Source: Peptococcaceae bacterium BICA1-7 (GTDB taxonomy: Bacteria > Bacillota > Desulfotomaculia > Desulfotomaculales > Desulfocucumaceae). Taken from it: a stretch of DNA of 64,000 nt. Positions 1 through 64,000 of this stretch are shown piece by piece (the first letter of the stretch is position 1; each line of letters opens with the position of its first letter). The DNA is taken from contig JUEB01000011.1 of NCBI GenBank assembly GCA_000802095.1, positions 186,001 to 250,000 on the forward strand, written 5' to 3'. Under the pieces are notes generated by a model. It had not been told where the DNA came from. It was given only the letters and a program-made list of their open reading frames with translations, and did no database searches. The translations under genes were made by a program, and so were the position numbers.

Positions 1-734
1 TAAAAGGCATCTCCGTATACACCCGAGCTAAGAACAGAGCTGGCTACCTTTACAGCTTTACTTGCCGACTTCAATTTATCCCTGCTGCAAAGTATGAATC
101 CGGTAGCGCCATCGGCCAGGGGGCAGCAGTGTAAAAGCCTCATGGGCTTGGCCACCATCCTGGAGGCCATCACCTCTTCCAGGGTAACCGGCTTCTGAAA
201 GCGCGCATTGGGGTTTAACGCACCGTTTTTGCGGTTTTTTACACTTACCAGGCTGAAATCTTCTACCGTGGCGCCGCTTTCCTTCATATACTCCACTGTT
301 TCATTGGCATAATTGGCGGGCTGCACGTTAAAACCCATTTGCAGTTCAAATGGCCTGAAGGCTGTGCTGGGAATGGGACCCCGGGGCATTTTTTCCATGC
401 CCAGGACAAGCACGATGTCATATATTTCAGCCGCCACTGACTGGTAGGCCAACCGGAAGGCCGATCCTCCACTGGAGCAGGCATTCTCTATGTTAACCAC
501 CGGAATTCCTGTAAGGCCAACTTCTTTTATAGCCTGGTGCCCGGATCCGGTGCCCTGGTATACACTGGCGCAGAAGGCTGCCTGAATATCCGGCCACTGC
601 ATCCCGGCATCTTTTAGAATATTAAGGATAGCCTCTCCACCCAGATGAAACCATTGCTTGTCTTCGTATACGTTAAACCTGGTGGTGCCGATGCCGGCCA
701 CCACTACTTCCCTCATCTGATTAATTGGTTTCAT
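1..734 (-). CDS. SCP2-type thiolase / acetyl-CoA acetyltransferase (3' end cut by window edge)
   Basis: The first 244 codons of a thiolase-fold enzyme run off the left edge of the window. The nucleophilic cysteine lies in NACSSGG near residue 86, the usual place in SCP2-type thiolases, which cleave beta-ketoacyl-CoA with free CoA. The ATG at 734 is preceded by an AGGGGGC ribosome site and overlaps the end of the DUF35 gene by 14 bases, so the two are translationally coupled. A thiolase next to a DUF35 Zn-ribbon protein is the arrangement of BbsB/BbsA in benzylsuccinate beta-oxidation and of archaeal HMG-CoA pathway complexes. I infer it makes the last thiolytic cut in the operon's pathway. 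The substrate is unknown. Confidence 0.85.
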   Translation of the reverse strand, partial: MKPINQMREVVVAGIGTTRFNVYEDKQWFHLGGEAILNILKDAGMQWPDIQAAFCASVYQGTGSGHQAIKEVGLTGIPVVNIENACSSGGSAFRLAYQSVAAEIYDIVLVLGMEKMPRGPIPSTAFRPFELQMGFNVQPANYANETVEYMKESGATVEDFSLVSVKNRKNGALNPNARFQKPVTLEEVMASRMVAKPMRLLHCCPLADGATGFILCSRDKLKSASKAVKVASSVLSSGVYGDAF

Positions 735-1212
735 TGTTTAGGCCCCCTGTATGAACATTATTGGATTTATCACCTTTTATTTTCACCGGCTGAAATTTAT
801 AAGTCAGTATTTCGGCCCCTTCAGCGTTTTCACAAAGCTTTTCGATGACCAAACTTACTTCCATGCCCACTTCCAGTTCTTCCAGGTCACAGCCGGTAAA
901 CAATGTTTCCACCTTTACTCCTTCCGGCAGCTTCACAAATCCGTAGGAATAGGGTATGGGCCCGCCATAAAAGCCTCCCGCCGGCTTCTGGTACACCACC
1001 GAGAAACTGGTAATCACTCCCTGGCTGCTCAATTTAATAACCTCCAGGCGGTCTCCCTGGCAGTGAGTGCATATTCCGCTGTCCTGCACCGGAAAGAATA
1101 TCTCTCCACAGGAAAGGCAGCTGCTACCTATTAATCTTACATCTCCTTCACCTGACTGCTCCCATAAACCTTTCCTTATGGGAATCCTTGACTTCTCCCC
1201 ACTTTCTGTCAT
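721..1212 (-). CDS. DUF35 Zn-ribbon/OB-fold protein, thiolase partner
   Basis: This is a protein of about 163 residues with a rubredoxin-like zinc ribbon (two CxxC pairs, SCLSCG and GICTHCQ, near residues 30 and 45) followed by an OB-fold. This is the DUF35 architecture. Family members bind the adjacent thiolase and are thought to channel acyl-CoA between active sites. The ATG at 1212 follows a GGGGGTGAG ribosome site. An in-frame ATG at 1269 abuts the CoA-transferase stop but has no good site, so I chose the inner one. It sits between the CoA-transferase and the thiolase, the same gene neighbourhood type as bbsA. Confidence 0.85.
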   Translation of the reverse strand: MTESGEKSRIPIRKGLWEQSGEGDVRLIGSSCLSCGEIFFPVQDSGICTHCQGDRLEVIKLSSQGVITSFSVVYQKPAGGFYGGPIPYSYGFVKLPEGVKVETLFTGCDLEELEVGMEVSLVIEKLCENAEGAEILTYKFQPVKIKGDKSNNVHTGGLNNETN

Positions 1213-1269
1213 AATTATAGTCTCACCCCCATTTGTTTTTAACTGTTCAGCTAGATTTACAGCCTCCAT

Positions 1270-2484
1270 CTAGACTATTTTCCCATTCCTGAGAGTCTCT
1301 ATCTTTTCCCGGTTATAACCAAGGACAGAGGATAAAATCTCTTCTGTGTGCTGGCTTAAAAGGGGCGCCGGGTTGGCTTTTGTTTCCACAGGCAGGCTCT
1401 TTATTTTAACAGGGCTGCCTACCAGTTTGACAGTGGCTGCCACCGGGTCATCCACTTCGACCCACATACGGCGAGCTTGGGCTTGCTCGCAGCTGTAAAT
1501 CTCCTGGGAGGATCTTACCGGCCCACAGGGAACACCTGCCGCCAGAAGCTTTTCGGTGACCTCTTCGGAGGCATATTGCTCCATCCACTGCTCAATTACG
1601 GGGTCAAGCTCCCGTCGGTTCTTTGCCCTCTGCATGGCATTGACGAACCTGGGGTCCTCAAAGAATTCGGGATGTCCGATAACATCGCAGAAACGGCCCC
1701 ACATCTTTGCCTCCAGCACTATTATGGCCACATGGCCATCTCTGGTCTTGTACGCCCCCCAGGGGTGGATCAGGGATTCCTTACCCCTGCTCATTACATT
1801 CCCGGTCAGTGAATACAGGGTATGGGCCCTTTCTGTCAGGGCCATCATCACGTCAAACATGGCAATATCTATATAATCACCCAGGCCTGTCTTTTGCCTG
1901 TTATATAGTGTCAGGGTTATGGCGTAAGCCATGATCATTCCCGGAACAATATCTCCCAGGGCGATCATCGGGTGCAGCGGCGGCCCGTCTTCGTTGCCGA
2001 TCAGGTGCATCATGCCGGCCATGGCCTGGATAACTATGTCGTAGGCCGGCCTCTTTGAATACGGACCCTCCAGTCCCTCCATCTGCCCGTAGCCGCTGAC
2101 AGAGCCATATATCAGTCGGGGGTTTAACTCTTTCACCTCCTCATAGCCCAGCCCCATTTTTTTAAGTGTGCCCGGACTAAGATTTTCCACCAGCACATCG
2201 CTGTTTTTTATCAAATCTTTCATTATTTCAAGGCCCTGGGGCTCTTTTAGGTTCAAGGTGAAGCTTTTTTTATTGCGGTTAAAGCGCATAAAATACCCGC
2301 TGACTTTTTCTCCCTTTTCATTTTTTATTATAGGACCGGGTTCCCTGGCCACGTCACCCCGCCCCGGAGTTTCAATCTTGATCACTTCGGCCCCTGCGTC
2401 CGCCAGCATCATGGTGCAAAAAGGAACAGCCACCTGGGTCTCCACCGCCAGTATTCTTATTCCTTCCAAAGGCTTTTGTTTCAT
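1270..2484 (-). CDS. Family III acyl-CoA transferase (CaiB/BaiF type)
   Basis: The 404-residue protein has the usual length of formyl-CoA transferase, CaiB and BbsEF-type enzymes, which move CoA between two carboxylic acids through aspartyl-CoA anhydride intermediates. The N-terminal Rossmann part carries GAEVIKIE and GDVAR. The catalytic aspartate is most likely Asp178 in ALGDIVPG, and TGLGDYIDIAMFD follows as expected. It lies between the mutase subunits and the DUF35/thiolase pair with short gaps, so it is part of the long minus-strand operon. A likely role is loading CoA onto a dicarboxylic intermediate, or recycling it from the end product. Succinyl-CoA or acetyl-CoA as donor is guesswork. 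Confidence 0.88.
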   Translation of the reverse strand: MKQKPLEGIRILAVETQVAVPFCTMMLADAGAEVIKIETPGRGDVAREPGPIIKNEKGEKVSGYFMRFNRNKKSFTLNLKEPQGLEIMKDLIKNSDVLVENLSPGTLKKMGLGYEEVKELNPRLIYGSVSGYGQMEGLEGPYSKRPAYDIVIQAMAGMMHLIGNEDGPPLHPMIALGDIVPGMIMAYAITLTLYNRQKTGLGDYIDIAMFDVMMALTERAHTLYSLTGNVMSRGKESLIHPWGAYKTRDGHVAIIVLEAKMWGRFCDVIGHPEFFEDPRFVNAMQRAKNRRELDPVIEQWMEQYASEEVTEKLLAAGVPCGPVRSSQEIYSCEQAQARRMWVEVDDPVAATVKLVGSPVKIKSLPVETKANPAPLLSQHTEEILSSVLGYNREKIETLRNGKIV

Positions 2485-2510
2485 GGAAAAGTCATTACCC
2501 CCCTGCCAAA

Positions 2511-2915
2511 TTAGGATGCTTTCTTTTCAAAATGAGCTTTTATAAAGCCAACTATTTCTTCCGACTGGCTGCCTGGGCCGAAAACTGCACCCACCCCCAT
2601 TTCCTTTAGGCGCTGTCTGTCGGCCTGGGGGATTATGCCACCTACGATCACCAATATATCGTTAATCCCCTCCTGCCTGAGCCGGGCCATTATACTTTCA
2701 ACCAGCACGTTATGTGCCCCGGATAATATGCTTAGTCCAATCATCTGAACGTCCTCCTGAATGGCTGAGGCCACTATTTGCTCAGGAGTCTGGCGCAGGC
2801 CGGTATATACCACTTCCATCCCGGCGTCCCTTAATGCGCTGGCAATAACCTTAGCCCCCCGGTCATGCCCATCCAGTCCGGGTTTTCCAATTAAAACCCT
2901 TATCTTTTTTCGCAT
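2511..2915 (-). CDS. B12-binding subunit of acyl-CoA mutase
   Basis: The protein has 134 residues and is a stand-alone cobalamin domain. The base-off/His-on signature DxHxxG is present as DGHDRG near residue 16. It is followed by the SxL element (LSILSG) and the GG element (VGGIIP). This matches the small subunit of split methylmalonyl-CoA mutases and their relatives. The start at 2915 is 11 bases behind GGAGGT. The larger frame beginning further upstream would include the ribosome site. The large subunit gene ends 22 bases upstream, so the two make one enzyme. The lower axial histidine is intact, so cofactor binding should be normal even though the partner subunit is unusual. Confidence 0.9.
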   Translation of the reverse strand: MRKKIRVLIGKPGLDGHDRGAKVIASALRDAGMEVVYTGLRQTPEQIVASAIQEDVQMIGLSILSGAHNVLVESIMARLRQEGINDILVIVGGIIPQADRQRLKEMGVGAVFGPGSQSEEIVGFIKAHFEKKAS

Positions 2916-2937
2916 TTGGTACGATACCTCCAACTGT

Positions 2938-4542
2938 TTAATATATTCCCGGATCCTTGTACGTACCGTAAACTTCTTTCAAACATTCTGTTATTTCGCC
3001 CAGGGTGGCGTATGCTTTTACAGCTGTGACTGCGGCCGGGATTATGTTTTTTCCTGCCACGGCATCTTTTCGCAGGCTATCCATTGCCCCGGCTAACTGC
3101 AAAGAGTCACGCCGCCTCTTAAGTTCATTCAATCTTTTTACCTGCCTCGCCTCGGTTTCCGGGTCGGCTGCAAAGATGGGAATTTCTTCCTCATCCTCGC
3201 TCTGATAGGCATTCAATCCTACTACAATTTTTTCCCCGCTCTCTATTGACTTCTGGTATTTATACGCCTCTTTGGCCAGCTCTTTCTGAAAGAACCCGCT
3301 TCTTATGCATTCAACCGCCCCACCCAGCTCTATTATCCGCTCTATGTACTCGTTAACTCCCTTTTCTATTGCTGCTGTAAGGCTCTCCACCGCATAACCG
3401 CCGCCCAGCGGGTCAACTGTATTTACAATACCTGATTCATTGGCGATTATCTGCTGTGTTCTCAGCGCCACTGTAACAGCTTGCTCGGTAGGTATGGAGA
3501 AGGCTTCGTCATAAGATGAGGTGGCCAGAGTCTGAACTCCTCCTAAAACGGCTGCCAGGGCCTCTATGGTCACCCTGACCACGTTGTTTAGGGGCTGCTG
3601 GGCTGTAAGCATCCCCCCGGCTGTGTATGCCAGTATGCTCAGTTTCATGGAGTCCGGGTTATTGGCGCCATATTGCTCTTTAATAATCTTTGCCCAGACT
3701 CTGCGGGCAGCCCTGAACTTGGCTACTTCCTCCAGCAGGTCCATCTGGGCTGTAAAAAAGGTGTATAGCTTAGGCGCAAACTGGTCTATGTTGAGCCCCC
3801 GCCCTACTGCGTCCTTAAAATAACTCATTCCGTCGGCATAGCAAAAAGCCAGTTCCTGCACCGCAGTAGAACCGCTTTCCCTTATGTGGTAGCCGCTCAG
3901 CGCCATGGGGACCCAGTTGGTAAGCCTTTGGGCGCAGTACTCGATCACGTCAACAGCCAGTTTTACAGCCGCGTCGGGAGGAAATACGTAGGTGCCCCGG
4001 GCAAAGTATTCCTTTAGGGGGTCATTCTGGACCAAAACCTTGATCATATTGGGGTCATTTTCATTTTTCTCGGCAAAGGCCACAATAAGGGCTGTCATAA
4101 CAGGCCCTATGGAGTTAGCTGTGGTCCTTATCTGGCGAACTTTTTCCAGGGGTATACCATCAAACAGCTTTTCTATATCTTCAAGGCTGTCGATAGCCAC
4201 ACCCACCTTGCCAACCTCGCCACGGGAAAGAGGATTATCGGAATCCAGCCCAATCTGGGTGGGCAGGTCAAGGGCAACGGAGAATCCGGTCTGTCCCTGC
4301 TCCAGCAGGTAACGGTACCGCAGGTTGGCCTCCTCAGCCGAGCCAAACCCGGAATACTGGCCCATTATCCAGAGCTCATCCCTGTACATTCCAGACCTTA
4401 TTCCCCTGGTATAGGGGTATTGCCCGGATTTATTCAGGTCCTGGTTATAGTCAAATCCAATACTGTCCAGATCAGTTGGAGAATACAGATCTTTTAAAGG
4501 AATTCCGGAAAAGGACTGATATCTTTTTTCTTTTTGCGACAT
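2938..4542 (-). CDS. Large subunit of an atypical methylmalonyl-CoA mutase-family enzyme
   Basis: The protein has 534 residues and is the catalytic TIM-barrel subunit of an adenosylcobalamin acyl-CoA mutase. The start ATG at 4542 lies behind GGGTGGTG. Conserved parts include LDLPTQIG, SGYHIRE with the substrate histidine (His219), Arg182 in FARGTYVFPP (the carboxylate-binding Arg207 of the Propionibacterium enzyme by my alignment) and Tyr63 in GQYSGF (Tyr89). These argue for a substrate with a free carboxylate, as in methylmalonyl-CoA. But the strand that usually reads TMYRxRxWTMRQYAGF is altered: Gly51, Glu56, Ile59 and Gly61 replace the usual Thr, Arg, Thr and Arg. That region contacts CoA and the corrin ring. 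The substrate may therefore be a different branched dicarboxyl-CoA. It pairs with the B12 subunit downstream. Confidence 0.87.
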   Translation of the reverse strand: MSQKEKRYQSFSGIPLKDLYSPTDLDSIGFDYNQDLNKSGQYPYTRGIRSGMYRDELWIMGQYSGFGSAEEANLRYRYLLEQGQTGFSVALDLPTQIGLDSDNPLSRGEVGKVGVAIDSLEDIEKLFDGIPLEKVRQIRTTANSIGPVMTALIVAFAEKNENDPNMIKVLVQNDPLKEYFARGTYVFPPDAAVKLAVDVIEYCAQRLTNWVPMALSGYHIRESGSTAVQELAFCYADGMSYFKDAVGRGLNIDQFAPKLYTFFTAQMDLLEEVAKFRAARRVWAKIIKEQYGANNPDSMKLSILAYTAGGMLTAQQPLNNVVRVTIEALAAVLGGVQTLATSSYDEAFSIPTEQAVTVALRTQQIIANESGIVNTVDPLGGGYAVESLTAAIEKGVNEYIERIIELGGAVECIRSGFFQKELAKEAYKYQKSIESGEKIVVGLNAYQSEDEEEIPIFAADPETEARQVKRLNELKRRRDSLQLAGAMDSLRKDAVAGKNIIPAAVTAVKAYATLGEITECLKEVYGTYKDPGIY

Positions 4543-4572
4543 GTCTTTCACCACCCTACTATTCTCCTGCCA

Positions 4573-5517
4573 CTAGATGATCCGGGCCACTTTCTCGATT
4601 TTTCCCGCATAGGTGGCCAGCTCCTGGACAGATGCCGAAATCTCCTCGGTTGCAGCTGCCTCGTTCTGCATCAACGCTGACACTGTGGAAATCTTTTCGG
4701 CCATCTCTGTCACCTTTTCGTTAATCGCCACCAGTATATCTCTGATTTCCTTAACGGAATTGGCACTGAATACGGACATCTTCCGAATTTCCTCGGCCAC
4801 CACCGAAAATCCCCTGCCGCCATCCCCTGCCCTGGCCGCCTCAATGGCAGCATTTAAGCCCAACAGGTTGGATTTTTCCGCTACTTCTCTGATAAAGCCC
4901 AGGATGGACTCTGTTTTGTTTACCTGCCGGCTCACCTCTTCTCCCATTTTCAGGAGGTCTTCATGGTGTGCAGTCAGTTGTTCCGCCGATGCGGCCAGCT
5001 CCTCCACTGCGGACGATGACTCCTGCGCCAGGGAAGCAACACTGCCGGCAACATCGATAAGGGTTTCCTGGGCCATCAGGCTTACCCCCAGGCCAATTCC
5101 TCCAACCACATTGCCATTGCGGTCCCTTATGGGTACGCTGGTGGCCTTGAAAGACACCCCGTACGCATCCCGGGGCACAGTAACCCTTACCGTTTTCTCA
5201 CTTTGAATGGCCTTATAGAGAGCGCTTTCCCGGGGAATGGGCTTTCCCGGGACTGCCATAGGGTTCTTAATCTCCCGCCCGTCAACATTGCACAGGAAAT
5301 TCTCCCTATCGGCCACTCCGATCATGCAGTCCAGAGGTATAAGCTCCTGGATGATCGGGGCAAGCCTCACCAGATACTCTAAAATAAGGTCTTTGTCATC
5401 CGGCTGCCGGTAAAAATCTTCTAGACTTTTTCCCCGGACGGTGGGAACCGGATGTTCTTCTCCGGTATTATCTACAGGGAAGTCTCCTTCTCCAGTCCTG
5501 TTCTTAAAGAAAAACAT
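4573..5517 (-). CDS. Soluble methyl-accepting chemotaxis protein
   Basis: The 314-residue chemoreceptor has no membrane segment. Residues about 45-150 form a small sensor domain of PAS/Cache character. Residues about 155-310 form the signalling coiled coil, whose hairpin tip contains EKSNLLGLNAAIEAARAG, the nearly invariant contact site for CheA and CheW. Such short cytoplasmic receptors are common in Clostridia. Its place inside the catabolic operon, between the MFS carrier and the mutase genes, suggests that it reports the substrate or a CoA intermediate so that cells swim to the compound being degraded. The ligand is unknown. Confidence 0.85.
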   Translation of the reverse strand: MFFFKNRTGEGDFPVDNTGEEHPVPTVRGKSLEDFYRQPDDKDLILEYLVRLAPIIQELIPLDCMIGVADRENFLCNVDGREIKNPMAVPGKPIPRESALYKAIQSEKTVRVTVPRDAYGVSFKATSVPIRDRNGNVVGGIGLGVSLMAQETLIDVAGSVASLAQESSSAVEELAASAEQLTAHHEDLLKMGEEVSRQVNKTESILGFIREVAEKSNLLGLNAAIEAARAGDGGRGFSVVAEEIRKMSVFSANSVKEIRDILVAINEKVTEMAEKISTVSALMQNEAAATEEISASVQELATYAGKIEKVARII

Positions 5518-5532
5518 GTCACTACCTCCTCT

Positions 5533-5561
5533 TCTCCGGAAGGCATTGTGCCTTCCGGAGA
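5533..5561 (-). promoter_or_regulatory. Intercistronic hairpin between MFS and chemoreceptor genes
   Basis: A perfect 13-bp inverted repeat with a 3-base loop sits between the MFS stop and the chemoreceptor ribosome site. There is no U-run after it on the minus strand, so I read it as an mRNA-processing or stability element, or a weak attenuator, and not as a full terminator. It could lower expression of the downstream half of the operon. Confidence 0.5.
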
Positions 5562-5586
5562 GATATTAACCCAAAAGCCAATGATT

Positions 5587-6936
5587 TTAATCCATCACAC
5601 TTTCCGGTTTCTGTACGGAGGCTGCCACAGTACTGGAATGTCCGTGTCTTTCCTGTACAATCATCATTGCGATAACAGCTATGACAGCGGGAAGAGCAAC
5701 AACCAGGAAGTTTTGCTGGAGTGTAAGGTTAATAGTAAGTAACCATCCCACCATCATAGGGCCTACAATTCCTCCCATACGTCCTATACCTAAGGCCCAA
5801 CCAATCCCGGTGGAACGAATATTATTAGGGTAATATTGAGAAACATAAGCGTTAGCGCTTATTTGAGTACCCATCGTGGTAGCCCCGGCGATGGCCACTA
5901 AAATTGAAAGTGTAACCATACCGGTTTTAAAGCTAAGCAGACAAATAGAAATGAAGGCTATAGCATAAAATACCACGATCACTTTTCTGCCGTTTATTCT
6001 ATCCGACAGCAGTCCGCCAGTGATGGCCCCGACAATAGCACCTACGTTGAGTATCAACATGAACCACAGGCTTGAGCCCATGGAGTAACCCGCATTTTGC
6101 ATCAGCTTGGGAAGCCATGTCTGTAAAGCATAAGTCATCAGTAAACTCATAAAAAAGGTTATCCAAAACATAATAGTGCTTAGTGTCCTTTTGTTTTCAA
6201 ACAAGCTGACCACCGGCATACCAACCACCTTGGCTGCCTCCAGGGAAAATTTTTCTCCTTCCTCCGGTTTGTATACTGGATTGATTTTTTTTAGCACACT
6301 TCGTATTTTTTCATCATCATTTTTGGCAACATAGATACTCATTGTTTCAGGCAAGAAAAGCAGGATCAAGGGCACTACCAACAGTGGGGCAGCACCGGCC
6401 CAAAACATCACCCTCCAGCCCAGAGGCTCTATAAGAACTATGCCCAGTCCGGCTGCGGACATTGCGCCCAGCTGCATGCCGCTGAACATAATTGTTACAA
6501 GCGTGCTGCGTATTGACCTCGGAGAATACTCAGTAATCAGTGAAATTGCATTAGGCATGACTCCGCCCAGCCCCAGCCCTGCAATAAAGCGGTACAACCC
6601 AAATTCAGTGGGCCCTCTGGAAAATCCAACCATCCCGGTAAAGAGCCCAAACATTGTCACACAGATCAGGATTACTTTTTTCCTCCCTATTTTGTCGGCC
6701 AGTGGCCCGAAAAAAAGGGCCCCCAGCATCATTCCAAATAATGCATAGCTACCCAGCGCCCCTGCCTGTATCGGCGATAAATTCCACTGCTTCATTAATA
6801 AAGGGACAACGGTACCGTAAACCACCAGGTCATACCCGTCGCACACAATTACAAAGGCGCACAAAACCAAGATCAGTAGGTGATAGCTATTGAATTTACT
6901 CTCGTCTATAATTTTATTTACATTAATTGAACGCAT
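5587..6936 (-). CDS. MFS transporter, aromatic acid:H+ symporter type
   Basis: The 449-residue protein has about 12 hydrophobic segments. The family signature between helices 2 and 3 is clear (GPLADKIGRKKV), and a related RINGRKV motif lies between helices 8 and 9. The N-terminal half, with DGYDLVVYGTVVPLL in helix 1, is characteristic of the aromatic acid/H+ symporter (AAHS) group, which includes BenK, PcaK and MhpT, where an Asp in DGxD is required for transport. The ATG follows GGGGAGGT. Being in the operon next to the ligase, oxidoreductase and ring hydrolase, it most likely imports the organic acid that the operon degrades. Confidence 0.87.
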   Translation of the reverse strand: MRSINVNKIIDESKFNSYHLLILVLCAFVIVCDGYDLVVYGTVVPLLMKQWNLSPIQAGALGSYALFGMMLGALFFGPLADKIGRKKVILICVTMFGLFTGMVGFSRGPTEFGLYRFIAGLGLGGVMPNAISLITEYSPRSIRSTLVTIMFSGMQLGAMSAAGLGIVLIEPLGWRVMFWAGAAPLLVVPLILLFLPETMSIYVAKNDDEKIRSVLKKINPVYKPEEGEKFSLEAAKVVGMPVVSLFENKRTLSTIMFWITFFMSLLMTYALQTWLPKLMQNAGYSMGSSLWFMLILNVGAIVGAITGGLLSDRINGRKVIVVFYAIAFISICLLSFKTGMVTLSILVAIAGATTMGTQISANAYVSQYYPNNIRSTGIGWALGIGRMGGIVGPMMVGWLLTINLTLQQNFLVVALPAVIAVIAMMIVQERHGHSSTVAASVQKPESVMD

Positions 6937-7010
6937 ATTTACCTCCCCAATTGTTATTTAGCCAACTAATAAACCCTCCCCCCAGAGTCATCTCTATAAT
7001 TGAATAATAG

Positions 7011-7832
7011 TTACTTCCTGTACTTGCCGAAGTCCGGCTTTCTTTTTTCTAAAAAAGCATTCTTACCCTCCAGGGCCTCGTCGGTTCCATAATACATATT
7101 TAACGCCACCCCGGACATGGTATGGATTCCCCAGACCGACTCAGTATCAGCATTGAAGGATGCTTTCAGGGCAGCAAGAGAGGTAGGGCTGTGGGACAGT
7201 ATAATGTCACACATCTTTTCCACTTCCTCCTCCAGTTTCTCAGGAAGAACAACTTTGTTTACCAATCCCATCTGCAAGGCTTCCTCAGCGGTATATTGCT
7301 GACAAAGGTACCATATTTCCCGGGCCTTTTTTTCACCCACTATCCGGGACAGGTAAGCGCTTCCGTAACCGGCATCGAAACTGCCCACCCTGGGTCCCAC
7401 CTGTCCAAACTTGGCGGTACTGGAGGCCACCGTCAGATCGCAGACCACGTGAAAAACATGTCCCCCGCCGATGGCATAACCATTTACCATGGCTATCACA
7501 GGCTTGTGAATAGTCCTGATCATCTGCAATACCATGGCGTGTAAATTGGGCATGGGCAAGGATTCAAGGCCTTCGGGTCCGCCTTCCTTCAAGCCCGACG
7601 GATCATAGCCGTCTTTTGTCCTTATGCTCTGGTCCCCACCTACGGAGAAAGCCTTGTCTCCAGACCCTGTAATAATGATTACCCCCACGTTTTTGTCCGT
7701 CCACGCATCCATTAGAGCTTTCATCATTTCATCAAGTGTGAAATTGGTAAAGGCATTCAGCTTGTTGGGCCGGTTAATTGTTATTTTGGCTCTTCCCTCA
7801 TATTTGGAGTAAATTATGTCTTGAAATTCCAC
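7011..7832 (-). CDS. BadI/MenB-type crotonase, probable ring-opening hydrolase
   Basis: The 273-residue enoyl-CoA hydratase-superfamily enzyme starts at a GTG behind AAGGAGG. The oxyanion-hole segments are clear (FSVGGDQ and GYAIGGGHVFHVVCDL). The stretch FGQVGPRVGSFDAGYGSAYL followed by KKAREIWYLC is typical of two close relatives. These are BadI (2-ketocyclohexanecarboxyl-CoA hydrolase, which opens the ring by a retro-Claisen reaction) and MenB (1,4-dihydroxy-2-naphthoyl-CoA synthase, the reverse type of reaction). No other menaquinone gene is nearby, and the neighbours are a ligase, a flavin reductase and a carrier, so hydrolytic ring opening is the better reading. From sequence alone MenB cannot be excluded. 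Confidence 0.8.
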   Translation of the reverse strand: MEFQDIIYSKYEGRAKITINRPNKLNAFTNFTLDEMMKALMDAWTDKNVGVIIITGSGDKAFSVGGDQSIRTKDGYDPSGLKEGGPEGLESLPMPNLHAMVLQMIRTIHKPVIAMVNGYAIGGGHVFHVVCDLTVASSTAKFGQVGPRVGSFDAGYGSAYLSRIVGEKKAREIWYLCQQYTAEEALQMGLVNKVVLPEKLEEEVEKMCDIILSHSPTSLAALKASFNADTESVWGIHTMSGVALNMYYGTDEALEGKNAFLEKRKPDFGKYRK

Positions 7833-7864
7833 CAGTAAACCTCCTTAGTTAGGGATGTCATCTT

Positions 7865-8941
7865 TCACTTTTTTGACTTCTTTTCGGCTACAATGCACTC
7901 CACCGGCTCCCAGCGCTGATCTCTTTCCAGGCAGGTATTGCAGTAGATGCAGTTGACAATTTCATTTTTCCGGTTTTCCATTTGCTTGACAATCCATTGG
8001 GGGTCGGCAAGCAATGGGCGGCATACCCCGATAAGGTCTGCTTTACCCTGATTTAGCATCTCCTCTCCGAGCTCGAGGGAATTTATTTTTCCGGAAGCTA
8101 TAACCGGTACTCCCAGCGGCTCCAATTCCTCCCTGATACCCTTGGAAAGGTATATATGGCAGCCGTATGGAAGATTTGCCGTGGGCATGCTCCTGGTTCC
8201 GCTGTACCCGCTGTACCAGGCCCCGTCCTCAGTTTTTCCACCGGCGGAAACACTAAGGTAGTCAAGCCCTTTCTCAGCCATTATCCTGGATATTGCTTTG
8301 GTCTGCTTTAGGGTATTTCCGCCGGACACAAATTCCTCCCCGCTGATTCTGGCCCCGATGCAGTATTCATCGCCCAGCTTTTCACGGCACATTTCAATAA
8401 TGTCCGTAACTATTAGAGCCCTTCCCTGCGGGCTTCTTCCGTACTGGTCCTGCCGCTTATTTAGAAGTGAAACAAAAGACGATAGGGTGTAGCTGTGAGC
8501 TACATGCAGCTCAATTGAATCAAAGCCTACCTTTTTCGCCCTGACTGCAGCCTGAACAAAATCATCTTTAACCTTATTAATATCCTCAATGGAAAGGTCC
8601 TCCACCTTTTGTTTCCAGCCGGAGCGTGACTGCTTGACATAGTGGATTAATTGTATAGATATTTTTGCACCGGCGTCATGGACCGACTGCACCAATTTTT
8701 CCATTCCCGGCATATACTTGTCCTCATTAATTCTAAGCAGCTTGGGGCTTTTGCGATCCAGCACCCCGGTGGCCTCAAGGATAATTAAACCCACTCCGCC
8801 CTCTGCCCTGAGACGATGGCGACTGATAAGCTCATCGGTCACAAAGCCCTCTTCGTCCGCCAGCCAGCTTACCATCGGCAGCCAGACAAGCCTGTTCCTC
8901 AAACTGAGATTTTTAAAGTTTACCGGTGATAGTATCTTCAT
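7865..8941 (-). CDS. Fe-S Old Yellow Enzyme-family oxidoreductase lacking the NADH domain
   Basis: The 358-residue FMN TIM-barrel protein starts at an ATG behind AGGAGGT. Family marks are HVAHSY near residue 147, followed by the N-R-D-YG-type segment (NKRQDQYG), and SAGGK and GVCRPLLADP near the C-terminus. A cysteine cluster C-x2-C-x2-C-x11-C (CIYCNTC then VECIV) ends the protein. In 2,4-dienoyl-CoA reductase and the naphthoyl-CoA reductases such a cluster holds a [4Fe-4S] centre that passes electrons from a C-terminal FAD/NADH module of about 300 residues. That module is absent here. The enzyme must get electrons from another protein. It probably reduces an unsaturated cyclic CoA ester before ring opening. 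Confidence 0.85.
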   Translation of the reverse strand: MKILSPVNFKNLSLRNRLVWLPMVSWLADEEGFVTDELISRHRLRAEGGVGLIILEATGVLDRKSPKLLRINEDKYMPGMEKLVQSVHDAGAKISIQLIHYVKQSRSGWKQKVEDLSIEDINKVKDDFVQAAVRAKKVGFDSIELHVAHSYTLSSFVSLLNKRQDQYGRSPQGRALIVTDIIEMCREKLGDEYCIGARISGEEFVSGGNTLKQTKAISRIMAEKGLDYLSVSAGGKTEDGAWYSGYSGTRSMPTANLPYGCHIYLSKGIREELEPLGVPVIASGKINSLELGEEMLNQGKADLIGVCRPLLADPQWIVKQMENRKNEIVNCIYCNTCLERDQRWEPVECIVAEKKSKK

Positions 8942-8998
8942 TATGGGGCACCTCCTGTATCTATCCTTTAGCCAGACAAACCCGCGACTTAATCACCG

Positions 8999-10663
8999 TC
9001 ATATCTTAGCCCGGTTTTCTTCTGCGGTTTTTCTCTCTATGTCCTGCCGTAAAACATTTTTTTTGATTTTCCCCACATTGGTCAGCGGAAACTCGCTAAT
9101 TACCTCGAGCCGCTCGGGAAATTTGAATTTAGCGATTCTCTTTTCAAGCAGGAACAAATTCAATTCCTCCAGGGTCAAATCAGCATCTTGCTGCTTCAGG
9201 GTGACATAGGCACAGCTCCTCTCTCCCATTACCGGATCGGGCATTGCTACCACTGCGGCGTTTTCAACCTTTGGATGAGCTAAGATCAGGTTCTCCACTT
9301 CCTCAGGGCTTATTTTTTCTCCGCCCCGGTTGATAAGGTCTTTCTTGCGGCCCTCCACTATCAGGCGGCCGCTGGGATGCAGCCTGACAATGTCGCCGGA
9401 CTTATAAAAGCCGTCTTCCGTGAACGCTGCTTCATTATGCGCCGGGGCATCGTAATACCCCCTGATGGTATACGGGCCCCTGCACCAAAGCTCTCCAGGG
9501 GTTTCCAAAGAAACCTCTTCTCCATCCGGGCCAACTATTTTGAACTGGTCAGCCGGAGACACAGGATAGCCAATAGTGTTGAACCTGGCCTCATCATCAT
9601 CGTTCATATCCGTCATTGTAAGCAGCCCCTCAGCCATACCAAACTGCTGAACCAAATGACATCCCAGTTCAGGCTTTATTCTTTTGGCTACCTCCGGGTT
9701 TAACTTGGATCCGCCCGAAGTGATGGTAAGCAAAGAAGATAAATCATACCCTTTTCTCTTTTCATAATTCAAAAGACCGATTATTAAAGCCGGAACCAAT
9801 GGGAGATTGGTGATCCTTTCTTTTTCAACCAGCCCGCAAATGTTGTCCACACGGGTGGAAGCAGACAGCACAACCTTCCCACCGTTCAAATACGTTCCCA
9901 TTACTCCAGGACAGGCTAAGGTCATATTGTGACCCAGTGGGGCTACCACAAGAAAAGCCGTATACATATTAAACCCAAGGGGTTTGCTGGTCATTTCCGA
10001 GGTATACAGATAATCGTTATGGGTCCTGGGGATTATTTTTGGCAGACCGGTTGTACCCCCCGACAGGAGGAAGACTGCCACTTCCATTGGATCAGGCCGG
10101 TATTCTTCAAGATTTCCCACTGATTGCCTTTCCTCAATCCTGTCTTCCAGCAAGTCATTAATCAAAACGTACTGGTCAGGGCACTGCCGGCCGGCCACCA
10201 AAACAAACTCCAGAGAGGGAACCTCGGCCTTTATTTCTTCAGCCAGCTCAAGATAGTTGAACTTGTTAAACACATCGGGAATCAAGTAGCCTCTGGCTTC
10301 ACATTTCTTTGCTATGTATGATATTTCCGAATATCTGTGAGGAGGCAGGCACATTACCGGAATAACACCTATTTTCAGACAGGCTAAGTAGCAGTATACA
10401 AATTCAGGTATGTTCGGAAGTTGTACAACCACCCTGTCCAAAGGTCTTAATCCCATATTTAATAAATGCATCGCCAGCCTGTCTGATCCACTTTTTAACT
10501 GGCCGTAAGTTATCCTTAGATCCTCAAAAATCAAGGCTTCTTTTTTATAATAAACCTCAGCCACCCGGTCGAAGGCATCTCCAAGGGGCACATTCTTCCA
10601 ATACCCTTTGGCCACGTAGTTGTCGGCAATCTCCTTCGGAAAGGGCATACAACCTTTTAACAT
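8999..10663 (-). CDS. EntE/DhbE-like acyl-adenylate synthetase, probable CoA ligase
   Basis: The 554-residue ANL-superfamily enzyme is the first gene of the minus-strand operon; its ATG lies behind GGAGGT. Core motifs are complete: SGGTTGLPK (phosphate loop) near residue 200, FGMAEG, YKSGD, the hinge in GRKKDLINRGGEK, and the catalytic lysine in NVGKIKKN near the end. IPRTHNDY and APLGHN closely match 2,3-dihydroxybenzoate- and salicylate-activating enzymes, whose Asn in the HN pair contacts the aromatic ortho-hydroxyl. No carrier-protein or siderophore gene is present, so thioester formation with CoA is more likely. The substrate may be an ortho-hydroxylated aromatic or alicyclic acid, which is inference. 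Confidence 0.85.
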   Translation of the reverse strand: MLKGCMPFPKEIADNYVAKGYWKNVPLGDAFDRVAEVYYKKEALIFEDLRITYGQLKSGSDRLAMHLLNMGLRPLDRVVVQLPNIPEFVYCYLACLKIGVIPVMCLPPHRYSEISYIAKKCEARGYLIPDVFNKFNYLELAEEIKAEVPSLEFVLVAGRQCPDQYVLINDLLEDRIEERQSVGNLEEYRPDPMEVAVFLLSGGTTGLPKIIPRTHNDYLYTSEMTSKPLGFNMYTAFLVVAPLGHNMTLACPGVMGTYLNGGKVVLSASTRVDNICGLVEKERITNLPLVPALIIGLLNYEKRKGYDLSSLLTITSGGSKLNPEVAKRIKPELGCHLVQQFGMAEGLLTMTDMNDDDEARFNTIGYPVSPADQFKIVGPDGEEVSLETPGELWCRGPYTIRGYYDAPAHNEAAFTEDGFYKSGDIVRLHPSGRLIVEGRKKDLINRGGEKISPEEVENLILAHPKVENAAVVAMPDPVMGERSCAYVTLKQQDADLTLEELNLFLLEKRIAKFKFPERLEVISEFPLTNVGKIKKNVLRQDIERKTAEENRAKI

Positions 10664-10737
10664 TTTTTACCTCCAATCTTGATAATTCTTACCTTTTACA
10701 GTACTGCAATATTGGTAATATTCGCAATTGCCATTAT

Positions 10738-10753
10738 TGCAAGAAGGATGCCT
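10738..10753 (-). promoter_or_regulatory. Sigma-54 (-24/-12) promoter of the catabolic operon
   Basis: On the minus strand AGGCAT, five bases, then TTGCA gives GG and GC separated by exactly ten bases. This is the invariant spacing of sigma-54 promoters (consensus TGGCAC-N5-TTGCW). It lies about 75 bases upstream of the ligase ATG and faces the operon. A sigma-54 activator gene starts 190 bases away on the other strand, which strongly supports it. Confidence 0.75.
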
Positions 10754-10883
10754 CAATATAAATAGCTTATTTACAAGCCTTTACACGAAGTGTATTATAA
10801 GAACAACCCAACAACCGTCCATTTATTGTACAACTTAATGGCAAGCCAATACTCCCTTCTATTGCAATGGCATTGTGACACTA

Positions 10884-10908
10884 TTGGACATGTAACATAT
10901 TTGGACAT
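10884..10908. promoter_or_regulatory. Direct repeats, candidate activator binding sites
   Basis: TTGGACAT occurs at 10884-10891 and again at 10901-10908, 17 bases apart. They lie 130-155 bases upstream of the sigma-54 promoter, where enhancer-type activators bind, and directly in front of the regulator gene. Such a site could serve both activation of the operon and autoregulation. Only the repeat is seen; binding is inference. Confidence 0.4.
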
Positions 10909-10943
10909 TTTGTGCAGATAAATTTTTTTATGGAGATGTGATT

Positions 10944-12911
10944 ATGGAAACATTAGAAACAAGAAAAGAGTCTCTAAAAAAAGCGTGGGAGGCCTTTGTT
11001 GCTGACAATACTATTGACTCAACAGTAAGGCCGGTAATAGCTGAGTCATGGGTACGGTGCAAGGATCTGAGGATCAACCCCAATGTTTTCAGGATACAGA
11101 GAATGGCCCCCGATACTATAGAAAAAGAGCTATTTGAGCAGCAGCAACTAATTGACACATCATTATCCATAATGAAAAACCTTTTTGATTTTGTACAGGG
11201 AACGGGCTTTTTAATCTCCCTGGCCAACAGCAGTGGCATGATTCTGGATATAGTTGGTGAGGACAAAATTGTTAAAAAGGCGGGGGTACATATTGGAGAT
11301 AGCTGGACTGAGGAATCAGTCGGCACCAATTCCATAGGCCTTTCGCTACTTACACGTGCACCGATTCAGGTCTTTGCGGCCGAACATTATTTAAGATCCT
11401 CCCACGAATGGACCTGCTCCTCAGCACCCATATTTGATGAAAACGGGAACATACTGGGGGCTCTAACCATGACCGGAGAATGCGATAAAGTGCATCTGCA
11501 TACCCTGGGGATGGTGGTAGCAGGAGTAAATGCAATTAAAGATAACTTGCAGATGCAAAAATCATTTAAACAAATAGCTATATCCAATGCTTATAAAACA
11601 GCTCTCATGGAATCCATCGACGAGGGCATAATGGCCTTAAACACAGACGGGACTGTGAGCCATATAAACAGTACCGCCAAAAGGATTCTCAATGTAGAAC
11701 GGCCTGATGAGGAAATTGTGGGCACACCTTTTAGGGAGGTTATGGGATCCAGCCACCCTCTCAGCGATAGATTTGAAAAATGCTTCAAAATATCCAACGG
11801 AGATACATTTTTCGTTGATGAGGGAAGCTTCACCGTAACCCACCGGCTTATTTATTCCCGGAACAATGATATTATCGGCATGGTTCTGGTGTTAAGGGAA
11901 ATGAAGATGATGAGAAAACTAGTCAACAGGATGGTGGGAGCCCGGGCCCGCTACACATTCAACGATATTATCGGTAACAATACCAGATTTAAGGAAGCCA
12001 TCAGGCTTGCCAAAGCAGCGGGCAACAGCATTTCCAACGTTTTACTTCTGGGTGAAAGCGGCACTGGAAAGGAGATCTTTGCACAGTCCATTCACAACGC
12101 CGGCCCGCGGAAGTCAGGCCCCTTTCTTGGTATAAATTGCGCCGCCCTACCAAGGGGGCTGATTGAAAGTGAACTATTCGGCTATGCCGAAGGAGCATTC
12201 ACCGGGGCAAAAAAGGGCGGTAACCCGGGGAAATTTGAGCTGGCTGACGGAGGCACTCTGTTCCTTGATGAAATAGGCGAGATGCCCCTTGAACTCCAGG
12301 CCATTTTATTAAGGGTTCTACAGGAGAATTCAATTGTACGAATAGGAGGTAAAGAAATAATCCCGATAGATGTCCGTATTATAGCCGCTACCAACAAAGA
12401 CCTATTAAAAGAAGTTCGCATGGGGAATTTCAGGAGAGACTTATACTACAGATTAAATGTTTTAACCATAAACATTCCTCCCCTACAGGAAAGGAAGGAT
12501 GACATCGACATACTGGCCATGCATTTCCTTAATATTTTAAACCAAAGGTTAAATAAAGATGTAAAGATCATAAGCAAGGAGGTATTTGATATATTTAGCA
12601 GTTATCACTGGCCGGGCAACATAAGAGAATTGCAAAATATTTTGGAGAGAGCAATCAATATTACCAGTGTCAGCACTATTTCTCCTGCAAGCTTGCCGGA
12701 ATTTATGCTTAGTTCCGGTGGACACCAAAAAAATATGGTAATCAGCAGCCAGGTGCCTTTGAAGGAATATGAAAAGCAACTAATAACTTCTCTATTGGAG
12801 GAACATAAAGGCAACAGGGCAAAGGTCGCGAAAACACTTGGCATCTCAAGGACTACCCTATACAGAAAAATAGATGAATACAATATTGAGCCTGCAATAC
12901 CGGTTAACTAA
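10944..12911 (+). CDS. Sigma-54-dependent transcriptional activator (AcoR/GAF-PAS type)
   Basis: The 655-residue enhancer-binding protein has an N-terminal GAF-like region with GTNSIGLSLL near residue 115, as in AcoR-type activators, then a PAS domain at about 210-310. A complete AAA+ domain follows, with Walker A GESGTGKE, the sigma-54 contact loop GAFTGA and Walker B FLDEIGEM. The C-terminal Fis-type helix-turn-helix contains NRAKVAKTLGISRTTLY. The ATG at 10944 sits 8 bases after GGAG. The gene is divergent from the operon that carries a sigma-54 promoter, so it is the probable activator, responding to an aromatic acid or CoA intermediate through the GAF or PAS domain. There is no response-regulator receiver domain. 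Confidence 0.93.
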   Translation: METLETRKESLKKAWEAFVADNTIDSTVRPVIAESWVRCKDLRINPNVFRIQRMAPDTIEKELFEQQQLIDTSLSIMKNLFDFVQGTGFLISLANSSGMILDIVGEDKIVKKAGVHIGDSWTEESVGTNSIGLSLLTRAPIQVFAAEHYLRSSHEWTCSSAPIFDENGNILGALTMTGECDKVHLHTLGMVVAGVNAIKDNLQMQKSFKQIAISNAYKTALMESIDEGIMALNTDGTVSHINSTAKRILNVERPDEEIVGTPFREVMGSSHPLSDRFEKCFKISNGDTFFVDEGSFTVTHRLIYSRNNDIIGMVLVLREMKMMRKLVNRMVGARARYTFNDIIGNNTRFKEAIRLAKAAGNSISNVLLLGESGTGKEIFAQSIHNAGPRKSGPFLGINCAALPRGLIESELFGYAEGAFTGAKKGGNPGKFELADGGTLFLDEIGEMPLELQAILLRVLQENSIVRIGGKEIIPIDVRIIAATNKDLLKEVRMGNFRRDLYYRLNVLTINIPPLQERKDDIDILAMHFLNILNQRLNKDVKIISKEVFDIFSSYHWPGNIRELQNILERAINITSVSTISPASLPEFMLSSGGHQKNMVISSQVPLKEYEKQLITSLLEEHKGNRAKVAKTLGISRTTLYRKIDEYNIEPAIPVN

Positions 12912-12985
12912 GTAAGAAGTTAATTATTCAACATCCTCACACCCTCCAACGAGGGAACCACCACATAACTCCCCTCTTCGGCATC

Positions 12986-13019
12986 AAAGAACGACCCCCT
13001 ATTGGGAAGGTCGTTCTTT
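12986..13019 (+). terminator. Rho-independent terminator of the regulator gene
   Basis: AAAGAACGACC pairs perfectly with GGTCGTTCTTT across a 12-base loop and runs into TTTT. It lies 75 bases after the sigma-54 regulator stop. The A-run on the other side means it may work in both directions. Confidence 0.8.
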
Positions 13020-13184
13020 TCATTTCACCAGCCTCCAAGGTGATAAAACATTTTGCCCTGGGTCTTGCGCAGTAAATAAATGGTAAAATATGTGAAGGAA
13101 TTATTTGGTAATTGACAGAAGCTATAATTACTTCTTATGAAGTGAATGACACATAATAATTATTGAATGAAAGAAGGTTTGCTG

Positions 13185-13497
13185 ATGGGACAGCTATACT
13201 ATGCCAGAGATGTGGTAAAGGCCCTGCAGACAATTACCGGGGGCCGGCTGCCGGAAAGGATGGGCGACCTTCCCCCTGGCCAATGCAATAAAGGAGCTGT
13301 TGCCGGGTATAGAAACATATATTTTTAGGGAAGGGGTAACCGCCACCCCTTTAATGCAGTTTGGCTCCGCGAAAATCCGGGATTACGCGGGGATGATCGC
13401 TGCGGATTACCTTTTGGAGAAATCCCGGGGATCAAAACGGCAAGGAGGTGACCAGCCAGTTAATTGCTTTATTTACACATCAAAGGAGGGTATTAAT
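13185..13497 (+). pseudogene. Frameshifted remnant of an unrecognised gene
   Basis: An ATG at 13185 opens a coherent frame (MGQLYYARDVVKALQ...) up to a run of five C at 13271-13275. Removing one C restores continuity into LANAIKELLPGIETYIF and then FGSAKIRDYAGMIAADYLLEK. After about residue 90 the frame runs without a stop into the ABC binding-protein gene, so the natural C-terminus is also lost or fused. I do not recognise the family. It could equally be a sequencing error in a real short gene that lies upstream of the transporter. Confidence 0.5.
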
Positions 13498-14532
13498 GTG
13501 ATAATGACAAAGAGGCTGAGTTTTTTGCTGATCCTGGCCTTTCTGGCAACAACCTTTACCGCCGGGTGCGGGGGCGACAAACCTGCAGCGGCGCCGGAAA
13601 CCAAGGAACTGACCAAGATCCGCTACTCCGAGGTGGTGCGCTCCATATTCTACGCCCCAATGTACGTTGCCATCAATAAGGGGTTTTTCAAGGAAGAGGG
13701 GCTGGATATTGAAATGACCACCGCCCAGGGGGCCGATAAGGTGATGACCGCCCTGCTGGCCAACGCCTCCGACATAGGGCTGGCAGGCCCCGAGGCAACT
13801 GTTTACGTGTTCAGCCAGGGACAGCAGGACTATGCAGTCAACTTTGCCCAGCTTACCAAGAGGGACGGTTCATTCCTGGTGGGAAGGAAGCCCGAGGCCG
13901 ATTTCAAATGGGAGAACCTCAAGGGTAAAACCATTATCGGGGGCCGTCCCGGAGGTGTTCCCGAGATGGTGCTGGAGTATGTGCTGAAACAGCACGGCCT
14001 TACACCGGGCAAGGATGTAAACATCATCACCAACCTGCAGTTCACCGCCACCGCAGGCGCCTTCAAGGGAGGCACCGGAGATTACGTGGCCCTGTTCGAG
14101 CCCACCGCCAGCATACTGGAAAAGGAGAAGGCCGGTAATGTAGTGGCCTCCCTGGGTAAAGACGGCGGCGAGGTGGCCTACACAGTATTCATGGCCAGAA
14201 AGAGCTATATAGAGAAAAACCCGGAAATAGTGCAAAAGTTTACCAACGCTGTCTATAAGGGCCAGCTTTGGGTTGAAGGTAACAGCTCCGCTGATATTGC
14301 CGGAGCCATCCAATCCTTCTTCCCTGACGCCGACCTGGAGCTGATGACCATGGTCATTGACCGTTATAAAGCCCAGGACACCTGGGCCCAAAACCCCACC
14401 ATGGACAGTAAGGCCATGGACCAGTTGCAAAAAATAATTCAAACCGCTGGTGAACTGGAAAAGCCTGTCGACTCAGAAAAGCTCATTACCCGCACATTTG
14501 CTGAAAAGTCCATCGAAACCATTAAGAAATAG
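13498..14532 (+). CDS. ABC transporter substrate-binding lipoprotein (NMT1/SsuA family)
   Basis: The GTG at 13498 is 7 bases behind AAAGGAGGG (an ATG at 13504 is the alternative); the frame also extends upstream through a gene remnant. A lipoprotein signal ends in the lipobox TAGC, so the protein is tethered outside the membrane. The mature domain has the NMT1/THI5-like pattern: IFYAPMYVAINKGFFKEEGLDIE near the N-terminus, then ADKVMTALLANASDIGLAGPEA, and VALFEPTA later. Relatives bind sulfonates, taurine, nitrate or pyrimidine precursors. Nothing here fixes the ligand. ATPase and permease follow at once. Confidence 0.9.
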   Translation: MIMTKRLSFLLILAFLATTFTAGCGGDKPAAAPETKELTKIRYSEVVRSIFYAPMYVAINKGFFKEEGLDIEMTTAQGADKVMTALLANASDIGLAGPEATVYVFSQGQQDYAVNFAQLTKRDGSFLVGRKPEADFKWENLKGKTIIGGRPGGVPEMVLEYVLKQHGLTPGKDVNIITNLQFTATAGAFKGGTGDYVALFEPTASILEKEKAGNVVASLGKDGGEVAYTVFMARKSYIEKNPEIVQKFTNAVYKGQLWVEGNSSADIAGAIQSFFPDADLELMTMVIDRYKAQDTWAQNPTMDSKAMDQLQKIIQTAGELEKPVDSEKLITRTFAEKSIETIKK

Positions 14533-14612
14533 CTTGAACAGGCTATAAGGTGACTGCCCCCGGTAGGCGGCAGCACCTTATAGTCTTTAGCCGAAAGGAG
14601 GCCAGGCTGAAT

Positions 14613-15365
14613 TTGTCGGTAATAAAGGTGGAACTGCAAAACATAGAGATGAAATTTCAAACGGTGGAGGGTGAAACCGAAGCTATCCGTAACGTCTCCC
14701 TTTCGGTGGAGGCAGGGGAGTTTGTCAGCATAGTCGGCCCCAGCGGCTGTGGCAAATCCACTATCCTTAACATTCTCTCCGGGCTGAATAAGTCCACCGC
14801 CGGACAGGTCAGGGTAAACGGCAGGATGGGCTACATGCTGCAGAAGGACCACCTGTTTGAATGGCGCACTATACTTAACAACTGCCTGGTGGGCCCCGAG
14901 GTGCAGGGTCAGGATATGAAGGCAGCCAGAGAAAGTGTTATACATCTTTTAAAAACATACGGCCTGGAAAATTTCATGCACCATTATCCCAACCAGCTTT
15001 CCGGAGGGATGCGCCAGCGGGCGGCGCTGATCCGCACCCTGGCGGTGAACCCTGACGTGCTGCTGCTGGACGAGGCCTTCTCGGCCCTGGACTACCAGAC
15101 CCGGCTGACGATGGTGGATGAAGTATGGACCATACTGAAAAAGGAAAACAAAACCGCTATCATAGTTACCCATGACATTGCCGAGGCTATATCAATGTCC
15201 GACCGGATCATAGTATTCAGCCACCGTCCGGCGGAAGTTAAAAGCATATACTCCATCGAGCTGGCCCAGGCCGGCAACCCACCCCTGGAGAACCGTAAGG
15301 ACGAACGATTCCGCCATTATTTCGACGCCATCTGGAAGGAGCTGGACGTTCATGTCACAGGTTAA
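14613..15365 (+). CDS. ABC transporter ATP-binding protein (SsuB/TauB type)
   Basis: The protein has about 251 residues, starting at TTG 14613 behind AAAGGAGG; the longer frame from 14550 would contain that site inside it. Walker A is GPSGCGKST, the signature is LSGGMRQRAAL and Walker B is VLLLDEAFSALD, with the switch histidine in IVTHDIAEA. Sequence and operon order match SsuB/TauB-type ATPases that energise importers with one permease and one binding protein. Its stop overlaps the permease start by 14 bases. Confidence 0.93.
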   Translation: MSVIKVELQNIEMKFQTVEGETEAIRNVSLSVEAGEFVSIVGPSGCGKSTILNILSGLNKSTAGQVRVNGRMGYMLQKDHLFEWRTILNNCLVGPEVQGQDMKAARESVIHLLKTYGLENFMHHYPNQLSGGMRQRAALIRTLAVNPDVLLLDEAFSALDYQTRLTMVDEVWTILKKENKTAIIVTHDIAEAISMSDRIIVFSHRPAEVKSIYSIELAQAGNPPLENRKDERFRHYFDAIWKELDVHVTG

Positions 15366-16158
15366 TATATCTCCCGAGCGCAGGGACTACCTGAGGCGGA
15401 CCCACCGGAAAAGAATGCTTGTACTGATCACCCAGCTGTTCATACTGATGGCCTTTTTTGCAGTATGGGAGCTGGCAGCCAGGATGCAGTGGATTGACCC
15501 CTTTATCACCAGCCAGCCCTCCGGTGTGCTTAAAACACTGAAGTCGCTGCACGCCGGGGGGTCACTGTACCTGCACGTGTGGACCACCATCTGGGAAACC
15601 TTTGTGGGATTTACAGCGGGAACTGCCGGGGGGCTGCTGATTGCGGTTCTGCTTTGGTGGTCAAATTTTCTGTCCAGGGTTTCCGAGCCATACCTGGTGG
15701 TGCTTAACGCCCTGCCCAAGGTTGCCCTGGGCCCCATACTGATCGTGTGGATGGGTAACGGCATGGGCGCAATCATAGCCATGGCCCTTTTAATCTCAAT
15801 TATAGTAACCATCATCAGCATGCTAAACGGCTTTTTGACGGTAGACCAGGACAAGATAAAACTGCTCAAAACCTTCGGCGCATCCCGGTATCAGATTTTG
15901 TGCAAGGTTATACTGCCCGCCAGCCTGCCCAACATTATATCAGCTCTGAAGGTAAACGTGGGGCTGTCCTGGGTAGGGGTGATCATGGGGGAATTCCTGG
16001 TCTCCAAGGCCGGTCTGGGCTACCTCATAATATACGGCAGCCAGGTGTTTAAGCTGGATATAGTCATGGCCAGCGTAATCATTCTGGCGGTAGCCGCAGC
16101 AGCCATGTACCTGGGAGTCTCCTACCTGGAAAAGAAAATGCTCAAATGGCAGCAGTGA
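15352..16158 (+). CDS. ABC transporter permease (SsuC/TauC type)
   Basis: The 268-residue membrane protein has about six hydrophobic segments. The cytoplasmic coupling loop is visible near residue 180 (LLKTFGASRYQILCKVILPASLPNI), the standard EAA-like motif that docks on the ATPase. The ATG lies within the end of the ATPase gene, giving translational coupling. With the lipoprotein and ATPase it makes a complete three-gene importer of unknown substrate, close to but not part of the sigma-54 operon. Confidence 0.92.
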   Translation: MSQVNISPERRDYLRRTHRKRMLVLITQLFILMAFFAVWELAARMQWIDPFITSQPSGVLKTLKSLHAGGSLYLHVWTTIWETFVGFTAGTAGGLLIAVLLWWSNFLSRVSEPYLVVLNALPKVALGPILIVWMGNGMGAIIAMALLISIIVTIISMLNGFLTVDQDKIKLLKTFGASRYQILCKVILPASLPNIISALKVNVGLSWVGVIMGEFLVSKAGLGYLIIYGSQVFKLDIVMASVIILAVAAAAMYLGVSYLEKKMLKWQQ

Positions 16159-16189
16159 CCCCTTTATTTTTTCTTATTCTATAATATCC

Positions 16190-16954
16190 TTATTTCTTAT
16201 AACCTGTATAAATGTAGACAGCATCTCTTAGGAATTCTGCCGTGCCCGGCTGCTTTTCATCATAGTAGGCCTTAAACCTCTCGTCATCCACATACATCTG
16301 GGCCAGACCTGCATGAGCCTCTTTACTGTACTGGCTCCAGAAATAAGTTAGCCACTGCTTATGCAAATCCGCCGCTTTTTGGGCGATATCGCTGGCAGGG
16401 TCGCCATTTCTGAAAGCTTCGGCCAAAGTAGCGGTCACTTCATTGGCCAGGCGCGTTACCTCTTCATGATCCTCCCGGGTCATGTTCCGCAGCTTTTCAT
16501 TGGACCTGTTGATGGTATCGTCTCCATACTTCTCACGGATTTCTTTACCGTACTTTTTCTCGTTATCTTCAATCATCTTTTGCTTGAAGCCTTCAAACTT
16601 TTCTTTGTCGGTCATGGTCATTCTCCCTTCGGTTAAGGCGATTGTTTTTTCCACATTAGTGATCAGCAAATCCAACTGCTTTCTTTTGTCGAGGAGCTGT
16701 TCACGATGTTCTCTAAGGGCTTTGGCTCCGTCAAAGGAGGGGCCGGTGACTATTTTTTTAATACTTTCCAGGCCGATACCCAGCTCTCTGTAGAACAGTA
16801 TCTGCTGCAACCTGTCAACTTCAGCCTGACCATAGATCCGGTATCCTGACGAGCTCACCCTAGCCGGCTTAAGAAGGTCAATCTCATCATAATACCGGAG
16901 TGTCCTGGCGCTTATACCCGCCAGCCGGCCCAGCTTCTGCACTGTATATTCCAT
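16190..16954 (-). CDS. MerR-family regulator of the TipA type
   Basis: The protein has 254 residues starting at ATG 16954 behind AGGAGGTGAG; the longer frame from 16975 would include that site. Residues 1-70 are a MerR winged helix (LAGISARTLRYYDEIDLL). Then comes a dimer helix, and about residues 120-250 form a TipAS-like effector domain (WLTYFWSQYSKEAHAGLAQMYVDDERFKAYYDE). In Streptomyces TipA this domain captures thiopeptide antibiotics and turns on transcription. Such proteins in Clostridia are usually autoregulated, and a matching operator is visible just upstream. No resistance gene is adjacent. Confidence 0.9.
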   Translation of the reverse strand: MEYTVQKLGRLAGISARTLRYYDEIDLLKPARVSSSGYRIYGQAEVDRLQQILFYRELGIGLESIKKIVTGPSFDGAKALREHREQLLDKRKQLDLLITNVEKTIALTEGRMTMTDKEKFEGFKQKMIEDNEKKYGKEIREKYGDDTINRSNEKLRNMTREDHEEVTRLANEVTATLAEAFRNGDPASDIAQKAADLHKQWLTYFWSQYSKEAHAGLAQMYVDDERFKAYYDEKQPGTAEFLRDAVYIYTGYKK

Positions 16955-16978
16955 GTGCTCACCTCCTGACAACATAAC

Positions 16979-17007
16979 TGTATACCTTTACGCAACGTCA
17001 AGGTCAA
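16979..17007 (-). promoter_or_regulatory. TipA-like gene promoter with MerR-type operator
   Basis: On the minus strand TTGACC and TATACA stand 17 bases apart as -35 and -10. Between and overlapping them lies the dyad ACCTTGACG-TTG-CGTAAAGGT (16984-17004), with one mismatch in nine pairs. A dyad within the spacer is how MerR proteins twist and activate their own promoters. Confidence 0.65.
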
Positions 17008-17043
17008 TCCCTTTTTTAAAAAGAATGCGCATCCAAGCACCGA

Positions 17044-17148
17044 CAAAATAATGTCATTAAAAGAGTATTCATCAATGGCCGGGAAGTAGTCAGGGATGGT
17101 CTGGCCCTACCCGGTGAAAAGTGCGGGCAGGTACTGAGGTGCAGCTAA
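17044..17148 (+). pseudogene. 3' remnant of an amidohydrolase gene (D-aminoacylase-like)
   Basis: An open stretch of 34 codons ends at TAA 17148. It reads like the C-terminus of an N-acyl-D-amino-acid deacylase or dihydropyrimidinase-type amidohydrolase: VFINGREVVRDG, then ALPGEKCGQVLR. The rest of the gene is missing, because the upstream DNA is the MerR promoter. A perfect terminator hairpin follows 18 bases later, as it would after a real gene. I read it as a deletion remnant. Confidence 0.45.
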
Positions 17149-17166
17149 ATCAGCTTAAAAACTACA

Positions 17167-17206
17167 GTAACTGAGGCCTCCCGGAAAGCCGGGAGGCCTC
17201 AGTTAC
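17167..17206. terminator. Perfect 18-bp hairpin, probable bidirectional terminator
   Basis: GTAACTGAGGCCTCCCGG pairs without mismatch to its inverse across AAAG. It lies behind the amidohydrolase remnant and downstream of the convergent minus-strand membrane-protein gene. There is no long T-run, but the stem is very stable. Confidence 0.6.
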
Positions 17207-17261
17207 GACCCTGGTTAAACCAGCCTTACATAATTTTTAAATATTGCTCCTAAGCGACACT

Positions 17262-17705
17262 TTATCCCCAGACCGCAGTTTTTTTAGTTATAAGGTCATT
17301 CAGGTAAGCCAACAGTAAAAGCCCTCCAATATCAAGGAAATAGCTGTGCCATAACTCCCAATGCAGATAAACAATGGCATTGGCCTGAAACATCATGGCC
17401 TCAATAGCCAGAAATATAACCGAGACATATACAGTATAGAGTATTCTTTTGGTCCACTCCCGGGGCAGCCAATTAAGGAACAGCATGGCAAATATGAACA
17501 TATTGATCAAATGAAAAAAAGGATATATGTTAAATAATAATTGGCCCTCCAGATACCGGTACAGGCTTAATTTGTACCCTACAAAATCAGCAGCCAGAGC
17601 AACTCCCACTCCTATCAGGCCACCTTTCCAAAGCCGGTGGAAATTGCCCCCGGCAAAAAAATAGAATACCGGCAATATAATAAGGGCCTTGACTATGAAT
17701 GGCAT
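17262..17705 (-). CDS. CBO0543-family small membrane protein
   Basis: The 147-residue protein is almost entirely hydrophobic with about five membrane segments. The pattern with YRYLEGQLLFNIYPFFHL in the middle and a late W-L-H-S-Y motif resembles the CBO0543 family found in spore-forming Firmicutes. No function is known for the family. A second member lies at 30338 and a truncated one at 32161. It appears to be a single-gene unit ended by the hairpin at 17167-17206. Confidence 0.7.
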   Translation of the reverse strand: MPFIVKALIILPVFYFFAGGNFHRLWKGGLIGVGVALAADFVGYKLSLYRYLEGQLLFNIYPFFHLINMFIFAMLFLNWLPREWTKRILYTVYVSVIFLAIEAMMFQANAIVYLHWELWHSYFLDIGGLLLLAYLNDLITKKTAVWG

Positions 17706-17883
17706 ATATCCTCCTTAGCAACTGGCATATCTTATGTTCCCTTGGGCAGGAAAGTAATATACCAGCAAAGCGTTAGCTTTACAGAGTAAGTCTCTCAAAA
17801 TATGGCATTAAAAAAAAGCAGGAATGTCCCCACCTGTCCCGAACAATTTATAGTTCTATTAAAACAGCGATGTGGGTGATATT

Positions 17884-18531
17884 GTGTCGGCTATTTACCT
17901 GCTTGATTTGTTGGGCTCCTTTGCCTTCGCCCTTTCCGGGGCGCTAATGGCTATTAGAAAAGACATGGATATATTCGGTATAGTGGTGCTGGCCTTTGTG
18001 ACAGCCATTGGCGGGGGAACACTGCGTGATCTTTTATTGGGAAATACCCCTGTTTTCATACTTAATAGCCCGGAATATATTTATATTTCCATTGCCGCCT
18101 CAATTCTTTCCTTTCTTTTTCACAGGGCTCTTTTCAGGATAAACTCGGCTATACTGATTGCTGATGCACTGGGCCTGGGGGTTTTTGTGTGCATTGGGGT
18201 GTCCAAGGGACTGTCCGCCAATATCTCCTATACCGGAGCGGTAATACTGGGTCTGACCACAGCGGTTATGGGAGGAATGATAAGAGACTTACTGGCCAAT
18301 GAGATACCGGCAGTGCTTAAAAGGGATTTTTACGCCATCACCTGTGTGGCGGGGGGAATTGTTTATATAGCCCTTTATTCGCAAAGTATTCCACAAAATA
18401 TAATAACCGTCCTGACAGCCGGCTTTGTATTTATTCTGCGGCTGCTGGCCATAACTTTTAAGTGGAATTTAATAAAGGTATCCTCACTAACCACCAAAAA
18501 GACCTCCCCCCATTATAATTCGGACTATTAG
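17884..18531 (+). CDS. TRIC/UPF0126 membrane protein (YadS-like)
   Basis: The protein has about 215 residues with two repeats of three hydrophobic helices. Each repeat carries a glycine-rich loop ([13 protein letters not shown] in the first, [16 protein letters not shown] in the second), which is the hallmark of UPF0126/TRIC proteins. These are trimeric channels, and some bacterial members export glycine. I prefer GTG 17884 (MSAIYLLD) with GGGTGAT in front; GTG 17872 is in frame too. Its last four bases overlap the convergent YnfA-like gene. Confidence 0.88.
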
Positions 18532-18854
18532 TGCCGGGGGGCCCAAAGCATTACCAAAACACCCGCCAGACAAATAACAGCCCCGGACCAGTCATATATA
18601 TCAGGGGTCTTTTTATCAACCCACCAGCCCCACAATACAGAAAGAATAATAAACACTCCCCCATATGCGGCATATACCCTGCCAAAGCTGGGAAACTTCT
18701 GAAAAGTAGGTATTACACCGTAAAGTATAAGAATAAGGCCTCCGGTCACTCCCATCCAGAAGGGCTTTGCCTCCCTCAGCCAAAGCCAGACTAAATAACC
18801 TCCCCCAATCTCGGCCAGCCCCGCAAATATAAATAAAAGAAAAGCAAATAACAT
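18528..18854 (-). CDS. YnfA family (UPF0060) membrane protein
   Basis: The 108-residue protein has four hydrophobic helices. The N-terminal [21 protein letters not shown] and the central [13 protein letters not shown] are strongly conserved in YnfA, a small SMR-like membrane protein sometimes linked to drug efflux. Length and topology match the family exactly. It converges on and overlaps the TRIC gene end by four bases. Confidence 0.92.
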
Positions 18855-19019
18855 AAAGCATCTCCTTTCCGGCCTGCTGTCGAAGAACCACCTCTATTAT
18901 TCTAACACCACAACAAAGTTTTAGTGACCCTTCTTACCCGGATATCCCCTTGAAGGATCACGGGGTTATCACCGAGAATATATTACCAAAATATTTATAA
19001 CATCCCGGGGTATGAGTAA

Positions 19020-19619
19020 ATGAGCATAACAAAAATAATAAGACTGGTTTCAGAGGATGACAGTGCCTCCATCCTGGATATATATGCGCCGTACATAACT
19101 GACACCTCAATTACCTTTGAGTGCGAGGTGCCGACTGTTCAGGAATTTGCCAATAGAGTGAGGAATATTTCGGAAATCTATCCCTGGATAGTCTGCCAGG
19201 CTGACGGCTGCCTGGCCGGCTACGCATACGCCTCCCGGCATCATGAGCGGTCTGCCTACCAGTGGTCGGTTAACCTGTCGGTATATATAAAGAATGAATA
19301 CCAGAGAAAAGGACTGGCCAGGGTGTTATATACCACCTTATTTGAACTGCTGGGGCATTTGGGATATTTCAGCGGTCTGGCCTGCATCACCTATCCAAAC
19401 CCTAAAAGCGAGGGATTTCACAGCAACTTCGGATTCAAGCAGGTGGGGGTATACCATAAAATAGGCTATAAGCTGGGGCAGTGGCAGGATGTAATATGGT
19501 ACCAAATGCCCATAAGGGAGCCGTCACAGGATCCCCCTGACCCACTACCCATTAAGGATGCCGATAGCGCAGCCGTCAATGCTATACTTCAAAAGAATAC
19601 AGCCCTGATAAGCTGGTAA
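19020..19619 (+). CDS. GNAT acetyltransferase, phosphinothricin/methionine sulfone type
   Basis: The protein has 199 residues. Residues 1-165 match the PAT/MddA branch of GNAT acetyltransferases: the family-typical ITDTSITFECEVPT near residue 30, GYAYASRHHERSAYQWSV, and the acetyl-CoA loop QRKGLARVLY. The usual end is followed by about 30 extra residues of unknown use. Relatives acetylate phosphinothricin, methionine sulfone or sulfoximine. It is a single gene followed by a terminator at 19644. Confidence 0.88.
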   Translation: MSITKIIRLVSEDDSASILDIYAPYITDTSITFECEVPTVQEFANRVRNISEIYPWIVCQADGCLAGYAYASRHHERSAYQWSVNLSVYIKNEYQRKGLARVLYTTLFELLGHLGYFSGLACITYPNPKSEGFHSNFGFKQVGVYHKIGYKLGQWQDVIWYQMPIREPSQDPPDPLPIKDADSAAVNAILQKNTALISW

Positions 19620-19643
19620 AAGGTGTTCAACAAAGGAACACAG

Positions 19644-19672
19644 CAAGGCCTCCCGTTTATTGGGAGGCCTTG
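19644..19672 (+). terminator. Terminator after the acetyltransferase
   Basis: CAAGGCCTCCC and GGGAGGCCTTG form a perfect 11-bp stem with a 7-base loop, then TTAAA. It lies between convergent genes and could serve both. The stem core AGGCCTCCC recurs at 17167 and 21073. Confidence 0.7.
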
Positions 19673-19691
19673 TTAAAGGAACAGGTATCGG

Positions 19692-20225
19692 CTATAGCAA
19701 GGGGGTCTGCCACAAAGCATCCTGACTGGTTTTTATTCCATCGGCCACATCTAAAAGAATGTCAATAAATATAAAGTGCTGGTGTAATATAAGTCTGTTC
19801 TGCTGATCAACTATCTTTACCAGTGTCTCTTCATCTATAGTTCTGTCCACAATGCTGGTGTACTTGAAATATAGTACCCCGGTGTCCTGGAATAGGCCAA
19901 AGGCCCCCAGGGGAAGCTGGGTGTTGATATCGGAGATAACCTTTAACAGCTCACCATTGCACTCCGGCTGCACATCTTCCCTGATGCTTATAAAGGCCTG
20001 AAGCAGGTAGGTTCCCCGATAGGGGGCCTCTTCCACACTGGGTAAAAAGCAAAGCTCCAGCACAAGGGATGAGTCCCTTTCCCCAACCTCGTTAAAATAT
20101 ACCAGCAGAGTGTGATACGGAGCTTTCTCCGTAGGTTCGGACCAGCCCGTAGACAACCCCGCATGACCGTAAATATCTTTGCACTTTTTAAGGAGAGATA
20201 CCGTATATCCCGGGGTTGATTCCAT
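19692..20225 (-). CDS. YbjN/T3SS-chaperone-like fold protein
   Basis: The protein has about 177 residues, starting at ATG 20225 behind AAGGAG. It has no signal peptide or membrane helix. The alternation of strands and the late segment FGLFQDTGVLYFKYTSIVD resemble the YbjN/sensory-regulator family, whose fold is like type III secretion chaperones. I am only moderately sure of that. It stands alone between terminators. Confidence 0.55.
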   Translation of the reverse strand: MESTPGYTVSLLKKCKDIYGHAGLSTGWSEPTEKAPYHTLLVYFNEVGERDSSLVLELCFLPSVEEAPYRGTYLLQAFISIREDVQPECNGELLKVISDINTQLPLGAFGLFQDTGVLYFKYTSIVDRTIDEETLVKIVDQQNRLILHQHFIFIDILLDVADGIKTSQDALWQTPLL

Positions 20226-20384
20226 TATTTTTTTCTCCTTGCAATTATAATGTCTCTCTTTAGGATTCAATTCATTGGTCCTATACCCTTTAATTAATTA
20301 TCGATAGGTTTCGACATGCTGGCTGTCAAATAACCGCAGTAAGAGTTTATGTTCTTCCATAATATGCAAAAGGAGTACCCCGAA

Positions 20385-21059
20385 ATGACTGTAGAAACTT
20401 TTCTTTTTGACCTTGACGGAACGCTGATTAATTCTATACCTCTGATTACCGGGACGTTTAAAAAGGTTTTTGAACATTTCGGCCTCCCGTGGAAAAACGG
20501 GGAGGTTTTAAAAACAATAGGGATACCCCTAAGGGAAGTGGCCCAGATCTACCTTCCCGGCCGCGCAGAGGAGTTTATTGAAAAATATACCCTTTTTCAG
20601 GGAGAAAAACACGCAGATTATGTAAAACTTTATCCCGGCTCCTTAAAGATGCTGGCAGCAATAAAATCAGGGAGCTCCCGCACCGGAGTAGTCACCTCCA
20701 AGCGCAGGGCCCCAGCCCTTGCCGATATGGAAATAACCGGACTGAAAAGCTATATAGATGTGGCCGTTACAGTTGAAGACGTAGTCATGCCCAAGCCCCA
20801 TCCCGAACCTGTTATCGAGGCGCTGAATCTGCTGCGCGCCAAGCCGGAGAAAGCTGTTTTTATAGGGGACAGCTGGTATGACATTATGGCCGGTAAACAG
20901 GCCGGTGTTCTCACCGTGGGGGTAACCTGGGGTATGGCCTCCCGGGAAGAGCTTTTGGAAAGAGGTCCTGACTTTATTGTTGATTCATGTGACGAGCTGG
21001 AGAAACTGATTCTTTCCCTGGCTGCGGGGCACCGGCCGGCTGAGTACAGTACGGCCTGA
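20385..21059 (+). CDS. HAD-family phosphatase, PpaX/Gph-like
   Basis: The protein has 224 residues, starting at ATG 20385, 9 bases after AAAAGGAG. Motif I is FDLDGTLIN near residue 9. Motif II is VVTSKR with its serine replaced by T-S in the usual place. The motif III lysine is in MPKPHPEP and motif IV is FIGDSWYDIMAG. The helical cap lies between motifs I and II. This is the phosphoglycolate phosphatase/pyrophosphatase PpaX group. Substrates are likely small phosphates or pyrophosphate. Confidence 0.88.
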   Translation: MTVETFLFDLDGTLINSIPLITGTFKKVFEHFGLPWKNGEVLKTIGIPLREVAQIYLPGRAEEFIEKYTLFQGEKHADYVKLYPGSLKMLAAIKSGSSRTGVVTSKRRAPALADMEITGLKSYIDVAVTVEDVVMPKPHPEPVIEALNLLRAKPEKAVFIGDSWYDIMAGKQAGVLTVGVTWGMASREELLERGPDFIVDSCDELEKLILSLAAGHRPAEYSTA

Positions 21060-21072
21060 AAGTAATATACTT

Positions 21073-21101
21073 AAGGCCTCCCGCATTTAAGGGAGGCCCT
21101 T
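21073..21101 (+). terminator. Terminator after the HAD phosphatase
   Basis: AAGGCCTCCC and GGGAGGCCCTT pair across CGCATTTAA. It lies between convergent genes (HAD and KhtU-like). The stem shares its core with those at 17167 and 19644. Confidence 0.65.
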
Positions 21102-21123
21102 GTGCCAGGAATATATATTAATT

Positions 21124-22335
21124 TCACCCGGAGATATTTGAGTCAGATGGAGCCGGCCTTACTTTTTCAATTAAATGGTGGATTAATTTTGTGTTTTTAG
21201 CCAGAATGGGGCTTATAAAGGCCAGAATGAGCACATATAGGGCAGCAAAGGCAGGCAGTTTTTCATTAAGGCCGAAGGTAACCGCCAGGCTGGCCAGTAT
21301 TATAGAAAACTCACCCCTGGCCATAATGGTAAAGGCCACATTAGCCGCCCTTCTTTTTTTATAACCGGACAGCCAGGCGGCTAAATAGCCGGTGACAATA
21401 TTCCCCAGCACAGTCATTGCCGCCGTGGCTGCAGCCATTAAGGCCACCTCTCCAAAGACCCGGCAGTTTATGGCCATCCCGAAGGAGAAAAAGAAAACCG
21501 CCCCAAATAAATCCCTCATCGGGGTTATCACCTGTACTATACGTAGGCCGTGACTGGTTTCTGCCATTACAAGGCCGAAAAGAAGCGCTCCTATAGCCTC
21601 GGCAATGTGTATTTTTTCCACCAGCACGCCGGCCAGTAGCAGCAGGGTGAATATTGCTATTACAAATGCCTCTCCGCTGTTAAATTTAAGCTTGCCGTCA
21701 AAAAATGATCCTATGCGGCTGCCCAGGGCTATTATCGAAATAATGAACACAAAAATGATCACTATATTGGCTACAAGCCTCCACAGAATAAAGGTGTCGG
21801 TGAGAAGCACCGCCGACAGCACCGAAAGGTATACCGCAATAAAAACATCCTCAAATACCATTATACCGAGAATCAGCTCGGTCTCCGGGTTGGCCGTCCT
21901 CCTCAGATCCACCAGCAGCTTAGTTATTATGGCACTGCTGGATATGCCGGTGATCCCAGCAACCACCAGTGCCTCTGCCCAGGAATTGAAGAAAAGCCAC
22001 CCAAAGCCCAGCCCCCTGACAAAATTAAGTCCCACATACACAGTTCCGCTTTTGAAAAGGCTTTTGCCCACTGCGGCTATCTTTCCGGCGGAAAATTCCA
22101 GGCCCAGGTAAAAAAGCATCAAAAGCACTCCAAGCCGTGAGAGGAGCTCAATGGATTCTGATACGGTAATAAGCTTCAGGGAAAAGTTCCCAATGTCCGG
22201 GGCGTTTGGGCCAACCAGCATACCAAGCACAATAAGAAAGGGTATGGGGGAAAAATTCAAACGTGAGGCGATAAGAGTAGCCGCACTGATAAATACAAAG
22301 GCAAGGCCCACATTAAGCACAACATCGGCGGACAA
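21124..22335 (-). CDS. khtU: K+/H+ antiporter of the CPA2 family, KhtU-like
   Basis: The 403-residue protein has about 12 membrane helices. It includes the CPA2 core patterns GLEFSAGKIAAVGK near residue 80 and ISSSAIITKLLVD near 130, where an ion-binding acidic residue would be expected nearby. There is no C-terminal nucleotide-binding domain. Instead a separate TrkA-C protein gene lies directly upstream with a one-base gap. That two-gene arrangement matches Bacillus KhtT-KhtU, a K+ efflux system active at high pH or during methylglyoxal stress. The TTG start follows the khtT stop directly. Confidence 0.85.
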   Translation of the reverse strand: MSADVVLNVGLAFVFISAATLIASRLNFSPIPFLIVLGMLVGPNAPDIGNFSLKLITVSESIELLSRLGVLLMLFYLGLEFSAGKIAAVGKSLFKSGTVYVGLNFVRGLGFGWLFFNSWAEALVVAGITGISSSAIITKLLVDLRRTANPETELILGIMVFEDVFIAVYLSVLSAVLLTDTFILWRLVANIVIIFVFIISIIALGSRIGSFFDGKLKFNSGEAFVIAIFTLLLLAGVLVEKIHIAEAIGALLFGLVMAETSHGLRIVQVITPMRDLFGAVFFFSFGMAINCRVFGEVALMAAATAAMTVLGNIVTGYLAAWLSGYKKRRAANVAFTIMARGEFSIILASLAVTFGLNEKLPAFAALYVLILAFISPILAKNTKLIHHLIEKVRPAPSDSNISG

Positions 22336-22336
22336 C

Positions 22337-22843
22337 TTACTTTTTTACCCCGAGCATTTTTTCAAAATCTTTAATTTTATAAGCCTTCCCTGCGGCTATA
22401 ACCGTGTGCCCAGGCTGGAATACATAGCCCGGCCCCGGATTTATATGCAATGTTTCCCTGCAGCCCCCGCCCCTGTCTTCCATCACAGCAACTATAACAA
22501 TGCCGTGGTTTTTCCTGAGCCCCAAATCGCCAATACTTCTGCCGGCCACCTCGGACTCCTCTTTAACCTTTACCCACTCGATGCGCATATCCGCTACGGC
22601 GGTGTCAAGCCTGTCAAGCGTTCTCGGCTGGTAAGAAGATCCCCCTATTATTGAACCCAACTGGCGGGACTCCTGGTCAGAAAGGGTTACCGAAGAAAGA
22701 GGGTCTTCACCATTCCCGGCAAAATGGTAAAGCTCCCGCCTTCCATCATCATGGACAATCACTACTATCTGTTCGCCACTTTCCAGGTCCACCTGAAACT
22801 TTTTCCCCAGTCCAGGCAGCACCGCTTCACGGATCAAAGACAC
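22337..22843 (-). CDS. khtT: Regulatory subunit of the K+/H+ antiporter, KhtT-like
   Basis: The 168-residue protein has an N-terminal domain (LPGLGKKFQVD, then IVIHDDGRRELYHF-like sequence) that closely follows Bacillus KhtT. From about residue 85 it has a TrkA-C/RCK-C domain containing GRSIGDLGLR and the late NPGPGYVFQPGHTVIAAG. In Bacillus this subunit binds cyclic di-AMP and pH-dependent ligands to gate the antiporter. The start is GTG with AAGGGGGG upstream. It is translated just before the antiporter gene. Confidence 0.87.
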   Translation of the reverse strand: MSLIREAVLPGLGKKFQVDLESGEQIVVIVHDDGRRELYHFAGNGEDPLSSVTLSDQESRQLGSIIGGSSYQPRTLDRLDTAVADMRIEWVKVKEESEVAGRSIGDLGLRKNHGIVIVAVMEDRGGGCRETLHINPGPGYVFQPGHTVIAAGKAYKIKDFEKMLGVKK

Positions 22844-23017
22844 TTAAGCCAAGCCCCCCTTTATATCAACAGGGTTTGCCATTCTTTATTTGTCCGGCCT
22901 TTTTTCCCTTACAGTAATAATATGAAAAAAAGAACCAATGTATCTCTTGAACCTGATGCGGTTTTTTACCATTCTGTTTATATCATCCGGAAATGGGCGC
23001 CCGGTAAGCCGCTCATA

Positions 23018-23452
23018 TTATTCCTTACCTCTTCTTTCAATAACAGCAACCCTGGCCATTACCTGGCCGTAACCCAGGCACTGCACCCCTGCGTCCGGAC
23101 ACCTTATATATTGCATAAAATGAATTTCACCGGGGCTTAGCCCCTCGCTAAGCCGCTCGTTGATAAGGGCGACAGGAACCATCATCTGGGAAACAAGATA
23201 TACACAAAGCCTTTTGGGATTGAGCTTGGAGATAATATTGCCGTCCACATCCAGTATAAATTTATCTCCAACTGCATAGCCGGTGTTGCAGTGTACTGCG
23301 CTGACCACCTGAAACTGGATAGTAAAGACCTGGGAGGCCCGGGCTAACGCATTTATATGCCTGATCCTGTGACCCCCCTCTTTTAATTCTTCCATTTCCA
23401 TCTCATTATAGCCCACCCTTTTGCCGTATTTCCTGATTACCTCCAGTGGCAT
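23018..23452 (-). CDS. Small cysteine-containing protein, TIGR04076-like
   Basis: The 144-residue protein has no signal or membrane helix. The core from about residue 45 reads VVSAVHCNTGYAVGDKFILD and later IRCPDAGVQC. A Cys followed by a G-Y-x-x-GD segment and a late CPD resembles the TIGR04076 group of small uncharacterised proteins. The match is partial. The ATG follows AAGGGGGG. It is divergent from the PaaX-like regulator, so the two may be linked. A hairpin with a U-run lies in its leader, which points to attenuation. Confidence 0.5.
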   Translation of the reverse strand: MPLEVIRKYGKRVGYNEMEMEELKEGGHRIRHINALARASQVFTIQFQVVSAVHCNTGYAVGDKFILDVDGNIISKLNPKRLCVYLVSQMMVPVALINERLSEGLSPGEIHFMQYIRCPDAGVQCLGYGQVMARVAVIERRGKE

Positions 23453-23479
23453 ATTAATACCCCCCTTATTACAAAAAAA

Positions 23480-23510
23480 CCGGCAGAGTTAAATAATACC
23501 CTTCTGCCGG
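23480..23510 (-). promoter_or_regulatory. Terminator-like hairpin in the leader of the 23452 gene
   Basis: Read on the minus strand, CCGGCAGA pairs with TCTGCCGG across 15 bases and is followed immediately by seven T. This is a good Rho-independent terminator, yet it stands only 28 bases before the ATG at 23452, with no gene ending upstream on that strand. It therefore looks like a leader attenuator. Confidence 0.55.
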
Positions 23511-23655
23511 ATCGTTCCAGTTATAAATAATGTGGGCCATGAACCATTTTATTGATTATAACTCATTGCCCAAGGCAATTCCAGTAATCCCGCACCCTTT
23601 AAACCTGATTTCCCTATTGCCTTTGCCATAAAGGAATAAAAAATAAAAATTCATT

Positions 23656-23712
23656 ACATAACATATTTACATTTGTATGTATTTTATGTTATAACATATC
23701 TATAGCGCTATA
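23656..23712. promoter_or_regulatory. Palindrome cluster in the divergent PaaX-like promoter region
   Basis: TATGTTATAACATA at 23685-23698 is a perfect 14-bp palindrome. TATAGCGCTATA at 23701-23712 is a perfect 12-bp palindrome. A related half, TACATAACATA, lies at 23656. They sit 25-80 bases before the PaaX-like start and are natural operator candidates for autoregulation. Confidence 0.55.
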
Positions 23713-23736
23713 AATTATTTGTTATGAGGTAAATCA

Positions 23737-24585
23737 ATGCATCTATCTATCCGGAAAAAAGACAGCGTCACCAGCATCTTGCTCTTTATCTTTAATGTTT
23801 TCCTTGTGGAGCGGGGGATAACCTCCCTGCCACTAAAGAAAATATTCAGGATAACCGAGCCCTTTCGTAAAAACGAAACGGCAGTCAGAATGGGACTGTC
23901 AAGGGGGGTGCAAAACGGCCTGCTGTCAAGAGAAAAAAAGGATGGGGAGGTCTTCTACAGCATCACCGGTGAGGCCGCCAAAGGAGTGCGGCACTGGCAG
24001 GAAACACTGTCGGAATACCGGAAAAGGATTCCCCTACAGCTTTCCGGCTGGGATGGGGAATGGAGCATTCTCCATTGGAGAGCTCACACTGATAAAAACA
24101 GCGCCGCGGCTTTTACCGAAGCAGTCATACAGGTCGGATACGGGGTCCTGGGAAGCGGTCTGTGGGTGTCACCGTTTAATTTTACAGAAAGAATGGAAAA
24201 AGTGGCCGAGGAATGTGGCATTGAAATTTTCCAATTCCGGGGAACACCCTCCGGGGGCAGAACTTCCATGGAAACAGCCCAAAAGGCCTGGCCGCTGCTG
24301 GGAAAACTGGCCCAAAGGTACTCCAGCCTGGAAAAGTCGATAGCCGAGGAATTAAATGAGCTCGACCCAAATTCTATAAACTGTGGCGCCGGGCTGCCCT
24401 TACTACATAAATTGGGCCTTGAATTTTTTGAGGTAATACAGGATGACCCCCAGCTGCCCCTGGAACTGCTTCCCCCTGAATGGCCAGGGCCCAGGGTAGC
24501 CCGCTCATTTATGGGAACCAGGGAGAGTATACTGCCGGAGACCAGGAGCTTTATCCAAAAAATACTGTCAGTAACATACGAATAA
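23737..24585 (+). CDS. PaaX-like transcriptional repressor
   Basis: The protein has 282 residues. Residues 1-80 form an N-terminal winged helix (AVRMGLSRGVQNGLLSREKKDGEVFYSIT). The middle domain begins with the W-x-G-x-W pattern typical of PaaX (GWDGEWSILHW), and the C-terminal end has LLPPEWPGPRVARSF, also typical. PaaX represses phenylacetate degradation genes and is released by phenylacetyl-CoA. No paa genes are here. The only neighbours are a small Cys protein (divergent) and a DUF6064 membrane protein 19 bases downstream, which may be its targets. Confidence 0.85.
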   Translation: MHLSIRKKDSVTSILLFIFNVFLVERGITSLPLKKIFRITEPFRKNETAVRMGLSRGVQNGLLSREKKDGEVFYSITGEAAKGVRHWQETLSEYRKRIPLQLSGWDGEWSILHWRAHTDKNSAAAFTEAVIQVGYGVLGSGLWVSPFNFTERMEKVAEECGIEIFQFRGTPSGGRTSMETAQKAWPLLGKLAQRYSSLEKSIAEELNELDPNSINCGAGLPLLHKLGLEFFEVIQDDPQLPLELLPPEWPGPRVARSFMGTRESILPETRSFIQKILSVTYE

Positions 24586-24603
24586 AAAAGGAGGAGAAAA
24601 AAA

Positions 24604-25257
24604 ATGAATATTCCTTTTACCACAGGTCAGTTCCTGGCCATTTTCCAAAGCTACAACCAGGCCATTTGGCCAATGCAGGTGACCGCCTATATCTTGGGGA
24701 TGGCCGCAATATACCTGGCTGTACGTAAATCAAGGAACTCGGACAAAATTATCTGCGGCATACTGGCGATAATGTGGATATGGACAGGAGCAGCTTATCA
24801 TATTTCCTTTTTCAGCTCCATCAATAAGGCGGCCTACGCATTTGGAGCACTGTTTATTATGCAGGGGCTTCTCTTTACAATATATGGAGTAATAAAATCC
24901 GGCATATCTTTTAAGGTGGCCCCCTCCGGCATAGCCGCGGCGGGCTGTATTCTGACAGTATACTCAATGGTGGTTTACCCCGTTATAGGTCAGCTGCTTG
25001 GGCATGGTTACCCACAGTCGCCTGTTTTCGGGGTCACCCCCTGCCCCGTCACCATTTTCACCTTCGGACTTCTGCTTTGGGCTGAAAAAATGCCCAGACG
25101 GATACTACTGATCCCTTTGTTCTGGTCACTAATAGGCTCCTTTGCCGCATTCTCCCTTGGGATTCGTGAAGACATCGGTCTTCTGGCAGCCGGTATGGCA
25201 GGTACGTTACTTATACTGATCAAAAACCGGCAATTCTTAATTAGAAAACATGCTTAA
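24604..25257 (+). CDS. DUF6064 family membrane protein
   Basis: The 217-residue protein has about seven hydrophobic helices. The N-terminal FTTGQFLAIFQSYNQAIWPMQ is the family signature and VTPCPVTIFTFGLLLWA comes late. No biochemical role is known for DUF6064. It follows the PaaX-like gene by 19 bases with a strong AAAGGAGGAG site, so it is in the same transcript, which ends at the hairpin at 25260. Confidence 0.8.
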   Translation: MNIPFTTGQFLAIFQSYNQAIWPMQVTAYILGMAAIYLAVRKSRNSDKIICGILAIMWIWTGAAYHISFFSSINKAAYAFGALFIMQGLLFTIYGVIKSGISFKVAPSGIAAAGCILTVYSMVVYPVIGQLLGHGYPQSPVFGVTPCPVTIFTFGLLLWAEKMPRRILLIPLFWSLIGSFAAFSLGIREDIGLLAAGMAGTLLILIKNRQFLIRKHA

Positions 25258-25259
25258 AA

Positions 25260-25293
25260 GCCCGGACCCTAATTTATAAATTAGGGTCCGGGC
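25260..25293 (+). terminator. Strong hairpin terminator after DUF6064
   Basis: A perfect stem of about 16 bp is centred on ATTTATAAAT (GCCCGGACCCTAAT with its inverse). It separates the plus-strand DUF6064 gene from the convergent microprotein genes and probably ends both. Confidence 0.75.
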
Positions 25294-25322
25294 CCCGATA
25301 TAGTATTCCTTCAGCAAAAACA

Positions 25323-25436
25323 CTATTTTTTCTCGCCGTAGAAACCGCCGCCAAAACCGCTTCCGAAAACAAGCAGTATAAGAATCAGGAAGATTATGAA
25401 ACTGCCTCCACCGGCTCCACCAAGTCCGTATGACAT
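25323..25436 (-). CDS. YjcZ-type sporulation microprotein 1
   Basis: The protein has 37 residues: a glycine-rich start (MSYGLGGAGGGSF), a hydrophobic segment of I, L and F, then the conserved LLVFGSGFGGG end and a charged tail. It is behind an AGGAGGAT site. This is the pattern of YjcZ-family sporulation proteins of Bacilli and Clostridia, whose role is not settled. It is the last of three related genes in tandem. Confidence 0.8.
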   Translation of the reverse strand: MSYGLGGAGGGSFIIFLILILLVFGSGFGGGFYGEKK

Positions 25437-25490
25437 AATTATCCTCCTTTATATATTGTTTTTGGGCTTAAGTTAATTAAGCTTTTTTGG

Positions 25491-25646
25491 CTACTTCTTA
25501 TCTTCACCATAGTATCCGCCGTAACCGCCGAAGCTGCTGCCAAATACAAGCAGGATAAGAATTAGGAAAAGAATAAAGCTGCCATCAAAATAGGCTCCTC
25601 CGCCTCCGCCGCAGCCTGCTCCGCCTCCGCCATAACCAAATCCCAT
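25491..25646 (-). CDS. YjcZ-type sporulation microprotein 2
   Basis: The protein has 51 residues. An unusually long Gly-rich head with one Cys (GGGGAGCGGGGGAYFDG) precedes the same membrane segment and LLVFGSSFGGYGG end as its neighbour. AAAGGAGG lies before the ATG. It is clearly a paralogue of the genes at 25323 and 25808. Confidence 0.8.
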   Translation of the reverse strand: MGFGYGGGGAGCGGGGGAYFDGSFILFLILILLVFGSSFGGYGGYYGEDKK

Positions 25647-25807
25647 ATATATCCTCCTTTACTTTTTAATGTTTGCTACAATGCCATATATATTCAGAGG
25701 CTGCATTAATTGTTACTTCTTAGGAGAAATTGTGCCATTCGACAGCCGTGCCCTAAGACCCCATAAGGGGCTAAGGGAAAGAGGCCACTGATTTAACGTC
25801 AAGTCCG

Positions 25808-25909
25808 TTAATACGGCATGCTGCCGAACACCAGCAATATAAGGATCAAAAAGAGAATAAAACTGCCGTCAAAGTAGGGGGCTACAGCCCCGCCAAATCC
25901 GTATGCCAT
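25808..25909 (-). CDS. YjcZ-type sporulation microprotein 3
   Basis: The 33-residue protein has a short Gly-rich head (MAYGFGGAVAPYFDG), the hydrophobic segment SFILFLILILLVFGS shared with the other two, and a curtailed end (MPY). GGGAGGGT lies before the ATG. It lacks the Gly/Tyr tail of its paralogues, so it may be a shortened copy. Confidence 0.72.
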   Translation of the reverse strand: MAYGFGGAVAPYFDGSFILFLILILLVFGSMPY

Positions 25910-26049
25910 GTTATACCCTCCCTCTCATTTATTGTTTCACTGACAATATATTCACCAGGCCGGGTAAGGTGCACTGCCAACCTGCCATTTTTCCCATAGT
26001 CTACCTTAATACCAGGCCCATAAAGTAGCAGTGGCAACATTGGATACAT
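25882..26049 (-). CDS. Possible small protein upstream of the YjcZ cluster
   Basis: A 55-codon frame (MYPMLPLLLYGPGIKVDYG...) has ordinary codon use and reads like protein, including GRLAVHLTRPGEYIV. Its stop lies inside the third YjcZ gene, overlapping it by 28 bases. No ribosome site precedes it. It may be a real coupled gene or the end of a degraded one. Confidence 0.3.
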   Translation of the reverse strand: MYPMLPLLLYGPGIKVDYGKNGRLAVHLTRPGEYIVSETINEREGITWHTDLAGL

Positions 26050-26083
26050 ATATTGGTAAAAAACAGCCTTGGAGGTGTTTACC

Positions 26084-26197
26084 ATGTCAAACGGCTTAGG
26101 TTGCCTTTTTCCCAACCCGCTGACACTGACCAACCTATTACTGGGGATAATCATCCTGCTGCTGATTCTCATCCTAGTGGCCATTCTGGCCATTTAG
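26084..26197 (+). CDS. Hydrophobic microprotein, probably sporulation-related
   Basis: The 37-residue protein starts at an ATG behind GGAGGTG: polar start (MSNGLGCLFPNP), then a single membrane helix of I, L and V to the end. It resembles the YjcZ group in size and composition but lacks the FGS motif. It ends before the hairpin at 26329. I do not recognise a family. Confidence 0.55.
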   Translation: MSNGLGCLFPNPLTLTNLLLGIIILLLILILVAILAI

Positions 26198-26328
26198 GCT
26201 TCACCGCCAGGCCGGGCAGGAAGGTTGCTCCCCCGGATCCCGGAAATGAATGTTTCCGAAATCTTTATTTAATTTTACCCCCGCAACCTATGCCAAAGAG
26301 ATGCGGGCCGGGCAAGGGGAGCAAATAT

Positions 26329-26357
26329 AAGGCGGCGCACTAATAGTGCGCCGCCTT
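26329..26357. terminator. Bidirectional terminator between convergent genes
   Basis: AAGGCGGCGCACT pairs perfectly with AGTGCGCCGCCTT over AAT, then TATT. It separates the microprotein and the minus-strand histidine kinase. Confidence 0.75.
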
Positions 26358-26382
26358 ATTGCCCGGAAAGCCGGCATTACAG

Positions 26383-27552
26383 CTAACAGGGGCCGGTGCC
26401 CTCATTTTTAAAGTGCACCAAAAAGGTTGTGCCGGCACTACCCGTCTCCACGCCGATGACAGCGCCATGCCGGGCCGCCACCCCGTGGCACACAGCCAGG
26501 CCGAGGCCAGTTCCCATTTCCTTGGTGGTGAAAAAGGGGGTTCCTATCTTATCAATCAATTCCGGCTCTATACCTTTACCCTGATCTTTAACCGTTAATG
26601 CTACCCCTCCCCTTTCGGAATAGGTTCTTATGGTAAGCTCCCCGCCCGGTTCCATAGCCTCCAGCCCATTGCGGACGAGATTAAAGATGAGCTGCATTAT
26701 TTCCTTCTCATTAAGCTCCAGGTCAGGGATTTGGCCAGTTATAAGGGTGATACTCTTTCCCGAATGCACTGCCTCACCGATCATACGTGGATAAAGCAGC
26801 CTGATGATGTTATTCAGATTGGTCCACTTTAAATCCGCAGGCTTGCTCACCGCTACAGTCAGGAATTCCGTGATTATTGAATTGGCCCGGTCCAGCTCTG
26901 CAATCATAATATCATAGTATTCCATGAAATGCCTGCAGCCCTTTTTGCCTTTTAAAACCTGCAGCAATCCCCGGACAGTGGTCATGGGGTTTCTTATTTC
27001 ATGACCAATACCGGCCGCCACCTGACCCACCAGGTTAAACCTGTCCAGGCTGGCCAGCTCTCTTTCCTTTTGTGCTGACATGTGCCCGGAAATATCCCTG
27101 TAGATGCTCACCAGCGCCTTTGGCCTCCCTCTGCGGCCCAGAATCAGCGAAGTATTAATTTCTACCTGGCAGGGAGTGCTTTCAGCTTTCAGTATTGAAT
27201 ACCTGGCAATCTTTGTGGAGCCGTTCTGCAAAATCATTCCAAAATCTTTACGGGCACGCTCCCTGTCTTCCGGAACAAAAAAATCAATTGAGTTTTTCCC
27301 AACCAGAAAATCCTTGTTTTCAGTACCGTATATAACGGCTGCCTGGTGGTTGGCCATTATAATACGGTCATTGATGTCTGAAATGATAATGGCGTCGGGT
27401 GAAGTCTCCAACAGGCTGCGGTATATTTTTTCATTATCTCTGAGCTGCTCATTGACCTCCCTTTCCAGGGCCAATAGACTCTCCGTTTCCTTCACCAGCC
27501 TGACCAGTTCCCCCTGGTCACCCTGGTTATAGACACCATCCCGGTTAATCAT
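26383..27552 (-). CDS. PAS-domain sensor histidine kinase, sporulation-kinase type
   Basis: The protein has 389 residues, starting at ATG 27552; the GTG at 27567 lies within the ribosome site. A coiled N-terminus is followed by one PAS domain (about residues 45-155) and a short linker. The dimerisation helix carries the H-box GIGHEIRNPMTTVRGLL, then come the ATPase N-box (NLVRNGLEAM) and G-boxes (DQGKGIE, GTGLGLAVC). There is no membrane helix. The H-box style and lack of a response-regulator neighbour are those of orphan kinases that feed Spo0F/Spo0A in spore formers. That role is inference. Confidence 0.9.
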   Translation of the reverse strand: MINRDGVYNQGDQGELVRLVKETESLLALEREVNEQLRDNEKIYRSLLETSPDAIIISDINDRIIMANHQAAVIYGTENKDFLVGKNSIDFFVPEDRERARKDFGMILQNGSTKIARYSILKAESTPCQVEINTSLILGRRGRPKALVSIYRDISGHMSAQKERELASLDRFNLVGQVAAGIGHEIRNPMTTVRGLLQVLKGKKGCRHFMEYYDIMIAELDRANSIITEFLTVAVSKPADLKWTNLNNIIRLLYPRMIGEAVHSGKSITLITGQIPDLELNEKEIMQLIFNLVRNGLEAMEPGGELTIRTYSERGGVALTVKDQGKGIEPELIDKIGTPFFTTKEMGTGLGLAVCHGVAARHGAVIGVETGSAGTTFLVHFKNEGTGPC

Positions 27553-27796
27553 CTCCAGAACCTCCACAATACAAAACCTGACACACTCTGTAGTGTTCAG
27601 TTATATTCCGACATTCAGTCTATAAAAACCTAATGCCCAGACAGGGGTTACCCCCTTCCGGGCATTCCATATATTTACTTGAAAACCAAACACAATTTTA
27701 TCAAATATTTTAATATTGTGGAATACTAAAAAGAAAATTTTTTATTTCAGTTATAATTAGTATTTTTTTAGAAAACAGGAGGAGGAGACTGATATC

Positions 27797-28057
27797 ATTA
27801 ATTTACTGGCCGGCATCACCACCGACGCTGTAAACAAGCTGCATGAGGCTGGTCCCGAGGACCTGGAGGACGCATCAAAAATGGCTGTCAGCTTTCTTAA
27901 CCTGGGCACCCGCCTCTTAAAGGAAAGCCCTGCCTTCAGAGAGGCCTTTGCCCAGGTTCACACTGAATTTTTTAAATACCCGGAGGCGGCGGATACAATC
28001 CGGCAGGCAATTGCCGCCCTGGACAGGTCTACAGCCTCCGGCCCCGGGCTAAGCTGA
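27797..28057 (+). CDS. Small helical protein with a non-AUG start
   Basis: An open frame of 86 codons reads INLLAGITTDAVNKLHEAGPEDLEDAS... and ends in SGPGLS. Composition is ordinary and mostly helical. A very strong AGGAGGAGGA site ends at 27786, but the frame has no ATG, GTG or TTG near it. Only ATC 27794 or ATT 27797 stand at the right distance (7 or 10 bases), so an AUU/AUC start is likely. The family is unknown. It lies between the kinase and the thioredoxin-like gene. Confidence 0.6.
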   Translation: MNLLAGITTDAVNKLHEAGPEDLEDASKMAVSFLNLGTRLLKESPAFREAFAQVHTEFFKYPEAADTIRQAIAALDRSTASGPGLS

Positions 28058-28081
28058 AGTGATGGTGGAAGGCCTATTTCC

Positions 28082-28387
28082 CTAATCCAGCCTCTCCAAC
28101 CCTATTCCCTCCAGATAACTTACAACTGCCTCCGCATCTATTTTACCCCTGGACACAACTTCGCCGCCAATAACCACCCGGGGGTAAGATTGGTCGCCGC
28201 CGGGCTGGTAGCCATAACATAGAGATACAAGACTCCCGTAATACCAGCCCAGAAGGCCCTCCAAATACTTATAGTCGGGATAATGATTTCTTCGCACCGA
28301 AGAACAGTCTGCGGGCACTCACCCTGAACGGGCAAAGCTTTCCGGAGGAACATCCCCCACTACCACGACCTTTAACACTGAACCCAC
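28082..28387 (-). CDS. Thioredoxin-like protein with in-frame TGA, candidate selenoprotein
   Basis: From GTG 28387 (9 bases behind GGGGAGG) the frame reads SVLKVVVVGDVPPESFARSG, then TGA (28319-28321, codon 23), then VPADCSSVRRN and on to the stop at 28082. Both sides are continuous and look like one thioredoxin-fold protein: first strand VLKVVVVG, redox turn at the TGA and a Cys five codons later (U-x4-C), then the cis-Pro strand SYPRVVIGGEVVSRG and a last helix AEAVVSYLEGIG. A 6-bp hairpin with a GG-starting loop sits 14 bases after the TGA, as in bacterial SECIS elements. Total 101 codons. The alternative is a gene killed by a stop, or a short protein from GTG 28318. Confidence 0.55.
28288..28304 (-). 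promoter_or_regulatory. SECIS-like hairpin 3' of the in-frame TGA
   Basis: On the minus strand TTCTTC pairs with GAAGAA across the loop GGTGC. The loop begins 20 bases after the TGA and has G in its first two positions. Both fit the bacterial SECIS model (loop 16-37 bases from the UGA, upper stem 4-16 bp). The stem is AU-rich, so stability is modest. Confidence 0.45.
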
Positions 28388-28547
28388 CGCACCATACCTC
28401 CCCTTAATTCTTCTCATTCCTATTCTGACAGATACCAGTTTTTTTGGCAAACCAGGGCCGTAAATACTATGCCCGGCATTTCTTATTAAAAAGGATATTT
28501 GTTCCCCGGTGTAGAAAAAATTATCAAATTGCCCTGGAGGTATTGTA

Positions 28548-29285
28548 ATGCCCGATCAACCATGCCCTAAATGCGGCGGCAGGGGAGTATACATAAAGGA
28601 CGGCCCTGCGGCGGTTATCTGCGGCTGCACCGTAAAAGCCAGAGTTATAAACCTGGCCAGGTCGTCGCACATGACCGGAGAGCTAAGTAAGAAAACTTTC
28701 CAAAGCTTCTCCCTGGAGTACTATTCCAAAACCCAAAAGGACCCTTTCGGTGAAATGACCCATTATGAAATAGCGGCCAGGGCACTGGATACCTGCCGGG
28801 CCTTCGTAAGTGACTGCCTTTCAGGTAAAAATCCCCGGGGCCTTTATATATTCGGTGGAGTGGGATCCGGCAAGACACACCTCGCCTGCAGTGTCGCCAA
28901 CCATCTGATCAGGGGGGGCACCGAGGTTCTTTTTGTAGTGGTGCCCGATTATCTTGATGAGATAAAGCACTCCTGGGATGGGGGAAGTCATTCCAGCGAA
29001 AAGGAGATACTGGACAGGGCCAGGGAGGTATCTGTGCTGGTTATGGACGACCTGGGCGCCCACAGCTACTCGGAATGGACAAAAAGCAGGATTTACGCCA
29101 TTTTAAACCACCGTATAAACAACAGCCTTCCCACTGTGATCACATCCAACCTGGAATACCTGGAAATAGGAAATTACCTGGATTACCGAATCAGCTCAAG
29201 GATTACCGAGCTGTGCCGCCCGGTAATTATACTGGTAGACAGGAATGAAGACATCCGCCTGAAAAAACTGTTGGAGGAGGCGTGA
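28548..29285 (+). CDS. DnaC/DnaI-like AAA+ ATPase
   Basis: The protein has 245 residues. A short N-terminal zinc ribbon (CPKCGGRG then CGC) precedes the AAA+ domain: Walker A GGVGSGKTHLA near residue 105, Walker B VLVMDDLGA near 165, and sensor TVITSNLEY near 205. This is the DnaC/DnaI/IstB branch that loads replicative helicase or serves transposition. There is no transposase partner, so a helicase-loader-like or primosome role is the better guess. It stands alone, with a GGAGGT site and a large inverted repeat behind it. Confidence 0.85.
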   Translation: MPDQPCPKCGGRGVYIKDGPAAVICGCTVKARVINLARSSHMTGELSKKTFQSFSLEYYSKTQKDPFGEMTHYEIAARALDTCRAFVSDCLSGKNPRGLYIFGGVGSGKTHLACSVANHLIRGGTEVLFVVVPDYLDEIKHSWDGGSHSSEKEILDRAREVSVLVMDDLGAHSYSEWTKSRIYAILNHRINNSLPTVITSNLEYLEIGNYLDYRISSRITELCRPVIILVDRNEDIRLKKLLEEA

Positions 29286-29301
29286 AAGAATTACCCTGAA
29301 A

Positions 29302-29361
29302 GGCCTTTTGGCAGTTCGTTATTTTTATGATAAAATAAATAAAACGAACTGCCAGAAGGCC
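29302..29361 (+). terminator. Long inverted repeat after the DnaC-like gene
   Basis: GGCCTTTTGGCAGTTCGTT pairs with its inverse 22 bases later over 19 bp with one G-U pair. The loop is AT-rich and partly self-complementary. Placement suggests a terminator of the DnaC-like gene; the length is unusual for one. Confidence 0.55.
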
Positions 29362-29412
29362 GTATTTATTCTATGAGCCCGGAACTGGCACAACCTTCCT
29401 GCCAAACGAGGC

Positions 29413-29441
29413 TTGACTTTTGTCACCCCGTTTGTTAGAAT
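29413..29441 (+). promoter_or_regulatory. Promoter of the His-Gln-Lys tRNA operon
   Basis: TTGACT and TAGAAT are separated by 17 bases, about 80 bases before tRNA-His. This is a near-consensus vegetative promoter in the right orientation, with no other gene to serve. Confidence 0.7.
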
Positions 29442-29518
29442 AATTCTTGCTGACGGGATGGGCTGACCACCCTGAAGATGGGGTATCCTATCAATCGGCA
29501 GTTAGTTTCAAAAAATAT

Positions 29519-29596
29519 GGTGGATGTAGCTCAGGTGGTTAGAGTACCAGATTGTGGCTCTGGGGGCCGTGGGTTCGAGTCCCATCATCCACCCCA
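29519..29596 (+). tRNA. tRNA-His (anticodon GUG)
   Basis: A full cloverleaf with acceptor GTGGATG/CATCCAC. It has the His-specific extra G at -1 (29519) facing C73, anticodon loop ATTGTGGC with GUG, T-loop TTCGAGT and an encoded CCA at 29594-29596. Confidence 0.95.
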
Positions 29597-29605
29597 AAAT
29601 TATAC

Positions 29606-29680
29606 TGGGGCGTCGCCAAGCGGTAAGGCACCGGTCTTTGGAATCGGCATTCGTTGGTTCGAATCCAGCCGCCCCAGCCA
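29606..29680 (+). tRNA. tRNA-Gln (anticodon UUG)
   Basis: Acceptor TGGGGCG/CGCCCCA, anticodon UUG in TCTTTGGAA, discriminator G and encoded CCA. It follows tRNA-His by 9 bases in the same transcript. Confidence 0.95.
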
Positions 29681-29713
29681 CTATCTTTAATGGCCGCTCT
29701 GCGGCCTCAGTTT

Positions 29714-29789
29714 GAGCCATTAGCTCAGTTGGTAGAGCACCTGACTTTTAATCAGGGTGTCGTTGGTTCGAGTCCAACATGGCTCACCA
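29714..29789 (+). tRNA. tRNA-Lys (anticodon UUU)
   Basis: Acceptor GAGCCAT/ATGGCTC, anticodon UUU in ACTTTTAAT, discriminator A and encoded CCA. It is the last tRNA of the three-gene operon; a terminator follows 5 bases later. Confidence 0.96.
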
Positions 29790-29793
29790 AGGC

Positions 29794-29823
29794 AGCGCCC
29801 GGTAATACCGGGCGTTGTTTTTT
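29794..29823 (+). terminator. Terminator of the tRNA operon
   Basis: GCGCCCGGT pairs with ACCGGGCGT across AAT and is followed by a run of T. Confidence 0.88.
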
Positions 29824-29855
29824 AGTTGCCTGGCTATATAATAACTGTTCCGGCA

Positions 29856-29884
29856 TTGCCTTTATTTAATTTATCCTGTATAAT
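29856..29884 (+). promoter_or_regulatory. Promoter of tRNA-Leu
   Basis: TTGCCT and a perfect TATAAT are 17 bases apart, 26 bases before the tRNA-Leu 5' end. Confidence 0.65.
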
Positions 29885-29910
29885 TTTTTCTGCAGCTTAT
29901 ATATTTACAT

Positions 29911-29996
29911 GCGGGCGTGGCGGAACGGCAGACGCGCTGGACTTAGGATCCAGTGGGAGCAATCTCGTGGAGGTTCAAGTCCTCTCGCCCGCACCA
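29911..29996 (+). tRNA. tRNA-Leu (anticodon UAG)
   Basis: An 86-base class II tRNA with acceptor GCGGGCG/CGCCCGC, anticodon UAG in ACTTAGGAT, a long variable arm (GGGAGCAATCTCGTGG region), T-loop TTCAAGT, A73 and encoded CCA. It has its own promoter, separate from the His-Gln-Lys operon. Confidence 0.95.
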
Positions 29997-30337
29997 ATCA
30001 ATATTATCAGGGGTTTTTACAAATTGGGATTTGCTTCCACCCTCTTAATTACATGCGAATCCAATGCGTATATTTTAACCCCACTGGATTTCCCCTTTTA
30101 CTGCTTTTGTCAGGAAATACTGGAGCAGCGAAAGGGGTTTATTATGTTATGGCGAAAGAGAAGGTTTTACGAATCAGGAAGGATGTGCAATCTTGCTTTT
30201 AAGGATAATTCTGCAGTAGCAGAACAGCTGTTCCATGGTGATGTGTACCAGTGTAGCAAAAAATTCCTCGTTGTAACGTATTTTTCAATAAACACAAACA
30301 AAAACTAAACCTGCACGTTGAGGGAGGAGGCTATACT
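29997..30337. other. Gene-free stretch with a diverged repeat copy
   Basis: No convincing gene is visible between tRNA-Leu and the CBO0543 gene. A frame containing MLWRKRRFYESGRM... is open, but the segment 30115-30158 is repeated in diverged form at 32495-32538, where the frame is not kept. I therefore treat it as intergenic repeat DNA rather than a gene. Confidence 0.5.
30115..30158 (+). repeat. Diverged direct repeat, copy 1 (copy 2 at 32495-32538)
   Basis: The 44 bases beginning AAATACTGGAGC and ending GCGAAAG recur at 32495-32538 with about 80 percent identity, in the same orientation. The copies flank the CBO0543/transposase/DUF3231 block, so they may mark an old insertion or duplication. 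Confidence 0.55.
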
Positions 30338-30832
30338 TTGGAAAATCTTATATGGGCTATTGGGTTATGGGCGCTTGTGTTTGTCTTAATACCAATAGAA
30401 AGACTAAAGGAAATTTGGCCGGTTGCGGTGGTCGGTATCATCTGGCAATTCATTATGAACTACATGATGATCGAGGGGGGTTACTACCGTTTCAACAGTT
30501 GGATTGTTATTATTGCCGGTGTTCCACTCTTTCACCTAATCGGCGGGGCTGGTGGATCTATCCTCCTGCTTAACTGGATGAAACGGAATCCGCTGTATAA
30601 CGTCATTCTGGTATTGTTTTTTAGTGGGTTATTGCTGTTGTCAGAATCAATAATGATCCGTTACGGAGCTTTCCAGTATACAAACGGTTTTAATTCCTTC
30701 CTCAGTTACCTTCAAAATGTGGCGGGGCTATCTATACTGGTATGGTTATCGTTAGCCCTGGTTGGTCAGGAGAAAATTCATGGGGGAAATAAGACTCGCT
30801 TTTTTAGAAAACTACCTTTTACTGGGGAGTAA
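30338..30832 (+). CDS. CBO0543-family small membrane protein
   Basis: The 164-residue protein has four or five hydrophobic helices, starting at TTG behind GGGAGGAGG. The N-terminus (MENLIWAIGLWALVFVLIP) is nearly the same as that of the truncated gene at 32161-32313 on the other strand. Length and helix pattern fit CBO0543, a spore-former family of unknown role. It lies just before the transposase remnant. Confidence 0.75.
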   Translation: MENLIWAIGLWALVFVLIPIERLKEIWPVAVVGIIWQFIMNYMMIEGGYYRFNSWIVIIAGVPLFHLIGGAGGSILLLNWMKRNPLYNVILVLFFSGLLLLSESIMIRYGAFQYTNGFNSFLSYLQNVAGLSILVWLSLALVGQEKIHGGNKTRFFRKLPFTGE

Positions 30833-30838
30833 TTATTA

Positions 30839-31118
30839 TATTGAAGAAGGAGAAAAGGCTAAGCTGTAGGCAGGGTTACGTCTTAGGAACAGATTAAGAG
30901 AGAATAGTATCGTCGAGAAGTGCATAAACGGTAAAATAATGGAAAAGCGCCCTGTATTAAAAGAAGAAGCCCGTTTTGACGGGTAATATGTGCTGCGCAC
31001 CAACTGCCAGCATAATACTGACCAGGTTGCCATTGCTTACAAAGACCTGTGGCGTGTGGAGCGGGCCTTCCGGTAAATTAAATCCAGCCTGGACCTGAGG
31101 CCGGTTTACCACTGGAGA
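30839..31118 (+). mobile_element. Decayed IS1634/IS4-type transposase fragment
   Basis: Reading through TAA stops, the segment gives MEKRPVLKEEARFDG, YVLRTNCQHNTDQVAIAYKD, LWRVERAFR and IKSSLDLRPVYHWRD. This is the C-terminal catalytic part of IS1634-family transposases, including the conserved Y-K-x-LW-x-V-E-R-x-F-R box with the last acidic residue. At least two in-frame stops and loss of the rest show that it is dead. No terminal inverted repeats were recognised. Confidence 0.8.
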
Positions 31119-31162
31119 GACTTTTTCAAGTTGCAAACTTGAGTCAAAGGGATATATTGGAA

Positions 31163-32164
31163 TTATCCCTTTTTTGAACTGACCACCGGCGGGTTGTCCA
31201 GGGCGTGCCTTTTTTTAGCCAACTCCATGAGCTTCTGATACTCTTCTATTTCCGTTGAAAGGAACTCCTCGAAAACCTCTATTATATCGCTTCTCATGCA
31301 AGCTATAAGCGCCCGGGTGTGGTAAAGTATTGCGGCCTGAAAAGATACTGTAAGGGTTCCTATTATTTCTTCTTCTGTCATCCTGATTTTGTCAGCCATT
31401 TCAGGTGGCTTCTGATTTATCCGCCTAACAGGTCTGGGAGGAACAGTGAATCCCTCTTTTTTTAGTATATTTTCAAGCCTCTCCATCTGAGGAACTGCGA
31501 CCTGGTTAAGTCCACGCGTGAGAAGGTTAATTAAAACTTTATCGTCCGAGTCAGCGATATATGACTCCAGGTTCATGATGCTTAAATGCCTGGCTCCGAG
31601 CTCATCCCAGAGAAAAAACACCTCTCCCATGTGCAGGCTATTATCCTTTGCCGTAGCCGGGGGGGGCATACTAAAAACCTTTCTCCTTTTGCCAAAATTT
31701 ACAATTAGCTTGTAGGCTTTAATCTCGTTCAAAAGGAGATCAGTAAATATTTTTCTCACCGATTCCCTGGTGTATGCTCCTACTGCCTTAGCGTTGTTAA
31801 GCAGTAATGTCTGACCCCAGGATACGATGTTTAACAGTATTTCATCATCACTTAATTTTACATCCTGCCCTGACCCTGGGTTTCCCTGGTAGAGCTTGGT
31901 TGCAGGATGGGGTGGTACGGTAAAGCCCTCATTTTTAAGTAATTTTTCTATCCTATTAATCCTGGTTGCTTTTATTCCCTGTATGATGCCGGTTAGAAAA
32001 ACCTGAAGTTCAGTATCCTCCGAGTTCATCAAATAAGTTTCGATGACCTCAATAATTTTATAACCGGAGGTAAGCCCTTCCCACATATAATAAATCTCTC
32101 CGGCATGAAGCGGTGTGACTGGTTGCTGTTGTTGAAACGGAAGTAGTTTTTTAAATATATTCAT
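31163..32164 (-). CDS. DUF3231 protein with two repeated domains
   Basis: The 333-residue protein is built from two similar helical halves (about 1-165 and 170-333). Each begins with a H-x-G-E-[IV]-[YF]-x-[ML]-W motif (LHAGEIYYMWEGL, LHMGEVFFLWDEL) and holds a GFTVPP turn. This is the DUF3231 family, common in Bacilli and Clostridia, with a ferritin-like four-helix fold and some link to spores. The start codon overlaps the stop of the truncated CBO0543 gene upstream (ATGA), so translation is coupled. Confidence 0.87.
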   Translation of the reverse strand: MNIFKKLLPFQQQQPVTPLHAGEIYYMWEGLTSGYKIIEVIETYLMNSEDTELQVFLTGIIQGIKATRINRIEKLLKNEGFTVPPHPATKLYQGNPGSGQDVKLSDDEILLNIVSWGQTLLLNNAKAVGAYTRESVRKIFTDLLLNEIKAYKLIVNFGKRRKVFSMPPPATAKDNSLHMGEVFFLWDELGARHLSIMNLESYIADSDDKVLINLLTRGLNQVAVPQMERLENILKKEGFTVPPRPVRRINQKPPEMADKIRMTEEEIIGTLTVSFQAAILYHTRALIACMRSDIIEVFEEFLSTEIEEYQKLMELAKKRHALDNPPVVSSKKG

Positions 32165-32313
32165 GTCAATACCTCGCTATCTAAAATGTAATTTAGCCCA
32201 AATGTCAGAATCATTGCTATTAACGCCACTGGCCAAATTTCTTTAATACGAACAAGTGGGATTAAGACAAACACAAGCGCCCACAATAGAATTGCCCAAA
32301 TAAGATTCTCCAA
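32161..32313 (-). pseudogene. Truncated CBO0543-type gene
   Basis: From TTG 32313 (behind AGAGGAAG) 50 codons read MENLIWAILLWALVFVLIP..., closely matching the first third of the gene at 30338. They then end at a TGA that overlaps the DUF3231 start. The remaining two thirds of the protein are missing. It may survive only as a leader that couples DUF3231 translation. Confidence 0.7.
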
Positions 32314-32494
32314 TGTTTTCTTCCTCTGTAACGCGTCAGATAATTGCTATTATATTTACCTATATTCTAAAAAAAATCCAGAGTAAATACACACCGGCTG
32401 TTGTCAGCATCAAGTATGGTGCTTAGCAAAGGCGAGTGCCACCGTCTATTCTTGGCCTGGATATATTACGGCGTGTAGGTAAGATGCTGTTCTC

Positions 32495-32538
32495 AAATAC
32501 TGGAGCGGCCAAGGGGGTTTATTGTGTCATGACGAAAG
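32495..32538 (+). repeat. Diverged direct repeat, copy 2
   Basis: This is the second copy of the 44-base segment at 30115-30158; it ends about 80 bases before the TetR gene start. The frame open in copy 1 is not preserved here. Confidence 0.55.
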
Positions 32539-32621
32539 TACATTGACATTAAAACCTGTTTAGAGTTATATTTTTGGTAAGAAGGAAGGAACATTCTGTT
32601 TATGGATGTGAATGCAGATTA

Positions 32622-33233
32622 ATGAACGCGAATACCACAAAAAAATCACAGGAAAAAAGACAAAGAATACTGGAGTGCTCACTTTTACTTTTTGTGGAAA
32701 AAGGCTATCTCAACACCACTGTCCGGGAGATTATCGATAATTCAGGCTTTGGCACCAGTACCTTCTACAGGCATTTCTCCAATAAGGAAGATGTTCTAAA
32801 AACACTCCTTTCTGATTTTTTAAAGCTAATTATAATCAGGGTGAATGATTACTATGTCCGGGAAAGAAATTTATATCAGAGGTTTATTGAAACCAAGCAC
32901 ATAATTATAGATGTTTTTGCGCAAAACAAACAACTATCGGAAATATACAGTAGAGTAGCAGGAAATAGTGACAGCATAGACCAGTGTTTAAAAGATTTTG
33001 ATGATAAATTTCTGGCCTTCACCACTAAAAACATAGAATTTGGAATAAAGAAAGGTTTATTCCGTAATCTTAAAGCATCTCCCATTGCCCATGCCACTCT
33101 GGGGATTGTAAAATACGCTGTCTATAAATGGGTGGTGCTAAAAGAAATAACGGTAGAAGAAATGGTGGACATGGTCATGTCGTTTCATGAATCCCTGGCC
33201 ATTGGTTTAGTGGAGAATAAGGATATTCAATGA
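32622..33233 (+). CDS. TetR-family transcriptional regulator
   Basis: The protein has 203 residues from ATG 32622. Residues about 10-60 are the TetR helix-turn-helix (KRQRILECSLLLFVEKGYLNTTVREI then GFGTSTFYRHFSNKED). The rest is an all-helical ligand domain of the kind found in FadR/AcrR-like members. The neighbouring genes are GNAT proteins, not an obvious target. The ribosome site is weak, and an in-frame TTG at 32574 is an alternative start. Confidence 0.9.
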   Translation: MNANTTKKSQEKRQRILECSLLLFVEKGYLNTTVREIIDNSGFGTSTFYRHFSNKEDVLKTLLSDFLKLIIIRVNDYYVRERNLYQRFIETKHIIIDVFAQNKQLSEIYSRVAGNSDSIDQCLKDFDDKFLAFTTKNIEFGIKKGLFRNLKASPIAHATLGIVKYAVYKWVVLKEITVEEMVDMVMSFHESLAIGLVENKDIQ

Positions 33234-33306
33234 TAGGGCACTTATTCTTATTTAAAACGGAACGAATATTCTGTCCGTGATTTTTATATGAAAGAAGGGC
33301 TTAGCC

Positions 33307-33873
33307 GTGAGCATTAAAGTTATTAGCATTACCAAAGCAGGCCTGGAAATCCTTCTGAAACCGGCTACGGTATCCGACCAATTGCTAGTCAAAAATTTTT
33401 TCTTAACCCTTTCAGCTGAGAGCCTGCGCCGTCGCTTTTTATCATTACGAAAAAATATGCTGGACCATTTTTTAGACAACTTCTTTGTTAATGATTCCAA
33501 CATGGAGTTGAAAATTTTGGTTATGGGAAATCAAGATAATCCGGCAGAAGTTTTGGCAGTTGGACAGTATCATACATATCCGGGTGACTCTCTGGCCGAA
33601 ATTGCCCTTGTTGTCAGGGATGATTACCAGAATAAAGGGATTGGCAGAGAGCTGTTAAGCTACCTGGTGAAAGCTGCAAAAAACAACGGGCTGGAAGGAT
33701 TTGAGGCAATTGTGCAGATGGACAACTGGCCTATGCTGCACTTATGTGAAACAATAGGGCTGGGTGCTACTGAAAAAATTATTAAGCCGGGAGTCTATGT
33801 GCTGAAAATGTATTTTGATAAACATAGCAGCAAGGAAAATTCATCTTTTAAAGAACATATCTATATATGCTAG
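33307..33873 (+). CDS. GNAT acetyltransferase
   Basis: The protein has 188 residues from a GTG. The acetyl-CoA-binding motif is YQNKGIGRELLSYL near residue 115, preceded by the beta strand LAEIALVVRDD. The N-terminal part with LTLSAESLRRRFLS resembles the GNAT domain found with acyl-CoA synthetases (Pat-like protein acetyltransferases). It carries no regulatory cyclic-nucleotide domain. Its substrate may be a protein lysine, which is inference. Confidence 0.82.
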   Translation: MSIKVISITKAGLEILLKPATVSDQLLVKNFFLTLSAESLRRRFLSLRKNMLDHFLDNFFVNDSNMELKILVMGNQDNPAEVLAVGQYHTYPGDSLAEIALVVRDDYQNKGIGRELLSYLVKAAKNNGLEGFEAIVQMDNWPMLHLCETIGLGATEKIIKPGVYVLKMYFDKHSSKENSSFKEHIYIC

Positions 33874-33966
33874 CAAACGCCGTCAACATGCACACCACCC
33901 CAGCCCCCGGCACAAGAGATACCCGCTGGAGATAAAAAATAAAAACGACAGCTTGGGAGAATAGAA

Positions 33967-34485
33967 ATGTTTACAGTGGCCAAAGTCTGTTTTTACCATG
34001 CGGAGACCATTTCAAATATGATCAGGGAATCTTTTAAGGAACAGGCAGATTTACTGGGCTTGAAAGAAGAAGATTACCCCAGCTATGCAGCTTTTGACAC
34101 ACCCGTACAAGTGCGTGGCCGGATTGAGAGGGGTAATACTGTGCTGATGGGACTATTGAATGGAACTCCGGCAGGAACTGTGGGCTTTTATGTCATTCCT
34201 GATAATCCGGACAAAGGATTTATCAGCCGCCTGTGTGTACTTCCCCGCTTCAGGGGCAGAGGTATCGGGGTAAAGCTAATGAATGCCGCCGAAGGCCAGC
34301 TGGCGCTGCTGGGGGCCTCTACGTCGGAGATTTCCATAGCGGCGCAGTTTACCCGGCTGGAAAAATATTATAAAGGCCTCGGTTACCTGCCCAGGGACAA
34401 AAAAAATGTTCCGTCCCTCCCTTTTCCAGTTCTTTATATGAAAAAAATACTTACCTCCGACAGCAACATGGAGACACCGCTTTAA
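33967..34485 (+). CDS. GNAT acetyltransferase
   Basis: The protein has 172 residues. Motif A is LPRFRGRGIGVKLMNAAE near residue 97 after the strand GFISRLCVLP. The preceding half contains GTPAGTVGFYV. It has typical GNAT length and layout, with no clue to substrate. It lies 93 bases after another GNAT gene and may be cotranscribed. Confidence 0.85.
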   Translation: MFTVAKVCFYHAETISNMIRESFKEQADLLGLKEEDYPSYAAFDTPVQVRGRIERGNTVLMGLLNGTPAGTVGFYVIPDNPDKGFISRLCVLPRFRGRGIGVKLMNAAEGQLALLGASTSEISIAAQFTRLEKYYKGLGYLPRDKKNVPSLPFPVLYMKKILTSDSNMETPL

Positions 34486-34631
34486 TTTCGGCATTAAACA
34501 AACCCCCCCACGGCTTTCCTTTATTTTACATACTGCCATTAAAACAAATCATTACTATGGAACTTTCCTCCAGCTTATTTTTTGTCTTTACGGTAACAAT
34601 AACTGTGAAGAACAGGGAGGTGTCAAATGCT

Positions 34632-34838
34632 ATGACAGTAGGCATACAAATGCATCAGACGCTGGCGGGCCTGCAAGGAGCGGCCGCAGACTTGAAAACC
34701 TACGCGCTTGAGACTCAGGATCAGAATGCCAAGCAGATGTTTATAAGCATGAACCAGCAGTTGGAGAGTATGTGCGAGCAGCTTAAGGGGAGAGTTAATT
34801 ACATCGAGAAGCAGGAGCCCCAGTATAAGATGAAATAG
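34632..34838 (+). CDS. DUF1657 family protein
   Basis: The protein has 68 residues from ATG 34632, 11 bases after GGGAGGTG. The sequence MTVGIQMHQTLAGLQGAAADL, the middle ALETQDQNAKQMF and the end RVNYIEKQEPQYK are the DUF1657 signature. Members are helical and are commonly found with spoVA and other late sporulation genes. A terminator follows. Confidence 0.85.
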   Translation: MTVGIQMHQTLAGLQGAAADLKTYALETQDQNAKQMFISMNQQLESMCEQLKGRVNYIEKQEPQYKMK

Positions 34839-34849
34839 CGCCGGGCAAA

Positions 34850-34877
34850 AAGAAACACCCCATCCGGGGTGTTTCTT
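34850..34877. terminator. Terminator between convergent small genes
   Basis: AAGAAACACCCC and GGGGTGTTTCTT pair perfectly across ATCC. A-rich and T-rich flanks allow use in both directions; it overlaps the stop of the gene at 34876. Confidence 0.8.
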
Positions 34878-35061
34878 AAATAACTCTGGTCCTCTGGCTG
34901 GCCTCTTCAAGCAGAGTCCCTATCTTGCCTGATAATTCTTTTAATCTGTCCTTCTCCTCCCGGCTTCCTACCCGGTCAATGATTGGCCCCATTTCCATAA
35001 CTACATTCTGAGCATTGTTAATGCAGCTTTTCAGCTCGGCCATATCTCCTGTGCTGACCAT
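34876..35061 (-). CDS. Small helical protein, unrecognised
   Basis: The protein has 61 residues from an ATG behind GGGGGTGAT. It is strongly charged and amphipathic (MVSTGDMAELKSC then EEKDRLKELSGKIGTLLEE), so probably a coiled coil. It resembles in style the small spore-associated helical proteins next door but I do not recognise a family. Confidence 0.6.
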   Translation of the reverse strand: MVSTGDMAELKSCINNAQNVVMEMGPIIDRVGSREEKDRLKELSGKIGTLLEEASQRTRVI

Positions 35062-35126
35062 ATAATCACCCCCTGTACGGATTTAACATCTCCCGGGGCT
35101 GGGAATTCTATACGGCGGATTTATTA

Positions 35127-35732
35127 TTAGCCTGCTTTTCCGCAGATCCCCAGTATATTGCCGCACATGACACCAGTAATTTTAAGCAGCATGCCCACCC
35201 TGTCTTCCAGGGGCAGACCCACCAGCTGGCGCCCTACCATTTTGCCGGCTTCAGCCGCCTCAATAAACAAATCACAGTTTATGGAGGCTTCGCCATCTTG
35301 ACCAGCATTCCCGCCAATGAGTTCCTCGGTTCCGGCCCTGCACAGGGCCACATCCAGCAGACCCAGGGGAGATAGCCCATTACTGCGGCATGTGAGAGCA
35401 AGGCCTTCAGGCAACCCGGCTTTGAACAGCGGGGAGCATAGGCTGTATTCAGATATCCACATAATATTAACCCGGTAGCTGGATATAAGAGCCTTCTGCA
35501 ATAAAACTACTGAAAGTAAGCGGTGCCTGTCGGAGGGAAGGCTTATTAGAGCTCCTGCCAGTAATCTCATTGTTTTTTGGCAGGTATTATAGATTAGTCC
35601 CTCCTGAGCCAACATTGAGGAAACATAAAGCAATTCATAGTGATTCAGCTGGTGGTCATTGCACCAGCCGGCCACCACCTCAACATTTTTATCGGGCTCA
35701 TTGGGGTTAAGAGCTATTATAGAACCTTTCAT
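35127..35732 (-). CDS. Hypothetical protein
   Basis: The protein has 201 residues from an ATG after GGAGGTAAGG. There is no signal peptide; several moderately hydrophobic helices and eight cysteines are scattered through it. I do not recognise the family. It is the last gene on the minus strand before the divergent CAP-domain gene. Codon use matches its neighbours, so it is probably real. Confidence 0.6.
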   Translation of the reverse strand: MKGSIIALNPNEPDKNVEVVAGWCNDHQLNHYELLYVSSMLAQEGLIYNTCQKTMRLLAGALISLPSDRHRLLSVVLLQKALISSYRVNIMWISEYSLCSPLFKAGLPEGLALTCRSNGLSPLGLLDVALCRAGTEELIGGNAGQDGEASINCDLFIEAAEAGKMVGRQLVGLPLEDRVGMLLKITGVMCGNILGICGKAG

Positions 35733-35882
35733 AGATACCTTACCTCCATACCATTTTATGTATTATATGTTAATATATCCAATGTGACATTTCTATAATT
35801 CATCCCTGCCCACACCCCCAGAAAAACCGCTCCTCTTACGAATATATGAATAAGGTATATTTTACAATCCAGGAGGGCGGTT

Positions 35883-36578
35883 ATGAACCGGCATAAATGG
35901 TTATTTGGTATTCTAATAACCCTCTTATTATTTGTCTTTTGCACTGTGTCATGGCTTACACAGGAAAAACAGAACGGTGAAAGCAATCCGCAGACTGACC
36001 AGTTGAGCAGTCAGGGGCAGATCTCGCCCCCAGCAGCACCTGTGGTCAGGACCCCACCTGAAATCTCTTTGCGTCCCCAAAATTCTGTTCAGCCCCAGAG
36101 ATCGCAGAGTTCGGCCCGCCCTAAAAAAACCGCCGCCACACCCGGGCAGGCACAGCCTAAACCTGAACAGCCAACCTCCACTGCGGAAAAAACAGGGCTA
36201 ACCGATGATGAGCGGATAATGCTGGACATGGTTAACCAGGCCCGCAAAAAAAACGGGGCCGGGCCTCTTTCCATTAACATGAAGCTGACCAGGGCTGCCC
36301 GGGCTAAGGCAGATGACATGATCGCCAAAAACTATTTTAGCCACACTTCGCCAACTTTTGGCAGTCCCTTTGATATGATGAGGAATTTTGGCATCTCATA
36401 CCGCACCGCCGGAGAAAACCTGGCCGGGGCAGGATCGGTTGCGGCAGCCCACTCAAATCTCATGAATTCCCCTGGACACCGGGCAAATATACTAAATAGC
36501 AGCTACAGGGAAATAGGCATTGGGGTTGTCAGCGGGGGGCAATACGGCAAGATATATGTTCAGCTGTTCATCGGTTAA
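35883..36578 (+). CDS. Secreted CAP/SCP-domain protein (YkwD-like)
   Basis: The protein has 231 residues. An N-terminal membrane anchor or signal (residues 7-25) is followed by a Pro/Gln-rich linker. A CAP domain runs from about residue 115 to the end: ERIMLDMVNQARKKNGAGPL, the histidine in NYFSHTSP, GENLAGAG, and HRANILNSSYREIGIG. Bacterial CAP proteins such as YkwD are exported and are common in spore formers, where they are linked to germination or the coat. AGGAGGG lies before the ATG. Confidence 0.9.
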   Translation: MNRHKWLFGILITLLLFVFCTVSWLTQEKQNGESNPQTDQLSSQGQISPPAAPVVRTPPEISLRPQNSVQPQRSQSSARPKKTAATPGQAQPKPEQPTSTAEKTGLTDDERIMLDMVNQARKKNGAGPLSINMKLTRAARAKADDMIAKNYFSHTSPTFGSPFDMMRNFGISYRTAGENLAGAGSVAAAHSNLMNSPGHRANILNSSYREIGIGVVSGGQYGKIYVQLFIG

Positions 36579-36667
36579 ATCCCTAAATATTTTTTCCATC
36601 CCTAAAAGTCGAAATAGAAAAATATTTGTTGCTATTTTTTGGAAATAAATAAGAGGATTCCGGCATT

Positions 36668-36687
36668 ATATCGTCAAATAACGATAT
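36668..36687. promoter_or_regulatory. Palindrome upstream of the small gene at 36728
   Basis: ATATCGT and ACGATAT pair perfectly across CAAATA. The element lies 40 bases before the gene at 36728 and 90 after the CAP gene stop. With no following T-run it is more like an operator than a terminator. Confidence 0.45.
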
Positions 36688-36727
36688 AGTAACTTTATTG
36701 TGGAACACAGAGAGGAAGTGCCCTATC

Positions 36728-36922
36728 TTGCACGAGCTGCAAGTCATTCTGGAGGATCTGAGGAACCAGCTGACTATAATAAAGGCATATATTCAAATCT
36801 ATCAGCCTTCAGACAACAGGCAGAGGGAACTGCTGATAAACCCGGTAAACAATGCGGACACCCTCACCGAGGAGGCTCTCAATATTCTAAAAATGTCCAG
36901 GTACAGAGATATGCCATACTAA
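36728..36922 (+). CDS. Small helical protein resembling a kinase dimerisation hairpin
   Basis: The protein has 64 residues from TTG 36728, 8 bases after GAGGAAGTG. The stretch LQVILEDLRNQLTIIKAYIQIYQ looks like the phospho-acceptor helix of a histidine kinase or Spo0B, but an Asp (ED-LRN) stands where the phosphorylated His would be. It cannot accept phosphate there and could act as a decoy or inhibitor. That idea is speculative; the similarity is by eye. Confidence 0.5.
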   Translation: MHELQVILEDLRNQLTIIKAYIQIYQPSDNRQRELLINPVNNADTLTEEALNILKMSRYRDMPY

Positions 36923-37011
36923 AAAATACTGGCTCTCACACAGGAAGATCTTTCCTTATTGTCGAAGATTATAGAATAAGCTTCGGTTTTTGGAAAGGAG
37001 GGCCTGTTGCA

Positions 37012-37173
37012 TTGGCGGAGAAAAGCGTTCTTATTTGTCCTATTACGGGAAGCATCTGCAAACAGGATGATTGTGCCTGGTACCTGGCCAATGACCTTGT
37101 GCAGGGGTGTGCTGTGCAGCATATCGCCATGTTTTTAGCCGGTATACAAACAAATACCCAAGTCAGGAAATAG
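37012..37173 (+). CDS. Cysteine-rich small protein
   Basis: The protein has 53 residues from TTG 37012, 9 bases after AAAGGAGGG. Four cysteines in C-x6-C-x5-C-x11-C order (LICPITGSICKQDDCAWY then QGCAVQH) suggest a metal site or Fe-S ligand set. I do not recognise the family. It is the last gene before the terminator at 37191. Confidence 0.55.
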   Translation: MAEKSVLICPITGSICKQDDCAWYLANDLVQGCAVQHIAMFLAGIQTNTQVRK

Positions 37174-37190
37174 CGGATCTGCACCATAAT

Positions 37191-37220
37191 AAGACAGGCC
37201 CGTCAATGGGCCTGTCTTTT
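37191..37220 (+). terminator. Terminator of the small-gene unit
   Basis: AAGACAGGCCC and GGGCCTGTCTT form a perfect stem over GTCAAT and run into TTT. Confidence 0.88.
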
Positions 37221-37310
37221 GTTGTTTATCTTTTTTAAGAAGTATATGGAACTATGTCGAGAAGCATCATTTACAATCGGTTGAATTTTATACCATTGCC
37301 GGCCTCTCTG

Positions 37311-37335
37311 TGCTATAATTTACCATATTATGGTA
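37311..37335 (+). promoter_or_regulatory. Extended -10 promoter with overlapping palindrome
   Basis: TGCTATAAT (37311-37319) is an extended -10 element. TACCATA-T-TATGGTA (37321-37335) is a perfect palindrome covering the expected start of transcription, in front of the zinc-ribbon peptide gene. A repressor bound there would block the promoter. Confidence 0.5.
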
Positions 37336-37348
37336 CGGAGGACTGCTT

Positions 37349-37465
37349 ATGGTATCCCGAAACTGCCCCCGGTGCGGATACACATGGTACAGCGCAGACG
37401 AGTCCGGCATCTGGATTTGCCTGAAATGTGGGGCCGAAATACCTCCACCCGGTGAAGATCCCTAG
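37349..37465 (+). CDS. Zinc-ribbon micropeptide
   Basis: The protein has 38 residues from an ATG 7 bases after GGAGG. Two CxxCG knuckles (NCPRCGYTWY and ICLKCGAE) make a complete zinc ribbon with almost nothing else, ending in a Pro-rich tail. Such peptides may regulate or cap a larger enzyme. No partner is adjacent apart from the selenium-related genes on the other strand. Confidence 0.65.
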   Translation: MVSRNCPRCGYTWYSADESGIWICLKCGAEIPPPGEDP

Positions 37466-37498
37466 GGCATTGGCCACCAGGGCAGGCAAGGCCGACTG

Positions 37499-37711
37499 CT
37501 ATCTGCTCAGTGTAAGAATAAATTCCATTCCATCAGCGTCTGCACTGACACTCCACCCGGAGTTTTTGGCCAGTCTTGTTACATTTTCCCTGGCTGCGCT
37601 GTTGTCCACCAGCACCCTTACCGCTCCCCCTGTTTTACTTTCTATCGCCCTTTTCACCATAAGAACCGGTTCCGGGCATAAAAGCCCCCGGGCATCAACC
37701 GTTATGCCCAT
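37499..37711 (-). CDS. TusA/SirA-like protein, selenium or sulfur carrier
   Basis: The protein has 70 residues from ATG 37711, 8 bases after GGGGGTGT; the frame can be extended to 37720. The sulfur-carrying Cys lies in the canonical DARGLLCPEPV motif near residue 12. Single-domain TusA proteins relay persulfide. When next to yedE, relatives (the N-terminal domain of YedF) are linked to selenium metabolism. It overlaps the end of the YedE gene, so the two are coupled. Confidence 0.87.
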   Translation of the reverse strand: MGITVDARGLLCPEPVLMVKRAIESKTGGAVRVLVDNSAARENVTRLAKNSGWSVSADADGMEFILTLSR

Positions 37712-38783
37712 ATCCAACACCCCCGCTTACCGAACTTGTTTTATATGTTCCTAAAAAGCCTATTCCCAACACAACTGCAAGGCCTATCACGGTAGCATAC
37801 TGCCCCGCCAGAGGAACCCCCTTGGGGCTTGCCGCCAGCCCAAAATTATGGGCAAAGGCCGCCCCTGCAATAAAGCCTATAATGGTGACGGCGCAGTCAG
37901 TATTGCCCTCACTGGCTGCAATTATCTGCCTCAAAGGGCAGCCCCCCAGCATTGTGGCCGCGGCGCCGGCCAGGGTCATCCCCAGAAAGTTCCACAGGCC
38001 GTCGGTATGAGCTATGGGCTGCCCGGCAAATCCCGGATTAAAAAATCCCGCAAAAAGATTACCGAGGAAGGCGAACAGCAGCAGGGACAGGAACCCTAAA
38101 AGTAGATGGCTGTCCCTGAATAGAATGAAGTCCCTTATGCCGCCTATCATGCAAAAGCGGGATCGCTGCGCCATAACACCAACTGCCAGCCCTGCAGCCG
38201 CAGCAATGATCACAGGGGCATGCATGGAGCCGGGCCCGCTTTTGCTGGCAAAAAAGTATGTAACCCCGGACAGGACTAATATCAATATAGCAATTGCTGT
38301 TGCCGGAAATATAAATCCGTTTACTGAAGGAAGCGCCACTGCCCGTCCAAGGCTGAATCCCCTGTTCAAAAACTGTATACCTACAAAAACACCCGCTATT
38401 AGGCCCAGTATACCTACTCCGGCGTTCAGATCCCCTCCGGACAGCCTGAGCACCGCCCTTACCGGACAGCCCAGGAATACCAGCATTCCCAGCATACCGC
38501 TAAAAGCCAGGGCAAACCTGGCAAAGGGGCTGGATCCGCCCACCGGCCTGTATTCCTTGGTTAAGATTGCGGCTATAAAGGCCCCGGCAACAAGGCCGAA
38601 TATCTCGGGCCTCATGTACTGGACAGTTTCCGCACGGTGAAAGCCCAGCCCGCCACTTATATCCCTCATAAAACAGGCTATACAGTAGCCCATGTTGGCG
38701 GGATTGCCGTACCTGACAAGCAGTACGGACAGCAGACCCAACACCCCGCCTGTAACCACCACCAATACTTTTTTGTTTGTCAT
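37695..38783 (-). CDS. yedE: YedE-type selenium transporter/metabolism membrane protein
   Basis: The 362-residue protein has about ten hydrophobic helices. Repeated glycine-cysteine signatures are MGYCIACFMRDISGG near residue 32, FLGCPVRAVLRLSGGD near 103 and MLGGCPLRQIIAASEG near 285. This is the YeeE/YedE transporter family, where the variant with CIACFMRD is the YedE branch associated with selenium metabolism (also named FdhT). Clear AAAGGGAGG site. It starts 26 bases downstream of a selenocysteine-like tRNA on the same strand, with no terminator between them, and is followed by a TusA-like gene. Confidence 0.9.
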   Translation of the reverse strand: MTNKKVLVVVTGGVLGLLSVLLVRYGNPANMGYCIACFMRDISGGLGFHRAETVQYMRPEIFGLVAGAFIAAILTKEYRPVGGSSPFARFALAFSGMLGMLVFLGCPVRAVLRLSGGDLNAGVGILGLIAGVFVGIQFLNRGFSLGRAVALPSVNGFIFPATAIAILILVLSGVTYFFASKSGPGSMHAPVIIAAAAGLAVGVMAQRSRFCMIGGIRDFILFRDSHLLLGFLSLLLFAFLGNLFAGFFNPGFAGQPIAHTDGLWNFLGMTLAGAAATMLGGCPLRQIIAASEGNTDCAVTIIGFIAGAAFAHNFGLAASPKGVPLAGQYATVIGLAVVLGIGFLGTYKTSSVSGGVGYGHNG

Positions 38784-38808
38784 AAAAAGCCTCCCTTTAA
38801 TATTAAAA

Positions 38809-38904
38809 TGGAGGGAAGAAGTCGGAATCGAACCGGACTCCGGCCTGGGTCACAGGCCGGCCAGCAGGTTTGCAGCCTGTGGGGGGACCATCCCCTTTCT
38901 TCCC
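38809..38904 (-). tRNA. Selenocysteine-tRNA-like tRNA-Cys (anticodon GCA, long variable arm)
   Basis: A 96-base tRNA folds on the minus strand. The acceptor is 8 bp (GGGAAGAA with TTCTTCCC) and the discriminator is U73 with encoded CCA (38809-38811). The T-loop is TTCGATT, with a T-stem of GTCCGG on CCGAC that needs one bulged C. The variable arm has a perfect 8-bp stem CCGGCCTG/CAGGCCGG. The anticodon loop CTGCAAA gives GCA (38871-38873). An 8-bp acceptor with a long extra arm is selC-like, but GCA and U73 are the main identity marks of CysRS. tRNAs of this mixed kind have been reported as minor Cys/Sec tRNAs with a bulge. Normal tRNA-Cys has a short extra arm. Confidence 0.85.
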
Positions 38905-38910
38905 GGGAAT

Positions 38911-38939
38911 ATTATACACCCAAAAAGGTAGCTATATAA
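38911..38939 (-). promoter_or_regulatory. Promoter of the Sec-like tRNA-Cys/yedE unit
   Basis: On the minus strand a perfect -10 TATAAT (with TG before it) lies at 38911-38916, six bases before the tRNA 5' end, with a weak -35 (TTATAT) 17 bases further up. Transcription would start at or next to the mature tRNA end. Confidence 0.6.
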
Positions 38940-39049
38940 TTATTTAATCATTAACATAAAATATATTTATAGCTGCAATGTACATAATCAGTATTCTTTA
39001 TAGTGGATCAGCCCAGGAAAGCAGGGCATATTATTAATCACCGGCAGAT

Positions 39050-39095
39050 AAAAAAGGTGCAGCGCCTTTAGTAAAAGGAGCTGCACCTTTTTTTT
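39050..39095. terminator. Strong terminator downstream of the thymidylate-synthase-like gene
   Basis: AAAAAAGGTGCAGC pairs with GCTGCACCTTTTTT, with a further CCTTTAGTAAAAGG stem inside the loop. A and T runs on both sides allow both directions. It insulates the tRNA/yedE unit from the gene at 39124. Confidence 0.85.
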
Positions 39096-39123
39096 GTTTT
39101 TTATAAAATAACTGTACCTCTTT

Positions 39124-39852
39124 TTATTTACCGCTATAAACCCTGGCCTTGGAAAGCTCAAACATGTGCTCCCGGACATTAAGGCTTTTTGACATTACAA
39201 TCATCTCACCATCGACCAGAGGCAGCCCGTCGTTAGGGTTAGGTCCGATCTGATCCACCAGCCACTCTTTAAAAAGCTGCAGCCCGCCCAGGTTCTCGGG
39301 AAAACCTCCCCACAGATCCCACACCCTGAAATAAACAATAAAGTGTAGCCTGTATACGTTGGCTATGCGGTCTTTCCTTATTTTAGAGTCAATCAGCCTG
39401 AGGCAGGGCTGTGACTTGCCATCCACAAGGTCTTCCGGACGCGCTATCTCAATACATGACTTTACATGGCCGAAGCCCTTTTCCTTAAAGCTGTTGATGA
39501 GGTGCTCCACCTGTATGCAGATGCGCTCGCCGTATGTGTATTTCTGATTATCCTCTTTGCCGGGACCCAGTATGTATGTTTGAAAATATTCCTCTATCCT
39601 GTCAATGGTGGTGGGCGGGGATATGCTCAGTCCCGGGGGTATCTCGTCACACAGCGGCCGAAGGCCCGGGTGTCTTATCCGGCAGCAGGCAAAATCAAAC
39701 TCCCTCCTGATCTGTCCCGGGTAACTTCCCCACTCAACAGGGTATTCGTAAGCGTCTATTTCCCATAATTTTTTCTGCAACTGAAACCAGGCATCGGGCA
39801 AATTGTGTGCGTCCACAAAAATTGGGGTGAGATATTCAATAGAGTCCGCCAT
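39124..39852 (-). CDS. Thymidylate synthase-superfamily enzyme
   Basis: The protein has 242 residues from ATG 39852 behind GGAGGAG; the longer frame from 39891 includes that site. Late motifs point to the TS/dCMP-hydroxymethylase fold: SQPCLRLIDSKIR (with the catalytic-type Cys), VYFRVWDLWGGFPENLGGLQ and SKSLNVREHMFEL. These resemble archaeal-type ThyA-like proteins more than canonical ThyA. It may make thymidylate or modify a pyrimidine. It is alone on its transcript. Confidence 0.72.
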   Translation of the reverse strand: MADSIEYLTPIFVDAHNLPDAWFQLQKKLWEIDAYEYPVEWGSYPGQIRREFDFACCRIRHPGLRPLCDEIPPGLSISPPTTIDRIEEYFQTYILGPGKEDNQKYTYGERICIQVEHLINSFKEKGFGHVKSCIEIARPEDLVDGKSQPCLRLIDSKIRKDRIANVYRLHFIVYFRVWDLWGGFPENLGGLQLFKEWLVDQIGPNPNDGLPLVDGEMIVMSKSLNVREHMFELSKARVYSGK

Positions 39853-40106
39853 ATTAACTCCTCCAGATATATTTGTCATACACCACTCCATCTTTTTTCG
39901 CTGCCAGCCTTTTATTTACCTTCCTCAGCCATTTAAAAAAATAAATTACCACCCCCTAATTGTCGCATAAATGGTTGTAAAAGCAGAAAAAGCTAGTTTT
40001 TTGTAGGAAAAATTTAGCATGTCCAGTGGAGGATTCCATAGCACATTGTCTAAGTATTATTCTATTTATCATATATTTCCCGCTCAGGGAAAGGCAGTGA
40101 TATTCT

Positions 40107-42395
40107 GTGTCTTATTATGAAATAACAGAAAATATACTTTCCAGCATAGATGAGATTGTATATGTCAGGGATCTGCAAAAAAATATCATATTTATGAACA
40201 GGAAGGCCGAAGAAATCACAGGGCTGAGCGCTGTGGAGTCCATCAACGCAAGAAAATGCTACGATGTATTCAGCAGCGCCGGAAACTGCCGGGACAGCTG
40301 CCCGGTTGACTCCATAATACAAAATCAGTGCGCCTCCGATAACTTTTTTGAGGTTGTGCTAAAAAGCAGCCAGGGCAGCCTTAAGCACTATAAAACCTCC
40401 GCTTCCCCCCTTGTTTTGGAGGGCCGGATCTGCGGCAGCATTGTGCTCATGAGGGATATTGATGATTTAAAAGAGTATGAAAAAACATATGTTGAGACTA
40501 TCAAGGAGCTAAAAGAGGAGATTAGTAAAAGAAAGCTCCTGGAAATAACCCTTTCGGAATCTGAAGAGTACTACCGGACCATGTTTGAATACACCGGCAC
40601 GGCTATTATCGTCATTGAGGAGGATAAAACAGTCTCCATGGTCAACAGGGAAATGGAAAGGCTTTCCGGTTACTCCCCCCGGGAAGTCATCGGAAAGCCC
40701 TGGGATCAGCTGTTTATTCACCCCGAAGATGTGAAGAAGATGCAGAAATACCACGACGAGAGACGTCAGGGCAAGAATGCTCCCACCCAGTACGAATTCA
40801 GGATTATAGACAAGCTGGGTGTGGTAAAAAAAATACTCTATACCATAAACCTTGTGCCGGAAACAAATAAGAGCATTGGTTCCCTTTTAGACATATCAGA
40901 GCTAAAAAAAATGGAAATGCATCTACGGGAGTCAGAGGAAAAATACCGGCTTCTTATAGAGAATATAGAGGACGGTTATTATGAGGTGGACCTGGAAGGA
41001 AACCTTCTTTTCTGCAATGAAGCTCTTGTCAAAATATACGGGGGCCGGGGCAAGATTATCGGCATTAACTACAAACACTATACCGACAGGGAAAACGCCA
41101 AACTCATTTATAAGGCTTACAATAAGGTCTTTAATTCCGGAAAGGCCGAGAAGGGCTTTAGCCTGAATATCACCAGGGAAGACGGAACCATAAGGATTGT
41201 AGAGGTTTCCATCTCACTTATCAGGGACGGCAGTGGTGTGCCCAAAGGGTTTAGGGGCATAGTCAGGGATATTACGGAAAGGCGGCAGGCAGAAGACAGA
41301 CTGAAGTACCTCAGCATGCACGATGTTATGACAGGCCTTTACAACAGGACCTATTTCGAGGAAGAGATGTCCAGGATCAGCCGGGGCAGATTCTCCCCGG
41401 TAACAATGATATGTTGTGACGTAGACGGGCTGAAGCTGGTGAATGACACCTTCGGGCACAAAAAAGGTGACGAGCTGCTGGAATCTGTTGCAGAGATACT
41501 TAAAGGTCCCTTCAGGGCCTCTGATGTGGTGGCCAGGACCGGGGGAGACGAGTTTTCCATTATACTTCCCCAAACCGATGAGAAGGCCGCCAGAAGAATT
41601 TGTGACCGGATCAAACAGTCCCTGAAAAAATATAATAGAGAATCTTCAAGTCTGCCCATAAGCCTTTCAATAGGCATGGCCACAGGCAACATCACCAAAA
41701 AGACCAGCTGCAATTACCTTTACAAGCAGGCGGATAACGATATGTACCGCCATAAAATGAAAAGCAGGGTGGCCTCCCAAAACACCCTGGTAAATTCCAT
41801 TATAGAAACCCTTTCCGGGAAAGACCTGCTCTCCAGGGGACATGCAGAAAGAATATATAATATTGCCTGCCGGCTGGCCCAGGCCGCTAACCTATCCCCC
41901 AGGGACCTGGAAGACATACGGCTCCTGTCCAGATACCACGATATAGGAAAGGCCGGCATATCCGACAGAATTCTATTTAAGCCCGGACCACTCAATAAAA
42001 AAGAATGGGCAGAAATGAAGCTGCACAGTGAAATAGGCTTCAGGCTGGCCAGGTCCACACCGGACCTATCATATATAGCCGAGTGGATTCTATCTCACCA
42101 CGAGTGGTGGAATGGAAGGGGATACCCCAGGGGGCTGAGGGGATATCAGATTCCCTTGCTGTCCAGGCTGTTTTTCATAATGGAGGCCTATGACGCCATG
42201 ACCACTGACAAGCCGTACAGAAAGGCCATGAGCCACGGGGAGGCCGTCAGGGAGCTGGAAAGGTGCTCCGGAATACAGTTCGACCCTGAGCTGACCAGGC
42301 TGTTTATCGAAACAATGTCAAAGCTGGTCAAAGTAAAAAAGGAGAGCCCTGCGGCGGAAAACAAAAACCGAAAGAGTCAAAAGCTGAAAGGCTAG
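40107..42395 (+). CDS. Multi-PAS GGDEF/HD-GYP signalling protein
   Basis: The 762-residue cytoplasmic protein begins at a GTG. It has three PAS domains (about 10-115, 150-265 and 275-395), a GGDEF domain (about 400-560) with intact RTGGDEF, and an HD-GYP domain (about 570-745) with YHDIGKAG, HHEWWNGRGYP and a YDAM motif. GGDEF makes cyclic di-GMP and HD-GYP hydrolyses it, so the protein may switch between the two according to PAS input. A cysteine group (CYDVFSSAGNCRDSCP) in the first PAS might bind a metal or cluster. A close relative is at 55586. Confidence 0.93.
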   Translation: MSYYEITENILSSIDEIVYVRDLQKNIIFMNRKAEEITGLSAVESINARKCYDVFSSAGNCRDSCPVDSIIQNQCASDNFFEVVLKSSQGSLKHYKTSASPLVLEGRICGSIVLMRDIDDLKEYEKTYVETIKELKEEISKRKLLEITLSESEEYYRTMFEYTGTAIIVIEEDKTVSMVNREMERLSGYSPREVIGKPWDQLFIHPEDVKKMQKYHDERRQGKNAPTQYEFRIIDKLGVVKKILYTINLVPETNKSIGSLLDISELKKMEMHLRESEEKYRLLIENIEDGYYEVDLEGNLLFCNEALVKIYGGRGKIIGINYKHYTDRENAKLIYKAYNKVFNSGKAEKGFSLNITREDGTIRIVEVSISLIRDGSGVPKGFRGIVRDITERRQAEDRLKYLSMHDVMTGLYNRTYFEEEMSRISRGRFSPVTMICCDVDGLKLVNDTFGHKKGDELLESVAEILKGPFRASDVVARTGGDEFSIILPQTDEKAARRICDRIKQSLKKYNRESSSLPISLSIGMATGNITKKTSCNYLYKQADNDMYRHKMKSRVASQNTLVNSIIETLSGKDLLSRGHAERIYNIACRLAQAANLSPRDLEDIRLLSRYHDIGKAGISDRILFKPGPLNKKEWAEMKLHSEIGFRLARSTPDLSYIAEWILSHHEWWNGRGYPRGLRGYQIPLLSRLFFIMEAYDAMTTDKPYRKAMSHGEAVRELERCSGIQFDPELTRLFIETMSKLVKVKKESPAAENKNRKSQKLKG

Positions 42396-43276
42396 CCAGG
42401 CGCTTGCTCCCGTCCCGGCTCTATCCTGAGTATTATTATGCCGGCCAATATCATGGCCCCTCCCGCCGCCTGAAAAACAGTCATTGACTCACCCAGCAGG
42501 AGGGCGGAAAAGCATACCGTAACAACTACCTCAAAGGTACTGATTATTGAAGCCCGGCCTGCTTCCAGCATTTTTAGCCCGGCGAAAAGGAAAAGTATGC
42601 CCAGACAGGTGGATATCACTGCCACAGAAATTATCCAAAGCCAGGTGGCGGCCGGGAGAACGGTGTTTATCCCTCCCGAGGCCAGCCCGTAGCCGGTAAA
42701 GCCCACTGCCGCAAAGGATAGCACGTAAGCGGTAACCACCAATGGGGAGTGCCTGCCCACTATTTTTTTTCCGTACAGCAGGTACACAGTATACGCCAAA
42801 GAGGCTCCCAGGGCCAGTAAAACCCCCCTTACATTTACCCCGCTGCCCAGATTCCCCAGCACCAGTACAAGTCCCGCAGTGGAAAGCGCCAGGGCCGAGG
42901 TCTTTTTAAGGGTGAGGGGGTAGCGGTAGACCACCAGTTCGTACACAGATACCATCACGGGGTGGATAAAAAGTATCATCGAGGCCAGGGAGGCCGGTAT
43001 ATAAAGAAGTGAGGAAAAAAATAAGGTTGAGGAAAAACCATACCCCACCAGGCTCAGCAAAAAGAAAGAGCCCATTTCCCCGGCGCTGATGCCGGCTGCC
43101 TGCCTCCGGACGATCACCAGCAGCCAGAGAAAAAGAGAGGCCAGCACAAACCTCCCCGAAAGCACTGTGGCCAGGTTGGCCTGGCCAGCGTAGGCAAATT
43201 TTACAAAAATAGCCATAAAGCCATAGCAGACCGCCGATATTACCACCAGCAAGGCCCCTGCATGTTCCTGCTTCAT
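42392..43276 (-). CDS. EamA/DMT-family transporter
   Basis: The protein has about 294 residues in ten helices made of two EamA repeats, with VISAVCYGFMAIFVKFAY at the start and a GASLAYTVYLLYGKKIVG pattern opening the second half. The family exports amino acids and metabolites. It lies 9 bases downstream of the amino acid ABC ATPase gene, so export and uptake of amino acids may be coordinated. It overlaps the convergent HD-GYP gene by four bases. Confidence 0.88.
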   Translation of the reverse strand: MKQEHAGALLVVISAVCYGFMAIFVKFAYAGQANLATVLSGRFVLASLFLWLLVIVRRQAAGISAGEMGSFFLLSLVGYGFSSTLFFSSLLYIPASLASMILFIHPVMVSVYELVVYRYPLTLKKTSALALSTAGLVLVLGNLGSGVNVRGVLLALGASLAYTVYLLYGKKIVGRHSPLVVTAYVLSFAAVGFTGYGLASGGINTVLPAATWLWIISVAVISTCLGILFLFAGLKMLEAGRASIISTFEVVVTVCFSALLLGESMTVFQAAGGAMILAGIIILRIEPGREQAPG

Positions 43277-43293
43277 ATTGCACAAAAGTCTTT

Positions 43294-44016
43294 CTATAAA
43301 ATCTTGCTAAGGAAAGCCTTCAGCCTGTTATTCCTGGGGTCCAGGAACAGCTCCTCAGGCGTCCCCTCCTCCACTATGAGGCCCTCATCCATAAAAATAA
43401 CCCTGTCCCCCACTTCCCTGGCAAATCCCATTTCGTGGGTGACCACCACCATGGTCATACCCTCCCGGGCCAGGTCCTTCATTACGGCCAGCACCTCCCC
43501 CACCATCTCCGGGTCCAGGGCCGAGGTGGGCTCGTCAAAGAGCATAACCTTGGGCTGCATGGCCAGTGCCCTGGCGATGGCCACTCTTTGCTGCTGCCCT
43601 CCGGAAAGCTGGTCTGGGTATACATTGGCCTTATCACTTAGGCCCACCTTTTTTAGCAGGCTGTGGCCCAGCGACTCAGCGTCCCCCTTGGAAAGTTTTT
43701 TTACCTTCAGGGGGGCCAGGCAGATGTTTTCCAGGGCGCTCTTGTGGGGAAACAGGTTAAACCTCTGAAAAACCATACCCACTTCCGCCCGTACAAAATT
43801 TATATTGGTCTTGGGGTCCAGTAGAGAGACCCCGTCAATACTTATTTTTCCGGCGGTAGGATCTTCCAGCATGTTTATGCACCTTAAAAAAGTGCTCTTG
43901 CCGGACCCTGACGGGCCTATAACCACCACCACCTCCCGGGGTGAAACATGGCAGTCAATGCCGTTTAAAACCTTAAGCTTGCCGAAGCTTTTGTGCAGCC
44001 CCTCAACACTAATCAC
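43294..44016 (-). CDS. Polar amino acid ABC transporter ATPase (GlnQ-like)
   Basis: The 240-residue protein has the full ABC set: [18 protein letters not shown], the signature [15 protein letters not shown], Walker [14 protein letters not shown] and the switch His in VVTHEMGFA. The [11 protein letters not shown]-loop is that of the GlnQ/HisP/ArtP group. Its start overlaps the permease end by eight bases. It forms an importer with the genes at 44009 and 44815. Confidence 0.95.
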
Positions 44017-44716
44017 CTGTTTTCAGCCTCCTCTCAGTATAGTCCACCAGGCGGCTGAAAGTAAATGTCATGGCCAGGTAGAGTAAAGCCACGGTAAACC
44101 AGACCGGTAAGGCCACGTAGGTCTGCCCCACAATAAGCTGGCCCCTCCGGGTCAGCTCAGCGAATCCTATAACTGAAAGAAGGGAAGTATCTTTAAGCAT
44201 GGCAATAAACTCGTTGCCCAGCGGGGGAATAACCCGCTTAAAGGCCTGTGGGAGTATCACATAGCGCATGGCCTGTCCGGCTGTCATACCAAGGGACCTG
44301 GCCGCCTCCACCTGGCCCCTTTCGATGGACTGCACCCCTGCCCTGAATATTTCAGCAATATAGGCGCCGCTGTTCAGGCTGCAGGCCACCACACCCGCAA
44401 GAAATACAGGGAACATATGGCTTTCGATAAACCAAGGCGCTATCCCGCGGTCCACAAAAAAAGTCTGTAAATCCCTGAAATACTGGGGAAGGGGTAGAGC
44501 AAAATATATTATCATGATCTGGACCAGCAGGGGAGTTCCCCGGAAAAAGTCCACATAGGCGGTGGCTGCCAGCTTTATGGACCTTTTTTTGGAAAGCCTG
44601 GCCAGTCCCACGATCAGCCCTATAATACACCCAAAGGCCACTGATGTTAAGGTTACCCCCAATGTGGCCGCAGCGCCCATCAGCATAACTGGAAAAGTCT
44701 TAATAACAACTTCCAC
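44009..44716 (-). CDS. Polar amino acid ABC transporter permease
   Basis: The 235-residue protein has about five helices. The cytoplasmic coupling region [33 protein letters not shown] is the classical HisM/GlnP loop. The early [13 protein letters not shown] is also family-typical. With one permease gene the transporter is a homodimer. Confidence 0.94.
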
Positions 44717-44748
44717 AATATCACCTCAAAAATTTAAGGAAGACATTA

Positions 44749-44781
44749 AATATGCGTAACACGGGAAGTGTTACGCATATT
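44749..44781 (-). promoter_or_regulatory. Intercistronic hairpin between binding protein and permease
   Basis: AATATGCGTAACAC and its perfect inverse surround GGGAA. It sits between the gene for the binding protein and the permease gene. Such stems commonly protect the upstream message, giving an excess of binding protein over membrane parts. Confidence 0.65.
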
Positions 44782-44814
44782 CTAATGTGTGTTTATTTAA
44801 GTGGTTTCCTGGTC

Positions 44815-45645
44815 TTATTTGGCGGGGGGCTCACCCGGCAGGTAGGCAGGGGGGTCCGCGCCAAACCATTTCTTGTAGATTTCAGCGTATTTGCCGTTTT
44901 CCTTCAGGGTCTTCAGAGCCTTGTCGAAGGTATCCTTCAGCTCGGTATTCTTTTTCGGGAAAGCAATTCCATAGTGCTCGCTGGTCTTTAGGTCTCCCAC
45001 AATCATAACGTCTTTGGCTGTGTTGTTCTTTACAAAATAAGCGCTCACCGGGAAGTCGTTCACCACTGCGTCCACCGCTCCGCTTTTCAGGGCGAGGAAA
45101 GCTTCATTGATGGTGTTGTAGTCGGTTACCTTGGCGTTGGGCACCTTGCGGGCCTCTTCGGCTCCGGTGGTGGAAATCTGCACACCCAGCTTTTTGCCCT
45201 TAAGGTCGTCAAAGCCCTTGATGTCTTTGTTGTCGGTTTTTACAGCCACGCTCTGGCCGGACAGGTAGTACGGCAAAGAGAAGTTAACCGCTTTTTTCCT
45301 CTCGTCGGTTATGGTCATGGCCGAGATGGCCCCGTCCACGCTGGCGGTTTCCAGCGCCGGTATAATGCCGTCAAAATTCATGCTGCGGATTTCAATGTCC
45401 AGGTTGGCTGTCTCTGCGATAGCATTGACCAGGTCAATATCAAATCCAACAAATTTACCCGACTGAGGATCCTGTGATTCAAAAGGAGCATAGGCGGTAT
45501 CCGATCCCAGTACAACCTTTTTCTTGGCGGCAGGCTCAGTCTTATTCTCGCCGGCCGTATCCTTGCTGCCCCCGCAGCCCGCTGCAGTAATGGCCAGAGC
45601 CGCCACTACCAGTCCCACCAGTAAAAGCTTGATTGCCTTTTTCAA
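44815..45645 (-). CDS. Amino acid ABC transporter substrate-binding lipoprotein
   Basis: The protein has about 276 residues from TTG 45645 behind GGGGGAGGA; the frame can be extended to 45663. The signal peptide ends in the lipobox TAAGC, so it is a lipoprotein. The domain has the SBP family 3 pattern: YAPFESQDPQSGKFVGFDIDLVNAI, then VDGAISAMTITDERKK and GIAFPKKNTELKD. Ligand is a polar amino acid such as Gln, Arg or His; not resolved. Confidence 0.94.
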   Translation of the reverse strand: MKKAIKLLLVGLVVAALAITAAGCGGSKDTAGENKTEPAAKKKVVLGSDTAYAPFESQDPQSGKFVGFDIDLVNAIAETANLDIEIRSMNFDGIIPALETASVDGAISAMTITDERKKAVNFSLPYYLSGQSVAVKTDNKDIKGFDDLKGKKLGVQISTTGAEEARKVPNAKVTDYNTINEAFLALKSGAVDAVVNDFPVSAYFVKNNTAKDVMIVGDLKTSEHYGIAFPKKNTELKDTFDKALKTLKENGKYAEIYKKWFGADPPAYLPGEPPAK

Positions 45646-45841
45646 AAAATTATCCTCCCCCACTAAAAATTCGGGCTTAAGCCCACAAACTTTGATAGAT
45701 TCTTTTTTTCTACTCTAAAGTGAAAAATCCTGCCTAGAATTATATACGACTATATTTTTTGTTTGCTGTGACCGATCACTTGACACCTTTTCCAAAGCCA
45801 TGAGAGAATATCTGATATTTAGTGCTGGAGGAGCATCCGGG

Positions 45842-46771
45842 TTGAATACAAATAACAAAAATAGACATCACAAGGCTAACCTGGCCCTATTAGGCGTCGC
45901 CTTTATCTGGGGAATCACTTTTGTAGTGGTGAAGGACGCACTGGATTACATAGGCCCCTTTTATTTTCTGGCCATAAGGTTCGCCATGGCGTTCTTATTC
46001 CTTTTGGCAGTTTATTTTAAGCGCATGGCCGGAACAACAGGGAAGGAACTGGGCGCCGGAATATTTATAGGGCTTTTCCTTTTTGGGGGATACTCCTTTC
46101 AGACGGTGGGACTGCAGTATACCGGGGCCGCCAATGCCGGGTTTATAACCGGCCTTTCGGTGGTGCTGGTCCCTATATTTGCTCTTTTTTCATCCAGGCT
46201 GCTGCCTTCATTTTTTCTTTGCGCCGGCGTGTTGTGCTCAGTGACGGGCCTGGCGCTTCTGTCCGTTAACGATTCACTGTCCCTTAACTACGGAGACCTG
46301 CTGGTCTTTTTCTGCGCGGTGTGCTTTGCCGGACATATACTGCTGGTTGGAAAATACACCGCCCAGTTCAGTCCCATAAGGCTGACCATTATCCAGATTG
46401 GAACGGTCTCGGCTATCAGCCTTCTGACCGGCATGTCGGTGGAAACAATGCCCGCCACAATAACAGGGCCGGTCTGGACAGCCCTTTTAATCACCGCCAT
46501 ACCGGCCACCTCTCTGGCCTTCCTTATTCAAAACAGAGTGCAGAAATACACCTCTGCCACCAATACTGCCATAATCTTCACCATGGAGCCGGTATTTGCC
46601 GGCCTGGGGGCCTTTCTTCTGGCCGGGGAGGTTCTTTCCTACCGCCAGTTGGCCGGATGTATTCTCATACTGGCAGGAATGCTGGCTGCCGAGCTAAAGG
46701 GAACAACGACAAAAAAACCGCCTTCCGGCGGTGCGTCTTTACAGACGGCGGGGAGACAGGAGACTGCTTAA
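45842..46771 (+). CDS. EamA/DMT-family transporter
   Basis: The protein has about 309 residues from TTG 45842, 8 bases after GGAGGAG; the ATG at 45800 has no ribosome site. Ten helices in two EamA repeats begin with LALLGVAFIWGITFVVVKDAL. The late AAELKGTTTKKPPSGG tail is hydrophilic. It probably exports a metabolite. It is divergent from the amino acid ABC operon, sharing a 195-base control region. Confidence 0.87.
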   Translation: MNTNNKNRHHKANLALLGVAFIWGITFVVVKDALDYIGPFYFLAIRFAMAFLFLLAVYFKRMAGTTGKELGAGIFIGLFLFGGYSFQTVGLQYTGAANAGFITGLSVVLVPIFALFSSRLLPSFFLCAGVLCSVTGLALLSVNDSLSLNYGDLLVFFCAVCFAGHILLVGKYTAQFSPIRLTIIQIGTVSAISLLTGMSVETMPATITGPVWTALLITAIPATSLAFLIQNRVQKYTSATNTAIIFTMEPVFAGLGAFLLAGEVLSYRQLAGCILILAGMLAAELKGTTTKKPPSGGASLQTAGRQETA

Positions 46772-46782
46772 AGGTAAGACCT

Positions 46783-46882
46783 CTGGTCGGGAGACAGCCG
46801 ACAAAATAGGAAGGCCACAGAATGGCCCAAAGCCCCTGCCGGAATGTTTTATTCTGTCTCCTGTCATCTGTCTCCTGACCAG
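46783..46882. repeat. Imperfect inverted repeat behind the DMT gene
   Basis: CTGGTCGGGAGACAG at 46783 is matched by its inverse with one mismatch at 46868-46882, enclosing about 70 bases that contain more GGAGACAG-like words. It is too far apart for a simple terminator. It may be a small non-autonomous insertion or a recombined end. Confidence 0.4.
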
Positions 46883-46905
46883 TAAAATATTCAGCATGAG
46901 CATTT

Positions 46906-47187
46906 TCACAGTAATTCTGTCTGTATATCCAGTATTTCTACCGTTCCGGCGGCCTCAACAAACCTGATAACCGCCGCCAGCATCTGGTGGGCGTGGGAAT
47001 TATCGTTGGTAACACAGGTCACTCCCACTGTTGAGTGCTGCCATTTGTCCTGCAGTCCAACCTCTGCCACCGAAACATTAAAACGCGATTTCATTCTGGA
47101 CAAAAGGCTCTTTAATATTCTGCGCTTACTTTTTAATGATGAGCATTCTCCCATGAACAGTTCCAGAGTCAGCACCCCTATCACCAT
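46906..47187 (-). CDS. DUF503 protein (YlxP-like)
   Basis: The protein has 93 residues. The sequence VIGVLTLELFMGECSSLKSKRRILKSLLSRMKSRFNVSVAEV matches DUF503/YlxP, a small ferredoxin-like fold protein often encoded beside infB and rbfA and thought to help ribosome maturation. Here it is away from those genes. GGGGTGG lies before the ATG. Confidence 0.88.
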   Translation of the reverse strand: MVIGVLTLELFMGECSSLKSKRRILKSLLSRMKSRFNVSVAEVGLQDKWQHSTVGVTCVTNDNSHAHQMLAAVIRFVEAAGTVEILDIQTELL

Positions 47188-47346
47188 TTGACCACCCCGC
47201 CGCCATATAAGGTCTTATAACATTATACCGGGACTGCGTAAAAAGTCCAATCCCGGGGTTTTAAGTATAAAAAAGCCGCTCCTTTGCACAGGAGCAGCTT
47301 TTACCGCTGCAACACCACTATATATTTAAGATCTTTATCAAGAAAG

Positions 47347-49953
47347 CTACAGGCCCTCTTTTCTTGTGTCGAACTCCAGGCCGCCGTTACGGCCGACAAG
47401 CGCCACCTCATACCCGGGCAGCAGATCTCCCTTTACTATCATCCTGCTGAGAGGTGTTTCCACCTTTTGCTGGATTAGCCTTTTCAGCGGCCTGGCTCCG
47501 TATGCAGGCTGGTAGCCCTCCCCGGCCAGATAGTCAAGGGCGCTTTCATCCCACTTAAGCCTTATACCGGTGCCGGAGAGCACTCTCCCGTAAAGCTTTT
47601 CCAGCAAAAGGCCGGCTATTCTTTTTACCTGCGGCTGGTTAAGGGCATGGAACACCACAGTCTCATCAACACGGTTTAGAAATTCCGGGCGGAAATACTG
47701 CCTCAGTATGCCCAGCACCTTTTCCCTCATCTGCTCGAAGTCCCCTCCCCTTTCCTGCTGGGCCAGTATCTCCTGGCTGCCCAGGTTGGAGGTCATAATC
47801 ACCACTGCATTCTGGAAATTCACCGTCCGGCCCTGCCCGTCGGTAAGCCTCCCGTCATCTAAAAGCTGCAGCAGCACATTGAATACATCCTGGTGTGCCT
47901 TTTCTATCTCATCCAGCAATATCACCGAGTAGGGCTTGCGGCGTACCGCCTCGGTCAGCTGGCCGCCCTCCTCGTAGCCCACATAGCCGGGGGGCGCCCC
48001 GATAAGGCGGGCCACAGTATGCTTTTCCATATATTCCGACATGTCTAGACGTGTTATGCTCCGCTCGTCGTCAAAAAGCGCCTGGGCAAGGGCCCTGGCC
48101 AGCTCTGTTTTTCCGACTCCGGTGGGTCCCAGGAAGATAAAGCTGCCTATGGGGCGGTGGGGGTCTTTTATGCCTGCCCTGGCGCGCAGCACGGCGTCAG
48201 CCACCGCCCGCACCGCCTCATCCTGTCCGATAACCCTCCTGTGCAGCTCATCGTCTAAGTGCGCCAGCTTTTCCTTTTCCCCCTCCATCAGCCTGCTGAC
48301 CGGTATTCCGGTCCACCGGCTGATCACCCTGGCAATATCCTCCTCGTCCACCTCTTCCTTGAGAACCATGCTGTGCTTCTGCTTCTCGGCCAGCAGGTCC
48401 TCCTCGGCCCCAAGCCTTCTTTCCAGGCCGTTCAGCCGGCCGTATTTCAGCTCCGCCAGGCGGTTCAAGTCATATTCACGCTCGGCCCTCTCTATTTCCT
48501 GCCGGGTTTCCTCTATTTCTTTTTTCAGCTCCCGCACACGGGAAATGGCCTGTTTCTCTGTCTCCCACTGTGCCTTTAGGGCCCCGGACTCGGAGCGCAG
48601 GCCGGCCAGCTGCTCCTTTATCTTTTCCAGCCTGTCCCGGGAGGCCTGATCCTTTTCCTTGTTCAGGGCTGCCTCCTCTATTTCCAGCTGCATTATGCGG
48701 CGGGTAATCTCATCCAGATCTGCCGGCATACTGTCAATTTCAGTGCGCAGCCTTGCCCCCGCCTCATCCATAAGGTCTATGGCCTTGTCCGGAAGAAAGC
48801 GGTCGGATATATACCGGTCGGAAAGGGTAGCCGCAGCTACCAGGGCGCTGTCCTGTATGCGCACACCGTGGTGCACCTCATACCTCTCTTTAAGCCCCCG
48901 TAAAATGGAGACAGTGTCCTCCACCGAGGGAGGCCTCACTATTACCGGCTGGAAGCGCCTTTCCAGGGCGGCGTCCTTTTCCACGTGCCTGCGGTACTCA
49001 TCCAGGGTGGTAGCTCCTATGGTCCTCAATTCACCCCGGGCCAGCATGGGCTTTAACAGGTTGCCGGCGTCCACAGCCCCTTCGGCCGCGCCCGCCCCCA
49101 CCACTGTGTGCAGCTCGTCAATGAACAGTATTATCCTTCCCTGGGACTCCTGGACATCCTTTAAGACAGCCTTCATTCTCTCTTCGAACTCTCCCCGGTA
49201 CTTGGCCCCGGCCAGCAGCGACCCCATATCAAGCCCAATCAGCTTTTTTTCTTTAAGTCCCTCGGGAACATCTCCGGCCACAATACGCCTGGCCAGCCCC
49301 TCCACAATGGCGGTTTTGCCAACCCCCGGCTCACCTATAAGCACCGGGTTGTTTTTTGTCCTCCGGGAGAGTATCTCCATTACTCTCCTTATCTCATTAT
49401 CCCTGCCGATAACCGGGTCCAGCCTGCCCTCCAGGGCCAGCCTGGTAAGGTCACGGCCATAGCGTTCAAGGGCCTCGTAGGTTTCCTCGGGATTTTCTCC
49501 GGTAACCCTCTGAGTGCCGCGCACCGCCCTGAGGGAGGAAAGCAGCGCCTCCCGGGACAGCCCGGATTTTTTCAATACCTCCATGGTCTCGGGCTCCCCG
49601 TCCTCCAAAAGGCCCAGGAGAAGGTGCTCAACACTTACATATTCGTCTTTCATCCCCCTGGCTTCCTTTTCAGCCCTGGCCAGCACCCTGGCCAGCCCGG
49701 CGCCCATATGCAGGGGTCCGTCATAGCCGGTTACCACGGGTATTTTTTTCAATAGTGCTTCCGCTGTAGCGGTAAGTATGACAGTGTTCACCCCGGCATG
49801 ATCCAGAAAGCGGGGAACGATGCCCCCTTCCTGGGTTAACAGGGTGTACAGCAAATGCTTTCCGGTAACTTCCTGGTGGTGTTTCTCAGCCGCCAGCTGC
49901 TGCGCCGAGGCCAGGGAGTCCCTTGATTTTTGAGTGTAGCGGTTCATATCCAT
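47347..49953 (-). CDS. clpB: ClpB disaggregase
   Basis: The 868-residue protein has typical ClpB length. It has the N-terminal Clp-N double repeat (1-145), AAA-1 (Walker A GEPGVGKT near 205, arginine fingers in RRF-Q), the coiled-coil middle domain (about 405-525) that marks ClpB rather than ClpA/C, and AAA-2 with [11 protein letters not shown] near 608 and the small C-terminal D2 domain. It pulls proteins out of aggregates together with DnaK. It is the last gene of the dnaK-grpE-dnaJ-cbpM-clpB operon. AAAGGAGGTG lies before the start. Confidence 0.97.
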
Positions 49954-49962
49954 ACTGGGTGT

Positions 49963-50268
49963 TCACCTCCTTTTCAGCCGGGCAATTTCTTCCTCGAGCA
50001 TTTCCACACGTTCAAGCAGCTCCAGTATCACCGCCGCTCCCGGAAGGTTTATCCCCAGGCCGCTTCTCAGCCGGAGAAGCTTCCCAACCCGGTAAACATG
50101 TCTGGCCGGCATATACCCCCGGCGGACTTCCACTATGCCCAGATCGGCCAGAGCATGAATCATATCGGGATGAACGTCAAGGCTGTTGATATTCACCCAA
50201 ACGTCTTCTTCATTCTCCGGAAGGGAGTGGCGGTATATTTCCATATAGAATTTATTCAATTCCCTCAC
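49963..50268 (-). CDS. CbpM/HspR-like chaperone modulator
   Basis: The protein has 101 residues from a GTG that overlaps the dnaJ-like stop. It has a MerR-like N-terminal winged helix ([50 protein letters not shown] is the full domain) and a C-terminal coiled coil ([19 protein letters not shown]). CbpM binds the J-domain of CbpA and inhibits it, while HspR is a related repressor of dnaK. Position right after a CbpA-type gene favours CbpM-like. A DNA-binding role is not excluded. Confidence 0.72.
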
Positions 50269-51251
50269 ACCCCTTTCCTCAGTTCGGCAAGCCGCCGGTA
50301 CAGCTGTTCTTCCTCACTGGTCAGGTGGCTGGGAATATCTATCTTGATGCGCACATACTGGTCTCCCCGGGCCCCATCCCTGCCCGGCAGCCCCTTGCCC
50401 CGCAGGCGCAGGCGCTTCCCGGCCCCGGTTCCGGCGGGAATCTTAACCGACACCGGGCCGTCCAGTGTGGAGACATCGGCGTGATCGCCCAGCACGGCCT
50501 GATCGGGAGTGAGCACTATTTCGGTCTCCAGGTCGCTCCCCTGCACCTGGTATAGGGAGTGCGGCAGCAGCCTCACCTTCAGGAACAGGTCTCCGCCGGG
50601 GCCTCCGTTAAAACCCCCGCCCCCCTGCCCCTTAAGGCGTATACGGCTTCCTTCCCGCACCCCCGGCGGTATCTTTACAGTTATTGTTTTTAGCCCGCTG
50701 TTGAAGCCAGTTCCCCCGCAGCGGGCGCAGAAGGAATTGTTGTTTATCCCGTCGCCGCCGCAGGCCGGGCACACTTCCCGGGACGAAAGCTGCAGCGCCT
50801 TTTCACCACCCCGGTAGGCCTCTTCCAGGGTAATTTCCAGGTCGCTCTCAATATCCTGTCCCCGGGAAGGACCCCTCCGGGCCCCCCGGGGAGCTCCATT
50901 AAAGGATCCTCCCCCGAAAAACATCTCGAAAAAATCGCTAAAGCCGTTACCGGCCCCTCCTCCGGCATTATAGTTAAAGCCGCCGGCGCCGGGGGGTGGC
51001 CTGAAATTATCCCCGTCCCTCCAGTTAGCCCCCAGGCGGTCATACTTGGACCTTTTTTCAGGATCACTCAAAACCTCATAGGCCTCGTTTATCTGCTTGA
51101 ATTTTTCCTCAGAGGCGGCCTTTTCCTTATCGGTGTGCAGGTCCGGGTGCCACTTGCGGGCAAGCTTTCGATAGGCGGTCTTTATTTCCTTTTCGGTGGC
51201 GTTTTTCCCCACACCAAGAGTCTGGTAATAGTCCTGAAACTTCACTGCCAT
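50265..51251 (-). CDS. CbpA/DnaJ-type co-chaperone with half a zinc finger
   Basis: The 328-residue protein has a J-domain (1-70) with the essential HPD in [10 protein letters not shown] Gly/Phe-rich linker (75-130) and two C-terminal substrate-binding beta domains follow. Full DnaJ has four CxxCxGxG repeats and CbpA has none. This one has only two (VCPACGGDG and FCARCGGTG near 170-185), enough for a single zinc site. It stimulates DnaK ATP hydrolysis. Its start overlaps the grpE end. Confidence 0.9.
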
Positions 51252-51727
51252 TTATTATTCACCTGCCCTTTGGCCACCCTGACGGTGGCCGGGCGCAGAA
51301 GCTCCCCGCCAAAGCGGTAGCCCCGGCGCAGCTCCTGGGCCACATGACCCGGAGGAAAAACTGTTCCCTCCACATAGCCGGCCCCCTCATGCTCCCGGGG
51401 ATTAAAGGGGAGCCCCACGCTTTCCACAGGCTCCAGCCCGTGCCGGGCCATAATGCCTGCAAATTCCCTGTGTACCAGCCCCAGTCCCCGGATCAAATTA
51501 TCATCCTTTACCTGTCCCAGGGCCAGCTCCAGACTATCCAGCACCGACAAAAGGTCGCCGGCCAGCACTTTTTTGCCCTGAAGAGACGCCTGGCCGGCGT
51601 CCCTTTCCATCCTTTTGCGAAAGTTTTCAAAATCTGCCAGAGTACGCAGATGGCGTTTTTTTTCATCTTCCAGCTCCCGGTGCAGGGTTTGGGAACAACC
51701 CTGCACCTCGTCCAGCTTCTTTTCCAT
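51242..51727 (-). CDS. grpE: GrpE nucleotide exchange factor
   Basis: The protein has 161 residues from ATG 51727 behind GGGGGAGG. The long N-terminal helix ([24 protein letters not shown]) and C-terminal beta part with [13 protein letters not shown] and [23 protein letters not shown] are typical. GrpE releases ADP from DnaK. It lies between dnaK and the dnaJ-like gene. Confidence 0.95.
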
Positions 51728-51747
51728 AATATCCTCCCCCAAGGGCT

Positions 51748-53673
51748 TTACCTCACCTCGTACTCGGCATCCACCACGTCGTCACCCCTGCCCCCATTGG
51801 GAGGAGCGCCCGGACTTCCGGCCCCGGCATGGCCGCAGGCGCCCCCTGAGCAACCTCCTGACGCCCCTTCGGCCTGCTGGTAGGCAGCCTGGGAAAGGCT
51901 GTAGGCCGCCTGCTGCAGGTCACTTTGCAGCGTGCGGATGCGGTCGATGGGAGCATTCTCCTTCAATGCCGCCCTGAGGTCGGCCACCAGCTGATCAATA
52001 CGGGCCTTTTCGTGATCCGGCACTTTATCCCCGAAGTCCCTAAGCTGCCTCTCCACCTGGTAGGCCAGGGAGTCAGCCTCATTGCGGGACTCAACCTCCT
52101 CTTTGCGCTGTTTGTCCTGGCTGGCATTAACCTCGGCGTCACGGACCATGCGGTCTATTTCACCCTTGTCCAGGCTGGTGGAACCGCTTATGGTAATGGT
52201 CTGCTCCTTACCTGAAGCTTTGTCCAGGGCGCTGACCTTCAATATTCCGTTGGCGTCAATGTCAAAGGTTACCTCAACCTGGGGAATTCCCCTGGGTGCC
52301 GCCGGTATCCCGTCCAGCTTGAACTGTCCCAGGGAGCGATTGTCCCTGGCCATTTCCCGCTCGCCCTGCAGCACGTGGATATCCACTGCCGGCTGGCTGT
52401 CCTCCGCGGTTGTGTACACCTGGCTCCTGCGCACCGGAATGGTGGTATTCCTTTCAATAAGCCTGGACATTACCCCACCCAGTGTTTCCACTCCCAGAGA
52501 GAGGGGTGTGACATCCAGCAGCAGCACATCCTTAACCTCCCCGGCCAGCACTCCACCCTGGATGGCCGCGCCAATGGCCACCACCTCGTCAGGGTTGACA
52601 CCCTGGTGGGGGTCCTTTCCGCCGGTAAGCTTGCGGACCAGGTCCTGCACTGCTGGAATACGGGTTGAGCCTCCCACCAGTATTACCTCATCAATATCCT
52701 TTTCGCTAAGTTTGGCGTCTGATATAGCCGCCAGCACCGGCCCCCGGCAGCGCTCCACCAGGTGCTGGGTGAGGTCGTTGAATTTTGCCCTGGTCAGCTT
52801 CATCTCCAGATGCTTGGGACCTGCGGCGTCGGCTGTGATAAAGGGCAGGCTGATCTGTGTCTCCATGGTGGTGGAAAGCTCCATTTTGGCCTTTTCAGCA
52901 GCCTCGGTAAGCCTCTGCAGAGCCTGTTTGTCACTGCGCAGGTCAATGCCATAGTCCTTTTTAAACTCCCCGGACATCCAGTCCACCACGGCCTTGTCGA
53001 AGTTGTCCCCGCCCAGATGAGTGTCCCCGTTGGTGGACTTGACCTCGAACACCCCGTCGCCCACCTCCAGTATGGAAACATCAAAGGTGCCTCCACCCAG
53101 GTCAAATACCAGTATAGTCTGATTGGACTTTTTGTCCAGCCCGTAAGACAGCGCTGCGGCTGTGGGCTCGTTGATTATACGGAGCACATTAAGGCCGGCT
53201 ATTTTACCGGCGTCCTTGGTGGCCTGCCTCTGGGCATCATTAAAATAAGCAGGCACTGTAATCACGGCATCGGTTATTTTTTCTCCCAGATACTTGGAGG
53301 CATCGTCCACCAGTTTGCGTAAAACCATGGCCGAAATCTCCTCCGGGGCGTATAGCTTGCCGTTTATATCAAACCTTACGGCATCGTTGGGGCCCGGCGC
53401 CACCTTATACGGAACCAGCTCCAACTCCTCGGCCACCTCGGAGTAGCGGCGGCCAATAAAGCGCTTCACCGAGTAAAGTGTGTTTTCAGGGTTTAATACC
53501 GACTGGCGTCTGGCCACCTGGCCCACCAGCCTCTCACCGTCTTTTTTAAAGGCCACCACCGAAGGAGTGGTGCGGGCCCCCTCGGAATTGATGACTACCA
53601 CCGGCTTTCCACCCTCCATCAGAGAAACCACGGAGTTGGTGGTGCCCAGATCTATACCTACAGTCTTAGCCAT
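51748..53673 (-). CDS. dnaK: DnaK (Hsp70) chaperone
   Basis: The protein has 641 residues from ATG 53673 behind GAGGAGGTTG; the longer frame is not supported by a ribosome site. The ATPase domain (1-380) has [28 protein letters not shown] and [10 protein letters not shown]. The linker [13 protein letters not shown] leads to the substrate domain. The lid ends in the Gly-rich tail with [15 protein letters not shown], which unusually includes cysteines. No hrcA is nearby, so this may be a second dnaK locus. Confidence 0.97.
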
Positions 53674-53779
53674 TATTAACAACCTCCTCAAGGAATAAAA
53701 TCTTATGTTAACCAATATTATTATTCACGCCTTGCCACTGTATGCTTTCCCTTTGACCATCAGGTTAATTTACACCAAG

Positions 53780-53798
53780 ACTAAAGTGTGCCTTTAGT
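53780..53798. promoter_or_regulatory. Palindrome in the dnaK leader
   Basis: ACTAAAG and CTTTAGT pair perfectly across TGTGC about 110 bases before dnaK, in the transcribed leader. It is not the CIRCE or HAIR consensus. It is a candidate operator or leader stem. Confidence 0.4.
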
Positions 53799-53853
53799 TC
53801 TCATCTCCCTCCAGGAGTAGTAGTAGGGAACCCTTAACATTAGCTGACTTTAA

Positions 53854-53902
53854 CTTTGACCTTCTTTGACATTAATTTATTACAAACCCTTCCTCTTGTC
53901 AA
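53854..53902 (-). promoter_or_regulatory. dnaK operon promoter with downstream direct repeats
   Basis: On the minus strand TTGACA (53897-53902) and TAAATT (53874-53879) are 17 bases apart, a near-perfect vegetative promoter. Just downstream, GTCAAAG occurs twice ten bases apart (53864-53870, 53854-53860), with AAGTCA following. One helical turn spacing right at the start site suggests a repressor site. Confidence 0.65.
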
Positions 53903-53957
53903 TATAATATTTTCTATTTTTTTATTTACTGGTATTATCATATAGGGCCTGCAATCA

Positions 53958-55007
53958 TTGGCTCAGCAAGGAGTGATAACAATAATTAGCGTAGATCTGC
54001 GCAGCGACACCCTTACCCTGCCCTCCCTTAAAATGAGAGAGGCCATGTCCATGGCCCCGGTGGGAGACGATGTATATGGTGAGGACCCGACCATCAATAA
54101 ACTCCAGGAGGCAGCGGCGGCCCTGGTGGGAAAAGAGGCGGCACTGTTCAACCCCAGCGGCACCATGGGCAACCAACTGGCCTTGCTGTCCCATACCTCC
54201 CGGGGGGACGAGGCTATAGTGGATGAAGATGCCCATATATACTACTATGAGGTGGGAGCACCGGCAATGTGGGGCGGGATATCCATAAAGCCGGTCCGGG
54301 GACTGCTTTCCGGCGAGGGGCCGGAGGCCTTCCTGGAAGCACTGAGACCGGCGGACATACATTTTCCCTTAACCCGGCTCCTTTGTCTTGAAAACACTTT
54401 CAACCGGGGCGGGGGAACGGTAATGGCCCCGGAGACAATGACTAAAATATACTCATTGGCCAGGGAGCGATCAATCAATGTGCACCTGGACGGAGCCCGT
54501 ATTTTTAACGCGGCGGTAGCCCTGGACCGGGATGTCAGGGAGTTTACAGCCAGCTGCGACTCGGTAATGTTTTGCCTCTCCAAGGGACTGGGGGCGCCGG
54601 TGGGGTCCATGCTGGCAGGCAGCCGTGGATTTATCGAAAAGGCCCGGAAGTACCGGAAGGCCCTGGGCGGGGGGATGCGCCAGGCCGGTGTGCTGGCTGC
54701 TGCCGGGCTGGTGGCCCTGGATAACATAGCCCGGCTAAGGGAAGATCACCAAAATGCCCGGGTCCTGGCCGAAGGGATGGCGGCCCTGCCGGGAATAAGT
54801 GTTGACATGGACCGGGTGCACACCAATATTGTGGTGCTGAGGGCTCAGGGCCGTCTGTCCGCCGCTGAAATAGTAGCTCTGCTGGGTGAAAGAGGAATAA
54901 GGTGCGCCACCTTCGGGCCCGACCTTATCCGAATGGTCACTCATCTCAATATAAGCCCGGAAGATGTAGAATACACTATCAAAGCGGCCCGGGAGCTAAT
55001 CTCCTGA
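53958..55007 (+). CDS. Low-specificity L-threonine aldolase
   Basis: The 349-residue PLP enzyme of the beta-eliminating lyase family splits threonine or allo-threonine into glycine and acetaldehyde. DLRSDTLTLPS opens the domain, GDDVYGEDP follows, HLDGARIFNA binds the cofactor, and the PLP lysine is in FCLSKGLGAPVGS near residue 210. The best ribosome site, AAGGAG (53968-53973), stands inside this frame and points to ATA 53982 or ATT 53985 as start; TTG 53958 is the conventional choice given here. It is divergent from dnaK. Confidence 0.92.
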   Translation: MAQQGVITIISVDLRSDTLTLPSLKMREAMSMAPVGDDVYGEDPTINKLQEAAAALVGKEAALFNPSGTMGNQLALLSHTSRGDEAIVDEDAHIYYYEVGAPAMWGGISIKPVRGLLSGEGPEAFLEALRPADIHFPLTRLLCLENTFNRGGGTVMAPETMTKIYSLARERSINVHLDGARIFNAAVALDRDVREFTASCDSVMFCLSKGLGAPVGSMLAGSRGFIEKARKYRKALGGGMRQAGVLAAAGLVALDNIARLREDHQNARVLAEGMAALPGISVDMDRVHTNIVVLRAQGRLSAAEIVALLGERGIRCATFGPDLIRMVTHLNISPEDVEYTIKAARELIS

Positions 55008-55122
55008 TATGTACCTATACTGACAATGAATTCTGTCGGAATACAGAACTCAGAAGTCAGAATTCAAGCACCCGGGCCGCCTATAACGGCCACCAAGGAA
55101 GATGAAACTGGGGTTCTTTTTA

Positions 55123-55294
55123 AACCACAGAGCACACTTAAGGACACAGAGGTTTTTAAGCCCAGCTTGAATGTTTTAAATAGGTTTTATTAAAATAATA
55201 TTGGGCAAAAAAACTTTTATTAACTACATTGGATTTAGACCTGAGAGTAATGCCTGAGAGCAAATTCTCTGTGATCTCTGTGTCCTCTGTGGTT
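55123..55294. repeat. Inverted-repeat element (ACCACAGAG type)
   Basis: AACCACAGAG at 55123 and CTCTGTGGTT at 55285-55294 are perfect inverses. Each is followed inward by more CACAGAGG/CCTCTGTG words (GGACACAGAGG on the left, GTGTCC and CTGTGATCTCTG on the right). The 100 bases between are AT-rich and carry no gene. Such ACAGAG-rich inverted repeats occur as multicopy elements in many anaerobe genomes. It accounts for most of the gene-free stretch 55008-55365. Confidence 0.6.
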
Positions 55295-55365
55295 CATAAA
55301 AAAGACATTCATCACTTTCAGTATAGAATAATTATGTACTAAGGCAGTCTCTGCGGCCTTTATTC

Positions 55366-55581
55366 TCAAGAAGTGGGACTTTCCTCCAGGGAGATTATCT
55401 CCTTGGCCCTTTCCAGGTCGCTACTCCTGACCATGATCCTAATACCGGTTAACATCGGGGTGTAGAAAGCAGCCCTTTCGTCAAATACAAAGGACTCAAT
55501 GCCCTCGCTTTCCAAAAGGCCCTTCATCATGTGGGCCTCGGCGGCATTCAGAAGAACGGTCAGCAACACAAGTCTTTCCAC
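55366..55581 (-). CDS. DUF2007 putative signal-transducing protein
   Basis: The protein has 71 residues from a GTG four bases after the stop of the HD-GYP gene. The sequence VLLTVLLNAAEAHMMKGLLESEGIESFVFDE, then GIRIMVRSSDLERAKEII, is the DUF2007 domain, a PII-like small fold. It is translated in tandem with the GGDEF/HD-GYP protein and may modulate it. Confidence 0.85.
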   Translation of the reverse strand: MERLVLLTVLLNAAEAHMMKGLLESEGIESFVFDERAAFYTPMLTGIRIMVRSSDLERAKEIISLEESPTS

Positions 55582-55585
55582 AATA

Positions 55586-57439
55586 TCACTTCGCTTTTTG
55601 CTTTATATGATCTCCAGATAGCGGTTTATTATTGCTTCCACTGTTTCGAGACCTGAATGCCTCCAAAAAAAGCGGGATCAGGTTAGGATCCAGCTGGGTT
55701 CCGGAACATTTTTTAAGCTCTTTTACGGCGGCCTCGTGGGTCATGGCCCGGCGGTAGGGGCGGTCGCTGGTCATGGCGTCATAAGTGTCGGCAATGGACA
55801 AAATACGGCATTCCAGTGGAATCTGGTCTCCCTTTAACCCCATTGGATAGCCCTGGCCGTTCCACCATTCGTGGTGCTTCAAAATCCAGTCCGAAATAGG
55901 CGCAAGTTCCGGGGCCGACTGGGCGATGCGATAGCCAATCTCACTGTGCCGCTTCATTTCGCCATACTCCTCCAGGGTAAGGGGACCAGGCTTAAACAGT
56001 ATCCTGTCTGGTATCCCCACCTTGCCTATGTCATGAAAGCGGGCCAGCAGCCGCAGGTCTGTTATGGCGCTGTGAGGCAGACCGGCTGTTTTGCCCAGAC
56101 TGGCCACCAGGTCCTGCAGGCGGTCTGCATGGCCCTCGGTAATAAAGTCTCTGGCCTCCAGCGCCTTGGTCAGCGCCTGGACAATTGAGCTTCGGGCGCT
56201 CTGGCTGCGGTGAAGTTTCTCCCTGTACATATTATTATCGGCTTCCCTGAATAATTCGGCCAGACTGGCCGGTTCATCCCTGGTGGCGATCCCCACAGAC
56301 AGGCTTAGCGGGTAGCGGGGTCCACTACCGTTATAGCCGTCTACTGCTGCCAGTATCCTCCGGCAGGCCTCTTTTACTATACTGCTGTCACCCCCGGGCA
56401 GAAGTACGGCAAATTCGCCTCCCCCTACCCTGGAAACTATTTCTCCACTCTGGAAAGAATCCTTAATTATAGTGGAGACAGTAACCAGCAATGCATCCCC
56501 GGCATAATTGCCCAGAGCGTCGTTGACAAACTTCAGCCCGTCAACGTCGCAGAGTATTATGCTGATGGGATACGGTCCGATATACTGCAGCCTGGTCATC
56601 TCTTCCTCAAAATATGCCCGGTTATACAGGCCGGTAAGAGAGTCATGCCAGCTCAGATACATCAGTTTCTCCTCCGCCTGCTTTCTCCCGGATATATCCG
56701 TATATATAATATATGCCCCGACATTCTTGCCTTTAACTGCAATGGGAACACCCTGCAAGGCAACGTCAACCTTAATACCGTTCCTGCCCTGCCTGACAGT
56801 ATCAAATTTGATGGCCTGCCCCCCCAGAACCCTCTCTAAAAAAGAGTCCTCCTCTTCAATAAGACTTTCAGGCACAATAAAGCTCTGAGCCGGAAAGCCC
56901 TTTATATCAGCGATACTATATTGAAATATATTTTCAAATACCCTATTGACCCTTATAAAGGCCCCACTGCCATCCACTATAGCTATGGCATCTGGTGAGT
57001 TCTCAAAAAGCTGCTGAAAGTACACCTTTTGGAGGGTGCATTCCTCCTCCAGGGAAGTAATTTCCTTTTTTAGTTTTGCAACTCTGTCGCCAGCCCAAAT
57101 ATTTTTGGACTTAATTCCTTTTTTGCGGACTCTGTCAGTAATATCAAGGGCACTCACAAGTATAGCAGGACCACCGGGGTATTCAACCAGAGAAAAGCTC
57201 ACCTTGACTTTTTTTATACTCCCATCCAGGCACACAACTCTTAACCAGCTGTAGAATTCCTCTCCTGCGGCAGGTAAAAAAGATATTTCTTTTTTCACCC
57301 TATCCAGGTCCTCTGTATAGATAAAATCATAGAAATTCCCGCCGGTAATCTCATTGGCGGAGCAGCCTATAAGGCCGGCCATTTCCGGATTAACCAGTAA
57401 AGAAATATTTCCTTGCGCTATAGTAGCCCCACTGATCAT
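55586..57439 (-). CDS. PAS GGDEF/HD-GYP protein with a degenerate GGDEF
   Basis: The protein has 617 residues: two PAS domains (about 15-110 and 135-255), a GGDEF domain (260-415) and an HD-GYP domain (425-600). The signature reads RVGGGEF instead of GG[DE]EF, so cyclase activity is probably lost. The phosphodiesterase part is intact (FHDIGKVG, HHEWWNGQGYP, YDAM). It is similar to the protein at 40107 across both catalytic domains. Expected role is c-di-GMP hydrolysis, possibly with GTP sensing by the dead GGDEF. A DUF2007 gene follows. Confidence 0.92.
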   Translation of the reverse strand: MISGATIAQGNISLLVNPEMAGLIGCSANEITGGNFYDFIYTEDLDRVKKEISFLPAAGEEFYSWLRVVCLDGSIKKVKVSFSLVEYPGGPAILVSALDITDRVRKKGIKSKNIWAGDRVAKLKKEITSLEEECTLQKVYFQQLFENSPDAIAIVDGSGAFIRVNRVFENIFQYSIADIKGFPAQSFIVPESLIEEEDSFLERVLGGQAIKFDTVRQGRNGIKVDVALQGVPIAVKGKNVGAYIIYTDISGRKQAEEKLMYLSWHDSLTGLYNRAYFEEEMTRLQYIGPYPISIILCDVDGLKFVNDALGNYAGDALLVTVSTIIKDSFQSGEIVSRVGGGEFAVLLPGGDSSIVKEACRRILAAVDGYNGSGPRYPLSLSVGIATRDEPASLAELFREADNNMYREKLHRSQSARSSIVQALTKALEARDFITEGHADRLQDLVASLGKTAGLPHSAITDLRLLARFHDIGKVGIPDRILFKPGPLTLEEYGEMKRHSEIGYRIAQSAPELAPISDWILKHHEWWNGQGYPMGLKGDQIPLECRILSIADTYDAMTSDRPYRRAMTHEAAVKELKKCSGTQLDPNLIPLFLEAFRSRNSGSNNKPLSGDHIKQKAK

Positions 57440-57732
57440 AGTCAGCCCTCGCTTTTAAACACAGCCCAGGATATCTACTTTTGCAAAAATGTGAAAAGAT
57501 TATTGTTATTTTAAAACCGCACCCGCATGCACTAGTTTCAGTATAAGATACTACAAAAATTAACATAGCTCAATGGTTTTGTATCGAAAGCCGTAAAACC
57601 AGTATCAAAAGGCCTGATTTCATGTCTAAAAAAGTATTCAATATTTAAGCCGTTAGAAAATTTAGCGAATATTTACCATTAATTTTTTATTAAAGCAGGG
57701 TTAAGCTAATAAAAAAGGGGGAGGATTGCAAG

Positions 57733-57876
57733 GTGTTCTCAAAAGATGTCAGCAGAACCGATATGGCGCTACTCACAATTGTATCAGCGGCACTAACCAT
57801 CCCTTTTATTTTCTATGCCAAAGACATAGCAGACTCACTCCGTTTTATAGCAGAGAAAAAGGCTCCTCTGCAGTAG
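57733..57876 (+). CDS. Single-helix membrane micropeptide
   Basis: The protein has 47 residues from GTG 57733, 9 bases after GGGGGAGG. A polar start (MFSKDVSRTD) leads to one membrane helix (LLTIVSAALTIPFIFYA) and a charged tail (AEKKAPLQ). I do not recognise the family. It stands alone behind 290 bases of AT-rich DNA. Confidence 0.6.
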   Translation: MFSKDVSRTDMALLTIVSAALTIPFIFYAKDIADSLRFIAEKKAPLQ

Positions 57877-57892
57877 CCCGGCCCAATGGAAA

Positions 57893-57924
57893 GCAGCACA
57901 GCCACCCTTAGGCGGCTGTGCTGC
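57893..57924. terminator. Hairpin between micropeptide and tautomerase genes
   Basis: GCAGCACAGCC and GGCTGTGCTGC pair perfectly over a 10-base loop between two convergent genes. The T-run lies before the stem on the minus strand rather than after it, so termination strength is uncertain. Confidence 0.5.
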
Positions 57925-57953
57925 AAAAAAACTAAAACCCCGGATAAAGCTCA

Positions 57954-58142
57954 TCACTTTTGGGTTTCGGCCAAAAGTTTTGTCCCTACCCCGACATCTT
58001 CAGGACTGTTTTCCTTGATCAGAGTAATAAATTTTTCCGGTGAAAGGTTTGTAACACGGGCCGCTGCGGAGGCGAATTCATTCACCAGCTGCTCCTTTTG
58101 CTCTCTGGTCAGCCTGGGTCCTTCAAAAATAATTACCGGCAT
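57954..58142 (-). CDS. 4-oxalocrotonate tautomerase-family protein
   Basis: The protein has 62 residues, the usual length. The catalytic Pro1 is exposed after Met removal (MPVIIFEG), and the REQKEQLVNEFASAAARVTNLSPEKFITLIKEN helix-strand pattern is typical. Such hexameric enzymes isomerise enol acids from aromatic ring cleavage or dehalogenate. The usual second arginines are shifted, so the substrate is unclear. Confidence 0.87.
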   Translation of the reverse strand: MPVIIFEGPRLTREQKEQLVNEFASAAARVTNLSPEKFITLIKENSPEDVGVGTKLLAETQK

Positions 58143-58251
58143 ATCTGTACCCCCTTCTTTATATATTTATGATAACTCAAAAAACAACTGATAATTAAGC
58201 TACTTCACCGCCCGCAATGGATTATGTAAACTTGTAAACGGAAAAATTGTT

Positions 58252-58707
58252 TTATCTTTGCATTAGTATATTTGCTGAGGAATAAAATCCATACCTGCTG
58301 TAAAATGAAAAAACTTCCTCATTCCCCACCGCCACAGTCACTGTTTTGGAAAGAACGCCGCTGCCGTCCATCCATCTCAGCATCCTTTCAACAAGACATC
58401 CGCCTATTCCCGCGTTACGGTACCCCGGCTCAACATACAAAGAATCTATATCACCCGCCTTATCCCCAACTATGGAACCAATACAATAACCAACATATGT
58501 GTTCCCTTCCTCCACGGCCAAATCCACCCTGACCATACCGGCTTCAGCCTTTTTCAGCAAAATTGATTTCCTTTCCGCAAAAATCAATTTTTCATACCTA
58601 TCCTTAAAATATAGTGAACGGCTTTTGTGAATAAGGTTCAGTTTCTCCCACATAGGCTTTAAAAGGTCCAACAGCTCTTCATTTCCCTCAATATAACCTA
58701 TTTTCAT
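58252..58707 (-). CDS. GNAT acetyltransferase
   Basis: The protein has 151 residues from ATG 58707 behind GGGGGTGT. Strand IDSLYVEP is followed by the acetyl-CoA loop GYRNAGIGGCLVERML near residue 95, and VAVGNEEVFSFYSRYGF is the late GNAT motif. The substrate is unknown. Confidence 0.87.
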   Translation of the reverse strand: MKIGYIEGNEELLDLLKPMWEKLNLIHKSRSLYFKDRYEKLIFAERKSILLKKAEAGMVRVDLAVEEGNTYVGYCIGSIVGDKAGDIDSLYVEPGYRNAGIGGCLVERMLRWMDGSGVLSKTVTVAVGNEEVFSFYSRYGFYSSANILMQR

Positions 58708-58791
58708 TGTAACACCCCCGCATATGCAAATCACTCTATATTCACGCATTATATAGAGCCGGTTTAGGTGCTGTCAACTCCTAATGCACCA

Positions 58792-58815
58792 GAAAGCCCG
58801 GATAAACCGGGCTTT
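58792..58815 (-). terminator. Terminator of the SleB-like gene
   Basis: AAAGCCCGG and CCGGGCTTT pair over ATAAA, just after the minus-strand stop at 58821, with T-rich sequence after the stem. Confidence 0.75.
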
Positions 58816-58820
58816 TAAGG

Positions 58821-59516
58821 CTACCTGGCAAAAACATGCCGACCTATCTGCATGGTAACAGGCCTTTGCCACACCCATCTGCTGGTAGCCTTGGCAGGGT
58901 TCCAGTAGTAGAGCGCCCCGCTGGTGGGGTCGTTGCCCTCCAGTGCCAGATCTGCGGCCTTCAGGGCCTCTGGTGTCAGGGGACGATTGTACTGGCCGTT
59001 GGCGACCGCCTCAAAGGCCAGGGGCTGATAGACCACCTGGCTAATGTCAGGGGGAAAATCCTTACTCTCAGTTCTGTTTAATATTACCGCCCCCACAGCA
59101 ACCTTGCCCTTCATCGGCTCATCCGCAGCCTCACCCTCTATTACCCTGGCCATTAGATAGCGGTCACCATGACTGACCCCTCCCCTGGATGCAGTGACAC
59201 CAGCTTCCGGACGAAATCTCTGACTGTATGGGGAGGTGCTTTCCTTTACCTCACCGTCATTTTTATCATTAAACAGCGCAATTTGGTCTGGAGATTTATC
59301 CGGCGCCCTTTTAACCAATAATGACAGGCCGGAAAAGGCTGTACCAGCCGCAATAGCCAGTACAAGTGCAGCATGAACCGGTTTTTTCCTGCTTAATAGA
59401 AGTATTCTATTAAGATCCACTGGTTTATTATTTGACAGTATTTTTTTTATTCGGTTATATAATTTACTGAGATTATTATTTATTTCTGTCCACACATATT
59501 TTATATTCTTTTTCAT
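58821..59516 (-). CDS. SleB-type cell wall hydrolase
   Basis: The protein has 231 residues from ATG 59516 behind AAAGGAGTGAT. A positively charged start and one membrane helix (residues 47-70) are followed by the catalytic domain in the last 110 residues: RVIEGEAADEPMKGKVAVGAVILNR with the catalytic Glu, and SGALYYWNPAKATSRWVW. This is the Hydrolase_2/SleB domain of spore-cortex lytic transglycosylases. It lacks a separate peptidoglycan-binding repeat. It is presumably anchored and acts in germination or sporulation. Confidence 0.9.
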   Translation of the reverse strand: MKKNIKYVWTEINNNLSKLYNRIKKILSNNKPVDLNRILLLSRKKPVHAALVLAIAAGTAFSGLSLLVKRAPDKSPDQIALFNDKNDGEVKESTSPYSQRFRPEAGVTASRGGVSHGDRYLMARVIEGEAADEPMKGKVAVGAVILNRTESKDFPPDISQVVYQPLAFEAVANGQYNRPLTPEALKAADLALEGNDPTSGALYYWNPAKATSRWVWQRPVTMQIGRHVFAR

Positions 59517-59772
59517 TATTATCACTCCTTTATAGTTCAATTCAGTCAGCTATGGTAGTATAACTAAAAACAATATCATTTTCAACGGTAATTAGTGGAT
59601 ACTCTCTCAATAGTGGTGATGCCAGAGGTCTAGGTAAATTAGAAAACCAATCTTCTATTATGTAAATAGACTGACCAATTAAAATAAGCATTATATAAAC
59701 GTATATGGAGTACCATCAACAACCATAATAATTCCGAAGGAAAAGTATAAACATACATCAGGTGATGAGATT

Positions 59773-60450
59773 ATGAAAAATAATGTATTTAGATTCACAT
59801 TCACTGCTATTTTATTCTGCCTAATAATTAATATTGGAGGATGCGGAGAGAATAGCAAGACTCCTATAGGAAAGCAACTGCTCTCCCCTATAGATACGGA
59901 TTATGTCAACCTGGAGGAGTATATACCCGGAATTCACATAAGCCTTGCCTACTACACCACAAATAATTTCACCGGTCAAAAACTATATAGCAGTCCCGTG
60001 GCCTACCTCCGCAGAGGAACCGCCGACAAGCTGAAAAGTGTTTCGGATGAGGTCACCCGGGATGGCTGCCGGCTGGTTATTCTTGATGCCTACAGACCCC
60101 CGGAGGTTCAGTGGAAGATGTGGGAAAAATACCCCGACTCCCGCTTTGTGGCCAATCCCCACAAAGGGCACTCGGATCATTCCAGGGGCTGCGCTGTTGA
60201 CCTTACACTGGCAGATGAACAGGGCAGACAGCTGGAAATGCCCAGCGGCTATGACCAGTTTGACCCAAGCGCAGACCGCAACTACAGCGATGTGAGCCCG
60301 GCCCGGGGGGCCAACGCCAGATATCTTGAGAATATTATGATCAAAAACGGTTTCCATCCGGCTGTGACCGAGTGGTGGCATTTCGTGGATGTGGACAGGG
60401 AAAAATATGACGTTTCCCAGGAACCTGAACAGCGGCCTCCTGTCAGCTAA
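59773..60450 (+). CDS. D-alanyl-D-alanine dipeptidase (VanX/DdpX-like) lipoprotein
   Basis: The 225-residue protein carries a lipoprotein signal (lipobox IGGC), so it is outside the membrane, unlike cytoplasmic VanX of resistance operons. The M15D zinc motifs are complete: SDHSRGCAVDLTL (His and Asp ligands) near residue 135 and EWWHF (catalytic Glu and His) near 205. The Arg in AYRPPE is also conserved. It probably trims D-Ala-D-Ala or murein peptides. It converges on a D-Ala-D-Ala carboxypeptidase gene, overlapping it by 8 bases. Confidence 0.9.
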   Translation: MKNNVFRFTFTAILFCLIINIGGCGENSKTPIGKQLLSPIDTDYVNLEEYIPGIHISLAYYTTNNFTGQKLYSSPVAYLRRGTADKLKSVSDEVTRDGCRLVILDAYRPPEVQWKMWEKYPDSRFVANPHKGHSDHSRGCAVDLTLADEQGRQLEMPSGYDQFDPSADRNYSDVSPARGANARYLENIMIKNGFHPAVTEWWHFVDVDREKYDVSQEPEQRPPVS

Positions 60451-61681
60451 AAAATTTTTTTACATTCCGGTACAACAGCCTGTATGCCGGAAGCTTATCC
60501 ACTCCATTAATAACTGTCAGGCCAGCGGCGGCGGCGGGCTCACCATTGACCAGCACCAGCAGGCTGCCCGTCACCTGCCCGGGCATTACCGGGGCCGCAA
60601 TTTCATTCTCTTTGTTTACTATCTTTTCCATGCCCTTATCTCCATCCACGGGCACAGTGACTAACACATCCCTGTCACAGCCCGCAGACACCCTGCTCTC
60701 AATCCCATCACGCACCTTTATATAGGTAAAATGCTCTCCTTTTCTGGCCACCGCCTCATTTTTAAAACAGGCAAAACCATAGTCAAGGAGCCTTCTTGAG
60801 TCACCATAGCGGTCGTCACTGTGCAGGACAACGGCAATCTGCCTGCGCCCGTCCCTGCTGGCCGAAGACACCAGACACTTGCCGGCTGCGCCGGTGGTGC
60901 CTGTTTTTACCCCGTCGGCCCCCTGGTAGCCCCAGAGCATCTGGTTGGTATTGCTTAAGTGTCTCTGCCCCCCGGGACCCTTTATAACATGATTTCTGGT
61001 GGACACTATTTTACTAAAAACAGGATTTTGCAAGGCCCTCCCGGCTATTACAGCCAGATCGTAGGCGGTGGACAGATGATCCTTGTGAGGCAGGCCGTTG
61101 GTATTCATAAAAGTGGTGTTTTTCAGCCCCAGCATAACCGCCCTCCGGTTCATCCACTGGACGAAAATATCCTCCCGGGGCGCTATGTGCTCAGAGATGG
61201 CCACACAGGCGTCATTGCCGGAGTGCATCAGTGCGCCGTATACCAACTCCTCCAGGGTGAGCCTTTCACCGGCCCCCAGATAAATGCTGCTTCCCTCTAC
61301 CCCTGCTGCCCTGGGGCTTACCCTGACCACCTTATTTAGTTCACCGCACTCGATAGCCAAAAGGGCTGTCATTATTTTGGTGGTGCTGGCAATAGGCCTT
61401 CTCTGGTGAGGGTTTTTGGCATATAGCACCTGTCCGGTGCCGGCATCCAGCAGCACTGCGGCATCAGCTGTCACGTGCATCGTGCTTGGTTTTCCGAAAT
61501 TTGCGGCCTCAGAGGCCGGAAAACCCGGCTCATAAAGAAAAAAGACATCGTTTTGAAGTCCCGGTGCTTTTCCCGAAGCCCACCCGGAACCCGGGGACCC
61601 TGTCAGAGAAATGATTAGCGCTGCAAGTAAAACCAGTGACTTAAAGACCAAACAAAATTCACTCCCACCAGATTTCTTCAA
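60443..61681 (-). CDS. D-alanyl-D-alanine carboxypeptidase (DacF/PBP5 type)
   Basis: The 412-residue protein has a signal peptide. The serine DD-peptidase motifs are in order: STTK near residue 88, SGN near 150 and KTGTTG near 255. A C-terminal beta domain follows, with ending residues able to lie on the membrane. It removes the last D-Ala of murein stem peptides. DacF and DacB homologues shape spore cortex in spore formers, which fits the neighbouring SleB-like gene. Confidence 0.93.
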   Translation of the reverse strand: MKKSGGSEFCLVFKSLVLLAALIISLTGSPGSGWASGKAPGLQNDVFFLYEPGFPASEAANFGKPSTMHVTADAAVLLDAGTGQVLYAKNPHQRRPIASTTKIMTALLAIECGELNKVVRVSPRAAGVEGSSIYLGAGERLTLEELVYGALMHSGNDACVAISEHIAPREDIFVQWMNRRAVMLGLKNTTFMNTNGLPHKDHLSTAYDLAVIAGRALQNPVFSKIVSTRNHVIKGPGGQRHLSNTNQMLWGYQGADGVKTGTTGAAGKCLVSSASRDGRRQIAVVLHSDDRYGDSRRLLDYGFACFKNEAVARKGEHFTYIKVRDGIESRVSAGCDRDVLVTVPVDGDKGMEKIVNKENEIAAPVMPGQVTGSLLVLVNGEPAAAAGLTVINGVDKLPAYRLLYRNVKKFFS

Positions 61682-61831
61682 TTATAATGTCCTGCAGGGC
61701 ACAAAAGTATGAAGAGAAAGAGAAGAAACAGACCCCGGTCCCATAATAATGAGAAATACTAATCAGTACAATAAATGCGCGATTATGTTATCATTTAGCC
61801 ATATTCGGCTCCATGGAAGGACTGCGTAAAA

Positions 61832-62086
61832 ATGCTGCCGCATGAAGAGGAAAAAATAAAGGGACGTCTTATGAAGGCCGGCTATTTCCGCCACCGGGTC
61901 GACCGGATGAAGCCCTGGACGCTGCTGCAATGCCAGGGGTTGGAAAACAAAAAGCAAAAGAGAGACTATTTATCGGAATACCTGCCCTACATCGAACCTT
62001 CCTATGTGGACACCTCAATACTGGCAAAGATAATAAAAGAAGCGGTGCTGGTAAAAACACACAAAGACAACCGGAGCCAGTGGTGA
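61832..62086 (+). CDS. Hypothetical small protein
   Basis: The protein has 84 residues from ATG 61832 with GGAAGGA some 10 bases upstream. It is charged and helical (EEEKIKGRLMKAGYFRHRVDRM), with a late YIEPSYVDTSILAKIIKEA. No family is recognised. Codon use is normal and a terminator follows, so it is probably expressed. Confidence 0.55.
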   Translation: MLPHEEEKIKGRLMKAGYFRHRVDRMKPWTLLQCQGLENKKQKRDYLSEYLPYIEPSYVDTSILAKIIKEAVLVKTHKDNRSQW

Positions 62087-62093
62087 AACATTT

Positions 62094-62128
62094 AAAGGGG
62101 GACGGCCATTTGGCCCTCCCCTTTTCTT
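62094..62128 (+). terminator. Terminator after the hypothetical gene
   Basis: AAAGGGG and CCCCTTTT form the outer stem, with GGCC/GGCC inside it, running into TTCTTTT. Confidence 0.75.
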
Positions 62129-62271
62129 TTACTCACCGGCAGCTTTTTAAAATCAGATGGGCTGCCTGATATGGAAATAAATACTTTCAAAAAGCCGGCC
62201 CTTTAAAGGGGAATGAATTTGTACGGGGAATTTATATGTGTTTAGGATACACCAATGGAAAGGGTCACAAA

Positions 62272-63081
62272 ATGCAAATTCATGTGCTGGCCAGCGGAAG
62301 CAGCGGAAATTCCATATATATAGCCGTCGGGGGCGTCAGGATATTGGTGGACGCAGGCATCAGCGCCAGGCGCATGGAGAGGTCCCTGGCCGGTATAGGT
62401 GTGGGGGCGGGGGAATTGGATGCCCTCCTGATAACCCACGAGCACTCTGATCACATAAAGGGACTGGAGGTATTTTCCCGGAAGTTTAAGATACCTGTCT
62501 ACGCCCGCCCTAAGGCCTGGGAGAAAATTGGATTCCGGGACGCCCTGCCGGCTGAGGTGCGCCGGGAACTGCCCGGCAGCCTTGACATAGGAACAGTCAG
62601 GATTGAACCCTTCAAAATATCCCATGACGCTGCAGACCCGGTAGGATTCTGTTTTTATCACCGCCACCTGAAATGCGCCGTGGCTACGGATCTGGGAGTG
62701 GTCACAAAGCCGGTGGAAGAAGCCCTGGCCTACACCGACGCAGTGGTGTTGGAGTCCAACCACGATATTGATATGTTAAACAACGGCCCCTATCCCTTTT
62801 TTCTCAAGAAACGGATAAGAAGTGACGTGGGCCACCTGTCCAACCTTGATGCTGCAAGGCTGCTGGAAAGAGTCCCCCGGAAAGGCCCTATGCATGTCTT
62901 CCTGGCCCATTTGAGCCAGCAGAACAACCACCCGGACCTGGCGGAAAACACTGTTTCAGGGCACCTGTCCTGCCGGGGCTGCGAGGTGGGCAGGGAAATA
63001 GTGCTGCAGCGCACTTACCGGGACGCTGTGGCAAGCTATGTCAGGGAGGGTAGTGAAGGCCGCCTTTTCTTTACCGGCTGA
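62272..63081 (+). CDS. Metallo-beta-lactamase-fold hydrolase, YycJ/WalJ-like
   Basis: The protein has 269 residues from ATG 62272; an in-frame ATG at 62236 has a weaker ribosome site. The N-terminal VLASGSSGNSIYIAVGGVRILVDAG and the metal motif THEHSDHIKG (HxHxDH) are intact, with further ligands in HDAADPVGF and SNHDIDML. This is the YycJ/WalJ exonuclease-like branch, found with the WalRK system in Bacilli and linked to DNA repair. Here it stands alone. Confidence 0.9.
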   Translation: MQIHVLASGSSGNSIYIAVGGVRILVDAGISARRMERSLAGIGVGAGELDALLITHEHSDHIKGLEVFSRKFKIPVYARPKAWEKIGFRDALPAEVRRELPGSLDIGTVRIEPFKISHDAADPVGFCFYHRHLKCAVATDLGVVTKPVEEALAYTDAVVLESNHDIDMLNNGPYPFFLKKRIRSDVGHLSNLDAARLLERVPRKGPMHVFLAHLSQQNNHPDLAENTVSGHLSCRGCEVGREIVLQRTYRDAVASYVREGSEGRLFFTG

Positions 63082-63086
63082 CACCA

Positions 63087-63111
63087 AAGCCCCGGCTTAT
63101 AACCGGGGCTT
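63087..63111. terminator. Terminator between convergent genes
   Basis: AAGCCCCGG and CCGGGGCTT pair over CTTATAA, between the YycJ-like gene and the toxin gene. It can act both ways. Confidence 0.8.
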
Positions 63112-63116
63112 AGATT

Positions 63117-63335
63117 CTATATTTTGCTATTGAAGTATTCCTTTGACACCATTAGCTGTTTTTTCAGTATATTCTCCCATAAATGGCCCTTAACCTGTCC
63201 GGAACCTCTGGATACCTTTGTTCTCTTCAATATGCCATCCGGCATCATCTTACGAAAAAAATAATGGTCCGATTCTTTATATAATTTCCAACCATCGTTT
63301 TCACAGAATCTTTTTATATCTTTCCAGCTAGGCAC
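63117..63335 (-). CDS. HicA-family toxin
   Basis: The protein has 72 residues. The compact dsRBD-like fold of HicA is visible: WKDIKRFCENDGWKLYKESDHYFFRK with the catalytic-type His, then KVSRGSG and a late LKKQLMVSKEYF. HicA cleaves mRNA. Its start overlaps the antitoxin gene end by eight bases. In classical hicAB the toxin gene comes first; here the antitoxin is first. Confidence 0.8.
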   Translation of the reverse strand: MPSWKDIKRFCENDGWKLYKESDHYFFRKMMPDGILKRTKVSRGSGQVKGHLWENILKKQLMVSKEYFNSKI

Positions 63336-63741
63336 TGATTAGCCCCAAAACACCGTCAAGGTTTTCCTGCAGGCTAACAGCCAGCATATAAGGAAAATGT
63401 GACTGACGGTTGGTGGAATTAAAATATAGGGGAAATTGCTCAAAGTATTCATTAGCGTATTCTATAAGCTCTTCTGCCAATGCCTTGCGTGCTGAATACC
63501 GATCCGAAGCGTTTACAGCCAGATCGAAATTCTCCAGCGTCGCTGTAATGGAGCCATCATCTTCCTGGATTAGCCGGGCCTTAAAATGGTAATTTTCCAG
63601 TAGAGCCTTGGCCTGCATGATTGATAAGGCCAAAAAATGATCCCTGTTGCGTTTCACAATTCCAGGTCTTTCGTGAATCACAGTATCTATAAATTTGCCC
63701 CATTCTTTTCGAACATCCGTGGCGTTAAGCACTCCCTGCAT
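63328..63741 (-). CDS. Antitoxin with Phd-like head and HicB-like tail
   Basis: The protein has 137 residues from ATG 63741, 9 bases after AAAGGAGG. The first 45 residues resemble Phd/YefM antitoxins (VLNATDVRKEWGKFIDTVIHERPGIVKRN). The middle has the HicB-type strand-helix unit (DDGSITATLENFDLAVNASDRYSARKALAEELIEYANEYFEQF). The two parts seem fused. The partner toxin gene overlaps at the end. The Phd head could bind DNA and autoregulate the pair. Confidence 0.7.
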   Translation of the reverse strand: MQGVLNATDVRKEWGKFIDTVIHERPGIVKRNRDHFLALSIMQAKALLENYHFKARLIQEDDGSITATLENFDLAVNASDRYSARKALAEELIEYANEYFEQFPLYFNSTNRQSHFPYMLAVSLQENLDGVLGLISA

Positions 63742-63888
63742 AAGCATGCCTCCTTTCACCTCCATTTTTATATATTATGCACATAGTGTACACAAAGTAC
63801 CATTGACTATTCATGTATAAGTGTGGGTGCCCTAATCCTTGCCGTAACATAAAAAATAAACCCTTAAAATCGAGGTTTTTCTATGGAG

Positions 63889-64000
63889 CTATTTTAAATA
63901 TTTTTTTAACGCTTCATAAAAATTTTCCCTGGTCCCGGCCATTATAATGACTACAACATCCCCCTGCTCATTAACTGATACGCGATAGGCCAGTTCATAA
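63889..64000 (-). CDS. RelE/ParE-type toxin, C-terminal end (5' cut by window edge)
   Basis: The last 36 codons of a gene that enters from the right edge read YELAYRVSVNEQG, VVVIIMAGTRENFYEALKKYLK. The pattern of a strand with LAYRV, a strand with IIMAGTRENFY and a short last helix is the end of RelE/YoeB-like mRNA interferases. The first part is outside the window, so the subfamily is open. Confidence 0.7.
   Translation of the reverse strand, partial: YELAYRVSVNEQGDVVVIIMAGTRENFYEALKKYLK

Follow-up and report, generated by a model that had tools for sequence, protein, structure and literature searches.

A selC*-type cysteine tRNA placed before putative selenium genes in Peptococcaceae bacterium BICA1-7 and many relatives

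In the genome of Peptococcaceae bacterium BICA1-7, a tRNA with the body of a selenocysteine tRNA and the identity of a cysteine tRNA directly precedes yedE, which encodes a putative selenium transporter, and a tusA-like gene. This tRNA is a member of the known, rare selC* tRNA-Cys family and is not new in kind. Its placement before selenium genes, here and in many distant relatives, suggests that it helps to put cysteine at selenocysteine (Sec) sites when selenium is short. What the analysis adds to the known tRNA family is this linkage to selenium genes, together with the restriction of the tRNA to Sec-decoding genomes. The chance that the linkage is already in print in Mukai 2017 or Vargas-Rodriguez 2018 is put at about a third.

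The analysed stretch of 64,000 nucleotides, called the window here, belongs to contig C11 of a 4.75-Mb genome (G000), for which genome searches give Peptococcaceae bacterium BRH_c4a and BRH_c4b among the closest named relatives. The tRNA (38809-38904), yedE (37695-38783) and the tusA-like gene (37499-37720, overlapping the end of yedE) all lie on the minus strand. The original prediction had placed yedE on the same strand after the tRNA, and the gene is confirmed there (TIGR04112, 475.7 bits, cut-off 200); the gap is 25 nt rather than the 26 given. This spacer (38784-38808, minus strand), as read in the sequence and by consensus scan, holds the ribosome-binding site AGGGAGG and no terminator. 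The TusA-like carrier expected after yedE is also present, as a product of 73 amino acids with a CPEP motif (PF01206, 62.6 bits, cut-off 28.6). Against the YedF model TIGR03527 its reading frame scores 56.1 bits, under the cut-off of 110, with the TusA part alone matched; the product is a single TusA domain and not the pair of SirA-like and DsrE-like domains that defines YedF. Elsewhere in the window, an ordinary tRNA cluster (His-Gln-Lys-Leu) can be found at 29520-29996 on the plus strand.

ARAGORN reports the tRNA at 38809-38904(-) as a tRNA-Cys(GCA) of 96 nt. U73 is present and CCA is encoded; the acceptor stem has 8 bp, the variable arm is long and the T-stem contains a bulge. The Rfam model of tRNA-Sec (RF01852) gives it 48.2 bits, barely above the gathering score of 47, and despite that score it carries GCA and U73 where tRNA-Sec has UCA and G73. 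The minimum free energy fold contains the 8-bp variable arm (z = -2.78). An alignment of 38 non-identical homologues covers an acceptor stem of 8 bp, D and anticodon stems of 5 each, a variable stem of 7, and a T-stem of 5 plus one bulge. Pairing is kept in 97.6% of its cells, and 21 of the 30 pairs show two-sided changes, against a shuffled mean of 9.5; the covariation counts are far above both shuffles and slid controls. Even the eighth acceptor pair covaries (AU/GC/UA). Pair 27-43, the first of the anticodon stem, is weak and often A-C, as it is in the window tRNA. The anticodon GCA, U73 and CCA show no variation across the homologues.

The T-stem consists of G49-C65, U50-A64, one bulged nucleotide (usually C) and three further pairs. 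The first two pairs are present in 38 of 38 homologues and in 37 of 40 tRNA-Sec sequences, and in 6 of 82 other tRNAs. Since they are common to the homologues and tRNA-Sec and rare elsewhere, the T-stem junction is of the tRNA-Sec type. The predicted Sec-like tRNA with cysteine identity is thus borne out, as are its acceptor stem, variable arm and bulge. A normal class I tRNA-Cys fold, the outcome that would have spoken against it, was looked for and did not appear: it is ruled out by ARAGORN, the Rfam tRNA-Sec score and the covariation. The same genome encodes a true tRNA-Sec (UCA, G73) as a separate gene (C26:210264, 68.4 bits), and an ordinary 75-nt tRNA-Cys.

A paper of 2018 (Vargas-Rodriguez) reportedly named the selC* tRNA-Cys tRNA-ReC, and a derivative with UCA in Pelotomaculum tRNA-ReU. 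One relative of the window tRNA, in genome G037 (L032, 1501-1596, plus strand), has UCA and A73, and a true tRNA-Sec (L212) is separate in that genome. This copy would fit the Pelotomaculum tRNA-ReU. As reviewed in PMC7609411, members of the family combine GCA and U73 with a bulged 8/4 structure, and their hosts are anaerobic Firmicutes and others. The attribution of such tRNAs to the Soll group was right.

A covariance model (R1) was used to follow the family across genomes. selC* tRNAs score about 72 bits and up and tRNA-Sec about 48-70, the boundary being checked by reading sequences. At least 28 of the 398 genomes in a phylum-wide sample contain a selC* tRNA by this model. All 28 have selA, compared with a background of 257/398 (P = 3e-6 by genome, 0.0014 by family), and within this sample the tRNA occurs only in Sec-decoding genomes. 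SelB was present in each of the 57 selC* genomes examined, as one copy in 56. A single CysRS was seen in 56 of them, the exception being an incomplete MAG that showed none. The Desulfobacterales type, with an additional SelB and an additional CysRS, was sought in these 57 genomes and found in none. The sole second SelB, in G025, adjoins yedE and not selC*; it lies beside a double-cubane reductase, and yedE-tusA runs convergently towards it (L249, C8:76500-85500). Two selC* copies each are carried by G018, G022, G047 and G057, and in G022 and G057 one copy adjoins yedE and the other is elsewhere.

If the tRNA were a spare cysteine tRNA, reading UGU and UGC through EF-Tu, its odd body would be an evolutionary leftover. 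The strict preservation of GCA and of CysRS identity would agree with this, and in one group selC* adjoins a tRNA-Lys gene. Such a role is nevertheless unlikely. A canonical tRNA-Cys is already present in 55 of the 57 selC* genomes, the tRNA-Sec-like body is maintained by selection, and the tRNA is found only in selA-bearing genomes. A relative is also reported not to use EF-Tu: the GCA tRNA-Cys of Desulfotomaculum nigrificans is delivered by SelB and gives cysteine at UGA-Sec codons (review PMC11415595). The delivery of Cys or Sec to chosen UGU/UGC codons, as first proposed, is less likely, and cysteine at UGA-Sec codons is an option that the proposal did not name. In G034 and G040 no canonical tRNA-Cys was found by DNA similarity or pattern; there selC* might be the only cysteine tRNA, or the canonical gene might have diverged or be missing from the assembly.

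The transcription signals around the tRNA bear on its relation to yedE. A perfect -10 box, TATAAT, stands 6 bp before the tRNA (38911-38916, minus strand). The tRNA was said to have its own -10 box, and the hexamer itself stands; the -35 element is weak, and a consensus scan does not list a promoter here. TATAAT/TATTAT-like hexamers can be found at or near the equivalent site in four relatives of family f1. A terminator-like hairpin with a T-run at about 39056-39087 (minus strand), read in the sequence and absent from the consensus-scan list (its loop limit exceeded, or the hairpin missed), would set the tRNA-yedE-tusA unit apart from the gene upstream. Judged from these signals, the tRNA is probably cotranscribed with yedE and tusA. 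The upstream gene (39124-39891, minus strand) has a resemblance, below the cut-off at 43.9 bits, to the methanogen-type thymidylate synthase of TIGR03283, and it keeps the same place in L041.

A natural deletion is informative in this respect. In G006 (L146), which shares its genus with G003, nothing is left of the tRNA but its apparent first bases, before yedE at 2056, and an AT-rich upstream region still precedes yedE after the apparent deletion. Because the upstream region and yedE are both kept, a single promoter for tRNA and yedE is supported; because yedE is there without the tRNA, yedE does not need it. Neither selA nor tRNA-Sec was found in this 84%-complete MAG. In family f6, an SD-like motif, AAGGGAGGTGA or similar, lies about 20-30 bp before the tRNA (L135, L137, L138, L140, L141). 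A leader peptide running through the tRNA was considered for this family and rejected, since the open frames differ among genomes.

With a promoter immediately before the tRNA and yedE 25 nt on, the tRNA could act mainly as a regulator (a leader, decoy or sensor) that sets yedE-tusA expression by lying in the 5' leader, by being processed, or by binding SelB or CysRS. A parallel is the tRNA-Sec nested in selB, for which a part in tuning SelB has been suggested (PMC8124441). This role is improbable all the same, because the majority of selC* copies are not before yedE, yedE precedes the tRNA in G335 (gene order yedE-tRNA-tusA), and yedE persists without the tRNA in G006. Likewise, a decoy would not need a strictly kept anticodon. 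The SelB decoy and the selenium sensor, both offered in the original prediction, have lost ground on these counts.

Linkage was scored where selC* and yedE are on the same strand and at most 300 bp apart, with Desulfobacterota, Nitrospirota and Thermodesulfobacteriota left out. The two genes are linked and codirectional in 15 of the 40 genomes that have both, from six families (f1, f2, f4, f6, f16 and f133). Examples are a Desulfovirgula MAG (L049) and Desulfoscipio geothermicus (L053, a second selC* copy). The proposed link to selenium genes is thus real and recurrent, and its absence from all relatives, which would have counted against it, was not what the search of relatives gave. Other arrangements exist: the genes are divergent in G043, and in family f8 they lie 6-17 kb apart on one strand. 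Since 25 of the 40 genomes keep the genes apart, and a dozen selC* genomes have no detected yedE, linkage is not required for function.

A regulator of the LysR type lies directly upstream in f6, in f2 and at L054, which belongs to G181, a genome without detected yedE; some lineages thus add a further selenium gene to the linkage. All six upstream LysR proteins tested exceed the cut-off of NF040786 (LysR_Sec_metab, a selenium-metabolism LysR). In neighbour clustering, LysR aside, no further gene recurred likewise across families. selC* has other recurring neighbours that are not clearly related to selenium: one group shows a tRNA-Lys(CTT) together with a small ORF, and another a double-cubane reductase and an activase. 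In the accessible text of their paper (PMC5322559), Lin et al. proposed YedE and a LysR group as selenium genes, and the selC*-type tRNA is not discussed there. In Methanococcus maripaludis, selenium depletion raises yedE mRNA by log2 5.3, and deletion of yedE causes no clear transport defect (PMC11097638); YedE is called a putative selenium transporter.

It could be that the tRNA gene merely landed by yedE and that a meaningless arrangement was then inherited. The linked state does cluster on the YedE tree, and most genomes are without linkage. This is nonetheless very unlikely: the linked state spans six families and several gene orders and takes 9 changes on the tree, at least 4 of them forced by well-supported branches, and the chance of 4 independent linked cases in 40 is about 1e-11 under a simple model. 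The LysR gene adjoins too, once without detected yedE. The linkage is far above chance. Finally, a tRNA-Sec with a cysteine anticodon that inserts Sec at UGC/UGU has been reported from Aeromonas salmonicida (PMC11415595). Such a tRNA is scarcely credible here, because the window tRNA, like every GCA copy, has U73 and not the G73 that the true tRNA-Sec of those genomes carries along with UCA.

The probable reading is that the selC* tRNA-Cys is charged by CysRS, delivered by SelB and used for cysteine at UGA-Sec codons, and that it heads a selenium-limitation operon with yedE and tusA. Its anatomy, its cysteine identity bases, the tRNA-Sec-type T-stem junction, the restriction to Sec-decoding genomes and the conserved linkage are observed. 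For the window copy, we infer that the single, normal CysRS would recognise GCA and U73 and charge the tRNA with cysteine. By analogy with the related tRNA of the reviews, the tRNA-Sec-like body would direct the Cys-tRNA to SelB rather than to EF-Tu, and SelB would place the cysteine at SECIS-marked UGA codons, where Sec is normally inserted. A point against this is that the pairing of a GCA anticodon with UGA is imperfect. Selenium scarcity would raise the tRNA, yedE and tusA together, as one cotranscribed unit. YedE and TusA would then gather selenium, and the tRNA would meanwhile keep selenoprotein mRNAs translated as cysteine forms; in some lineages the selenium LysR regulator would precede the operon.

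A more novel version is tentative, with prospects somewhat short of even. According to it, Desulfotomaculum-type and related Firmicutes have a selenium-starvation operon, (LysR)-tRNA-yedE-tusA, to which selC*/tRNA-ReC belongs as a dedicated component; the one transcript of this operon would raise selenium acquisition and recode Sec to Cys until selenium returns. Reviews describe Cys-for-Sec recoding by such tRNAs and no established role in native hosts (PMC7609411, PMC11415595). The putative selenium genes and the selenium regulator in the operon point to selenium limitation, and to the strains in which cysteine at Sec codons might be sought. If cysteine does enter at Sec codons under selenium limitation, this would be a natural case of a codon whose meaning changes with conditions.

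Among known systems, the tRNA most resembles the selC* tRNA-Cys/tRNA-ReC (Mukai 2017; Vargas-Rodriguez 2018, via PMC7609411 and PMC11415595). The two share GCA, U73, the 8-bp acceptor, a T-stem bulge, a long variable arm and anaerobic Firmicutes hosts that also have tRNA-Sec. They differ in that the bulge is usually C here and A51a in the review, that the T-stem here is 5 bp plus the bulge, that selB* and cysS* are absent here, and that the tRNA heads a yedE-tusA unit, which the two reviews do not mention. In the Desulfobacterales selC* system there is a second SelB, a CysRS without anticodon domain and a UCA anticodon, whereas here there are one SelB, one full-length CysRS and GCA.

Bacterial tRNA-Sec (RF01852) has the same UGGU D-loop and extended D-stem, long variable arm, 8-bp acceptor and G49-C65/U50-A64 pairs, and differs from the window tRNA in having UCA, G73 and a T-stem without the bulge. 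Canonical tRNA-Cys has the same CysRS identity (GCA and U73), but it is 75-76 nt long, with a 7-bp acceptor, a short variable loop and a different T-stem junction. In Alphaproteobacteria, where selC is nested in selB (PMC8124441), a selenium-related tRNA is likewise joined to a selenium-related mRNA; there a tRNA-Sec lies inside the selB frame, whereas here a tRNA-Cys precedes yedE without overlap.
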